Part shown: positions 1 through 64,000 of the stretch, one piece after another | How the letters are laid out: the number at the start of each line of letters is the position of its first letter | Numbering within the stretch: position 1 is the stretch's first letter | The notes under the pieces: model-generated | Databases searched by the model: none | Seen by the model: the letters and a program-made list of their open reading frames with translations, nothing else | Told to the model about the DNA's origin: nothing | DNA from: Rhynchonema sp. JSB1_4 | Taxonomy: Eukaryota > Nematoda > Chromadorea > Monhysterida > Xyalidae | Direction: 5' to 3' | Assembly (NCBI GenBank): GCA_030248065.1 | Contig: JASAMV010002878.1 | Span: 1 to 64,000, forward strand | DNA length: 64,000 bases | Translations under genes and position numbers: made by a program

Positions 1-927
1 TTTCGATTCACTGTTATTTGTCATGATGCAATAACATTCGTCGTTTTCATCGATGTCAACAACCGCATCATTCAAAAATTGGCACTCAGGTAGCGCTTCG
101 ATGCGATATACCATTCCAGCTCCATTCAAATTCGAAACATCAATTGGTTTTGTATCAACCACTTTCAATTTCACACGATGTTCGGTGTATGGCTCCAATT
201 CAATCGATTCAGCCAACTGCACGCTGCCAGTAAAGGCTCGTTTCGTAGCTGGACTCACTGATGCCACAAAGCCATAGTCTGCAGTCTTGAGTGCATCCGA
301 GTCCGGCGGTACACCACAAGTTTGTGTGCGCGGACAGATCACGTTCGCCCAAAGAGAACCAATTTCCATTGGCAAGGGTGGCGATACATGTTCAGCAAGC
401 GGCGCTGTGATTCCAACCAGTGGTTGCGTTCCATTGCCCAGCATCAGCTTGCCACCACCCTCTTCATGGGATCGACTATCCACAATGAATGGTAACCACT
501 GCATTCGATCTTGAACTTTGCAGGGTATCGAGACAACTTCATCCATGGGTATAGGTGCACCACCAAAGCATCTGACACACGGTGCATCATCAGGCAGCCG
601 TTCCAATCGCTGACCATTTTCACATTCCAACCACTCCACATTCATTTTTGGTATGATGTTGTATTGGGCTCCACTATCATGCATCGCACGATGCGGGATA
701 TCACACATATCAACGCGAATGTACGTGTGCGGATTGTGAATCTTTTTCGGTGGCGTCAATAATAAACACTCCTCATCTTTTACCACAGGCTTCCATTTCA
801 CATCCCATTCATATGACATTTCTTCTTGTGGCGTAGCTAATGATGATACGACTGGGCCGCGCCTACGCCGTCTACGCGCCAGTCGTTGCCAAAATCCTGT
901 TTGTTTCCACGTCCATGTTCCACACTT
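1..927 (-). CDS. LTR retrotransposon pol, retropepsin part (truncated by window edge)
   Basis: The minus strand is open from 927 to the left edge, in the -1 frame relative to the upstream gag and overlapping its last ~90 bases. The translation carries an aspartic-protease active-site motif, DSGAQ, encoded at about 667-678 and followed by a hydrophobic NIIPK stretch, as in retropepsins. Reverse transcriptase, RNase H and integrase would lie beyond base 1 and are not visible. The -1 relation suggests Gag-Pol synthesis by frameshifting, but I saw no textbook X-XXY-YYZ slippery heptamer. No stop codon interrupts the visible part. The superfamily (Gypsy, BEL or other) cannot be decided without the polymerase domain. 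Confidence 0.75.
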
Positions 928-3407
928 TCAATCGTCTTGTTGCAAACATAGAAGCACACACATGGTTTCGAGTGACACTTCGCTCCGCCACATGATCGAT
1001 ACACAGCATTACTTTGACCTTTGTTGCTGTTCTGTTTGTCTTGCTGCTGTTGGCTTGACGCGTTCGTTCGAGCGGCGTTCAATGCATCCTTTCGATCTTT
1101 ATTCAATTGTGGACAGAATGGCCGAATGTGACCCTGTTCACCACAGGCATAGCACACTCCAGGCTTGCGTGTCGTTCCGACTCCATTATTCGCATTTCCA
1201 CCACGTGCACTAGCTGATGCACCATGCTGTTGCGTGTTATTGGAACTTTGCATACGCGGCGGGTGCGGACATGATCGATAGATGTGTGTCGTTTCACCAC
1301 AGTTGAAGCACGCACGACTTCCATTCTGTCGTCCACCACGGCCGTAAGCACCACGATCAAACGTGCCACGTGAGGGTGCACTGCTGACTGGTTGCTTAGC
1401 CCGAGACTCCATAGACTCTGCAGCCAACAAATGTCGCACACGTCGAATCATAGCCTCTGAATTCTCTGGTTCAATTTCGTTTCGCACCAGATCAGAACGG
1501 AAACGTTGGGGCAATCCCTGCCACAATGCATTCGCAACATAACGTTGTCGTTCATCTGAATGCTTTCCATATTCACCTTTGTTAGCCAACGTCATTGTGC
1601 GCTCAACAAAGCGATCAAATGTTTCACTGGTCTCATTCCATTTGTGTTCTTGCAGTTCAAATCGTGCCAGCGTCTTCGATTGATCACCACCTGTGATCTG
1701 CTTCATTGCATGCTTGACACGAGCAAACGAGCTCTTGACTTCCGGTGTCAGCAGATTGTAGTATTGTTTCAACTCGCTGTCGAAGAAGTGCGAGACGAAA
1801 CAAGCCCGTTCATTCTCCTTTCGAATTCCAAATATCGCAAATTCCTCCTCCATTTCAGCAATGAACGAGTACCACGGACGCTTATCAGTCAGTCCTGTGT
1901 AGCGTCGGGTGCCACGCTTCATAGCCTTTTGTGCCATAGAAGCCAATTGTTCACGTCGCGGTTGATCGATTTCATCCACCAGACAAGGACTGACATCACA
2001 ACCAAATGATGCATCAATAACCGATGGGGATTGATGTTGCACCCCAGGTCGCTGTCCCATACTACCCGGCACAAATTCTGCAGCATCAACATTGTACGGC
2101 TGTATCTGATCGAATCCAGGCACTTGCGGTGCATTCCAGTCACCATGATTGCTGTTGGTACCGTGCAGGCCATTACCGTATCCCATTTGAGGTGAAACAT
2201 CACCAAACACATTCTGCTGTTGCTGCACACCAACGCTAGTAGTGCCCAATGATGGTCCAACAGGACACAGCTGCTGCTGGCCACGAGCTGGTGTAGCACC
2301 CAAGATCGGTGGATGATGACAACTTTGCTGTCCATGTTCCAATACCACACTATTTTGTCGCTGCGACTCCTTTTCGATCTCACGCTGCATCAACTGCTGC
2401 TTTAGGGCACGCAATTCAGCTTGATATTTGTCCATTTCAGCTTTCTGTCGCTCCAAATACATTTTCATTTCAGCTTGATGTCGCTCATTATCAGCAGCAC
2501 ATTTTCGTTCCAGCAGAGCGCAGTGCGTTTGAAACATCTGCCGCTCCAATGCCAGTTGCTGATATGTCGGGGTCATAGCCGGGGTCGACTTTTTATTTTT
2601 GTTCATGTCATATCCAATAATCGGTGTGTCTGGCTCTTGATCGCCAAATCCAACTGTTTCCGATCGTTCACCAACTTTTCTTGATGTTTCAGGCACCTTC
2701 AGTGCGGTCGAGTGTGATTTGACACTTTCCGGACTCAATGCAGCATGTAGCTCCTCACTCGGCATCACGCGCGGCTGCGATTTCGATCGAGCACCGGCCT
2801 TGCCCTTCACCGTTATTGGTTCAAACGGGTTCAATTTGGCAAATTCCCTGGCCGCTTCCGTGCTTCCAGCAACCATCGATGCGATTTCAGCCTCGTTTTG
2901 CAAAGTCCGACCACTCCGAAGTGTCTGTCGCGTCACACGAACGGCACCACCAAAGTCACCTTTGTGCGTTGGCTGGCTATTTTCAGACACAAATATCGAA
3001 TCTCTCTCTTTTTGCTTCAGATCTTGCAATTCCTTGATCAAACTGTCCACTTCGGCATCAATTGACGAGTGTGGCAGGTCCTCGGCATCACCACTACTGT
3101 CATTCGACATGTATGGTTTGCCAAAGTGCTCGTCCTGGGCCGCCACACCATCAAAATTACGATGCGACACTGCATCGCCACTTTGCGGCAGCATTCCAAG
3201 TCGCTCCTGCCTCAGCAACACACATTCAGCCTCATCATGAGCGCTGTTGCATCGCCGGCACCATTTCTTGCTCTTCTCTCCATTCGGCTCCTTCGCAACT
3301 TCGCCACTTTTCTTCTTCTTTCCTTCCATTTGCTCCATGGATCTGTCTTTGCTCAGACCAGACCACTTTTCTTCTTTCTTCTCAGTCTCACACTCCAATA
3401 TCGCCAA
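837..3407 (-). CDS. LTR retrotransposon Gag polyprotein
   Basis: An uninterrupted 856-residue frame. It has a charged, low-complexity N-terminus, then a Glu/Lys/Gln-rich probable coiled coil at about residues 285-345, a Gln/Pro-rich stretch, and a conserved block at about 490-660 that looks like the retrotransposon gag capsid region. Two CCHC zinc knuckles follow near residues 700 and 750: C-FN-C-GETT-H-IYRS-C and C-YA-C-GEQG-H-IRPF-C. This order (capsid, then two knuckles, then a protease frame) is typical of LTR-element Gag, which packages element RNA in cytoplasmic particles. A further Cys cluster lies at the C-terminus. The intact frame implies a fairly young copy. The downstream pol frame overlaps its 3' end in -1. 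Confidence 0.85.
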   Translation of the reverse strand: MAILECETEKKEEKWSGLSKDRSMEQMEGKKKKSGEVAKEPNGEKSKKWCRRCNSAHDEAECVLLRQERLGMLPQSGDAVSHRNFDGVAAQDEHFGKPYMSNDSSGDAEDLPHSSIDAEVDSLIKELQDLKQKERDSIFVSENSQPTHKGDFGGAVRVTRQTLRSGRTLQNEAEIASMVAGSTEAAREFAKLNPFEPITVKGKAGARSKSQPRVMPSEELHAALSPESVKSHSTALKVPETSRKVGERSETVGFGDQEPDTPIIGYDMNKNKKSTPAMTPTYQQLALERQMFQTHCALLERKCAADNERHQAEMKMYLERQKAEMDKYQAELRALKQQLMQREIEKESQRQNSVVLEHGQQSCHHPPILGATPARGQQQLCPVGPSLGTTSVGVQQQQNVFGDVSPQMGYGNGLHGTNSNHGDWNAPQVPGFDQIQPYNVDAAEFVPGSMGQRPGVQHQSPSVIDASFGCDVSPCLVDEIDQPRREQLASMAQKAMKRGTRRYTGLTDKRPWYSFIAEMEEEFAIFGIRKENERACFVSHFFDSELKQYYNLLTPEVKSSFARVKHAMKQITGGDQSKTLARFELQEHKWNETSETFDRFVERTMTLANKGEYGKHSDERQRYVANALWQGLPQRFRSDLVRNEIEPENSEAMIRRVRHLLAAESMESRAKQPVSSAPSRGTFDRGAYGRGGRQNGSRACFNCGETTHIYRSCPHPPRMQSSNNTQQHGASASARGGNANNGVGTTRKPGVCYACGEQGHIRPFCPQLNKDRKDALNAARTNASSQQQQDKQNSNKGQSNAVYRSCGGAKCHSKPCVCFYVCNKTIESVEHGRGNKQDFGNDWRVDGVGAAQSYHH

Positions 3408-3990
3408 TTGTCACTCCAACTCCACTCGATCGCTTCAAAAATCGAATTGTTGCTGTCGTCCGCCAACGACAAGCAACGCCAATTTCAAGCGAAATGCGAC
3501 GCGACGAGCTAAATGTGAAAACAAGACCGGGGCCGGGCCCGGTTTATCGAATACGGGGGAAAATGAAAAAATAGCACTCTGGAAACTAACCAAACAAACC
3601 TTGCTCGTGATTTTCCAATTCAATCACGAGGTGGGACCTCCAAATGTTGCGCGGTCCTTGGGCGGATAGTGATTGATTGCGTATTTCGATGTGAATGTTT
3701 TGGTTTGCCTAATTTCTGCCAATGCGGCCCTTTTTGGTCCCGAATAAAACACGGTCAAGTGGTATTTGACACGGTTTTACCAACAAAACACGGGCACTCA
3801 GCTCACTTCCAGGCAAAATATTAACAAACGGCACAGAAACAGTCACGAAAACTGCAAATCAAATCACCAAAATCCAAATCCCAGAAAACGAAAAACTCAA
3901 TTGTCATGAAAAAAACGAATTAGAAGAGAATCAATGGGCCAACTCCATGCGGCAATTTCATATGCGATAATCACACTGTAACAAGTATCT
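3408..3990 (-). other. Region 5' of gag, possible leader/LTR, not delimited
   Basis: About 580 bases upstream of the gag start on the minus strand with no convincing gene. By position it should hold the untranslated leader, primer-binding site and 5' LTR of the retrotransposon. I could not define LTR ends, because the second LTR lies outside the window and no TG...CA pair could be verified. Confidence 0.3.
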
Positions 3991-4007
3991 CCCCCCCGGC
4001 CCCCCCC

Positions 4008-4046
<39 letters not shown>

Positions 4047-4058
4047 ACCCCCCCCCCC
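3991..4058. repeat. Poly-C tract
   Basis: A C-rich run interrupted by a few G and A bases, with an unbroken stretch of about 36 C at 4009-4044. It lies between the retroelement and the first ZDHHC exon. The other strand is oligo-G and could form G-quadruplexes. Its length is probably unstable and may be inexact in an assembly. Confidence 0.9.
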
Positions 4059-4362
4059 AACATCCCGCCACACCATTCAAACGTCCCGCTGCTCCAGTTT
4101 AGCGCTGTCCAGCATCCACCACAGTCCAGCAGTACAAGGACGCAAAATTGGCCACGGCAAAAAACAAGAACGACTGTCACCGGGTCAAAATACAAATGTT
4201 GTTTCCAGGGTGATGAAGTGCTGATGATACGGTGCTGACTCGGGGGCGCTCTCCGGCGATTCCGTTTCCAACCGCGACGAATAGGTCCAGAATCTTGAAG
4301 CAGACAAAAAAATATCGTTAAAATCTTGCATTGTGTTGCTGTGGCGGTTGACACCAGGACAA

Positions 4363-7310
4363 ATGGGTGGCAATTCGTTGACTGACCCAAACACACAATG
4401 TTGCGGCCGAGATTGGTGTGTACGAGATGGATGTGGTATTGCGTGCACCGTCATCACCTGGTTGTTGTTGTTTTATGGCGAATTCTGCGTTGTGACAATA
4501 ATGGTGAGTAGAGTAGTTATTTCGGATAGGTAAAAAAACATGTACCGTCAGCACTGTAGTGGCTGGGGGATTCCCCCCTTAGGGGTATCGAGTCAACCCT
4601 TAGGGGGCGATGGGGGGAAGGGTATCTATCTCGAGCCGAGCCCAAACGGTATTTCGAGTAAGTTGATTTATGCTTTTCAAAGGCAAAAACAGGTGTTTTC
4701 GACCTCGGAACCCGCGCGCAGACACCCAAAAATGGTCATTTTAGGCCAATTTTCGGCAAAAATGTCAAAAAGTACCCATTTTTAGGCAAATTTTGCAATA
4801 GTCAACGTCTGTGGACCAGTGTAGTTCCTGGTCCGGCGGGGAAATTAGTGTACCTCCCTACTTTTTCGGAGGGGAAATTAGTGTACCTCCCTGGGGGGGA
4901 AGACCCAAAATCAAGAAAAAGTCACTTTTTGAGGTTGAAAATTTGACCTATTTTTACCCCTTTTTGGAAAAAATTCTTCATAAAAAAGGTATTTTGGCGA
5001 CTTTTGAGAACATTGACCTGAAAATCACACATTTTAGGCCTAAAATGCCCATTTTAGGCCTAAAAATGGCCATCCTAGGCAAAAATTGGGGAAATTAGTG
5101 TACCCGGAGCCCGGAGGGGAAATTGGTGTACTGGTGTACCTTGGTCGGGGAAATTAGTGTACCTTAGGGGGGTCCCCCTCCCCCCCAGGAACTACACTGC
5201 TGTGGACCAGTGTTGGAGGCAGTGTTGGAGGTACTCTGGAGGGGGGATACCTACTGTACCGCGCTCGGAGAGGGGGGATACCTACTGTACCAGAGCCGAT
5301 GGCCTGTGGGGTTATGTACCTAGGGGGGTTTGGGGGGGTTAGGTTTTGGGGTGAAAATTTTTTATGTATTTATTATGTGTGGAATCGTGGGAAAACGTAG
5401 TATTTGCGCGCGTAGCGTGCGAATTTGGGGGTAATTTGAGGTAAAAACCACTGATTTTACACTAATTTTGGCCATTTTGGTCAAAAATTGGCACTTTTGA
5501 GGCAAAATCGGGGGGATACCTGCTGGACCCGGGGTGAAAATCGGGGGGATACCTACTGTACCATGCCAAACATCGGGGGGATACCTACTGTACCAGGCGA
5601 GGGGGGATACCTACTGTACTGGGGGGGGGCCCCCCCAAACCCCCCCCCACCTCCAACACTGCTGTGGATCACCGGACAACCCCCATTTAATTAATTTTGG
5701 TTTTCGTACTTTGCGCTCTTACAAACTATTTACAAAAAAATTGATCGGCAGATTTAGGTTTTGCCGGACACCGACTATCCTATACACCAGACGCTCAACG
5801 GCGTTCTGTTCCATTTGTTGTTCGTTTTGGCATTTGCCAGTCACTGGAAGACAATGCTGACGGACCCGGGCGCCGTGCCGAAAGGCAATGCAACAGACGA
5901 ATACATTCAGAGACTCGGCCTGAAACAGGGAGAAGTGAGTGCTTGTGTTTGATTTCAAAACTTTATATTTCGGTATTCAAGAACATTCAGCCATGCAGTG
6001 GTCATGTCTCTCTCACTCTCGTGGCTCTGATTTCCATTAACGATGTTCAGAGGTCTTCTGATGCCCCTGATTTTGGACCGGCAGAAAAAGTTGATTATTA
6101 TACAGTTGGAACAACTGCTCGCTGGTCCAAATTTGTAAACAGAGTAAAGTGCATTTGCATAAGCATAGTTAAATTGCGTTTTGCAAAAAGTCGCTATGTG
6201 CGGGATCACGCGGCAAGACTATACTGTCATAAAGAACCGTTTTTTATTTTTCGTGGAAAAAAACGGTTTTTTTCGAAAAAAACCGTTTTTTTCCAAATAT
6301 TTTTCCAGTACTTTAAGAACGTGATTTCGAAAAATATAACAATTTCAGTGTAAAATTTGTTCGAAGTGACGAAGGTGTTCTTGAAGAGTGTTGAAGTCAG
6401 TCGAAAACACTTGGTTTACACGCTTTTTGGCCCATTTTGGGTCGGTTAATTTTCGTACTCGAGCCAATTATTCACCAAAATCGAAAAGCTCATCAGTTTT
6501 GCATTACAATTTTTTGGCAAAACTGCAATAAAGTACCGATATTTTTTCGATCAAAAACCGAAAAGGTACCCACGAAAAAATAAATGGAAAACTATTCGGG
6601 TCTCGGAAAAAAACGGTTTTTTTCTGTGTTTTTTTTTCGGAAAAACCGGTTTTTTTCGCCTGCCAGTATAGGCAAGACCTCAGTGTGTTTGACAGCTGCC
6701 TCAAGTTGCAGGTTGTGTACAAATGCTCGAAATGTGCCAGCATCAAACCCCAACGCGCACACCACTGCTCCGTCTGTCAACGTTGTATTCGCAAAATGGA
6801 CCATCATTGTCCGTGGGTCAACAATTGTGTGGGCGAACGCAATCAGAAATTCTTCGTCTTATTCACGCTCTATATCGCGTTGTTGTCGACGCACGCGTTC
6901 TACTGGGGTGTCTGGCAATTTACGCTCTGCGTCGGTAATGACTGGCAACGGTGCAGGTGCGTGGAATATTGTTTATCCTTATTTTTGTCCGATTCCATCC
7001 CTTTTTCAACCCTCAATTTCACCATTCCAGCACATTCTCCCCACCGGCGACCACGATTCTGCTCATATTTCTGTTATTCGAATCTCTGCTGTTCTCAATC
7101 TTTACGTATGTGATGTTCGGCACACAAATTCACGCCATCTACACCGATGAGACGGGTATTGAACAACTGAAACAGGAACAGCCGACTTGGCAGAGGCATG
7201 ATCGATGGAAATCGCTGCAAGTCGTGTGCGGAGGGAAATTCTCGGTCGATTGGCTAAACCCATTTGTTATGCCCTACATTGGCAAGAGACACTTTGAGTA
7301 CTCGGTGTGA
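4363..7310 (+). CDS. ZDHHC3: DHHC palmitoyltransferase, ZDHHC3/ZDHHC7 type
   Basis: Protein S-acyltransferase of the Golgi type. Exons: 4363-4503, 5758-5934, 6712-6956, 7031-7310, giving 280 residues; phases agree at every join. Exon 1 encodes [13 protein letters not shown], the conserved start of TM1. Exon 2 carries TM2 and the [11 protein letters not shown] motif (about residues 82-92). Exon 3 encodes the Cys-rich domain with KCxxC, HHCSVC and the catalytic D-H-H-C at about residues 136-139, then TM3. Exon 4 carries TM4 and the conserved [16 protein letters not shown] segment. It follows the vertebrate ZDHHC3/7 pattern nearly end to end, including length. The start at 4363 is the first in-frame ATG before RDGCG; a further upstream exon is possible. 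Introns 1 and 2 and the 3' flank contain hAT-like MITEs. The C-terminus ends EYSV, a possible PDZ ligand. The 3-versus-7 split is not resolved; the symbol names the subfamily. Confidence 0.93.
4817..5199. mobile_element. hAT-like MITE in ZDHHC intron 1 (first of two)
   Basis: A perfect 15-bp terminal inverted repeat: CAGTGTAGTTCCTGG at 4817-4831 and its complement at 5185-5199. It is flanked on both sides by CTGTGGAC (4809-4816 and 5200-5207), an 8-bp target duplication as expected of hAT transposons, whose ends often begin CAGTG. The interior has no transposase and contains several copies of a GGGGAAATTAGTGTACCT unit, so the element is non-autonomous. Confidence 0.85.
5208..5661. mobile_element. 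hAT-like MITE in ZDHHC intron 1 (second, abutting)
   Basis: It starts directly after the right target duplication of the preceding element. The left end CAGTGTTGGAGG (5208-5219, repeated once more at 5220-5231) is the complement of CCTCCAACACTG at 5650-5661. The flanks are CTGTGGAC (5200-5207) and CTGTGGAT (5662-5669), a 7/8 target duplication shared with its neighbour. The interior is built of GGGGGATACCTACTGTACC units. No coding capacity. Confidence 0.8.
6220..6670. mobile_element. hAT-like MITE in ZDHHC intron 2
   Basis: The ends are TATACTGTCA (6220-6229) and TGCCAGTATA (6661-6670), inverted with one mismatch. Both flanks carry the 8-bp duplication GGCAAGAC (6212-6219 and 6671-6678). Near each end are GGAAAAAAACGG/CCGTTTTTTTCC hairpin blocks also found in the element at 16830-17226. 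The right end lies only about 40 bases from the exon 3 acceptor. Confidence 0.88.
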
Positions 7311-7509
7311 CTAGGTTGTTATTTCGATGGACATGTGTTGTTGGGTAGTTTTGCTATGTGATGTTTCATCAACAAAATTTTAACTGTACATCTGCTTCGC
7401 GCTTGTCACGTTTGGGTATAGAACAGGCTGTGTGTTCGATATTGATTGTATGTTCCTTTTTGTTGCGGCGCTATGCAATCTTATTCCGTCCAATTTTTTT
7501 CGTGATGGA

Positions 7510-8017
7510 TAGGGTTAGAGGTCGGGGGGGTACCCGACAGCCGACACCCGACATCTGGAAGTACCCGACACCCGACACCCGACATCTCAGAAAAAAAAGC
7601 CGACACCCGACACCCGACAGTTGCAAAAAAAACCCGACACCCGACATCTAGTTTTTGAAAAAAACCCGACACCCGACACCTGTTTTTGGACCAAAAAACA
7701 GGCAAATTTTTGCTCATTTGCATCATGAGTGCAATTTTTTGGCTCAAGTTATTGAATTCAAGTACTTTCACACGAAATAAACACCAAAATGTCACATTCT
7801 GCGTCTTCGGAAACATTTGGTTCGAAGAAAATTTTCTCTCAAAATTCTTCTCTCAAGCAATACTGATGTTTTGAACCGTAAGTGTCGGGTGTCGGCTGTC
7901 GGGTGTCGGGTCCGAAAAAACCCGACACCCGACATCTGGGGGTACCCGACACCCGACACCTACACTTTTTTGGCACCCGACACCCGACAGCCGACACCCG
8001 ACATCTCTCTAACCCTA
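7510..8017. mobile_element. hAT-like MITE in the ZDHHC 3' flank
   Basis: The termini are TAGGGTTAGAG (from 7510) and CTCTAACCCTA (ending 8017). The 8-bp duplication GTGATGGA stands on both sides (7502-7509 and 8018-8025). The subterminal regions are arrays of CCCGACACCCGACATCT-like units, giving spurious Pro/Thr/Asp-repeat reading frames. No transposase. It lies 200 bases past the stop and is probably transcribed as part of the 3' UTR. Confidence 0.88.
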
Positions 8018-8726
8018 GTGATGGACATGGACAAGCAGCTGAAAGACTTGCATTCTGGTTACAATCCTCTTCTAGTGAAAGTGTACGGAACGGGACCGGG
8101 TTCTCATTGTCAATTTTCAACATCACTCAATCATTATTCAGCTTGTCGTGTCGTCATCTGACTCTGTACAATCGTAAACAAATATCTAAATCACTTTTTC
8201 ATGACAACTGATTCTGTTCGGTTTTTGTTTCGCTTTAATTGTTTTTTATTCTCATTCTTCACAAACTTTTCACATCTGTTTTTTGTGAATATGATTTTTG
8301 TGTACAGACTTGAGCAGAAACAATTTGTGTTTGGTGTTCCTACTGTGTAATTTCTGTATTCTATTTGTGTTGCTTTTGCTTCGCTCTTTCACTATCTATG
8401 CACCGACCGACGACATCATTCTGTATTCAACACAATCCTACTGTGATCTTATTTATAAACGTGAAGCCTGTGTATTAATCAAAAATAGGGTCTTATCGAG
8501 ACAAAACATAGGAATTTATTATTTTCTTCTTTATTATTCAACATCATTCTTATTTTGCGGCAACTCTTTACAGATTTGCACACTAACCCTTTGTTTATCG
8601 TTGTTGTGTTCGTTCTGTTGTAAATAAATTACGAGCGCTTCACGGAAGTTGAAGAATAATTTTTCAATTTCGTTCTTCGTTATTTTCGTGTCGAGTCCCG
8701 CTCGGTTACCTTCCTCTCCAACTTGA
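8018..8726. other. Spacer between ZDHHC and SDS22
   Basis: AT-rich, no supported gene. An AATAAA-containing stretch near 8622-8630 could serve the upstream gene as polyadenylation signal if the 3' UTR runs through the MITE. Confidence 0.4.
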
Positions 8727-10440
8727 ATGGGCACGAGTCTAACAGTCACCTTGACGATTCAGGACAGTACGTTCCACAAATTTGCCCAGTCCAGAGTGGC
8801 GATGAGCAACGACAACGAACATCACGTGGTGATGTCGGACGCCGACACCGACCCGGAGCCGTTCGTTGAGACCGCCGTTGGTGCGCATATTTATAATATG
8901 GACGATTTTGATGATGATTCGGAGGTTGTCGCGTTAAATTTATGAATTTCATTCCTTTTTCCGTCTAAAAAGCTTTGTGTCGTGTACTGGTTACAAATCC
9001 CGAAAAGTTTGTTCAGGAAATTGATCTTACGCATGGACGATTTACCGAGGTGCCGACGCTCGCACGATTCACTAAGATAAAAGTTCGCAGCCATTTTTTG
9101 AATTTCAAACAAGGGAAATGTGTCTCATTTTTTTCACCGCGTTTCAGATTTTCTGCATGCGCCAGAATTTACTCAAATCGATCACAAATCTACAGCCGTG
9201 TGTGACACTGACGTCTTTGGATTTGTACGATAATCAAATTGAAGCTATTAGCGGACTGGAGACGCTGGTGAATCTCGAGTGAGTTGGTTGACATAACAGA
9301 ATTTTAAAAAAAACAGCTGCCCGTTAAAATTCGTAGTTACTGTTCTACCTTCAGACATTTGGACCTGTCCTACAATCGAATTCGCGAAATCAAGGGCCTC
9401 GAGAACTTGAGCAAGCTGAAAATTTTGTACCTGGTCAGCAACAAAATCACGAAAATCAGTGGGCTCGACGCACAGACTGAACTGACGACTTTGGAACTTG
9501 GCTCAAATCGGATCAGGGTTAGTGGCTAACCGATCGTTTCTTCAGTTTATTATTTGTTTGTTTTGTTTGTATTGCTCTCCCTGACGCATAACACCACGCG
9601 TAAATGTAAATTAGCGATGAAAGCATAGTTTCATTTCAGCTTATTATCGTCATAGCATTTAGCAATCTTTACTCGGCATCGCATTTATCAACAAGCTGCA
9701 GGTAATCGAAAACATTGGCCACATGACAAAACTCGAACAACTCTACTTGGGCAAAAACAAAATCACGAAACTGCAGAATCTTGACAAGCTGATTGGATTG
9801 TCGACGCTCAGCATTTCGGTACGTTTGTGTCCCATTTTTTATGTTTGTGTCGGGCTTTACTTTTCATTGTTTTCAGGCCAACCGACTAACGCAAATTGAA
9901 AACATCGAACAGTTGACGAATCTTGAGGAATTGCACATCAGTGAGAATGGACTGTCTGCTCTTTCAGGACTGGACAAAAATGTTAGCATCTTTTATTAGA
10001 AAAGTCCTGTCTGGACGTGTTATCGTGAATTTGTTCCAATGGTTTGAATATTGCAGGTGAATCTTACGATGATCGATGCTGCCCAGAATCGTTTGACTGA
10101 CATTTCCGGAGTCAGTTGTTTGCCAAAACTCGAGGATTTGTGGGTAATTGAAGTTTTTCATGAATAATTGCTGCAAGAAAATGTACATAATCTTCTGAAT
10201 TTATACCTTGACCCACCAACAACATGACGAGAAACAATGTTTCAGTGCAACGACAACCAAATATCGAGCTGGTCAGACGTCGAATCAGCCCTGAAGGGTC
10301 TATCAGCGCTGCAGACCGTCTATTTCGAGCACAATCCAATCCAGAAAGAAGACCGAACGGCGTACAGACGCAAAATGATGCTCGTATTACCTCAAGTGAA
10401 TCAAGTGGACGCCATTACTTGCCGGCCACACGATGAGTGA
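8727..10440 (+). CDS. PPP1R7: SDS22, leucine-rich regulatory subunit of protein phosphatase 1
   Basis: A PP1-binding leucine-rich repeat protein that assists PP1 catalytic subunit maturation and localisation in nucleus and cytosol. Exons: 8727-8924, 9017-9082, 9148-9278, 9355-9517, 9702-9818, 9877-9981, 10057-10143, 10246-10440, with phases consistent (353 residues; 328 if translation starts at the in-frame ATG 8802). After an acidic N-terminus, about ten 22-residue SDS22-type LRRs follow, e.g. LTSLDLYDNQIEAISGLETL and LEQLYLGKNKITKLQNLDKL. The C-terminal cap reads YRRKMMLVLPQVNQVDA, as in animal SDS22. Length matches the family (about 360). The first donor (G|GTTGTC) is the least certain junction; the acceptor at 9016 (TTTGTTCAG) restores alignment with the family. 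An AATAAA follows at 10702. Confidence 0.95.
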
Positions 10441-10701
10441 GCCAATCTTTTCTTGTCACATGCTCCCACAGGCACAATGTGTCAATACCATGTTGAATAC
10501 ACTTGCAATTACTTTTTCTTTATATGATTTTGTCCACCAATAATGTAACAGCAGTGAGTTTCATCCGCTTCGGCCAAGTCATTTGGTTTTTTGTCGTATT
10601 TCGCACATGGTTACCGTAAATTCCACACTGGTCTTGTAATTTTGCTTCTTGCACTTAACCTTCTTCTGCTCTGTACGATATTATTGAGTTGGTGTGCATG
10701 C

Positions 10702-10707
10702 AATAAA
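10702..10707 (+). terminator. Polyadenylation signal, SDS22
   Basis: AATAAA 262 bases past the SDS22 stop, in a T-rich context. The best candidate for mRNA 3' end formation before the next gene. Confidence 0.5.
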
Positions 10708-11275
10708 GCAAACAAACGTACAGTATGATTACCAAGCGTCGGTTTTAACAGTGGCTCTTGAGTTTTTTGTAATCGCTGGTTTTGTTATCTATGAACGTTT
10801 TCTGTTTGGTTCATTTGTATGCTGCTTTTACGTGCGGTTTATGCATGCTCATTCATCGTGTCATTGCAGCCTTGGGTTCTGATGTTGATCTCCCTGGTAT
10901 ACTCATCTTAATGGAGTATTCAATTGTGAATCAAATTGTGAGTGAGATTTCGATCCAAATTTGTCGTGCAATGTTTTTGTTTCGGTGTTTTCACGAGATG
11001 AGTGTGATTGTTGTAAACAATTCTGTGTTGTGCTGTTTTTTAATGAACTAAAATGTGCACCCAATGTGCGCTTCGTCCCTTGTTGTCGCTCAATCTAACT
11101 TAAACCGTTGGTGATAAAATTTAAGTGCGGTAAATTCCGTTTCTTGTGTTTCCATAAAACGAAACGCAGGTGTGCCGTCAGCCTGTCGTACGCACATGGT
11201 GTACGTATGCTATCTGTGTCAGTTGGTTGTTGTCTTGTCAGCGACGTATCTTTGTTGAACTTTTCGACAGCTTTG

Positions 11276-12335
<1,060 letters not shown>

Positions 12336-14375
12336 TGTTGTGGGAAAGCAGTTGAGCACTTGTTATTTATAGCAGTATAGATTGCCTCAAAGAATATTAC
12401 GTGAACTTGGCCTTGTGTATGTTTCATTATTAAAAGACGCAATGCTGGTTACTGAGCTTTGGTCTTGTTCCTGTTTCGGATTCTTTCCAGTTTTGCTTTA
12501 CTATCGATACAGTGGTCATTGCAAACTTTTCCTTTTATATCATATCACAATACAAACAAGGTTGGCATAGGCGTGATCAGTGTCAATCGAGAGTTTCACA
12601 GTGGTGCGTCAAGTACTTCAGAAACTCGATCAGAAATCGATGCAAGATAGTTTTGTATGTTTAGAACTTAACTCGGTGAAAGAAATAAACGGCCGGGCTG
12701 TAGCGAACACCTGCGGAACGAACAACGCAGGGACTTCGCAACATTGGAATATGCGGATTCGAAAATAACAGCCACCAAAATACACTCATAACTTTGTAGA
12801 AGTGAGCCTACCTAGACAATAAATACAAATGACATAACCTTCAACAAGAACGTCACATAGCATGCACGTAAGTGTTCTTTGAAATAGTAAAATACCAACA
12901 CCGATTAATTATGGAACAACAACAGTAGAAAACAATTCCCCGATAACCGTGCCAAAATATTTGATTATATGACACTTGGGCCCAGAATATTCACAAACTG
13001 TCACACGGTCAAGAGCAGTGCGTTTTCATTTTACGCAAGTGGTGCGGCGAGCATCCGCTGGTATAAAAAGGAGGCCACAAACTTTAACGCAACTGACAAA
13101 CATGTACATATATTAGTATATAGAAAGGTACATTTCCGTACAATTCCATTTCATGACATCCCAAAAAGATCCCCAAGTGGATGATAAAAGAGTATATTGT
13201 AAGGCACCACACCCAATAGGTTCAACTACCTAAAAACGAAGATTAAAATTCGGGATACAAGACCAAGGAAAAAACTGTCGGTCACAATTAAGGTAACATT
13301 ATCCCACAAAATCGATGCCTAAACAGCCACAATATCAACTTTTCCACCAAACTGTGTTGAGGCTCGACGCACGAACATAGAAATCTCGCACATAAAAACG
13401 AAAAAATCGTACATTTTAGTTGTTGTCAACAATAAATAACTCTCGCAAGTGTTACTTCATTTTAAAATCACCGACGGTTTGATGGAATGATGTAGCAGGT
13501 GACACTTGATCACGTGTAGTTGTCCTGAAAACAGAAAGACTTTTCTGCGACATTTCAAATATCACGAATAAAAAAACCAAAGTTGTCCCAAAACTTATTG
13601 CCACCGTGAGACAATAAACGAAATAAAATAATAGTTGGCAGTAAATAACGGAAACGTGAAAATACAAATAAAGTGAGCTTGTTTGAATTAGTGAGTGAAA
13701 GTGAAATTTTTACTAAACGTTCTGAAAAGCAACATTGAAACTGAATGACAGCGAAATAAAACAGACGTATGTTCCAGAATCTTGTGCTTATGGAAAAAAC
13801 TAGTTCAAAATAACCCAACACCCACCAACTTTGGTTCAATATAAAAATGTGTAAACTTCCAAATCAACAAAATATTAAGCGAAATTACGTTAAGTGTTAG
13901 TTTTGCGATTGACGCCCAGGAAGCTAAATAATAACCGTTTGCTACCAATTCCGTTTCATTCCATCATAAAGTGCTCACAATTTCATGAGCACCGCATTTT
14001 GCAGATTCAGCATGGAACCACACAAAATACGGCGCATCATGGAATCAGATCTATGGTTGTTAGCAGTTTTATATCATGGACGGTCTTCATTTGAAGAGAC
14101 ATGAACAATCACCAAATCATCATTTTCGTCGTGTAATTTTAACAAGCAGGGATTGACAGAACGTGAGAATAAAGTCAGGATTAGAAATTTCGAGTATCAT
14201 TCACTTTCACTACGAATCGGAAGATATCGACGCCCAAAAAAGTACCGCATCGACACGGCATGTTTTCCAAGGTATCGGATCGCGTATTATACTTTTCTCG
14301 ATTGAAACCTTTGCAGATGTGCATTGGTTTACGAATTAAATACAATCTTAAAATGAATGTGAGAAGGAGCTGTTT
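12336..14375. other. AT-rich convergent spacer, no gene seen
   Basis: About 2 kb between the ends of the C1orf50-like gene and ArfGAP, which converge here. All frames are short and show no domain, splice-consistent exons or signal peptide. It probably contains the 3' UTRs of both genes. Confidence 0.5.
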
Positions 14376-14620
14376 TCATGTTGCATGAGACAACAACAGA
14401 GCACGATTTTTATGAAAAAATTTGTTGCGCGCAGTGCTCAATGGATGTGTCAAAAAATCACGCGCGACGTTTGCCAGAAACCTCATTCTTGCCATCAAAA
14501 TGGTGTTTTTATTGGTATTTTGGCGTTATCGGGTGTCGGGTTATCTTATAAGTATCAGGTATCGGCCTTTTCATGGACTATCGGACACCGGCATTTCCCA
14601 AGGATCCCTATTATTCACAA
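14376..14620. repeat. Dispersed repeat, copy A
   Basis: The segment around GTTGCATGAGACAACAACAG, a stretch ending in TGTTTTTATTGGTATTTTGGC, and a GGGTGTCGGG/GTATCGG block are matched, in opposite orientation, at about 20690-21040. The two copies share this order of blocks with moderate divergence. It is probably a DNA-transposon derivative; ends not defined. Confidence 0.6.
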
Positions 14621-14781
14621 GATCTGTCTTGCCTGCACGACACATCCACTGTCAAGCACGCACCTGTACGTAGTTCTGTATGCTGCCGGCGACCGACGAC
14701 AATTTGCCAGCCACTTTGCCAACAGCTGCTTTGGCCGAGTCCTTCACGTCCTGCAATACAGCACTATTTTGCCTGTTTTTA

Positions 14782-17700
14782 TCATAGCCTGGCCAAAATA
14801 TTCAATAAACCAGCCTGATAGTCCGGCATCTGACTGGCATAACCGGATCCGTATCCGTACGCATAACCGCCTTGGCCAGCAGCCCCCATTCCCGAATCCG
14901 GCCCACCGCCGTAAAAGTCAGCCGAACTGATGGAGGATGCACCATCGAACTTGGCCAGTGTCGTACGGGTTTCGAACTGGAAACCACTATGTGTTCTATT
15001 TGTAAAACACAAGGATAGAATTTTTCGTATTGGCATTGGTCAAGCAATGCTTGGCATGAACTATATTCCGAGATTTACTGACAACCGTTGCAGGTTGTTC
15101 CCAGATACAATAACAATAATAAAAGTTTCATGCTTTCGAAACTAGTGGCACCAGTAAAACACGAGGTCACGTGACCAAGGCACCAAGATTCGATCACCAA
15201 GTCGCCAAGTATCCTACCACTCGGGATCGGTGTTTCCCCCAAGTTTAGTGGGGCATGATTGACAAGATCTTTCAAATCTGAATGACTTACATCAGTGCTT
15301 CGTTCACCGAAGTACATGTCCGACGATATGGCTTTGGCGTTGCCGAATTTCTTGAGCGCGTCGTCGCTGGCCGGTGCCGAGTCACTCGACGACCCTCCGC
15401 CGCCCAGTTTCATCGCTCGACCGTTGTTTGGCGTGTTGCGCGTGCTGAAATAGTTGACACTGAATGGAGATAAGATCAAAAAAATTAAAAAAAAAGTATA
15501 CAAACGCACTCGTCTCTCGTGTCAACCACCGCATCCCAACTATCAAATCCACCCGTTTCCCTGGCCGATCGCGACGAGCTGTAGCCGTAGTCATCATCGC
15601 GACTGCAAATCAACAAGATGAATATTTGTGATTCAAATGATGTGGTGCCCTCGGTTGCGAACAACAAAAACGAACGACCTACCCCCTGCTGAGTGGTTCG
15701 GTGTTGACCATTTCCCATTCATCCTTAGCATCATAAAACGTGTCTGCTGCGTCCCGGTCGCGTTGCTGGAATGCTTTCGGATACGCCGGCACTTTCGATC
15801 GCACACCCTCCTGTTGGATTATTGAGATGCCACTCGCCACACTGTGTGACTTGGCTGACGTCGATCTGAACAGAGATTCAACGATCATTTGTGATCGTTT
15901 GTATCACCACAATGGAAGAATCTAAGCAACACAATCCAGAATTTATTCGCCTACAGTTCAACCAGACGATAATGAAAATGCTTGTCTGGTTCTGTTGAAT
16001 AACAAGGCACTTGTTGTGTTGGGCAACAAGTGGTTCAGATATTCACTATTCAGCGAAATACATATGTCTGTGCTGGGTACTGGATCCAGTCGCGAATGGA
16101 ATCTGGCTGTTTCAAAAATTGCAAACAGTTGCGGCTTTTTCCGAGACACATGGCGTAATCAGGAGAAATCATTTGACACCGGTGCACGCAAAACCACGAG
16201 TGAACAATGTTTCCTGAACAATGTTACACACTTTGCACCCACAAATCCCATGCCCAAACGTTCGGCCTGTTGTTGTTTGTTGGCATCGGCGTGTTTCAAT
16301 TTCGCGTCCTGTTTCATTCGTTGTTCGCTCACTTCCTGCACCATCAATCGTTCCGAGAGCCTGTCAAAGGGAAAGTACAGAAAACTGGTTAAAAGCTAGT
16401 TGCAAAATATAATTTCATAACTAAATCGAGACTCACTTGGTCACTTCTGGTTCTTCGGGTGCCTTTGGTTCCTCAAACGTCAGTCTAGCTTGTTGTTCGA
16501 TACGCTCTTTTTCGATGTTTTCCGCTTTTTGTTCGATTTCCTCAAAGTTCGTCTTCACCTTCTGGGCGCCCATGCCGCCAAATTTCTTCGCGCCCATCTG
16601 TAAATTGGATAGTGAAATATTTCGTGTCAATTTAACTGAAATTCCTCAATAATTCTGATCATGACAATAACTTACGCCGCCTTTCTTTGCCGCTGGTTTG
16701 CGTCCACCAATTGTTGTAGTCTTGGTAGGTTTGTGCACTGGATCAGCTGGCACTGCTTCAAGGTTGACGTTCGGGCCTGCAAGTAGTTTTTGATATAGTA
16801 CGTTACCAGCAGTGCCTTGTACTTTTAAATATACTTGCGGGCCGGGAAAAAACCGTTTTTTTTCGAAAAAAAAACCGAAAAAAACCGTTTTTTTCCGAGG
16901 CCCGGAAAAATACGTTTTTATTTTTCCGGAAATTTTTCCAAGTAGCAACTTTTGGAAAAAACGGTTTTTTTCCAAAAATTTCCGAGATATTTTCAAGGGT
17001 TGCGAAAGGATGTTGTCAAAACCAATGTAAATCGGTGCTAAACAGCTCAAAATGAGCACTTTTTAATCTCCAAGTGCATTTTTAGCCCGTTTCAGGCCAT
17101 TTCCAGACAAAATTTTCTCCAAAATAGGCGTTTTTGGACCGTGGGTATCCTTAAGTACTGGAAAAATATTTGGAAAAAAACGGTTTTTTTCCAAAAATAT
17201 ATTTTGCGGAAAAATACGCAAGTATACTTTTAAATACTGAAATTCGTTTTAAATTTAACCAAATGTTTAAAAATGAAATAACCGTCACCTTTCTCCACTC
17301 CATTCTGTTCATCCTCGTGTCCGCCAATGAACGCAGCTGACGAAATGCTGGCCGACGACTGGTTATGTGGCATTGATGTTTCTCTGAAAAATTACACCAA
17401 ATTCATAGATGGCCATAAAGAGATAAAACACGCGCATGAACATTATAGTATTTTGCGGCATGGTATAGTACATACGTCTTGTCAGGGCTGGTGTGTTCGG
17501 CAAAAAAATCGACGTCGTCCTGGCCGGTCGGAGACAAGGAGCTGCTGTCGATGATCAGCTGAAAATGGTGATGCGCAAATGAATTCGATGTTGTTGCTGC
17601 CCAACTTCGCATTTCGCATCTAACCTTATTGTTTCCCTTTACCCCAATGTTGATACTATTTGGGAAACAGCTGTGAGTGACGTAGAACCAAGAATTATCG

Positions 17701-20700
17701 CCAAGAAACATCCGACTAAAAACAAACAATAAACAACGGATGACGGACACCAAAACGCGCAACAAAAAGTTTGGTTAGTTTAACGATCAAATAAACAGAA
17801 AACATTCCAACGTGTCACGTAACGTAATCATTGCACATGGGTGACGTTGGACTGTTCGGTGTGTTACGCACGCTAATTACAAATGGATAATTGCTCACCA
17901 GGTGGCACCGTATGACCAGATGAACAAACCAAAAGATGGAGCAAGAGGTGATTTTGGTCAAATTGGTTTTCGTCAAAACTCTAGGTCGTCATTTGTGGGT
18001 ATTTGGTTGTAAAACCTTACGAGCACATGCTTCAAAGTGATCCGACTAAGAAAGGCACGAAACGATGCAAGCGCGCAATATAAACCTAAGGGTATGTGGA
18101 CCGGAAGCAGTGGTGTCGTTAGGGGAGGTTGGGGGGTTACCCCCCCTGGTATGGGAAATCGGCCGGCGGTATGGGGTATGGAAAATTTTTCACTTTTGGA
18201 ACAAGCACCCCTAAGAAATGACTTTTTGACCCCGAGAAGTACCAAAATTGGCCATTTTTCGTCCAAAAATGTCAAAAAATGCTACCGCAAGAAAACTCTG
18301 TTTTAAGCTGGATCAAAACTTTATCAAAGCAAGCAAAAGCCGCTCACACCAATCCACAGGGCTTTTTTCGATGGGCCAGTGGCTCATTTTTAGTCAAGTA
18401 CCGGCTCCCTCTAATTCTAGTGGCTCACTGGTGGCTCATTTGCCAAATCTGTACTCATTCAAAATTTTTAGTGGCCCAATAAGTCACCACCATTAATGGC
18501 AAAATACCCTGCCAATCCATAAATGAGCATGATCATCATATTATACCAACCTTAGTGCCGTGCATTCGTTGTGCCTGCACAGCGGCGTGATGCAGTTTGT
18601 CGCGGTACAGTTGAGCGGCGCGACTGTTGTACTTCTGCTGAGAGTCGGCCGTCGTGCAGCCGTGTTGTCGGAAGAATTGCATCTGTGAAAATTAGAAACA
18701 CAACTTTTTACATGTTATAATAAATAAGGTAATAAGGGGACCATACTGGCAGACGACAAACACAGTTCTTTTCTAAATAGAACCGGTGTTTTTTTTTCTC
18801 GGTGTTTTTTTGTGAGACCCGAATATTTTTGGGTGGGGTCGAAAATCCCGGAAAAAAATCCCGAAAAAAAATCCCGAAAAATAAAAATCCCGAAAAAAAA
18901 TCCCGAAAAGCAAAAATCCCGAAAAATGAAATTGAGGAAAAATACAAAGTTTAAGGTGCAGATAGGGGTATTCATGTAGTTGGAGTCCATAATTTGGGCA
19001 ATGGATCAGTTGGGGCTCAAGATATTGAAATTCTCGTTCGGTCACGTCTTCCTGGCCGGCAGCCTAAGCCAGCCTAACCCTGAATGAAGGCCTGGGCGTT
19101 GTATTTTTGTGGATAGTTCCTTTACGTGGACAGGTCTTCCTGGCTGGCAGCCTAAGCCTAAGCCTGAAATAAAGCCTGAGCATGTGTATTTTTATTGATG
19201 TTTCCTTCGTATGAACAGGTCTTCCTGGCTGGCAGCCTAAGCCTAAGCCTAACCCTGAATGCAAGCCTGAGCACCAACTATAGTGTTTCCTTTTTATGCA
19301 AGTCAAAGGAAACAAGCTACCCCACGTTATAACTCAACTCCAGTTTGGGGTCGAGATTTCAGAAACCAATGAAAGAGATTAAGAATGTGTCCTTGTTAAT
19401 CCAAGCACGACACTCAGCAGCAAACATGATGAAATGTTTCATTGACATGCTGGCAGCGCACACGCACAAAGCTCACAGCGAGCATGTGAAACATTGTTGT
19501 TGTTAGATTCCACAGGCAAACTTTGACGCGTTTTTGCCAGCTGCCTGATTGAATCGAAATTGTAATCTCGACCTCAACTAGAAGTTCAGTTATAACACGG
19601 GCCCGCGCGTTACCTTGGACCAAGAAAAACAGGAAACACTATACATGACTGCCAACTTCTGACAAAAAAATTTGGTCCATTTCTACACCTTTTTATTTTT
19701 CGGGATTTTTGCTTTTCGGGATTTTTTTTCGGGATTTTTCGTTTCGGGATTTTTTTTTTCGGGATTTTTTTCGGGATTTTCGACGGCCACCATATTTTTC
19801 CACATATTTTTTCGTGGGTACTTTGTCGGTACTCTCATCGGAAGAATATCGGTAATTTATTTTGATCCTGCCAAAAAATTATAATGCAAAACCGAAGAGT
19901 TTTTTGATTTTGGAAAAAAGATTGGCTCAATGACCAGAATTGATTGACAAAAAGCGCTTATAGGGCACATGTATCCGGGGAGTTAAGCACTCTTCGAGAA
20001 ATAAATCGTCTACATCAACATAATTTGACCCAAAATCGTCATATTTTTGCTTCCTTTAGTACTCGAAACATTTTGGAAAAAAACGGTTCTTTGTGCAAGT
20101 ATGGAAGGGACAATAATGAGTGTCAAAAATAATCAAAAGGTAACCCACCGCAGCGGCATTGCCACCGAGCTGCATGGCACGCACTTGTAACCACGTCCAG
20201 TTGGTGTCAAGATTTGTGGAACGTACAAATGACAAATGCACACCTGTATGGGTCAGTGTAGTGGCAGGCCAATTGACCAAAAAACAGCAGGGGGAGGATC
20301 CGGAGTTACCCCCAAAAAGCGTTTTCAAATTTTCGCCGAAAATCGCCTAAACTAAGTATTGTGGCTAGGTTTGCGTGTGAAAATAAGGTCGAAAAACACC
20401 GATTTTTGCCTTAAAAGGTATAAAATTACTTGTGAGAGGTATGATTTGGAGTTGCGAGAGGTAAGTACTCAAGAACCCCAACTCCCCTTGGGTTTTGTGG
20501 CAGGTAGGTATGGCGAGGGGTAATCCCCAGCCCCCCTGCCACACTAAGTGCGTAAAGTGCCACTCTGAAGTTAAAGCTGACAGCATACGGACAATCCAGC
20601 CAGTTTCCATGTCCTTTGGAACCCATGCCACTGTAGTTGCAACCGGTTCTTTCGCAACCGTATAGTGGTGGCACCGATACTTGGCAAATGCCGCTACCCG

Positions 20701-22013
20701 ATAGTTCATGAAAAAAGCCGATACCCGATAGTGCCAAGATACCAATAAAAACACCGCTCGCGGGATTTTTTTGAGATAGCCATTGAGTACTGCGCGGAAC
20801 TATTTTTCATGAAAATCGTAATCTGTTGTTGTGTCATGCAACACATGATAATAGCTTTTTCATGAAAATAGCTCCCACCTACATTGAAATTTTTTGTTCG
20901 CAAAACAATGAATGTGCAGAGCTGTTTTAAGAACTGGTTTTTAATCGTGAAAAGTGTAATACCCGATACCTTGGAAAAACATGCCGTGCCGATACCCGAT
21001 ACTTTTTTGGTGCCGATACCCGACACCTGCCGATCCCAAGCCGTGACCGTCCGACTCACCATAGTAAGACCTGCAGATGAACTTTTGCAATTCACCAAGA
21101 CTCACCAAGTCCTCTGTGCACCGCGCTACAGTCAATGCAAATAAAAACGCCGTATGTTACACTGGACCACGTCGGGTTATTGGCGCCACAATCGAAGCAG
21201 GACTGAAAAAATAAAATTGCCAGTCTCAGTTTCATATATGTACATATGCATATCGCTCTCATATTCATCTTTGTGTTGTGTCGTGGGGTCGCGGTCCATG
21301 GTGTAATGACCGAGGACCAGAAGTCGCAGTCGGGTCGGGCCGAGATTTCGGGCTTTTGGCTCGAGTTCGGGCCGGATTTGGAGGGTCGGCCCGGGCCGGG
21401 GTGCCCCGAAGCTTCTGAAGTGACTTATTTTACAAAAAAAGTAGGGATTTTTTTTGTCAAGAATACTAAAATTTCTGACGGATTCGGCAAGTCCGAAATC
21501 TGTGGGGGTCGACCCAAACTTGTTGACAATAGATAGATGGTGGGGGGTCGCCAAAAATCAAGGTATGGTATAGTGTACTAAGTAGATAATAATGTGTAAA
21601 TATTAATGAAAATGCACTTAGTTAGATGTACTATCAGTATTGTCTATCTGACGACTTTTTCATGGAAAACAATGAATTTTCAACCAAAAATAATAGATTC
21701 ATAAAATCGCAAAAATTATGACAAAAATTGGGTTAAAATCTGAGCCAAAAATTGGGGCTGGGCCGGAGATTCGGGGTTCCGGCCGGGCCGGCGAAACCCG
21801 GCCCGATTGCGACCTCTGATTGGGGGGACACATGGATCACTAAGTCTATATTAACATGATTATGATTTTAAAACACGGAGGTGTATGCCTGCTATTGTGC
21901 TATATATAACTGTATTAAGTGCTGATCTGATAAACGACCTTATTAGCTCCGACGGATCGCAATTTCTTAAAAACCATGGCGATCTCATTCTTCGTCGGGC
22001 CGTCGTCATCCAT
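14782..22013 (-). CDS. ARFGAP2: ArfGAP2/3-type ADP-ribosylation factor GTPase-activating protein
   Basis: A GAP that stimulates GTP hydrolysis on Arf1 at the Golgi during COPI coat cycling. Minus-strand exons in coding order: 21939-22013, 21106-21202, 20149-20243, 18551-18682, 17476-17558, 17289-17383, 16676-16776, 16437-16597, 16232-16360, 15683-15865, 15510-15602, 15291-15444, 14782-14976; 530 residues, all phases fit, the family's usual length. The zinc finger is C27-x2-C30-x16-C47-x2-C50 (CFDCG...FICIDC), followed by HRGLG with the arginine finger R55, then [13 protein letters not shown] and [21 protein letters not shown]. The C-terminal half has the [13 protein letters not shown] segment, a charged coiled region ([15 protein letters not shown]) and two [14 protein letters not shown] motifs characteristic of ArfGAP2/3. 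Introns 1, 2, 3 and 6 hold transposon-like insertions. ArfGAP2 versus ArfGAP3 cannot be told apart. Confidence 0.95.
16830..17226. mobile_element. hAT-like MITE in ArfGAP intron 6
   Basis: The ends TATACTTGCG and CGCAAGTATA are perfect inverted repeats of at least 10 bp. The 8-bp duplication CTTTTAAA flanks the element at 16822-16829 and 17227-17234. It carries several GGAAAAAAACGGTTTTTTTCC hairpin blocks and no open frame of note. It fills 397 of the intron's 512 bases. The same family, by ends and interior, as 6220-6670. Confidence 0.88.
18105..18500. repeat. Possible MITE remnant in ArfGAP intron 4
   Basis: A GTGGTGTCGTTAGG-like left end and a CAATAAGTCACCAC right end are weakly inverted, enclosing a GGGGTTACCCCC palindrome and AT-rich filler. 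No target duplication was found, so this is tentative. Confidence 0.3.
18742..20103. mobile_element. Large foldback / hAT-like element in ArfGAP intron 3
   Basis: The outer ends CATACTGGCA (18742) and TGCAAGTATG (ending 20103) resemble the TATACT(T/G)GC ends of the elements at 6220 and 16830. The flanks AAGGGGAC and GAAGGGAC match 6/8. Inside, arms of repeated AAAATCCCG at 18840-18930 face CGGGATTTTT arrays at about 19690-19790, forming a large inverted repeat around a tandem-repeat core. It occupies nearly the whole 1,466-base intron. Ends are less certain than in the smaller elements, and it may be nested. Confidence 0.55.
19045..19303. repeat. Three ~85-bp tandem repeats with GCCTAA runs
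   Basis: Three diverged units each begin GTCTTCCTGGC(T/C)GGCAG (near 19045, 19133 and 19218), followed by two or three GCCTAA hexamers and a T-rich stretch. GCCTAA is the complement of TTAGGC, the nematode telomere unit, but the runs are too short to call telomeric. Confidence 0.75.
20254..20550. mobile_element. Candidate hAT-like element beside ArfGAP exon 3
   Basis: The left end CAGTGTAGTGGCAGG (from 20254) is approximately inverted in CCTGCCACACTAAGTG (ending 20550). The interior includes a GGATCCGGAGTTACCCCC segment. No target duplication was recognised. On the minus strand its end lies within about 10 bases of the acceptor of exon 3. Confidence 0.45.
20690..21040. repeat. Dispersed repeat, copy B, rich in GATACCCGATA
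   Basis: Contains at least six GATACCCGATA/GATACCCGACA-type units around a core that matches, in inverse orientation, the repeat at 14376-14620 (shared blocks CATGTGTTGCATGACACAAC and TGTTTTTATTGGTAT on the minus strand). It lies in ArfGAP intron 2. Confidence 0.6.
21318..21818. mobile_element. hAT-like element in ArfGAP intron 1
   Basis: The ends CAGAAGTCGCAGTCGGGTC and GGCCCGATTGCGACCTCTG are inverted with about 3 mismatches in 19. The subterminal sequence is rich in GGGCCGG. CAGAGGTCGC-type ends are common among hAT elements. No clear target duplication remains and there is no transposase. Confidence 0.6.
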
Positions 22014-24128
22014 TTTGAAGATTTTCGGATAATTTCGGCTTCAATTATTTCTCACGAGTATAATAAAGGATCCTGGAAAATAACTGAACTGACACTGCCG
22101 TGCAAAGAAATGAAAACAGTCCAACTTTTTTTCAAGTAAAGGCAGTCTACGGGAGGTTGTCACTCAGCCCCCGAATACCGTAACCCACCGCAAGCGCGAT
22201 CGTTGCGAGAACCTTGCTGATCGCTGCTTATCGACACGTGTATTAGCGGCAGCAAGCTGGAAATCGTCATCATGCGCGTCGATCACCAAAACTTGGAAAT
22301 GTTGGTTGGTGTTGGCGCTAACACGCAAAACATAGATAAAAACCAAAATGGTCTCGACACGATCCTTGCAGATCAAAATTACGGTGGGTTACGGTATTCG
22401 GGGGCTGAGTGACAACCTCCCGTAGACTGCCTTTATCAACAAGAAGAAGTTCGATCAAAACACACATCGTCAACGTCATCAAAAAGTTACCGCGCGAAAC
22501 ATCGGGTTCTGCAATTCCGTTTGGGTCACCCCACTGCACCGGTGGTTTACGAAGGGCAAAAAATCGGAGAGCTGTTCGACGTTTCCGGTTCTTTTTCTTT
22601 TATATTCCAGAACTTTACATAGCAGTGAAACATCAGCCGTGTCTTTAAGTTGCTACAGCGTTGAATCCAAGAGCGCAGCGCACACACACACGTGACGCAA
22701 TCATGTGCGCTTCATGATTATGTCTCCCTTGCCCCCAACATGTAACTTGGCTGACTTGGTTTCTGTCGCAGCAGCGTTTCAAGTATGTAACGTAACAAAC
22801 ATGCGCTCGTACCGCCTCACCTGTGCTCTGAAAGTGTTTGTTGTGCGTTGTGTTGTGTGTGCGCTATCACATGTGTGTGTGTAGTGCGTCTGTGACTGGA
22901 GTCCCTCTGTTTGTGAGCTCATCAGCACTGATAGCAGCAGGTTTTTTTGCAAAATTTGTCAACAAGGTGTACTGTTGTGTCCACTATAATGTGCGGTGCC
23001 TCCATGGCTTCCAATTCTGTGCCACAACGGAAACGCAACCACACCTCGCTGAGATTTCCCACCAGAATCGGGTGCCGTTTTGAGCAATTGATCGAAGTGA
23101 CTGATTTTCCTTACCATTACCACCGTTCTGTGTCACTTTGCCAGTGAAATCCTTGTTGCTATCGAAGAAAACCCGTTTCCGAACTTCCATTCAAGAGTCT
23201 TATCGGCATGCTTTTTCCCTCAGGGGTGTGTTCTGTGCAGACCAGACCCAGACACAGAAAGGGGCAGTGTCCCCCTCGAGGCAGTGCCAAGGGGGAACAA
23301 CGGCAAAGGGGCCGTTGTGGCTCCATCCAGTTAATAGGCATACCAATATTTTGGAGGAAAAGAAAAATGGTTTCCAGATTGCAGAATTTTCATCATAGCA
23401 CCTTTAAAAGTCCAAAAAAGGACCCCACGGAATATTAAAGATCACGCGTCCAAAAAAGTGCCAAATTTTCGCACGCATGCTCCCCTTTTGCATGGTGTTT
23501 CAAAAACAGTCAACTTCAAACAAGCATTGGATAAAAATGACTTGTCAAAATGAGACGAGCGCTGGATAAAACGACTTTTTCAATAATGCCCCCACACTCG
23601 GTATCTGCCCTGGTCCTGTGTTTGACATTTCGCAATGTTTGCACGTCCACACAAGAGTAAACGCGCCTATTCACATTCACTGTTTATTGACTCTTTCTCT
23701 CACTCAGTGGCGTGATTGCTTTACTCAGAAACGGTTTGCACAAAACCCCCTGAACACGCAGGCTGTTAGCGCAGGCAGGCACCACGCAGACTGTCAGCGC
23801 AGTGCAGTGCAACCATTATGCGGCACTGGCTACAGAAGTCACGTGACCGCTATATCCAGTGCACGCATCATGCGCTTTACGGATCAGGCAACGCGTTTGA
23901 AAAGTTTCTCCCAAAAGAATTGTCAGAGTATATTTCAGTGTAACAATAAAAAATACCCAACTTTGTGCCGTCGATGTTTGTCACATAATGTTTCAATCCG
24001 TCCAGCCCTATACGCCGCCGGATGGTGACTGCCTGTTTCGACCTGTTTTCACATAGGCAGTTCAAGTGAAAGTATTTCCAGGTGAATACCTAACTTTTCC
24101 ACTTGCAGGTGTACATCACAAGCGCCGA
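22014..24128. promoter_or_regulatory. Divergent intergenic region ArfGAP / SLC46
   Basis: About 2.1 kb lies between the start codons of two divergently transcribed genes and must hold both promoters. It contains a perfect long inverted repeat (22137-22435), CA-rich stretches near 22680-22880 and a GGGG-rich patch near 23260-23320. No TATA box or conserved element could be assigned with confidence. Confidence 0.4.
22137..22435. mobile_element. Foldback element with perfect 54-bp inverted repeats
   Basis: TAAAGGCAGTCTACGGGAGG... at 22137-22190 is repeated as an exact complement at 22382-22435, 54 bases without a mismatch, around a 191-base centre. It begins TAAAGG and ends CCTTTA, so a TA duplication, or an element bounded by TA, is possible. 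The perfect arms suggest recent insertion or gene conversion. It lies only 124 bases upstream of the ArfGAP start codon. Confidence 0.75.
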
Positions 24129-27100
24129 ATGTCGTCATTTGGCGAAATCGGCACCAATCAGCCCGGAGCCACCGGTGCCAGGCTTCGCGGCTATTGTGGT
24201 CGCTTCGTCGCACTCGTACTGCACGCTCGGCGATCAGGTGCGCCAAGATTAACAATTTAGTACTAAAATCTTTCAGTTACGTTCCATGAAACATGAATTG
24301 ACTGATGTTTCAGTGAACGTTGAGCCAGTGATCGTGATGTTTATGCTTGCGAACACGATGATGGGTGGCACACTGCCTCTGTTCACGTTCTGGGTTCGAT
24401 GCATGCAGATGATACGACAGAATCACACGACACTCATGACGTCATCAGATGAATACGACAACAATGTTGTCAGTCTATTGCAACAACAAACCCGACATCA
24501 TGGTGTCAGCAGCAACGACAGTATGGACGTTTTGGCGCACATTTGTGCCGATCTGTCGCGACATCAAAATGCGACAGGATTCGTCGATGCCATCGAACGC
24601 GACATCGCTGGCTGGAATATATACCTGACACTAGCGTCATTCTCTGCCATTATCATTGCGCCTGTCGTGTCCACCTACAGCGATAAGTTTGGCACCAGGT
24701 TATACATATGAGTTTTGGCCGGTGTCAAAATTGGTGATTCGATCGATTGGTCTGTTCGGTCCCGTGGTTTTTGTATCGAACATCAGCGATTTACCGATGG
24801 CAAAAATTTCAACCAACGCAAAGATGGCCAGTTCGCCACCTGAGAACGACTTTTACAAAATCAGTGGCAGCAGTGAATAAAAGGCCACGACAGGGCCAAC
24901 CCTATCACCAGAGTTGACACCAGCTCTGGTCGGTATTTTCCAGAAGCTTGGTGGTCATTACAAATGATGTCATGCACACACAGAAAACGGCCCCTTCTAT
25001 TCGCGCTGATTGGCAACTGTCTGGCGTACGCTATCAACATATCGGCCACTATTCTTTGGCAGTTCGTCAGCGTCTGGCTGGTATTTGTCGTGTCATACAC
25101 TGTGACCGGTAACGAATGATTGGTGAACTTAATCATAGACAACATCTCATTGTGATGTCATAAACCGCTGCAGGTCTGGCCGGTGGTGGTGCTCTTTTGT
25201 GGGGCACGGCATTTGCGATGGTCACGGACTCCAGCAGAGAGACGGGCAACATGGTTCGTGACAGCAAACATTCCTATTGATGCTTCATTTTTTTGCAAAA
25301 GCCTGCAGTACTTTCCATTCAAAGGAGTCCACTTCGCGCGTGCCAATTCGCATCGCGGTGGCCACGGCGAGCGGTGCAATGGCATCGATGTGGGGCAACG
25401 CTATATCGTTGTTAATGAGGTCGGAGGAAGGGTGTGACATTCTTAGATCGTCCCATCTGCTGATCTGAAACTGGTCGTTTTGCGAACTCGAGAACGAGAT
25501 TGCTGATGGTGTGGGTGTGACACGTTACCATTTTGCAGGGATGCCCTCGGCCTGTACCAGTATCTGTACGGCATGGTTGCAGCGCTGTGCATCATGGTTG
25601 TGGCTGTTGTCTACACGGCCATCTGGGTCAGAGACACATTCTCAGTTGAGGAAACAGGTTCGTTAGAAAACACGTTGAAAGTTGAAACAATTGAGGAATA
25701 TTATATATAGTCCGTCCATCAGCTCATGTCACTTTGTGATGCTGCTGGCCAACTTGTTCCGTTCCTCCACGTTCTAATGAAAGAGAAATTGAGGTTCCGA
25801 AAAAAATCATTTTTGTTCCTAAATTGGGGTTTTTATGAAATCGACGTGTATTATCGATTTTAATTTAATTTTAGATTTGATCGAATTCAATCTTTTTCGG
25901 CACATTTTGTTATTTTTTTAGTTTTTTTTGCAAAATCGGTCACACTCAATTTCTTTTTCATTAGAACGTGGAGGAAGGGAATAAACCAGCCAGCAGCAAC
26001 ACAAAGTGCCATGAGCTGGTGAACGGACTATACATACAGTACATACACGTCGTCCTCTTATGTGCAGCTGTCCAACTATCTACCTCAATCGACCATATGC
26101 CGCCATCACGTCTCAAACTGTTGCAATTGTATGTGTTCGAAACGGTTACCAATGTTGTTGAGGTGGTGTCTTTGTGATTTGAGCTACCCAGTTCGGCTTG
26201 ATCAAAGCCAATTGCCAGCAGGTGCCATTCTATTCCAGGTGCTCACCGTGCCTCGCGTGGGTTGGCGTCGTTTTGCACTCAACATGTCCATCGTGTGCAC
26301 CTGTGCCGAAATACTGGCCGGAATCGCCGGTGGGTTGCTTATGGCTGAAGTTAATATCATTTTGGCCAAAACTTTAACCCTCAACTCACAGATGGCAGCC
26401 TCCTGCTGTTGCTATTGAAAGGCAACGACTTCGGCTGGTCGGACCAACAGTGGTTTGCATTTGCCATCTATGCGGGTGTGTTGAGCACTGTTGGGACGTG
26501 GATGTGGCCCGCTGTGTTTGCATGGTTCGATCTTAAACATCAGGTGGTTTTGTAGTGTGAGCAGCCATTTCATGTGCATAATTAATAAGTTTCTCCATCC
26601 TAGGACGCTCGCATGGTGCTGATCGGCTTTGCAACCTCTTCAATGGCCAGTGCACTAATTGCGTTCAGTAACGGGTCAAATGCCATGATTTACATTGGTC
26701 CGGGAGCGGCGTTGATTTGATTTTAATGATCGATTGAGCACACAGAATAATGGATTGTCCCATGATGTTTCAGCCGCCAGTTTAAGCCTCCTAACCAGCA
26801 TGATAGCACCGGGTCTTCGGTCGTTTCTGCCAAAATTGGTGCGCAAAGAAGAAACGGGTAATTTTTTGCGCGCTTCAGATACTGAGTAGTAAAAAAAATA
26901 TTTTACACTATTATTCCCCTTTACAGCCCGCGCCTTCACGGCATACGGCGTGGTGATCCAACTGCTTCCCTTGTTGTCAGCAGCAATCTTCAACAACATC
27001 TATCGAGCAACAGTGGCCACTTGGGTTGGCTGGGCGTTTGTGGCCACGTCCTCGCTGCAGGCACTCGCGTTTGTCGTGTTCTTGTGAGTTTGGAAAGCAA

Positions 27101-27288
27101 CTGTGAATTGTTGTTGTCTTTTCTTTATTCAAAAATATCATTTTCGCAGTGTGATACATCGTCTGATGCTCTACACGCAATTGTACTATGATGTTTCACC
27201 GATTGATGACCAGTGCGCAGCAACGCACGACGTTGATACGGAGGATGAGAGACAACTGGCTGAAGCGGACACTGCCAGATTGTTGTGA
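24129..27288 (+). CDS. SLC46-family major facilitator transporter
   Basis: A multi-pass transporter of the SLC46 (proton-coupled folate transporter-like) branch of the major facilitator superfamily. Exons: 24129-24237, 24314-24698, 24984-25108, 25174-25253, 25325-25419, 25539-25657, 26068-26162, 26239-26329, 26392-26543, 26604-26697, 26774-26857, 26927-27083, 27150-27288 (574 residues). Diagnostic features: NVEPVIVMFMLAN in TM1, a long glycosylatable extracellular loop between TM1 and TM2, WNIYLTLASF, STYSDKFGTRKRPLL (the MFS loop 2-3 motif), ALLWGTAFAMVTD, and the end block LVRKEETGARAFTAYG with IFNNIYRATVATW, matching SLC46A3/A1. The acceptor of exon 5 (25324/25327) is the weakest. The substrate cannot be inferred. 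A MITE lies in intron 6 and an AATAAA follows the stop. Confidence 0.9.
25706..26032. mobile_element. MITE with ~90-bp inverted repeats in SLC46 intron 6
   Basis: It starts TATAGTCCGTCCATCAGCTC and ends with its imperfect complement (...GAACGGACTATA). The inverted arms extend about 90 bases each, including a well-matched 30-base block around CCTCCACGTTCTAATGAAA. The TATAGTCC ends resemble those of 30496-30847, so it is a related family. It fills most of the intron between the exons ending 25657 and starting 26068. Confidence 0.8.
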
Positions 27289-27474
27289 AACATTTCACTG
27301 TGAAACATCAGAAGCTTCTTACTTTTCCTTGTGCTATAACCACGATCGATTTCAAAACTGCCGTTCGGGCAAGGATACTCACATGCAAGGATCGAAACGT
27401 AAGCAACTGTGATTGTGGATTGGTTCTAGCTTTCTTGTACATATCAAGCTGCCTTCCTATTTGTTTGAAATATG

Positions 27475-27480
27475 AATAAA
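27475..27480 (+). terminator. Polyadenylation signal, SLC46 gene
   Basis: AATAAA 187 bases past the transporter stop. Confidence 0.6.
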
Positions 27481-27982
27481 GTTTGAAGCCCAAAGACCTT
27501 TCTGAGTCTCTCTATCATCCCAGCATGATTGCAATTCTTTATTGAGTTTCACACACCAACATTCACATTTTATTAGTCCGTGCGGTTTTGGCTGCAACCG
27601 AGCTCTCGAGAGGGTGATGAAAGAAAATATATATTTTACATGGAATCGCTGCTGCTCAAAGTGCACAATTTAGAGGGGTATTGCGTAGGATATCAACGTT
27701 ACAGGTCATTATCCCATATCTCCCATAGCCTTTCCCAAATTATGCACTTCTCTTCGAATGAATGGCTTCACGCGTTCACAATAGCTATAAATAAACATCA
27801 GAATGAGTTTGTCGTCGTTTTTGAATGAACGAATATCTGGCGGTTGGGTAGCAAAAATGCAAGTATTTCACTCTTTTTACAACAAGCATGTGCTAGACCG
27901 ATATAGACATCTGCCCAGCATAGCCGTTGAAAACACTGATCGACGCCAAAAGTCCTCGTATGTTTTTATTCATGTGTAGTAT

Positions 27983-28657
27983 TTATTCCTCGTATCCGTA
28001 GTCACCGTCGTAAGAGCGTTTGCCCATCCAGGCCATCTGAAAAGCGCATTGGTGACGTTTCAAATGATTTCATTCTTATCATCCAAAGAAACATGACTAA
28101 CTTTAATAAAGTAAACATCTTTCATCAAATTTAAATGACATTTTGCGCAATGATGTATACCTGATTGACGGGAGCGCCGCGTTTGCCCATCCAAGCCATG
28201 TGACCCACCCCCGGTGCACGCTTGCCCAACCAGGCCATTTTGTTCACCGACCTAAACAAAGACAACAACAATAAACCATGAAATTGGGTTTCGTGAAATC
28301 ATGCACCAAGCACACACACACACATGCATTATGATAGCACATTGCACATTGTGCACACATTGGCTCTCAAAGCACAAATTGATAAGAATTTCGGTGAGGT
28401 GCCCCGAATTTCCAATCATTTTCTGCTTTCATTTCAGCCCTCAAGTCACACTGCATTCATCAGGCGTGTACCTTCTGATCGCCTTGGGACTGCTAAACTT
28501 ATAAATAACCTTCAAGTCCTGATCCAGACCCAAACTAATAATCTGCAACAGCAAGAACAACTGACCTCAGATCCATACCAGCGCCGTGCGCTTGACCCCA
28601 GACCAACATGACGGCAAGTAATCCAGCGAGCAGTGACAAAAAACAGAACCACTTCAT
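27983..28657 (-). CDS. Amidated neuropeptide precursor (MAWL/MAWM-amide)
   Basis: Three minus-strand exons, 28566-28657, 28161-28251 and 27983-28036, encode a 78-residue prepropeptide with consistent phases. The N-terminus (MKWFCFLSLLAGLLAVMLVW) is a signal peptide. Three processing sites follow: NKMAWL-GKR, GHMAWM-GKR and NQMAWM-GKR, each Gly-Lys-Arg giving a C-terminal amide after prohormone convertase cleavage. Predicted products are SVNKMAWL-amide, APGVGHMAWM-amide and GAPVNQMAWM-amide, then an acidic tail (SYDGDYGYEE). The repeated MAW(L/M)GKR in two separate exons is strong evidence that this is real despite its size. I do not recognise the peptide family; W-containing amides exist in several invertebrate lineages. 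A GC-rich hairpin lies about 150 bases upstream. Confidence 0.87.
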
Positions 28658-28795
28658 TGTGGACAGAGGTGACAAAATAGTTTATCGCCGTTTATGCGAC
28701 ACAATATTGTCCTTGGTAACCGCACACACTGAAATTCAAGAAAATTGGAGTCCTTCGAGAATTGTGGCAAACATTGAAGCATTATGAGAACCAAG

Positions 28796-28908
28796 CCCAG
28801 TAAGGGCGCGCCCATGTAGGCCAGGGCCAGGGCCGGGGCCGGGGCCAAAAAAACCGAGGCCCTGGCCCCGGCCCCGGCCCTGGCCTACATGGGCGCGCCC
28901 TAAACTGG
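28796..28908. repeat. GC-rich foldback hairpin upstream of the peptide gene
   Basis: Arms at 28804-28846 and 28858-28900 are complementary at 41 of 43 positions around an 11-base A-rich loop. The arms hold GGGCGCGCCCATGTAGGCC and GGCC(A/G)GG repeats. The outer ends CCAGTAAGGGC / GCCCTAAACTGG are roughly inverted, hinting at a transposon end. No target duplication was found. Confidence 0.85.
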
Positions 28909-29802
28909 AGTGATTGTTCCAGCAGGCTTCCCGCTGACACAACTAAAAAATCGTAATATCGTAATCCACTTGCACTACAATTGTTTCATGCCAACAACAC
29001 CACGTGATGAAAAAACAAATGCTTAAAAAATGTTTCTTCAATGATGATCATGCATGACATTTTAGTCATGTGGAAACATACAAGCGTTCCAGCACATTAG
29101 GTCAGCTAAATATACACATGTATACATACATACTGTTCATCTGCTTAGTATATACATATACCTCGTTCGACTTTCTCAACCGTAACCTTCAGCATGTAAG
29201 CAAAGAAAAGTACTGTGGTCACTAAAACGCAGCATAGCTTAATGAACTGTACAGAAGATACTAATATACGTATCGTACCAAGCGCATGAGACTTCCGTTC
29301 CCAAGGTCGCTAAAGGATCAATCAAGCACGGTTTGTTAAACAGCATTGGTCGAAGAACCAATTTGTGAACGAAATCCGCCGGCAAGAATTCAACTGAATT
29401 GAACATCGGAGAAATCGGCATGAAGGCACTGCGCGAGTGCACCCACACGTTTTTATAGTGTCCGCCCACGGAAACATGCTCGAATTGAATATAAACACAC
29501 AAATGATCCACCTAACAACTTCCCGAACAAAACTATGAACATAAAAACTGGTGATAGTGACGGTGGCCGGATGCAAATAACATGATTATTGTTTCGGCCG
29601 TAAATAATGATACCAAAACATGCGAGGGCGAGACAATTTTCGTTCCGTAAACAGAACAATCGCCTACTATTTTAGTGCATCGCGCTGCAAAAGTCGGTGC
29701 CGAAACTCATAACGGAAGTGCAGTATTTCATTGATTCACTAGTTTCGCAGTCGATTTATGGACCAATTACGAGAAATCATGCCAGTGGGTGGGGTGCCGG
29801 TG

Positions 29803-30134
29803 CACTGGTGGATCCAGCTTTCGGCTAAGGGGGCTAAGTCCCAAAAGTCATTTTCATCTAGTGCATGTTTGATTTTTAAAAAAAAATTCCAGTGCTTGTT
29901 TATAATTGGGCGATTTTAAACCAAATGGCGCACAAAATTAGAGTATACGCGGCAGTCAAATTTCATAGGAATTGGCCTATTTCAAAGCAAACTGCGCAAT
30001 TTTTGGACCTTTGCAGTGTACTGGAAGAAAATCCTGTGATTTCGGGTTCTTTTCTCCGAAATGGTGCCCCCTTCGGGGGCCACTCTGATCAAAGGGAGGG
30101 GCCAGGACCCTGTGGCCCGCTAGATCCGCTGGTG
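29803..30134. mobile_element. Candidate hAT-like element
   Basis: CACTGGTGGATCCAGC at the left and GCTAGATCCGCTGGTG at the right are inverted at 12 of 16 positions. CA(C/G)TGGnGGATCCAG ends are common in hAT families. The interior has GC-rich CCCCCTTCGGGGGCC and GGGAGGGGCCAGG blocks. No target duplication. Confidence 0.5.
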
Positions 30135-30495
30135 TTTCTACGCATGGGTCTCAAGGAGCGATCATATCGATAGTACCCAAGAAGTTTTTCTCGAAGAAAT
30201 AACCCCCTTGGTGGCAATGAAAATGACCCTAACATAGCATTTTGTTCAGGTCAAGCGAACCCACTCGATTCGCAACCGACACTGCTTTCTTTTCATGTGC
30301 ACACGATGTACATGACCTGCACTGATTTTTGAAACTTCAAGGAAACAGAGCTTAAAATGCATTTGTTCGAACGGCTTATACTGAAGACGTCCAAAAAATG
30401 AATGCCGTTCCCTGATATGGAAATGGAATGTTTGCAATCTGCAAACACAAGTTTTCAAGGCAAACAAAAGGGTACTGTACATGTACAGTATGTAG

Positions 30496-30847
30496 TATAG
30501 TCCAACCACGAGCTCATGAGACGACTCTTTTTAAAGCTTGTTTGGCCAGATTCAAAAATGCGCCGGTTACTCGAGTTTTTGCAAACAAAAGACCGAGAGA
30601 GATGTTGACAAGTTCCAGCTGGCTGACCTCAATTTGTTGCGTGCTTACGTGAACAGCAACGTTGTTCAACACACAAATGTTTTGGGAGTCAAAAGGGAAT
30701 TTACGCACCGAGGTGGAGAGCGTGTTTTTAAAAAATACGTGCGTTTCTCTTTCTTTCGTTTCCAAAATACGTGGAACCGGAACATTATTGGATCCGTACA
30801 AGTCGACTTCAAAATAAGTCGTCTCATGAGTTCGTGGTTGGACTATG
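30496..30847. mobile_element. TATAGTCC-family MITE, complete copy
   Basis: TATAGTCCAACCACGAGCTC at the left and GAGTTCGTGGTTGGACTATG at the right form inverted ends of about 30 bases that include CTCATGAGACGA. The interior shares about 90% or better identity with 49520-49795 across a block that stays open in the same reading frame in both copies (peptide core FQLADLNLLRAY and HTNVLGVKREFTHR). TA-rich flanks suggest a Tc1/mariner-like TA target, but this is not proven. Confidence 0.8.
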
Positions 30848-31872
30848 CATTCATCTCAGCCGATTCCAGCCGCTGTCTGGCCAGCTTGAGATAAGGACGC
30901 GATTCTTCAAAAAAAGGGCTGGGAGTGTCCTGCCGATTCAAACACAAAGACCATGAATGAATATGGCTGCTGCAACACCTTGTAAGAGACGTGTTTAGGC
31001 AAAAGTCACACAAAGGAAAAAGCTTTCGTTCAGACAAGCCGAAAGTTTCTACACAACCCATAAACGGTAGGCGAAAGTTGTCAATGCGAGTGACCAACCA
31101 ACCAAACTTGTGAAATGGCAGCACGGTTGCATAACATCATTTCTTGAACTTGGCTGGCAGGACATGTGCATGACCACCTGCTGATTTATAGATTTCGTGG
31201 TCGGGGATTTTTAAGAGTGCACCAAAGGTTGTGCATTATTCAATTAAACTATAAATAATGAATGTTTTCAGCTGTTCTCTTGTGCGATGGCATCGTGACG
31301 ATTGGCAACAAAATGCAACCACGTGATACATCAACTCACAACCAAACTAGACAATCGAGAGAACTCTATGTTGAAGGAAAGGAAACCCTGAATAAAGTGC
31401 CGCACTGACGGGACACTGCGACAAACAGTCGGGTTCAGATGCGAAACATCATACCAATCTCCGATCCCAGTTTGGTACAACGCTAAAACAACCTGCCTAA
31501 CTACAACAGAACCAGCGCACCTCAACGCAACTGCTGTTATCCAAATTGCGCTTCACTCCTAATTTGCGTGGGGTGGCCTGGTATTTATTGATTGTGGGCA
31601 CCATCAATAAAATAGGCGATGCAAAGGTGTGCTGTGTACAATTGTACCCACCAAAATTTGAAGACTCGAATGGGTACCGTACACCCGCAGAACATGTCAT
31701 GCGTAGTTTGTTCCGCATGAATACCCAGCGACATCAACTTTTGACTTTTCGGACCGTCAGCGCGCGGAATAAGAGAGCCCCGAAACCGTGATAAGACCAG
31801 AGCGCGCGCCACACGCAACAAGTTGAATAAAAGAGGGGGCATTGCAAATCGAAATAAAACGCCTACCGACAG

Positions 31873-31920
31873 TATAGTCCAGCCACGAACTCATGAGACG
31901 AATTATTTTGAAGTACTACG
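31873..31920. mobile_element. TATAGTCC-family MITE fragment
   Basis: One end only: TATAGTCCAGCCACGAACTC, then ATGAGACGAATTATTTTGAA, matching the right end of the copy at 30496-30847 read in reverse. The rest is missing. Confidence 0.75.
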
Positions 31921-33237
31921 GACCACCCTAAAAAAAGAACCAACGCCCCCTACACACACTACACTGACCCGTGCAGCCTGTATCGTCGTAATCATTGGCA
32001 GAGAAAATTGAGGTTTCTGATGTGGCCACGCGATGAAAGCAGGAAGTCTTGGAGGTGGCCTGGGGATGGCAATTGGGTTGGGTACCACTCAAGCACTGGT
32101 TTAGCAGGAAACACTTTTGAGACTTTCAGGGCTCCTAGGGTACTCAACAGTTGCAAGGTTCAGACCATTATAGATCATCTTGAGTTTGTCTTAGCCATTA
32201 TGCGTTTACTAGTGCATGACGATACTTGATCGTTTTATCTTTGATGCTGGAATCCAGCTATACTATGATACCAACAAATGCAGTTTGATCATGGCCAAAA
32301 CGACGTCAGATGTCTACGCGAATCAGCAACACTTAAAGTCAAGTGTTTCAGTAAAATTTGCATTCAGCAGAAACACCAACTATGGGCTAACATGACTTGA
32401 CATCAAGGTTGTGCGATAGTGTGGTGCCAGGAACGTCGAATTTGAATAGTGGATCCTTGTTGGGAACGTACAACCCACAAACTTTTTTGTTCGTGAGTCG
32501 TCAGTTGTGCTATGTGACGGCACAACTTTCAATGCACTTCTGCATAATGCCTGCACGACCAAAGTGGTACGTTCGCTTTGGTATTTGAACCATCACGAAT
32601 AATGACTTGACAATGAACATGCATGACGGTAGGCCGGGCCGACGGTAGGGGTCGCTGAAGCACCACCCAAGCGTCAACTGTGTCAATGCGACACACAGTT
32701 ACTATCCTGTGGTGGCGGTAACGTTGTGCACTGGAATGCCTCTCCGGTAGGTATCGTTCTAGCGTTATTTGGTGCTCACGGTTTTTACACCCACACCTTT
32801 TATTTGTGTTTATGTTATGTTATCGTTGTCGAATTGAACTTGCATCAAATTTCATCCGGCTATGACACCACTATCTTGATACTCAGCGTGCGTGCGTGAG
32901 TGACAGTGGCTGTAAATATTTTTGCATTTTCATTTTATGCGACCCAGCCATGGAAGTTGGACGAAATTGGAGCCAGATCGGAAGCTAGAGCGGAGAAGGA
33001 ATCTTGTTAAAATGTCCAATGAGAAATATACCAACAGACTTTTTATCATGTTTTTTTAGCGCGTAAAGTGAATATAAGTATGGCCAGATAACAGTTTGTG
33101 GATGCCAATCGTAATGTTAAACTGAGAAACGACAATTTTTTTCTGTCACTGTGCTTGTTCAAGGAAGCAGATTTCAGCGAAGTAAAGTTGCGCAAGGAAC
33201 CACTATCCAACACAACGCGAAAGTTTGATAAAACTAG

Positions 33238-33563
33238 TCAATAATCGCCATATTTGCCAACATTGGTGATCCATTTTGGATTGCCAAAAGTCAACCTCGA
33301 TGCCACTCTGTGGATTAGCGCCTGTGCTTGCGTCTTTTCACGGTTGGAATTGGAACCTGGAAATGAAGCAAGTGGCTTGTGTCCTTTCACTTGTTTGCGC
33401 AACCGGAACCTGATGTTTCATCCGCCTAACCATTCATGCCAGGTCCCCGATGCGCCCAGTCCAACAGTTTCCTCATGTTGATCATGGGTTGGAGTCCAGA
33501 AATGCCTGACACAGCAAGGCAGACAACAAAAGCTGACAGCAATAGAATTGGGGTGAAACGCAT
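33238..33563 (-). CDS. Small secreted peptide, unrecognised
   Basis: Two minus-strand exons, 33431-33563 and 33238-33356, join in phase to give 83 residues. The N-terminus MRFTPILLLSAFVVCLAVSG is a textbook signal peptide, with cleavage likely near residue 20-24. The mature part has no cysteines and no Gly-Lys-Arg amidation site; it includes INMRKLLDWAHRGPGMNG, an amphipathic segment KTQAQALIHRVASRLTF and the tail GNPKWITNVGKYGDY. The donor is G|GTTAGG and the acceptor TTTCCAG. Without the splice, exon 1 would stop at once after the same residue. I do not recognise the family; a peptide hormone, antimicrobial or other secreted effector is possible. Confidence 0.65.
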
Positions 33564-34081
33564 TTTCTCCGAATACCTGGAAGGGGAAAATAAAAATTAC
33601 GTGGTGAGAAGTCTCAGCCATACAAAAGTGATGGTTGTGTCTTACGTGCCAAATCTCAAGCATGATACACCGTCGGCATAATTTAATTTCGAATGGAGTC
33701 CCGTTTCACCCGAAAGCGTATAGCTCTGGCTCTACCGGCACCTGTGAAATTGAAACAAGGCGGGTACCCAGGTGGTGCAACCAGCCCGTGTGCGGGCGCC
33801 TAGATTATAGGATGAAGTGCCAGAATATGTGATAGTACCTGTGCCAAATTTCGCGCATTAAGATGTTCTAGGACAGGCATGAATTCTTCAACAAATTGAA
33901 AAGCAAATAAACATTGCTAAAACACTAGGTAAATTGAACACGAAATAAAGTGATGCCAAACATGCAAGACTACCGTAACCACACCGTGGCAAAATACTGT
34001 GACATTTTTCTTTTTTTTAAAGTCAATTCATTTTTGCAAAGGATCAGCGTCTGAAACATCCTGAACGTTGACATCACCATC

Positions 34082-37000
34082 ATGCCCCGACCACGCGTCC
34101 TTGTGGCCATGTCACTTGTGTTGCTGTTGGCAATGCAGATGACGTGGTGCACCACAGCAACGAAAAATACCGAATCAGAGCCCGAAAAACCAGCCACGAA
34201 AACGTTGGATACTGAATGCTTGCAAGACCAGAAAGCAAACGAAACACGACTGTTCAAAGAGAAAAAGTGCTACGTTGGAGTCCAAATCAGCGAAGACTTC
34301 GAATCGGCCAAGGACTACTGCCAACAACTGCTGGCGACCGAGCATTTTGATGGAGGGACCCTGGCCTCAATGGAATTTGCATCCATCGAACAACTGGAGA
34401 GCACCATTCTCGACATTGTTAGTTTAATTGTGACGTTTCAGGATCTTAATATAATTGAAGTCTAATACCTACAATGTACCTTGGTCCTTGATCACGCAGG
34501 GCCTGAGCTGCGGCCCCGAGTACTGGGTGGGTGGCTGGGTGCCGGAGAACGACCGCGGTTACGGTAACAAACCGTGGATTCACAAAAACAAATTCAAATG
34601 GATCGCCGAGGCTGACAAACCAATCGACAGTGACAGCCCGTTGTGGAAGGCGAAAGATGAACCTGGACGTGAGAGAGCTTGGAAAACCAAACAAATAAAA
34701 TTACATTCTATTTCATCATATGATTGCAGCCAACATTCAACCCAACCAAAACAGTCACGACTCATTCTGTGTGCTGGCCGATTGTCCGGGCTTGTGGGAC
34801 CGATCGTGCCACGAACAGCATCACTTCATTTGTGAACAGAAGGTGAAAGGTACGTACCAATACAAATGGATTATTGGTGGGTTTTTATACGACGACGACG
34901 AATTTTCCCTTCTTGATCACTCAAATCCAAACATTCATCACGTTCCTTCCCATCCCAACTACTAGTTACAGTAACCCCAACCGAACTCGTCTGCTGATTC
35001 TACCCAGAACATCACTAACCCACAAAGATTCCACGACAACAAAAGAATAAATTGATTGCGAACAATTCGTGAATGACAGTGGATGTTCGCCCTTTCTACA
35101 GCCGGACCAAAAGACTACAACAGCACCATGGCAAGATGTAAACAGTCCAGCTGAACACAGCCGTGTTGGCCTCTCGAGCAACCTTGGTCGCCCAGAACTT
35201 TGAAGCTTCGAGGCAACTTGGAGTGGAGTGACGGGAGCTCACAGATCGAACATAAGAGATCGCCCAATGGACCAAGATCTACTGGGGTCGACTCGATCTG
35301 GCGCTAAGTGAAATTCAGTGATATTATTTGCTTTATTTTGCCTAGCCCAGATTTGTTAGTCGTTCGGTGATACTGTGATATTCTCAGTGATCCCGTTTGA
35401 TGATTTATTCTAATTGAAACGCCCAGAATTTAAAAAAAAAAAAAATGGATTATTGATCAAAACTGGATTATTCCACCAATTCATCAATTGTTTTCTGCAG
35501 ACGAATACCTCAAGGCCCTGATCACTGTCTCCAAAGCTCCATCCAACCAATCAGAAGTCGCCACCGCTGAACCTGCGGATGGTCCTGAGTCGAAAGCCCC
35601 GCCCCAGGGTTGGAAAAAAAAATTTTTTTTTTAAACAAGTTTTTTTTTTTAAAAAAAAAATTTTTTTTTAAAAAAAAATTTTTTTTTAAAAGTCTGAGAT
35701 ACGGGGAAATTTTACCAAATTTGCCCAAAAAACGCGCAAAATCGCGAAAAAATGCAACTTTAATTGACAAGTCACTTTTGTGACTTGGTTTGCATCACTT
35801 ATCAAGGGTGTTTACGTCATTTAGGTGCGATCCAACAGTCTGTGCTTGTTATGGACCTATGATTGCTGCTCTGTGGTATCGGACACAACAGTTTGTGGCC
35901 GAATAAGCAAGATTCACTCATAAACCACACAGAATTGAGAATATAAGCTGCAGAAATACTTGTCGGGTAGCTGAATCAGTCGTATATGACCGACCTGATG
36001 GGGTATGACATCGAAGAACCATGTAGGTACATGCATACTGTGTCTCAGGTATCACGGGAAGGTATAATAACATCATTTGGGGTATCTTAGGTACCAAATA
36101 CATGCCCCAAAGGTGATTTTGTGAAGAAAATTTTTCGACCCTTGAGAAAAAATGACAAAAAATTACCCCCGAAAAGGCCATTTTTGGACGTTTTGGAACA
36201 TTTTGTTCCCCCGAAAATTTTTAAAAAAAAAATTTTTTTTTAAAAAAAAAATTTTTCAAAAACCTTTTTTTTTTAAAAAAAAAAATTTTTTTTTAAAAAA
36301 ATAAAAAATTTTTTTTTTTTGGCCCAACCAAGCCCCGCCCCCAGCCTCCGAAGCTCCACATTCTGTTCCTGAAGTCCCGCCCTCTGATTCTCAAGCTCCT
36401 CCCGTTGCTTCTGAAAGTGCACCTTCTGCGTCCGAAGCTTCGCCCACTGCTTCTGACGGAACTTCTGCGTCCGAAACACCGCCGATCCAATCGAAACTTT
36501 CACAGCGTCAATCCGTGACTCCACCTGACCAAACCAAAGCACCATCCACCCAAAGCGCTTCGGCTGCCACAGTCGGCTTCAAAACGAACAAGGTTGCAGA
36601 ATCGGCCAAGACAAAGGGGCAACGTAAAGGGACTGAAAGGCAGCGTACTGCTCACGGTTGGTTAGAATCTCGGGTTCCTCCAGTGAAGACCAATTGTTTC
36701 TTCAGTCTCACGCTTCAGCTGCATCTTCCAAATCCAAACACGCGCATTCAACCAACGCTCCGCACGGATTTATCAAGCAACATGGTGGTGGTGGTAGTCG
36801 TCAAAAGTTAATGTTTGGAGTTGGCGGTCAAGGTGACTGTAACTGGATGGGTTGCTGAATGAACACCTATCAACGAATGAAACATCATCACTCGTGCAGG
36901 TGCCACATCGCAAACAAAGCCGAAAACAATGGGATCAACAATTTCGACAGCTCCAGCCAACAGTCCTGCTGGCGGCAAGAACCAGAAGCCCAAGTCGGCC

Positions 37001-37378
37001 TGGGATTTGCGATGGCTGATCGTCATTGCCGCCTTGATCGGTGGGCAGAAAGAACTTGATTGTTTTTTACTTTCTCTGATGTCTCAATCCATTTTGCGTT
37101 TGCATGTGCCAGGCGCGGTGGTGTGTTTCGTCATGTGGGTGATTGTGGGCGTGACCATCTATCGAGGCGAGGAGCACGACCAGCTGGACGCCGAGGCAAA
37201 GTCGGTGATGCGCGAAGTGAACGAAATGAAAGAGAAACGACGAAAGGAAAGGAAGAGAAAAGGAAAAAATGGGTAGGTCTTCTGTCCAGCGTTGGGAAGT
37301 TGGAAACTATCTGGATATATTTCCGTTTCCAGTTCCCAGCAAAGTTTCTGGCAACGATTGACGTCGCGCAGACGCTGA
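34082..37378 (+). CDS. Membrane-anchored C-type lectin domain protein with low-complexity stalk
   Basis: Proposed exons: 34082-34417, 34500-34668, 34730-34849, 35501-35608, 36333-36623, 36719-36850, 36900-37040, 37113-37272, 37333-37378 (500 residues, all phases fit). Signal peptide 1-23 (LVAMSLVLLLAMQMTWC); one C-type lectin domain at about 42-208 with KKCYVGVQ, YWVGGW, W-rich strands, CVLADCPGLWDRSC and HHFICE. The EPN-type Ca/sugar motif reads EPG, so sugar binding is uncertain. A Pro/Ser/Glu/Ala-rich stalk (residues ~210-415) leads to a TM helix at about 421-447 (WLIVIAALIGAVVCFVMWVI) and a Lys/Arg-rich tail. The intron at 36624-36718 is the least certain (alternatives exist near 36590-36710). 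The last exons could instead be a separate short membrane-protein gene starting at ATG 36929. The intron 35609-36332 is a transposon. Confidence 0.75.
35608..36329. mobile_element. DNA transposon acting as an intron in the lectin stalk exon
   Basis: The ends GGTTGG and CCAACC are inverted, each followed inward by long A/T homopolymer hairpins (35613-35690 and 36220-36320). AAGCCCCGCCCC stands on both sides (35594-35605 and 36330-36341), extending to ...CAG with one C length difference. No transposase. The left end supplies the donor (G|GTTGG), and the AG inside the right copy of the direct repeat serves as acceptor (AAG|CC), after a T-rich tract; the joined reading frame is preserved. Confidence 0.75.
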
Positions 37379-40300
37379 TCAATCAGTTTATCGATGGAAT
37401 GAAACATCAATTCGCATGCTCTGGGATCAAAAAATTCTGAAGTGATAACAGCTGCCATTCACTGATTTACGCATGAGTTTGACCTTGCATTTATCTTTCC
37501 TTTATTTGTTTTGAGTTTAAATCACTTTATGCAAGTTTCACTATCTCTGATTCACTATGAATATCTCACCTGATCTAGCGATTCAATCAATTGATCACTT
37601 CTTGATCCCAGCTACTTTTTCTTCGACCACTAATGATGAAAATAAAAGTATGCTTGTCCATGATGTGTGTAACGATTTTTTCAGTCAGCTGCATTTTACC
37701 AGAGAACCGAGAGGAAAATGAAAGAGTGCATAAAACGAGCAGGTATTGGTTGCACAATGACTTTAAAAGAATTTGTAAAATTTTTTTCCTGAATCGTAAA
37801 GAGGGAAAGTGACGGGGTGGTGACGTTGCGTTGCATGATCGCACACAAAGCATGCAGTAAAGAGAATGTTTCAGACCTGCGCCAACTTGGTTGATCTGCT
37901 GGATTATTTTCAGGTGAAAATGTTTTGTGAGAATCACAAATAGCACAGTGGTTAAGAGCGACTGAACTTGAAAATCAGGATTGATTTGATGAATTCTTAT
38001 ATGGTCATTGTGCGACCAATATAATACTGTTGCATGGAAAGATATGTTGTGTTTGTGTTGTAGTCCGCTTTCAAAACAAATGAATTGGTTATCGCTATTT
38101 GTGACAAAAAAGCATTGCGGTTCATTCTGTATGGGAGTTATCAAAAAACAACCATTTTTATGTCCATTTTAATAGAAGTGACCGCAGTGAAAAAGCAATA
38201 AAAAGGATAATACATGTAGTTTGATTGTGTCCCACACAATAAACAATTGTTGTTTTGTGACCCAGAGGTGCATCAAAGTACTAGAATCGTAAAAACCACA
38301 CATTTGCCAACTTTGATGGGTTGTACCGCTTTGATCTGATGTGGTCTCATAAAATTATTGGAGTGTAATATTATTTTGCAAACTATACATATAGGTACAC
38401 CTTTTGTATGAATTTATATTGATTTAGTTTTCAAACACACCCTGCTCATGACTATGCATGGACATGTTGTGCGGCGTCATTTTACAGTGGATAGGTATGT
38501 ATAAGTACTGTATGATGTAGCGATTTCTGATTACTGTAGGTATACTTTTTAACTAAAGCCAGACGTCTAACTTTCCTTTGAGGCATGTTCTTCTTCTCAA
38601 TCAAAAATATGAAAGTACTGTTCATTTTGAAAGAATCGAAACTGTGCCTTGTGGCTTATGTCGTTCGATGGCGGTTTATCTTCTGGGAACCAGACTCATG
38701 CTTTGAAGTTTCCTACATATTGGGTACCACAAAATCCGTTGCGTTTTGTCGACTGATCGACATTAATTCTGAACCCACTTCGAACCTCTGACGATGTAGG
38801 CAAGTGTCGTGCTCAATGAATGTCAGCTGTCAAACATGGCATGCAAATAACAACTAACACGTTTCACGTACGGCCGCCCCGAGTAGGTTATGGTTCATGT
38901 TCTGAGCGCTGCAAATCCAATAAGTTTGGCTTAAAGTTGAGTACAAAAGAGCGTGAGGAAACCCTATGTGAGCAGTTGGTGAACTTCGCATCGGCGTGCT
39001 CTTGAACCTGCTGGATGAGCCAGCTGTTTTTGTGGAATAAACTCGAATTAGGCGTGCGCCTGAATGCATAATTCATTTCACTTTTCAGTGCACTAGCCAC
39101 ATTTTGTTCTGGTACATACAGTAGCCGCATCCTGGTTTCACGCTCTGTGCCATCCAACCTCAAAGTGGACCTGATATACCCTGCTCATGAGAAACCAGTG
39201 CTTGTCCCACACACACACACACCCACTTTGGAGTCTCCATCATTTCATAAATGTTCACAGGAACACGCAGGTTCGTTCATCAAGATAATGACAACCACAA
39301 TGTTCCAACCCCCAATCACGTTTTGTCACGAACACCACGTCAGGTGCGGTCGTCATTTGGGTCCCGATGCAAGTGTGTCGTTTATTTGTCAATAAGTGAC
39401 CCCAAGAAATTTATCGCACCAACCCAGGTATAGTTGTATACATACTGCCACCCCATATGACAAGGAGCTCCATTCACTTTGCTTTGAAAACCAGCCATTG
39501 GAACCGTTTGCCACATATGGCTTGATATGAAGTGAGCAAACATCCATATTCACGCTTTTACTCAGGATCTGACCGCACAGTTTCATCGGAATACCTCCTC
39601 GTGATATTAAGCATCGAGTATCCATGAATCCTTTCATACCCAGCACCCATGAATATTGCATCGCTTATCAGTGAAATCCAATGCGTTTGAATTGAATCAA
39701 GCTCGGTTACATGTCCCAAACAGTAAAAGGGCTGCACAATAATCATTGAGCATGGTACACTTTCATTAAAACGTTCATTCAATATTATACTTGCTTACAT
39801 TACATCACATTACATTCTCTTAACATTATACGTTTTTATACGTTTCTGTTCACAATCATCCTTCCTCCGCGGCTTTGTTTACTGTTCGAATCACTGATAC
39901 TAACAAGGGTACACTTTATCTGGGATTCGGAACATCGTGTCTGACACATTGACTACCAGCTTCGACTGTTGGCAGGAAACGTGCCAACCTTCGGCATTCA
40001 TAGTAGCTAAATAATTTTGTTCGTTGGCTCCCATGTCATAGGTGCCCATTATGTGCCGTTTCAACTGAATGGGTATCATTTATGGACAGGATTCGAGTAT
40101 GCATACTTGAATTTATACCAGGTCAAATTTAGAAGCAAATCCCGATGCGACCTTCAGGTACACAAATGATAAATGACCGCTTCTGTACACTGCGAAGCTG
40201 GAGTAAGGCTTGGCACAAGAGGCGAAGCTTCGAGGTTCTTACCTGGCTTCTCTGCATGGCTTCTGCATAACGACAACCTGGCTGGTACCAAGTTGTTATG

Positions 40301-43300
40301 CTAAAACCGAGGCCTTCGACTTATTGCTGTATTACCCGCGCAATGCAAAACTTTTTGTTTTGTCGCTTGGTGTTGGTTGCGGGTCAAAGAAATTAACATT
40401 ATGAGCATTATTTTTAAGTCAGCGCTTTTTAAGTGTTGTTTTGCCAACATTTCCGGTGCCGGGTGGGGCTATGTTGGCCGGCACCCCCAGAGTGTACTGT
40501 TTTTCGGCAAGAGGTGCATACTGCGTTGCTATACAGTCCCGTAGGATCCATATTTCTTGCAAACTTCATAAAAATATCGGGCAAATTTATGTTTATGTGT
40601 CTTGCACTGCTGGTGCTGGTACATGTTTCAATCAAACACGGAACCGAAATGAAAAGAAACACATGTTTCTACGCTTGGAAAATAGAATGTGCCACTTTCA
40701 ACGTGCTATATAAAAGACGGGCATTCCATTTCATGTCCAAAGTGTCTCCATAGAATAACTTGCATCGCTTTCCAACATGCAGCATGAGCTAATATGAAAA
40801 AAAGAAGAATGTCTTATGGACATGTTACCCGAGACCCCATCCACTTTTCTGGCTCGGTAAGCTGGATGGAACCGCTCTCATCTCATCTGCTCTGGCGTAC
40901 AAGTTTGGAAAGGAAATTTCGGCTGAATCTTGGGGTTACTCTTAACGATATGACAGCATTCGTTCTGTGGACTTCAGGCCCAACAAGTAAGTAAATGGAA
41001 ATGTCTGACAATGTCTACCTACTTGAGTTTCAGTTCCAACTAAAACTAAATAAACATTGGCTAATCAGCTTGTGTCTTCAGTTAGACGCACCGCATCATC
41101 TGTATTCGACGTGCATGTTCCAGTGAGTTAGGGCTGGGTCTTGGATTTGGCACAGCATTGCGAATGTTTGTGTTTGGCCTCTTACTTTCATGACTGTTGT
41201 TTTCATGCTTTCATGTCGTTTTCTAAATCTGACGCTTGTTTTAAACAGTGTACTGACACGATTGTCTGAGAAAAGCTCAGAATCACTCTCTGGTTTTGGT
41301 TGTTGTGAGGCGCACCCAACACAACACAAATATGTGTAATATTTTGTGGTCTACATACAACCGGCGTATCTAATTTCAAGCCATCACTGTCTCAAAATTG
41401 TGACATTTTCGGTCCCAAGCTCCTTGAATAGCTAAATTTTATACCCAGCTGTTGCCCCGGATACCGAAATCTTGGGCATAAAACGTAAAAATGGTGAGCA
41501 AACTGGTTTGTACCAAATAGTTTCACGCAAGCATATAATTGTGCTGGGCACGTATATGTATATACTACGATTGGATACACGTCGAAAGCCAAAGCCAGAA
41601 AAATTCAATGAAAAGGGATTGTTAAAATTTTTTATTGTGTCCTGCTCTTATCCCGGTTGTGCATTGGACAAAGTCCATAAAAGCATTGTTTTGTGCGTGA
41701 CGCGCCTAGTTATGTATATGCGTATGTACAGTACAACCACTGGCCATAGTAAAGTTGTTATACTCTCTGGTTTCACATAACCGCGTAATTATACCATACT
41801 TTTAATGCTGTAAGTTCGGTACCTTGGTGGGTGTTGACGTGTTCTAACTTTTTTCCAACCCCATCAAATGTTTACAAGTTGCTTGTGACTTCAAATATGT
41901 GTGCCCTTTTATTTGTGTCTGGCATCAGCTTGCGCGTCCACAACGACTGGTGAAAAGGTGAAGTGCAAAGTTTCTAAAGCGTACCAGTTTCGTATCTGAG
42001 CATGTTGTTGTTTGTTTGCTATTGTTGTTATTTATTCGTTACATTATATACAGATCCAAAGTGACAACAGGTTTCCATATATTTGAATGGACACAATCAA
42101 TGTTCACTTTTGTGTTCTAAAGCCTAATCCGCCTTTCCAGTCCAAGCTTATAATGTGCGGTGTGAACAGCAATATGAATAAGTTGTGCCATTTTGTGCAC
42201 AATAAATTCCATATTTTAAAGGACATCTGTTAGCCATACAAAGTCGTAAATCAATCTTCCCAACTGTTGTGACACACGTCACTGTTGTTCACGTTACTGC
42301 TTACAGATCAGACGATCGAGTTACTCTTGATTAAACGTCGGGACTGACTCGTGTTTCTGCCCCAGATCATCCCACTTGACAACGGCAACTTTCATGAAAT
42401 ATGTATACTTACTGTGCCCAATAACACTTTGCGCTACTCTTGGAACGCTGTTCGTTTCGTTAAAACTTTACATCTGAGACGGAAAGTATCAGCTTACAAT
42501 ACGTAGTACTGTAAGTACATATGTGCAGTACAGTACCTTCACTTTATCTTGATCCTCCGTCTTGTGCCGCTTTTTCTAACCCGGGTTAAGTGCTTCATAA
42601 TACAACCTATAACAAACAGCCCAAAAATTATATGAACATTGTTAGGACATTCAAAATTGTTTCTTTGCTGTGCACCGGCTCATACTTGAGTTCCAGCTGA
42701 TTTTATTTATGTGAGATGTTGGGTACACTGGTTCTGCATACGGTTTGCATTGTGTCCCGGCATAGCGGGTACCAAAGACCATTGAACTAAAAATGTTGAC
42801 AAACGGTCCCGCTGGGAACAATAGGAGACTTGATTGTCTGCTTGTTAAGATGCGATGGACATTGTATAACTGACATGCTCATGCTGTTTCAAACTTGGGC
42901 AATTTCATTGGTGTACATACTGTATGTACCTTTAGCCGTGAGTTCCCAACCACAGAATTGCAACTTCCAAAGCAACTCTATGGTCTTGTAGCTAATTTGA
43001 ACTTTTGCCCATTATGTCGTACAAATGCACACACAAATGTACAAATGCGAGGTTCACTGTGATGGTGGCTCGGGTACAGAAGTTTTTCTTAAACACGGCA
43101 ACTACATGTTTAACGTAGAAGTACAAGTCTGTGGAGTTCAATAAACAACAACGTTAATGCTATTGAGTCTGCCTTGGCTTCATGTGCTTCCTTAGCGTCC
43201 GTACCCAAGCAATTGAAACATCGATTTTTGCGTGTGTTCCAATGCATCTTTGGCAGCCTCATGTGGCCAATTCTATCCCGACTCCGCTGTATTCATGAGG

Positions 43301-43678
43301 AAGTCAATTGCACCCAATGCATTTTGCTTGTGCGTTCGGGTCTATTTGCGTAACGAAGTTTCATGTCAAATCACAAAAATTGGTTCCAGTTGTTGTTTGC
43401 ACGACTTGGCATTTGTTACTTATGCGGTGTGGCGTTTGTCCCACCCCACGCCGTGGGGACAGGGTGCTTGTACCGGAAATGGTACCGCTACCTTTTGTGC
43501 GTGGAAAGCTAAGTAGATATTTTGACCTTTTTGCGTCTGGATTTGCAAAGTTTGACCATCGGACATTCCTCCATAATTTCAGCTAATCAGCTTGATCTCA
43601 TCACACTGCCAAAACCGGTTGTTCAAAAGCACTGCACTGCCGCAAACTCAATGACTAAGAGATGTTATTTGAACATTA
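37379..43678. other. 6-kb intergenic region, no gene supported
   Basis: Frames are short and unrelated. It contains AATAAA near 37641 (a possible 3' end of the lectin gene), many GTACATAC/GTATGTAC motifs (38380-38510, 39110, 39430, 41540-41730, 42500, 42913) and a tRNA-like A-box sequence near 37943. A short frame at about 40590-40753 begins with a hydrophobic segment but lacks other support. Confidence 0.5.
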
Positions 43679-46600
43679 ATGTTACAAAAAGAAATGGATA
43701 ACAAAACAAAAATGGTGAATCAAGAGCCGAGTAAGCCGAGTGGTGAACGAGGCTGCACTAAACGGTATGCACCGGGACTGGAAGCTGCCAATAAGGAGCT
43801 CGAAGAAGGTTGGCTGCTTATACTGTATATTTTACTAATTCCGCTGTAACTTTCAGATTTTATAGGTACCCTCAACAATTTTATCCACGTAAAGCTTAAA
43901 TCATGCTTATCAACAGCATTATGATTGCTTGTCCAGTCACAAGGGACCAATCAGTCTTGTGCGAGCACAATCATTGCACGTTTTTGCACCGGGGTCATGA
44001 CTGCAAGCTGCGTTTGACAAACATGCTGACACTTGTACGTGTGCCATATCTGTGCAAACAGCGCTTGGGGATATTTAGCGTGCGCGGCACATATTATCGA
44101 TAGACATTGCAATTGTGTGTTATAGCCGCCGGAAATATGTCATCTATACCTTTCTGTTTCAGGCAAATATGGGGTTTCGCGCCATCTTTGGGCCCAGTAA
44201 TAATGAACCAGAAAATTATTTCGAAACCGCCACACGTTTGTTTGTTTGACCAAAACGGAACGAAAACAAACTGTGTCCCGCTCGCGCTAATTTTGTGTTT
44301 TGAGCACATGAGAGGTCCAGTGACAATTTGGTTTGGGTCACTTCTCAAGTGAGCGAATTGTTGGATTCCTCTGACTCTGGTAAGCATCACTTTGGTTAGT
44401 GATGGTGCCCAACAAGCCAATGAAACATTCTTTATCGTATATCGTCAGCAAGTGAGTGACGTGTGGGGCCGGCCACTTGAGAAATATTGCTGCATATTAG
44501 CCGTCGGCAAATGATAAATTTTTGTTTTGTCAGGTTGTAATCGAGTGTCATTTAGCCGTTGTGTGTGGTGTGTTTCTTGATGGTCAATGTTGTCCCTCTG
44601 ATGTCTGTTTCTACAACAATTTTCTGCCATAAACACTTGTGCCCGCGTAACCACAAGTTCAACAGCTAACACTCAGCTCCAATCCAAAGGAATGTATGGC
44701 ACTTGAGGTAGTACAAGTGAAGTGCCTGGAAACAGCAGAGTCACAAAATCACACTTTGATTTTTATTGTTGGTTGGGCGAATCCATAAAGCCGCAAAGTC
44801 CACCGCATTTTTTCGCTAATATCATTCACCAGCCGCACTTTCGGTGAAAACTCGAAAAATGCTTCACATGCACTTTCGGTGAAAACTCGAAAAATGCTTC
44901 ACATGCACTTTCGGTGAAAACTCGAAAAATGCTTCACATCTTTGGGAGCTTTTAACTATATGTATAAGGTACTTTTGTGTGCTGATTTCCATCTGTTTTC
45001 TTTCAAACAGTATCTGTCGCATGGGATTGCAATGGTGTTCGATTATTGAACTTGAAACATCAGCTTGCTTGTTAAGGTGCGGCTTGCATAGAAGGAGGTG
45101 TTGTACGGTGTCTGCTACAGTACTGTACGAATTATGTGACCCTTTTTTGCTTGCGCTCGCGAGCATTTCCCGTTGAAAGACGTGCCAAATTTTTTCTGCT
45201 CACTGCTGCTGGTAATGCACCGCGCGCGCCAACGAGCGACAACGCCGTTGGGTTTACCATCAGGCACGGCAAATCAAAATTTGAACAGTTTACGCTCATT
45301 TAGCTGACTAAACGTGACATTTAAAAAACCGGTTGGCTTCTGTTCTGATTACAGTGTCGCTGAAGATACAAGCCATAAATACCAAGCCCCGTGTAACTAT
45401 GATTTGGATCGCCCTGTTTTCCTAAAAAAACCGACAACGAAGCAAAATATGCAATCAAACATTCTCGCACTCAAGCGCGAAAAAAAGGCCACATAATTCG
45501 TCCAGGCCTGTATGAGCACCAGATATATGCACAGTATTAGTTCGGTTTGACAAAGTCGTTAAAGGTCGCGTCAAGGCAAAGTTATTTTCGATCACTTTTA
45601 TCGTCTTCGGTCCATCCGCCTTCAGTGCCGATCATTACTTTTACGAGATGCACCACTTTTGGGCTTCGAGCAAACAACCTGGCTAAGTGGCTGACGTCAT
45701 CATTACCGTGTATTATACTTACCGTGGCTTTGTGACATTGGTTTGTGAGTACCGGGTGCCTATGGTAATGCAGGTGCGTTGGTATCATTGGTACCCAGAT
45801 ACCATTAGTCTCATTGCACGCGTTTCAACGTTTCCCGCTTTCACTTTATTACCGCGAGCACGCATTTTGGTGCTTGCGTTTTTTACAACGATCTGCCCTA
45901 AACCGTAAGTGAAAGTTGAGACGTTTTTGTTGAAAAGCCTGTTGTTTTTCTGTATTGTCGAAAAAAACGTGCACTAAACAGGATTATTGCCGCCGAAAAG
46001 TTTTTTGCTGTTACGCCCCCACTTTTCAAACTTAACAGTGGCCGATCTCAACCACAGAGATAACTGTGTGCAATGGAAAAGAACCACGAAGACTGCAAAA
46101 TTAGAAAAGTAGAATCCTGAAACTGTTCTTGGTCCTTCGATATGTCTGATCATGACCAAGCTTTGGTGTAGTTTTGCTATCACGACTACTCCTTCGGCCA
46201 TCTTCAGGCAGCTTTTGGCGTAACTGTTACTCATTGCACGTCGTTCAAAGCGCCAGTGACGCTAATAAAATATTATATCGTACCAATTTTTTTAGTCAAA
46301 CAGGGCTGTCCTGTTTTTATGTCCCTTGACACCAACTAACACGCTTGTTTTGCATAACAAAGCAGTTTGGCAGCGTTTTATGTCCATGTCGCGCGCGTTT
46401 GGTCGCCTTGATAAAAAGTGAGACCGTCTTGGAGGTACATTTTATGCACCGAATGACCGCTTAGTGTCAGATCGTTCACAATAAACGATTACGTTTTCAC
46501 CTCACTAATTTTATTGCGAGCTTCGTCACTCGCGCTTGCGACGTCCTGCTTTTGTCACATTTTTGGTCATTTTGCCGCTTGCCATCTGCACCCGCCTGGG

Positions 46601-49600
46601 ATATAACTAAAAAAGCCAAGATTATCGTTAGAATTATGTATTATTGGAATGTTGTTCCTTTGACTGGTTACCAGAAAATCGATGTACCGTACATCGCTGC
46701 TCAAGACTCGCAGCATCAATTGTACCCATCAATGCGATGCCCCTTTCCGTCGGTGTAACAATAAAGCGAGGGGTGGGAGCGATGTTTAGTGCCGCAAAAC
46801 CAAGAAGTTCGAAAATACATATACTAAGAGGGGCTTACTCGAAAACAGATGAAAAATCTGTCTTTCGTTTCAACATTTTCCCCAAATAAATCCTTCGGGT
46901 CCCAATTTGCTAAAGCCCGGTACCAACTCCGGTGTACTCTCTCAATCATGTTGCAGCCATCCGCGGTCTGAACACATTGGAGTCGGAAATCCACACATTT
47001 TGCGAGTCGGACACTTGGACCGAATCGGTCCATCGATCACAACGAAGGTCAAGCACGGACTCGACGCAATCACAACCACAACACTTGAAAGAATACGACC
47101 ACACAACCGCCAAAGTGTTGGAAGAGGGTGTGAACCTGATCAAGACGCTCGTCAAACATACCAATCAACAATGCACGGATATGGTTTGTTAATTCGAGTT
47201 TTTTATTTCAAAGACTTGCTGAGGTCAGATTTCTCTTCATGGCGTCTTGTGGTTGACGTAACATACTCCATTCCCACCAATACCGTTGCTCTCAATTTCC
47301 AATTCAGTTCAGGACCTATATACCAAATTTTCCTCAGCTTCTAACCATGCCCTTGTCCAGAATACAAACTCCTTCGTTATCAAAGCTGATGTCACTCCAT
47401 GCCAAACTCAGTGGCTTGGACGATTTTGATGGCTTTGTTTACTCGTGTTTGCTGGCTGGTATATTGAGTTGTATAAATTCACTGTTATGACCCCTGGTTA
47501 TGACCGCCTATTCCGCTGAGTTTCTGACCGGCTCTCCTCACAGGGGCATCAGGTAGGTTCATTTGTCAAGTCAGGACAAGTCGAGGTCCGTTGTGTGGTT
47601 ATATATACTGTACTTACCAACGGCGTTTGCCCATAAAACACCCGCAGTAATGTGCGGCCGATCTCTGAAAAACAAGTTGATGAAAGACTCATTCAAACAA
47701 ACAGAATCGTTTGATTTACGCCGTGTATTGTTTCACTGGACGGACCTTGCCACTGCTCGGGTACTGCGAAACTCGTGCTTTGCCATTTGGTAAAGTCGGT
47801 GCTCAAAAACTTTGCCTTCCACCCGGCAGCCGAAAGGTTGCAGTCATTTTTTCCAACTCCAACCGTCTAATTGCGCTCATCTGTCAAATTGCACCGTGCC
47901 AAGAAATAGGCAGGAAGCCGAATTTTGTCATTCGGGGTGTCACGAAACTTGTTTGCACGTGCAACATGGTGGCATGATTTGCATTTCTACGTACTATTTT
48001 GCAGTACTTTACCCGAAACACTAGCTCGCTTTTCTTCAAGTGCGTTTGTCACACCGTTCTTCTGGTCGGTAAGATTTTATGAACGTTTTCAGCCGCCCTC
48101 CAGCGCCCGCATATTCAACTTTAAGCTAACGGACATTTTTTCACTTTTGTATTTATTTTCTCAGAATTGTTTCTTTGAGCACTCACGGGCCACTTTCTTT
48201 TGTGATCCATCGCACTGTCACCTATATATTTTTAAGCACATACGCCACACCAGCCCCAACTCCATGAAATCCTTTGAAAAGTTCCTCTGCTAAAGATTTC
48301 TTGATTCATGCTAGGCTAGGTGGCATCGTGTTGCAAGTTGCACGTTACATAGCGGGAAGTAGCGTTCCTTTCTCAATTTTTGCGACTTCGTTTTCGGAAA
48401 ACTTGCTGCATTTTCTGACTCCAGCGCTTCTCAGTACCGCCAAAGTTATGTATGTTGTTTCTGTCCATGATTGGTTTTTCGACTGGCCATCAGGTTCTGC
48501 GGTGTAATTTGAGGCGGAATTTAAAATAAATAAGTTGCAGCAGAGAATTATTGGAATCAAGTTTGTAATGATTTGGAAACAGCAGACAAGCACAGCACGC
48601 CACAGCATGTGGGACCTCATTAAGGTATTGCGCCCGACCTGAACTACATGTGTACATTCGCTTCAACGGTGCGATCTTTTGAAGTGCCTCGCAATGCACA
48701 CATTGATACAGGTTGAAAGCAGTTCACTGCAACAAAAAGTTGCAAAGCGCGCACAAATGTTGCTGCCCCAAGGTTGAGGACTATGCACCCAAATCAATCC
48801 GTAAACATTCCAATTTACACCTTTTGCTCACTAAATTGTTCCAAGAAGTCGGAGGTATAGGGTAGCAGCTGTTGCAGTCAACCAATTTTGATGTCGGCAT
48901 TTAGTCCCTTTATGTAACATCACTGCCTCAATGGCAGCACCAGATAAACAATCTGCTGGTACCGTTTCTGTCACATTGGATATACGCTTGTTTCGGACTC
49001 GGTGCTATTTTTGATCAGTTTCAGCAGGTTTTTGGCTCCTTGGATACTTTATTTGCGGAGTTTTCAATCAAGAAAGTGACATTTGAGTGTCTCACTGATT
49101 TTGGTTTGTCATCGTCGACCCTTGATCTCGATGTGTGAAATCAGGTGTACAAGTCGGGTTTCAAGATATTGTAGCTTCAACTACATATGTATGTATAAGC
49201 AAAATGGCCGGTTTAGCTATGTATGTATGTACTGTAACCGCACCGAGCAAGACCCACTACGTCGTATAACCCAAATGTTGACGGACGCTAATTTACAACA
49301 GCGAGATTGGATCGCGGCTGGTTGAACCCCTGCCTGACTGGTGGCAGCCAGCTTGCTGGCCTTGCATTGGACTTGCTTCAAGATGTGGTGCAGAGTCCGA
49401 TGTGTGTTTGATTGTACAATATATGTTTTGTAATTCAATACATTGTCTTCGATCCACAATACTGCATCGCGGGTCTGCGGCTTCCTGACCAACACGTTCT
49501 TGGGGTTCACTGGTCAAAGTATAGTCCAGCCACGAACTCATGAGACGATTTTTTTTTTGAAATTGGCTTGTGCGGATCCAACAATGTTCCGGTTCCACGT

Positions 49601-52600
49601 ATTTCGGAAATGACAGAAAGAGAAACGCACGTATTTTTTAAAAACACGCGCTCCACTCGGTGCGTAAATTCCCTTTTGACTCCCAAAACATTTGTGTGCT
49701 GAACAACGCTGCTGTTCGCGTAAGCACGCAACAAATTGAGGTCAGCCAGCTGGAACTTGTCATCATCTCCCTCAGCCAATCTCTTTCTTTTTTTTAAAAC
49801 CCTGATTACAAAAAAAACCCTCAACAGCCATAAAGATGACCCGCTTCTTTGTGTGTAGGCGTAGTGACTTGAAGCTCTCTGATCATCTTTGGCTGAGTAA
49901 CGCAAAAACGTGGGAAACAGTACGGCACATTAGCCCTCGGTCGAGCTTAGGTTGTCTGTTTGGCTGAAAGTTTGTTAATTTGCCTCATAAAAATTCCTAA
50001 ATTGTTTTCTTCACGCACTCTGATCGATGAAAGGACAACGCAGCGTCAAACAAAATTAAAGTACTCTGCTTTTTAGTTTCTTTTCACAAACTTTGAGGAC
50101 CAGCTTGTTGCTGGCAAACTGCCTATACTTTGTTTGACATATTTATGGCCTGCGCGCGTGTTTTCGTAAGTTTTGCGACAACAGCAGTTGTAGAGTCGTA
50201 AATTTGTTACACCAGAACAAAATGATAGAAGCGTAACTCCAATAAAACAAACAAAATATGCGCAGAAAATAAAGAAAATTTATTAGCAAGTTTTTGTTGC
50301 GGAGCGCAATGTTTGTGTCTAACCTTTATGTTTTGCCCGCAACTCAATTATGTATGTATGCGCTGTGTTCTTGATTGCCCTGTCAAAAAAACATGAACTT
50401 TCCAGTTTCCTAACTCTCGTCAAGCAACATGTTTGTGAACTATAAATGAGTTTCAGTTTAGTCTGCTCTGCATTCACGCTCTGAGTCTGTCCGGTTTTGA
50501 CTATAAAAATTCTCTTCAAAGCAGCGATAGAAAAAAGTTGCATCCGTGCTATCGTTCATATGCATATGTGGACCCAGGCCCACTGACAGTGATCGTGATA
50601 AAACCATTGACTTTTGAGTGGCATACAGTCAGGTGTGTTCCTTTGTGGTGCTGGAGCCGACCATTAAAAGGACCCCAGCCGACTTCCCGCCAAAACTTTG
50701 GGTTGTTGGATTTGAAGGAATGATGCCGCGATTAGTTTTCATCCCTAAATTAATAATTACAATCACCCAAACCCGTCTGCTATTGTCATCCAGCAGATGC
50801 TTATCTCGTTTCGCTGGATTATCTCTCAAAATCTGCGTCTGATTTCGGCATGAGATACATCGTGTCTTGTCTTGGGCCCTGTCAGACCGCGGCCATCTTT
50901 ACCAAATGCTCCGCCTCATTCACAATGTCCTAAATCTTATTATTGGCTGCTAATAGAATTTGCGACAATCTGTAGGAAATTGCGACAAAAACGGAATTGT
51001 GGTGGTGCGATTGTTGTTGTGAATTTTACTGGTGCGTTTCTTGCTGAAATGTGTTGAAGTTTGGAAAACATGATACATCGCTCGCTTTCAGAATGTTAAT
51101 TTTTTGTCACAAAAGTCTCAGAAGACTGTGCCATATCTGTCCTGTATTGGTCGAACACCCAATTAGCACCAAGACCGGCCTTGGTTGGTTGGTGCTCTGC
51201 TTCGTTTTAGGCTTCTGGTAGCAAAACTGCTCGTGCTAAGAAAGCAGAAAATTGGTTTGCTGGTCATCTCAGCTGTGTTGTTTATTGAGTATAGGACTAA
51301 AGTCAATGAATTTATTTGCATTTGTGCCAGTTGCAGTACCCAACATTTGGGCTTGACATCTGGTGCATGTCGTAACCAATTAGCTTATGTGTGGCTGAGC
51401 TGCAGGAAGCGGTTTTTGGGCACAGACACTCTGTTACTACATATAGATGGTCATGTCTCAGTAAATGCGACAAATTGACCTGTCTGTGTCGCTGACTCGT
51501 AATTTTCTTCTTCTTGTTGGTGACGACATAAGCCAACAAAGCGCAAATTTTCTTGGTTGCGGTTTCCGTTTTTGCTGGCAGGACAAATTGGGACTGGATT
51601 TTTTCTCCTAACCGTTAGTTCGATGATCATGTTACAATTGTAGTACAGCACGTTAGATTTCAGAAAACAGTTTGTTGTATTTTCCGTTCCACATATGTAC
51701 ACTGCTTTATTTCGACTTGCACTGCCCTTATCATGTGCCCCAGACAAGCGCACCGAGTCAATTAGCTGAAGCGTGTGGTTCCCTCGTTTTCGATTTATTC
51801 ATCAATTTCAAGTCATTTCAATTTCTTATAGTCGCTAAATTTCACTTCAGCGCGAGCACACTCGCAATTTTCGCATCTAAATTCAATCAGCAGGCAATTC
51901 ATCCGTTTGGAAGTGTTCCTTTTTCGCTGGGCATGTTTCCATTTGGCATGGTTGACAGTTTCTGTGGTACATTTCGGCCTCATGCATTTGCTTACCCAAT
52001 AACTTCCTGACAAATTCAACAAACAGCAGTTTCCGACCAGGTTTCTGGCGCACGGTAAGTTCTAATTTGGTTCCAAATGAGTGCCGGTCTTTCACCAGTG
52101 CTGATTTCCCTGGGGTCAATTATGCACTTGTTGTGCGCTGCAATGGGCGCTTGTTTGGTTTTTTTGCCAACAGAAAGAAAGAAAAACAGCGAAACATTTC
52201 CATTTATTTTCCACACCAGCCCCATCATGATTGCAATGTTTTTCAATTGCACATGACGTGCTTTCTCAAGTTGTATTATTGGCTCTCACGGTTTTACTCA
52301 GTCATGTATCCTGTTTGCAAAAGTAGTTGACTGTTTCTGAGACATTATGACAGTGGTTTTCTGAATATTGTGAGGCTCAGATAAAAACTGTTCCGTGCCC
52401 AAGTTTCCAATGTTGACTTGACTCTCCATAGCAATTGTCCCAACAAAACTAAAACAAGGCAGTCTGATTCACAAAAGTTTTAGGCACACAGCTGTGACAA
52501 ACAATTGGGTCCCAGAAGTTGTTTGACACTAGATTGTCTTAGACCCCGGAAAGCGGGTCAGAAACAACAAACATAAGCGAATAGTCACCGCAGTCAATTG

Positions 52601-55600
52601 TTTATTTTCCAATATCCTTCCACTGACCCTTGCTACAACAATAAACGTCCCCGTTTCCGCACGAGTGACTTCAACAAACAACGATATTTGACTGCGGGCG
52701 TTCGCGCAAAAAAATACACGCAGGATCTGACTCTTGACTGACCCTTTGTGCAGATCTGTTTTTCTGACTTTGTGATTATATTCTTGCATTGTAGAACAAT
52801 TTGCTCATTTGCGACATTTTGTGTAATCTTGATTTTAGTAATCTTGACTTTGTTTTTTCCGAACTTGTAACTTGCAAAACCCCCATATATAGTTCGGCAC
52901 TTTCCAACTATGTAATGTTGCTACATTTTCATGATGCCGGATCGCCGCACCCTGAAGCAGTAGTAGTTTGCTATTTCCCTAGTTTATTTCTGGTCCATCA
53001 ATAAATTAAGATGTCTTCAAACGTAACCGAGTTCCATTAATAGGAGATAACATGTTTTCCACGGAATCCATTAAAATTGATTTTCCTATATGCCCAGACG
53101 GTGCCATCTGGACGATTGTACTTCCATGTTTTTATGCGCGGTTGTTTTCCAAATTCAATTACGGCCAGAACATCTAAATACAAGGTTTTGAATAAAACAA
53201 ATAAATGCCAAGTTTCTTAACGTTTTCGCAGTTTCCGCAGATGTTTGATCATAGGAACATTTTGAGAAAATCTGAATAAATTCCCTGATGTTTCAAGGTG
53301 GACGCGAATCGTTCGCTGGCATCGCGACTTGACACGCAACTGGACCAATGTCAATTCGATATGGAGAATCTGCGCAAGGAACTGGATTTTGCCCAACGTT
53401 GCGTTAGTGACATCGAGGAGAATATGGTTGTCCACGGCAGTGCCACTGAATGCGATCAGGACATGGGTACTGTAGGTCGGTGATGTTTCATGTGCCAATA
53501 TTCTTCGTGCTTCGGTGTTTTTCTTGAGGCATGTGAATTAGCGGGTTTGGAACGTCGTATACTCATTAGGTATAGCTCTACGCTTCTGCGTAATTCATTC
53601 CGTCGATCTTCCCACCCTATAACCCATCTTTTTGAATCTGAATGAGTGGAAAAGTAGGTAGCGGGATCTCCGCCAGTCTGGAGCCAGCAGAGAGCACGGG
53701 GTTTCACATGATTGTGTTCTGTTCCATACCAAAAACACACACTCAACATTATTGAACCAAATTTTCTTGCTGAAAACGCAGTAGTAGTGTGCTCATAAAA
53801 ATACGCCACGTTTCAGTCATTCATTTTATGCGATTTTCAAATCAATTCTTATGCTATTGCATGTCCGTTTTTCCTTAATCCAGCCAAGGTCAGTTCTGAC
53901 TTTGCTTCACATGCACCGACCTTCCAAGCGCAATACGTGCACCGGTGTTGGTGCCATAATGCTTGAGTTGTCGGGTCCCGTTTCTAAACTGTGCCATAAA
54001 AATCGATAGTCTTTTGATCGGTACCCACTCAAGCCATGTTTAGCATTGCGGCGGCGCTGACATGTCTTTCATCAAATTCACAAATTATGATTCAAAGTGA
54101 AGGATTATGGCAGATACGGAGAGAAAATATCTCATTCGTTCCTTGCGACAGATTCGCGATTGAGCGATGAGCGCTGCTGAGATTTGGAATCGAGCAAACC
54201 CAGATTTTTTCGGAATCGGAACAATTACTGATTTTGTCGAATGATCTGTGGTCTTCCGCTGTTTATCATAATCTCCAAATCTGCCTTCTTTTGAAGTAAC
54301 GGTCTACCTAATTTTGGAATCATTTGGGTCAAAGTACAATAAATTCGCTGTTTTTATTTTTACTGATTTGAAACTTCCTGATAGACTCTGTTTGACTTTT
54401 TTCAGTTTTATTGTCTACTCGGTTGGGTGGTGCATTTCCAACACCGTTAAGCAAATTAGACAACTTTACAATCTCATTCCATTGATTACCTGATAAAAAC
54501 AAACACAAATAATTGTGTTTTATCCCAAATTAGGAACAAATTGAACGCCAACGATGCCATTCCGTTGGTTTGTAGTCTGTCCTTCAATTGGGTGAATGCA
54601 CGCCAGCTGCACTGCCCATCCATCAATGATGTTGCCTGTTCTTCAAGGTGACGTGATGTGTGTTCAGTCAGTGCATCATCACTGTTGGGGTCCCAGTTCT
54701 AAAAATAGGATCAAATGTACCGCACCTAAGATTATCTACTGTTGACGGTGGGATCTGATTATTTATACTTATTGCATTGCGGCGCGCGCGTTTATGAGTC
54801 AGATTTGTTACCAATAACGTAAGTGAGACATCATCTCGTGTCACCACGTCCGCGCATTACATACCATAACACCATAAATACAGAGGCCATCAAACTTGTG
54901 CACACACGTATAAGGGGCAAAAATTTTGTCAAGTACTATCAGAGTTTTGTGCGGTAATCTTCACATAGTACCCAATGACTGTGATTTTTTAAACCAAACA
55001 AACACGTGCGAAAATTATACTGTCGCAGCGCTACCTGTTTGTCACCAAAAATGCGGTAATGACGCATAACACCTAGTGGAATGGATGTCTCAATATTGTG
55101 TGTCTGTGCCTTTAATACTGACTCACCGTTATGTACCCAGAATTTATCAGTCCCATTTTGGTTTTGTGTCACACACGATTTTTGTCACCTCGATGCGTCC
55201 ATTTCTCACGCACCTGTGTTTGTTTGTCGGTCCAAGTGTGTGAAACATTTGAGTTTGAGTTTTTTTATTTGCCATTTGATATTAAGAGTTTAGAACTGTC
55301 ACCTCTTTCATTTTAGCTTTTTTATTATGGCTGAACGGTGCTTTGCCAGAACATCTCGCACATCATTTTTGGTCACCCCATTTTCTCCCACGCCTCCCGC
55401 TTCCGACACATGATCACAACAAGCCTTTTCACTGGTGACAGAAAAACAGTGTTGCTTGTATGTCTCCATTTTGGGCTAGCAAGCATAGTTGCAGTGTCCC
55501 GTTTATATTATTACTCAGCGAACATTGGTAAAAAACAGAGATAAGTTCGACATCAGCGTTTTAGCAACGTCCTTTTTTCTCAAGCGAGCGCCCACGCGCG

Positions 55601-58600
55601 CCTGTCTTGCTGCTCTTGTTCTTTCTGCTCTTTTTCTTTCCAAAATGACTAAGCAGCTTGGTTCAGCTTCGCCTTTGTCGTGACAACAGAGCGTTGTTAT
55701 TTTCGAATGATCGATGCTCTGTTTGTTGTTCGTGTGGGAAAATTTTCTTTCGCCGGCCGTTTTTTCATTTTTCTTCCAATGCACGAGCATTTACGACCAT
55801 TTTTTCTCTTTTCTTATCTTTACGCCTTTCGCGCTTGAAATCCCACGGCTTTACCTAATCGGTCAATGTGTTATCTCTAGTGCGAACATAATATTGCCTG
55901 AACTTAACACTTTGTGCACAACATCTGTTCAGCACATTTATCCCCCGCTGCGGGATCGCGAGAGCAATAAACTTGCTCAAAGTATCTCATTGGACGCGCA
56001 GGCGCAGATTTTGTCGTTCTATGCTGTCCGCAATTTACGATGAATTTCCTTTGTTTTTTATCTGTAGTTTCTTCGCGCGGACTACTCCGCATGCGCGCAC
56101 TTTTGATGTTCTGTTTTGTTTATCCAAGGCTATTCTGTGTGTTTTATTGGACGTTTTAGTGGTGATATCTATATAACCTTATCTGTCGGTACGGCAATTT
56201 CGCCGCCGCGAAACACTGCATAGATAAATGTCACCACAGCAGCAGTTTATCTGTATGAATATGTATCTGAAATAAATATTGAACGTAGGTATATTGATAA
56301 AGTTCAACGCAGTCACAACCTATGTACATATCTAGGCCAATGTTTACGCTTTTTTGCTCACGGCTGTCTGTCGCAGCACACGCTGGAAAATGCGAAAACT
56401 GCGAAGTTATATTGGGCAACTGAAGAAAATTAGTCCAGATCTAACAAAAACATGCCAACGTGCCCCAACAATCAGCATGTAAAATTGGCCGCCCTTGGCG
56501 TGTGATTAGAATGTTGACAACTGAACGTAATATAAATGGCATTATTATATAAATCGTCACCCACTGTCAATCAAAAATCTATGTTCGCATTTCATGTTGG
56601 AAAATCCTCGTGTTTCGCGCGCGTTTTACTGTGGAAATGCTATATGTTTTTCAGCATTGTGTTTTTTGGTCCCGCTTTTTCCCACTGAGTGCACGAAACG
56701 AGACAGACGGCCGTTTTTGTTTTTGGGTGACTCTTTTGTGAATCAGAAAGCAGCCATGTAAACACCTGCCACGCTCACATCAGGGTGCAAGAGTGTCATG
56801 TTTTGTATTGTTAGCCAAGAAAACAGTTCTTTTATTACAAAATCTAGTCTACGCTCGCTCATCAAATTCATATTGTATTATCAATCTTCGATGTTCCGGA
56901 TTTGCTGATCGTTCCTCTTCGCCTGAGTTGAACTGTTGCTCAAGAAAATCAACAACTATGTATGTATGTAACCTACAGTATCCATCTATAATTGCATGAT
57001 GTTTCAGAGCAACGTCTCGAGTCGACCGTCTACCATTTGCGACAGGAGAACTCAGCGTTGAGACGTCAAGTCGAGTCACTACAGCACGAACTCATGTCGG
57101 CCCGGGCAGCTAGACTCGAGGACATAATGAATGCGAATGCACACGTCAGGACTGTCCAACATCAGATGCACCCGATTATGAACAATAATAATATTGGGGA
57201 TGGACACAATCCTAACAACAGCCAGAATGGGTCGGCCAGTGATCAGAGTTCACCTGACTCAGGTGTGGCCGAGGTTGACAGGCTACATGTCGAACTGGGA
57301 CAGGTCAAGGAGACGGTCAAAGGTGAGAATACCGATTGGAAACAAACGTACCAAACGTACAGTCAACCCTCTATCTTGTGAATTGATCGGGAACGTTCTG
57401 CTGTTCCGTTCACCGGGTTTCTCAGCCTCTGTTCATTGTGTAGTGTGTTAAGGAAAAGGTTAGCTTATACCGTATTGGGTATTCACTTTAGAGGACCAAA
57501 CTGTCGGAATTCACCGCGTTGTCCAAGCGCGAGAATGGGAAAATCTGAAAATGTGAAACGGCTCAACCGGCCAAATTCACTATGTAGAGAGTCCACCTTG
57601 TCAGATTTGCCCAATTTTAATTTTGCAACATCAAAACAACAGTGTACCCAACTGTTTGTTCAGCGCTCAAAGTCGATCGCAAGCGCCTGAAGAACGAAAA
57701 ATGCGAGTTGTTGTCACAAATGCGCGAGGTCTACAACACGTTGGATGAAAAAGAGCGTGAATTGAGGGATTTTATTCGTCAATACGAGCAGAGAATGCGG
57801 GACGGAGAGAAAGGTATGTATGGTTTGAAAGTATGTATGTATCATCTAACTACTAGACTTCAAATTTTGAATTCGCTTTGTTGTAAAATATAAAAACAGC
57901 GGGTTTGTAACGCGCATACCGTATGAATGTATCAGCAGTTCATTCACTTGAGAGTTGCAAAAATTTTCTAAACAATTTATTTTCAGGTCTGAAACAAGTT
58001 CTGATCGAAAAAGAGCAACTCGAGAATGAAAAATGCGATCTGGACTCGGCTCTGCGACAGGCGAAAGTCGACATGCAGCAAACGCACAGACAATTGGAGA
58101 CAGCGAACAGTCAGAACGACAAGTTGATGACGCAGCTCAAAGAGGTGGGTGGGTTCGGAAAAACGAATGATTGATTCTTGTTCTTTGCAATGTTTTGCTG
58201 ATTCAGTGTGGTTCATCATTAGTTTACACACCACTGTGAACTGTTGTAAAGTTTTGGTTTCATGTCCAGTTTTAGCAGCTTATCTGTAAAACTTTCGAGT
58301 TCACATTCCTGCCTGTTGATCAAAGCGGTCGGTGCACCAGTCAAAACATCCGGCAGAAAATCCAAATCCCATTCCAACTGTAGTTTTTTTGATACTCTCA
58401 ATCGTGTGCTTGTTTTGTGTCATTGGTGTTTTGCAAACTTTTGATTAGCAAAGTTTTTTCGAACTTTCATTTTCAGCTACAAGGCCGATTCCTGTTGTTG
58501 ACCGGTCAGCCAGCCCCGCCGTCGACTCCGCCCCCGCAACGAACGCCATCTGTTGGCTACGATTCGATGCCAATCAGTCCCAACAGTCCCGAGGATGCGC

Positions 58601-61600
58601 ACAATCAGCCCGGGAGTGAAACATCACACGATCAGCACATTGACAACGATATTGACTATATTGACGACAGTCTGAGCATGCAACCACCGCCACCAAACTT
58701 GCCGCCACCGATTGAGGTGAGTTGGACTTTTGGATCTGTTAATCACTTTAGACAAGCTCAAAAGTGACCTTCTGTATCTTCGAGCTTTACTGATTCGTAT
58801 AACTACGACCAACAGAAAAGTTGTCTTCACTTGACTGTGGGAGCAACTTTTAGTGGACTTTTAACAACCTGACAAAATCTGATAATTCTTGATCACAAGA
58901 CGTCGCGTCGCGACTAATCCGGGCCGATCCTGATCTGATCGATCCTCGTGCCGGCTCGGGCATTTGGTAGAAGTGCCACATTGGTAACCACCAAATTTGT
59001 TTCAGGTGCAAATGCGTGAGAAGAAGCCCCTATCTCCGGCGCGGCCAGTGGTTGACTCAATGTTACTCCCCCAACCCCACCATCAACCTCACAACAATAT
59101 GCGTGTGGTCAGTTGCATCGAACCGTCACGTCACCATCAAAGAAGGGCTCGATCGCAGGACCGGTCGGCACAAGGAGTCACCCAACGACTGTCACGGCTG
59201 TTCGGACTGAGACGACGACCTCGCAGCAATGATAGCAGTGCTGAGGATGAACCACCAGCGACGTTGCAGATGCTCATGGGATTGCATGCCATGGAGGACA
59301 GGTGGACGGACTTTGCTTGGTTGTAAAAATTCTTGTTTCTAAAAATTCCTCATGTTTCCAGTCGCGAGTCAGCGGAGTACAGCGAATCACTGGTCGGTGG
59401 TCCCTACGCACTTCGATACGATCCAATTGCTGAAGATATGAACCTGGCCGAGAAAGCACAGGAACTAGTGGCGGCCAGACAAATGCCGATGGATGAATGG
59501 AAGAACTCACACATTCAGGTAGTACATGGTGTTGTGAAAGATCAGCTAACTCGGTTGGTAACTGATAAGCTGATTTGCAGGCGTGGCTTCAACTTGAACT
59601 CGGTCTCCCGCTCGACATGCGACAGTCGTTTGCGCAGAATGTCAAAAGTGGAAAGGTATGCATTATTAAAAAGAATGTGTTTAGTATAGATAAATTATTT
59701 TTTTTATTTTTGTAACCGGGGTATCCAAATTGCACAGATCCTGTCGACATTGACCGACCACGAGCTGGTCACACAACTGAACATCACCAATTCGTTGCAT
59801 CGAAAAAAGATACGACTCGCAATTGATGACTACAGAGCACCTGACTTGTGGTTTGATAATTTAACCAATTGTGAATAACAAGACTTTAAATAATGTAACT
59901 ACCTTTTTTGCAAATGCTAATGTTTCAGCGCATACCCTCGAATCCGCGAATGCACCTGGCAATACGTTTGCAGTCATTTCTTGCCGGCCTGCGGTCTTTC
60001 ACAGTTCGTCTCGTCGTTTCGGTCGAATTTAGTCGATGGCAGGGTAAGTCTTTTTATCGTTTTATCATGTTTGCGCCGTTTTATATTAGAAAGTGGTTTT
60101 TAGGTACTCAACCAATTGACGCGCAAACAACTGGACAAACTCGGCGTGCACAAGAAGCACTTGCAAATGTCGCTGTTGAAAGGGGTGGAGGTGTTGAGGA
60201 GGTACAACTTTGATACAAAGGTTAGACATTTGTGCATCAACAAACAAGCAGTCGCAATTGGTCACAAATGTTCCAAACCTCATATTTGTCAGGCGTTGGC
60301 CAAAGCACGAGCTGATTGTGAACGTCATTCAATAAATGTGCTCGTCTGGACTAACGGTAGATTGAAGAGATGGTTGGAATTGGTGAGAAACTCAAGAATT
60401 AAATTTGTTTAATTCAAATCTGGGAAAAAATAGTTTGCCAATTTCTTCAGGTGGATTTGTCTGAATATTGCACCCAATTGCCGGAGACCGGTCTTCACGG
60501 TGGTCTGATCGTTCTCGACCCAACGTTCAACGTCAACAGCCTGGTGTCGACTTTGAAAATCGGTTCAAACAAACAGATGATCAAGAAGCACCTGGTGCAA
60601 GAATTCAACCCGTTGCTGTTTGAAGCAAGGTCCGTCCTCTTTGCACAGCGATGTTTTTGTTCCCATTGGGCCATCCAACCTGATATTCTCTAAAACGATC
60701 GAAAATAGCAGATCCCGATCATGTCACTATAAGATCTACATTTTTTCAATATCTTTTACCGGAAATTCAGATCTCAACTGGAAGTATCGTCGTGCATCTC
60801 TGCGCCGTCTTGGCATCAAGCCAACAACAACAGCCAATCATCGATCGTGCCCAGTTTCATCGATAACCAATCAGCGTTGATGTTCCCACGCCCGTTCAGT
60901 CGATCGCAATCACCCATGATCCGATCATTCTATTCTGCAGCCGATGTGAAACATCACAAAAACAATAACAGTCCGAAAGAGTCGCCGCGCAAACGCGCCG
61001 TGATTGGATTTAGGGTGCGACGTTATTTTTTCGATACTTGTTATAGATTTTTTCACACCAGATTCTTTTTGTTTCAGAATTCATTCGGCAAAGTGTTCAA
61101 TCTTCGATCCCGTTCCCGTCTGCTCAGCAGCGATTCGGTACAGGAAGTGAACCTTCGATTTCGCGACACGTCGGTCGATAATATGAGCTTTAGCAATGGT
61201 TCGTCCAATATTCTCACTCGATTGTGTGATGAAGTATAACTTACATACCATAATCGCCCATTTACAGCCTGCAATCCGCACCCTCATTCAATGTCAACGA
61301 GCCAATCAGCACAATGTGTGATGCCAACAGTTTTGGGCGACAACAACAGGCACGTTCCTCCGCCCCGTCCGCCACCCAGCCAACAACAACAACAATCATC
61401 CAATGGCACTACGATGTCGTCGACCACCAGTGATCTGGGCAGCTCGATTGAACGATCGCAACACATGGCCACTATTATGGGTAAGTGGAGCACTGATGAT
61501 TGCCAGGGTCACCGACCGTCTACGAAAACAGAACGAAGTCAAATTGTTTTGCAATGTTGGATAGGTTTTTCATTGCGTCATTGTATATTTTCTAAAGTAC

Positions 61601-62655
61601 TCATGTCATGATGACTATTAACCATTGGGTGGATATCTGTTTTGGGTTAAGAGGCCATCTGATAACGCTCGCACTGATGATGACGTGGCGCGCACCGTCC
61701 ATTTCTGAACTAGGTCGTTGTGTATGGGAGCAACCAGAAGGAGCATTTCTGCACAACTCGCATGGGTACAGACAAGTTTATGACCTTTTGTGCTCTCATG
61801 CAGGCGGCACTCCCCACGTGTTGATGCAGTCGGACCGCAATGGCTACGTGACCGACCACCATCAGCCCCTGCCGCTTTCGGCGAGTGCAGATTCGGCCAT
61901 CAGTTGTTCGGATCACAGCAGCAGCTCGGGTCCACATGCACCATCGCCACCTTATAGGAATACCACTAATATGGGTGGGTTGACGGCACTTTTGTTTTTT
62001 ACTGCTTTTGACAGAACCTTTCTGTTGCAAATTGGGGCGGGACTCGTTCCGTATTCAAGTTCAGGCCCGTTTTCGGCCCGGTTAGTTGGGTTCTGTCCTG
62101 AGCTCAAGTTGCAGCCGAACGCACGTTTTCGGGACCGCTTGTAGTTGCCGGGACTGAACCACTTACACCTGGTTGTTTTTCTGCAACTCTCGCCTTCCCA
62201 ATTCAGGCGTGACGGTGAAGCTTCGTTCGCGTTCAATGGGTCGGATGCCCAACTGTCGGCCGCATTCAATCGCCGATTTCACGCAACACCAGCAACAGCA
62301 CAATCACCACCACATGATGGTCGCCGCCCGACAGCAACAATCCGCTCTCGTCACGTCACCAAAGTCGATCCTGAACTCACGCAAACTCAAGGGTCAGTCA
62401 ATGTGTGGTCTGACTGCGCAGACAAACAACGAGTTCGTCTACATACATCATGGCAGTGAAACATCAGCCAGCCAGCCACCGAACAGCACCCAAATCCATC
62501 AATGGCTGATGGCACAGATGCAGAATCCGATTGGTACGATTAGCGAGCAGACCGAACCAATCGATGATCAATCGATATACGACAACATCAACAACAGTCG
62601 ACGACCGCAGACATTGGCGTTGAGGGAACAAGTGATCAGACAGACCGATCTGTGA
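43679..62655 (+). CDS. KAZN: Kazrin-like scaffold protein with coiled coil and three SAM domains
   Basis: A cytoplasmic scaffold of the kazrin/liprin group, linked in vertebrates to desmosomes, cytoskeleton and endosomal traffic. Exons: 43679-43808, 46957-47183, 53298-53466, 57008-57322, 57664-57813, 57987-58144, 58477-58716, 59006-59301, 59362-59518, 59581-59655, 59738-59847, 59929-60043, 60104-60220, 60293-60382, 60451-60629, 60771-61014, 61078-61198, 61268-61480, 61804-61974, 62207-62655; 1,241 residues, phase kept throughout. Coiled coil at ~120-383 includes VDRKRLKNEKCELLSQM and ELRDFIRQYEQRM, nearly identical in pattern to kazrin. SAM1 ~600-675 (AWLQLELGLPLDM, NVKSGK, RKKIRLAIDDYR), SAM2 ~677-753 (GLSQFVSSF, NLVDGRVLNQL), SAM3 ~754-842 (VWTNGRLKRWLELVDLSEY, GLHGGLIVLDPTFN). 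It is longer than human kazrin by about 400 low-complexity C-terminal residues and ends QTDL, a class I PDZ-ligand pattern. Exons 1 and 2 rest on phase only. Confidence 0.9.
44837..44940. repeat. 35-bp tandem repeat, three units
   Basis: Three consecutive copies of a 35-base unit starting ACTTTCGGTGAAAACTCG (44837, 44872, 44907), essentially identical; the last is one base short. It lies inside the first kazrin intron. The identity of copies points to recent expansion. Confidence 0.95.
49520..49795. mobile_element. TATAGTCC-family MITE, one-ended copy in kazrin intron 2
   Basis: Begins TATAGTCCAGCCACGAACTC and runs in reverse orientation to 30496-30847, sharing a long block at roughly 90% or better identity and keeping the same peptide frame open (FQLADLNLLRAY). 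Similarity stops near 49795, and no second TATAGTCC end was found, so the copy is truncated or recombined. Confidence 0.75.
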
Positions 62656-62869
62656 TCAGCGATATCGATTGATTGATTGACGTGATCTAGTGCATTTGAT
62701 GTTTCAATCCACAACGTGCAAATCACTGTGTAAAGTGTGTGCTGTGTGTGTCTTATGTGTTCTCTCTGTTCGTTCATTGTGTGCTTCCACCTGTCATTTG
62801 TTTGATGGTTCATCTCGCATATATTATGCTTTATATCATCACGGTACCTTTGTATCATGTGCGAAACGG

Positions 62870-62875
62870 AATAAA
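62870..62875 (+). terminator. Polyadenylation signal, kazrin gene
   Basis: AATAAA 215 bases past the kazrin stop. Confidence 0.6.
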
Positions 62876-63092
62876 GTATATGTAATGGCGTTCGTGTTCA
62901 ATAGCCACGAGTGAGTAATGCAAATCACTTTTATCATAACTTGAGCTGCTCACCACAGATGATTGTTCACCATCATTTGATTCAGAATGCGTCACAAAAC
63001 ACAGCAGGCATGACACCAGAAAGAATTCGCTCCGGTTTATAACTCAACTGATACACGAAACTTGCAAAAATCGAGCTAGCAATTGGTTCCTG

Positions 63093-63961
63093 TCAGACAG
63101 CATCCACTACCTTTCCGTTGTTTATTCCCTCCAAGAGTTTGGGCAGCTGCGATTTGGGGATGTAACCTACAAAAAAGACATCAATTTAGGCCAGTTTCAC
63201 ACTGCATGCGTGTTGCGGGCTTGGGATTTTGGCACGTACAGTATGTAGGAAACGTTTAGGTACATAATGTATGTAAAGGCCTAACTATACTTTGTTCTCT
63301 CACGAAACAAATTCTCGCGCGCTGATTGGGTGGTGGGCGCGTGCGAATCAATCAGCATGGGAAAATTTGTTTCGTGTTGCAAGGAATTTTGCCTGAGTGC
63401 TTTACCAAAGCATGAACTTCAACTACGGCCCCCTGGCCACTGGACCTACATAATTAACCTCCAATCCGCATCGCTTTTTTCGAGTTAGGGCAAAATGTGG
63501 TCTCGTGATGTTTCAAAGTGTAAGTTTGGAAATCAAAAGTGACAAGCGCGTCATGCTCGATGTCCTGATCACAAAGATACTAGAATTATGAGGAAGTGAG
63601 TTCTCTATGCGCTGCTACACCCGAAAATGCCTAACCCGCAACCCGCACACGCATGTATTGTGAAACCGGCCACAGCTGTTTGCGACAAATGACGTTTCAC
63701 AGCAAATACCAATGCGAACATACCCAATTTGTTGGCGATCAACATTGCTAGCAACTGATTCGGCTTGACGCGATGCGCTTCGCGTTTGAAGCGGCCGGCA
63801 TCGGTCACCATGTCCAGCAGTCTCTCCAAATTGCCGCCTTCTGAAAACTTTCTACAAATCTGTGGCAATCACAGCTGCACTGACGATGACCTGGTGCACC
63901 TCTTGTGCCCGAAATAAAACGAGATGGACAGCACAAAAGCACGCGGTTGTGCAGTTCGCAG
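63093..63961 (-). CDS. 3' end of an unrecognised gene (runs to the right edge)
   Basis: Minus-strand exons 63724-63851 and 63093-63166 join in phase and end in a stop: ...GGNLERLLDMVTDAGRF, VKPNQLLAMLIANKLG, then YIPKSQLPKLLEGINNGKVVDAV. The donor GTATGT and acceptor TTTTTTGTAG are strong. A further exon at 63900-63961 (ending FGHKR) fits the phase but has a weak acceptor, and the 5' part lies outside the window. The peptide looks like an all-alpha conserved domain and is free of repeats, but I do not recognise the family. It converges with the kazrin gene, with stops about 440 bases apart. Confidence 0.6.
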
Positions 63962-64000
63962 CTTTTGCTATGTTTTTCATGAGATCCAACAGTACACGTA

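Follow-up and report, generated by a model that had tools for sequence, protein, structure and literature searches.

A hAT-type MITE in the stalk exon of a predicted nematode lectin-like gene as a possible newly made intron

Can a DNA transposon that has landed in a coding exon be removed from the transcript as an intron, and, if so, does it belong to a family specialised for this behaviour? The question is raised by a predicted gene of Rhynchonema sp. JSB1_4, located in the first 64,000 nucleotides of contig JASAMV010002878.1 (assembly GCA_030248065.1), the whole of which is hereafter called the window. A sequence-only reading had proposed that an introner-type element interrupts this gene and that its target duplication supplies the acceptor. 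Joining of the eight exons in our gene model (Table 1) yielded an open frame whose product has a signal-peptide-like start and continues with a lectin-like domain and a stalk of repeats, followed by a transmembrane segment and a tail of basic residues; the host gene is predicted to encode a membrane-anchored, C-type-lectin-like protein. The lectin-like domain aligned to Pfam Lectin_C over profile positions 5–107 of 107 with an E-value of 0.0016 and 19.6 bits against a cut-off of 22.6, and a Pfam scan of the full-length protein returned 0 families. No protein homologue of the lectin model was found at E 0.01 among the 8000 candidates scored or at E 0.1 among the 43 candidates of a second search, and the PDB contained no sequence match to it. 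Because no homologue was found, the gene model stands on this analysis alone; the intron at 36645–36718 has a poor donor. The intron at 34850–35500 contains a SINE-like retroposon of about 560 bp (34876–35442) that ends in poly(A) and is flanked by the direct repeat AAATGGATTATT. This retroposon was present at 39 other places among the matches listed (best 40 of 173 candidates), the top ones being 99–100% identical, and all five of the other copies inspected had the same tail and flanking repeats of their own; without it, the intron would shrink to about 70 nt.

Table 1. Exons of the lectin-like gene model, inserted element and candidate splice features, in window coordinates
Feature	Position	Strand	Description	Basis
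Exon 1, lectin-like gene	34082..34417	+	signal-peptide-like start; lectin-like domain begins	gene model; Lectin_C E=0.0016, below Pfam cut-off
Exon 2	34500..34668	+	lectin-like domain	gene model
Exon 3	34730..34849	+	end of lectin-like domain	gene model
Exon 4	35501..35608	+	stalk start, 108 nt up to candidate donor; last 4 nt are element	gene model
Left target site duplication	35597..35604	+	8 bp, CCCCGCCC	comparison with 51 copies
hAT-type MITE (non-autonomous DNA transposon)	35605..36332	+	728 bp, CAGGGTTGG...CCAACCAAG	genomic-copy alignment
Candidate intron A	35609..36332	+	724 nt, GTTGGA ... CCAACCAAG; QAPP added	joined-exon translation
Candidate intron B	35609..36344	+	736 nt, GTTGGA ... 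CCCCCAG; protein length unchanged, one P-to-Q change	joined-exon translation
In-frame TAA on element retention	35632..35634	+	protein ends after 252 residues	translation
AAG in place of the family's terminal CTG	36330..36332	+	candidate acceptor AG	51-copy comparison, genome pattern counts
Right target site duplication	36333..36340	+	8 bp, CCCCGCCC	comparison with 51 copies
Exon 5	36333..36644	+	remaining stalk, 7-residue repeats	gene model
Exon 6	36719..36832	+		gene model; preceding donor 36645 is the weakest call
Exon 7	36900..37040	+	transmembrane segment begins	gene model; hydropathy 3.07, 19 residues from residue 423
Exon 8	37113..37276	+	transmembrane remainder, basic tail, stop	gene model

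We confirmed that a DNA element is inserted in the stalk coding exon, between the coding sequences for ESKAPP and PASEAPH. Removal of the element together with one copy of its duplication restored the seven-residue register (PESKAPP/PASEAPH/SVPEVPP/SDSQAPP); as judged from the sequence, the insertion broke up the stalk repeat array. A search of the same assembly found neither an empty allele nor a near-identical paralogue of the insertion flanks. The sequence-only reading had described inverted ends containing GGTTGG and CCAACC and a direct 12-base repeat, and both features are present, the repeat (AAGCCCCGCCCC) lying at 35594–35605 and at 36330–36341. It had taken them to mean a 722-bp element with a 12-bp target duplication. 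The insertion itself stands, but this length and duplication size were ruled out by the other copies, which have 8-bp duplications and CAGGG/CCCTG ends; on the basis of the ends seen in those copies, the element was set at 728 bp with an 8-bp duplication. The 12-base repeat thus consists of CCCCGCCC, a shared C and AAG. A third copy of this repeat family, 83% identical, lies at 36372 inside the stalk repeats.

A search of the assembly (204 Mb, 5747 contigs) for the element, as the earlier reading had proposed, revealed a high-copy family. The similarity search recovered 40 full or near-full copies among the matches listed (best 40 of 2223 first-look candidates; window copy included), and the other genomic copies were mostly 91–98% identical to the window MITE. 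The exact 27-bp left end occurred 141 times in the genome, and the right end T8NGSCCAACCCTG occurred 976 times, a count that may take in relatives sharing the same end; the control pattern gave 0 occurrences in each case. With the same element at many other places in the genome, the insertion of a repeated element is far beyond chance. No second copy was found inside the 64-kb window.

To characterise the family we used 60 element loci, 30 picked by similarity to the window copy (itself included) and 30 by the exact left end. Both ends were located in 56 rows (L044, L056, L057 and L065 were left out), which reduced to 51 distinct copies because five rows were the same place twice. Selection by similarity or exact end biases this survey to young copies; since the right end was located as CCAACCCTG with at most two mismatches, copies with more altered right ends would fall among the dropped loci. 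The family has inverted ends starting with CAGGG (consensus CAGGGTTGG/CCAACCCTG), and CAGGGT was present at the left end of 50 of the 51 copies. The 8-bp target duplication was perfect in 48 of 51, including the window copy, and represented 46 distinct sites; the other three showed a missing left flank, a one-base shift and a mismatch, respectively. The closest relatives of the window copy among those scored (98% identical; best 40 of 2223 candidates) were two oppositely oriented copies on the same contig, separated by about 3.6 kb (L002 and L003, G000:C4034). As their target duplications are identical, this pair probably arose by inverted duplication.

Elements of the hAT superfamily have the terminal motif CA(A/G)NG, and hAT-derived MITEs are short, high-copy elements with CAGGG/CCCTG ends and an 8-bp duplication. 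The window MITE resembles them in all of these properties, and its ends and duplication size place it, as a sequence-based assignment, in the hAT superfamily. It differs from hAT-derived MITEs in general by having A9/T9 arrays in both subterminal regions, and no matching autonomous element was found at 20 hAT loci. The genome contains at least 150 matches to the hAT dimerisation domain (PF05699); none of the 20 loci, within about 1.5 kb on each side of the domain, had CAGGG[T/A]TGG or CCA[A/T]CCCTG ends or similarity to the element.

The window copy carried four substitutions that were private among the 51 aligned copies, none of them in the 517-bp interior and three in the last 12 bp. Going by this alignment, the insertion is very recent; for this reason the intact downstream frame is uninformative on splicing and was discounted as evidence for splicing or function. 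Two of the private substitutions changed the terminal CTG to AAG, creating the candidate acceptor AG. The AAG end was found only in the window copy, and the other 50 copies ended in CTG. The left flank at 35594–35596 also reads AAG before CCCCGCCC, matching the altered right end. In a simulation, at least three of four random substitutions fell within 12 bp of one end with a probability of 3.5e-5, a post-hoc figure; of the 12 private substitutions in L063, three likewise fell within the last 12 bp. The AAG probably derived from the flanking target, and repair that copied the left flank would account better than independent mutations for both the AAG and the clustering of substitutions. The AAG end may also be an error of assembly next to the A/T arrays, and the new AG may have arisen as a side effect of repair, without selection. 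As for the proposal that the target duplication supplies the acceptor, the AG belongs to the element's three terminal bases, which were altered, although these bases are probably of flanking-target origin. Genome-wide, six right ends fitted NAG (five CAG and the window AAG; a reversed control pattern matched once), as against 976 with CTG. The five CAG-ended places (C40:16284, C3834:13956, C4277:29113, C4809:7874 and C5120:2184 in G000), which are candidate acceptors in candidate copies only, could be further acceptors made by repair.

We then considered the splice signals. The GT that had been noticed in the left end of the element was found at position 35609, and this candidate donor (CAGG/GTTGGA) scored higher than the other four GTs found from 35501 to the in-frame stop. 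It scored −2.5, compared with −1.6, 1.1, 5.3, −7.0, 4.2 and 0.3 for the six other modelled donors, on a human matrix. GTTGGA is a poor donor, with T at +3 and G at +4, and ranks at the 79th percentile among all GTs on the plus strand of the window. On the acceptor side, the reported T12 tract was found at 36309–36320. Because the stretch from 36177 to 36330 is free of AG, the AG at 36331–36332 is the first after the poly-T tract; the next is at 36343–36344. The former is the AG that the sequence-only reading had placed inside the duplicated target, where it does not lie, since it belongs to the three bases that were replaced at the element's right end and adjoins the duplication. Its AAG context is weaker than CAG, the acceptor sequence of the six other model introns.

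The joint of candidate intron A, 35608/36333, would give ESKAPPQAPPPASEAPH, whereas that of candidate intron B, made via the AG at 36343–36344, would give ESKAPPQASEAPH and the original length. Joint A is in frame, as had been claimed, but the frame is not kept exactly, because 12 nt are added (four element nucleotides, CAGG, and the eight of CCCCGCCC) and with them QAPP. Frame retention was discounted as strong evidence for splicing, given a one-in-three chance that the frame would be kept at the first AG anyway. If the element were retained, the stop at 35632 would precede the membrane anchor. The RNA of the element and its duplications is predicted to fold with its two ends paired (−200 kcal/mol, z −5.8, with 0 of 20 shuffles equally stable); such a fold could aid ordinary splicing or make the transcript a target of SOS splicing.

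Our best explanation, to which we give a probability of about 0.5, starts with the insertion into the stalk exon of a hAT-type MITE, from a family that is large and has been active recently, with duplication of 8 bp. During this insertion or shortly afterwards, the right end of the element was altered from CTG to AAG, most probably through repair that used the left flank as template, where AAG precedes the same 8 bp. CAGG/GT of the left end would then serve as donor, and the acceptor, downstream of the poly-T tract, would be either the new AAG or a CAG of the exon itself that lies 12 nt beyond it. Because the long pairing ends would draw both splice sites together, the pre-mRNA would be spliced in frame, at least partly. 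The outcome would be a single new intron comparable to those made by maize Ds, with no specialised introner family involved. From these sequence features, the chance of partial or full GT–AG splicing of the window element is about one half. The intron reading is supported by the top GT before the stop being at the element's end, by both acceptors being in frame, by a downstream frame that reaches the transmembrane segment, and by the pairing of the ends in the RNA fold; it is weakened by the poor donor and by an AAG that is weaker than CAG, and in so young an insertion the intact downstream frame says nothing of function. A one-step version, in which repair overwrote the terminal CTG with exon bases from the flank and thereby made a 3' splice site, removed the transposon end and locked the intron, is a doubtful refinement.

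The same poor donor fits a plain disruption, in which the element is retained or transcription ends in it, and the protein is cut short at 252 residues by the stop at 35632. A secreted lectin without membrane anchor would result, or the mRNA would be degraded, and the allele may be rare or heterozygous. The in-frame TAA begins at base 28 of the element, an AATAAA seen by eye lies within it at 36300–36305, and the near lack of private substitutions leaves little time for selection, all in line with disruption; by contrast, the GT that scores best before the stop coincides with the end of the element, and the AG that comes first after the poly-T tract is in frame. We regard disruption as unlikely but worth keeping in mind. 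Donor strength would also suit skipping of an exon piece, in which the GTACGT donor at 34850, scoring 5.3 as against −2.5, is joined to the acceptor ending at 36332 or 36344, with loss of a 108-nt piece and the element. From the coordinates, 35501–35608 spans 108 nt, so that both junctions would be in phase and 36 residues would be lost. The acceptor at 35500, however, is a normal one, with CTGCAG and a T-rich tract, and skipping appears improbable.

The pairing ends also invite comparison with SOS splicing, in which CAAP1 is a factor. No match to CAAP1 was found in the genome, but the control genomes also gave no match, so its absence carries no weight. SOS splicing is reported to excise DNA transposons from the mRNAs of animals (Zhao et al. 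2026, reference 49 of PMC13247085). It acts on the hairpin of inverted ends, needs no GT–AG sites, and leaves the mRNA to be resealed by RTCB. Like such substrates, the window element is an exonic DNA transposon with long pairing inverted ends (z −5.8); unlike them, it has candidate GT–AG sites. As exact loss of 728 bp would leave eight extra nucleotides and shift the frame, we consider excision by this route quite improbable.

We next asked whether the window copy could be one of many gene introns made by a true introner family. In Gozashti et al. 2022 (PMC9860276), a family is defined by at least four similar introns, and introners are enriched in genes in 161 of 175 genomes; for Aureococcus introners, the legend of Fig. 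2F gives 4 bp of element plus the 8-bp duplication left behind, or +12 nt. Candidate intron A would follow the same arithmetic, adding four nucleotides of element and eight of duplication, that is, four amino acids. The CAGGGT left end in 50 of 51 copies and the presence of AG inside 16 of 46 target duplications would likewise suit an introner family. At 47 distinct empty sites (window included), kept after removing shared flanks and flanks shorter than 300 bp, the longest spanning open frame had a median of 102 codons, compared with 103 at 656 control positions. Frames of at least 100 codons spanned 57% of sites and 52% of controls, and those of at least 80 codons were slightly commoner at sites (77% vs 67%). 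Thus, these 47 sites and 656 controls gave no clear excess of spanning open frames that would indicate enrichment of the MITE in coding sequence, in a test that is a proxy for coding sequence in a sample of young copies and is compatible with a few exonic copies.

At the sequence level, only the window copy had GT and AG at the borders of a coding-exon insertion, making one candidate MITE intron in the copy sample. Because it ends in CTG, the canonical MITE has no acceptor of its own. Since open frames match controls and canonical right ends are CTG (976 vs 6 NAG), the claim of an introner-type family is not supported by these sequence data; the sampled family appears to behave as an ordinary MITE, and we think it very improbable that the window copy belongs to a true introner family. 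Compared with the introners of PMC9860276, the window MITE differs in lacking clear open-frame enrichment, in offering a single candidate, and in having canonical copies without AG. Pfam analysis of nine hand-picked spanning open frames gave one match above the cut-off. This was a GNAT domain in L054, and the matched part lies far on the downstream side of the insertion. As the MITE in L054 lies between a relic resembling a hAT transposase C-terminus (by eye) and the GNAT acetyltransferase exon, this copy was not counted as exonic.

Maize Ds, also a hAT element, is reportedly spliced as an intron when inserted in exons. The window element shares with Ds its hAT type, the 8-bp duplication, the exonic location and splice signals at or near the ends. 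It differs from Ds in host and element, in having its candidate AG within the altered last three bases, and in that splicing here is predicted. The closest precedent for our preferred reading is the splicing of a hAT element from an exon, as for maize Ds (Giroux et al. 1994, cited in PMC3443670). A literature search for introner, hAT and TSD combined as whole words, with plural forms outside its scope, returned no match. We consider the window locus a new, possible case of a known kind, introns made from transposons, in which the origin of the acceptor can be read unusually well. New introns are rarely caught with the donor element, the empty-site sequence and the acceptor change all readable. 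If spliced, this one would be an intron gain of nearly zero age that started from an ordinary MITE, and would suggest that one repair event, at a single end, can be enough to turn a transposon into an intron. If unspliced, the insertion is an unremarkable one for an exon, and warns against calling introners from one frame-keeping case.

Elsewhere in the window, the regions 6200–6700 and 16650–17060 have translations rich in residue runs, as seen by eye, which suggests that the genome holds more repeat families with A/T arrays. On the minus strand, the long open frames at 840–3410 and 1–927 encode two zinc knuckles of the CCHC type and a DSGA stretch like that of a protease; by eye, these frames resemble the gag region of an LTR retrotransposon.
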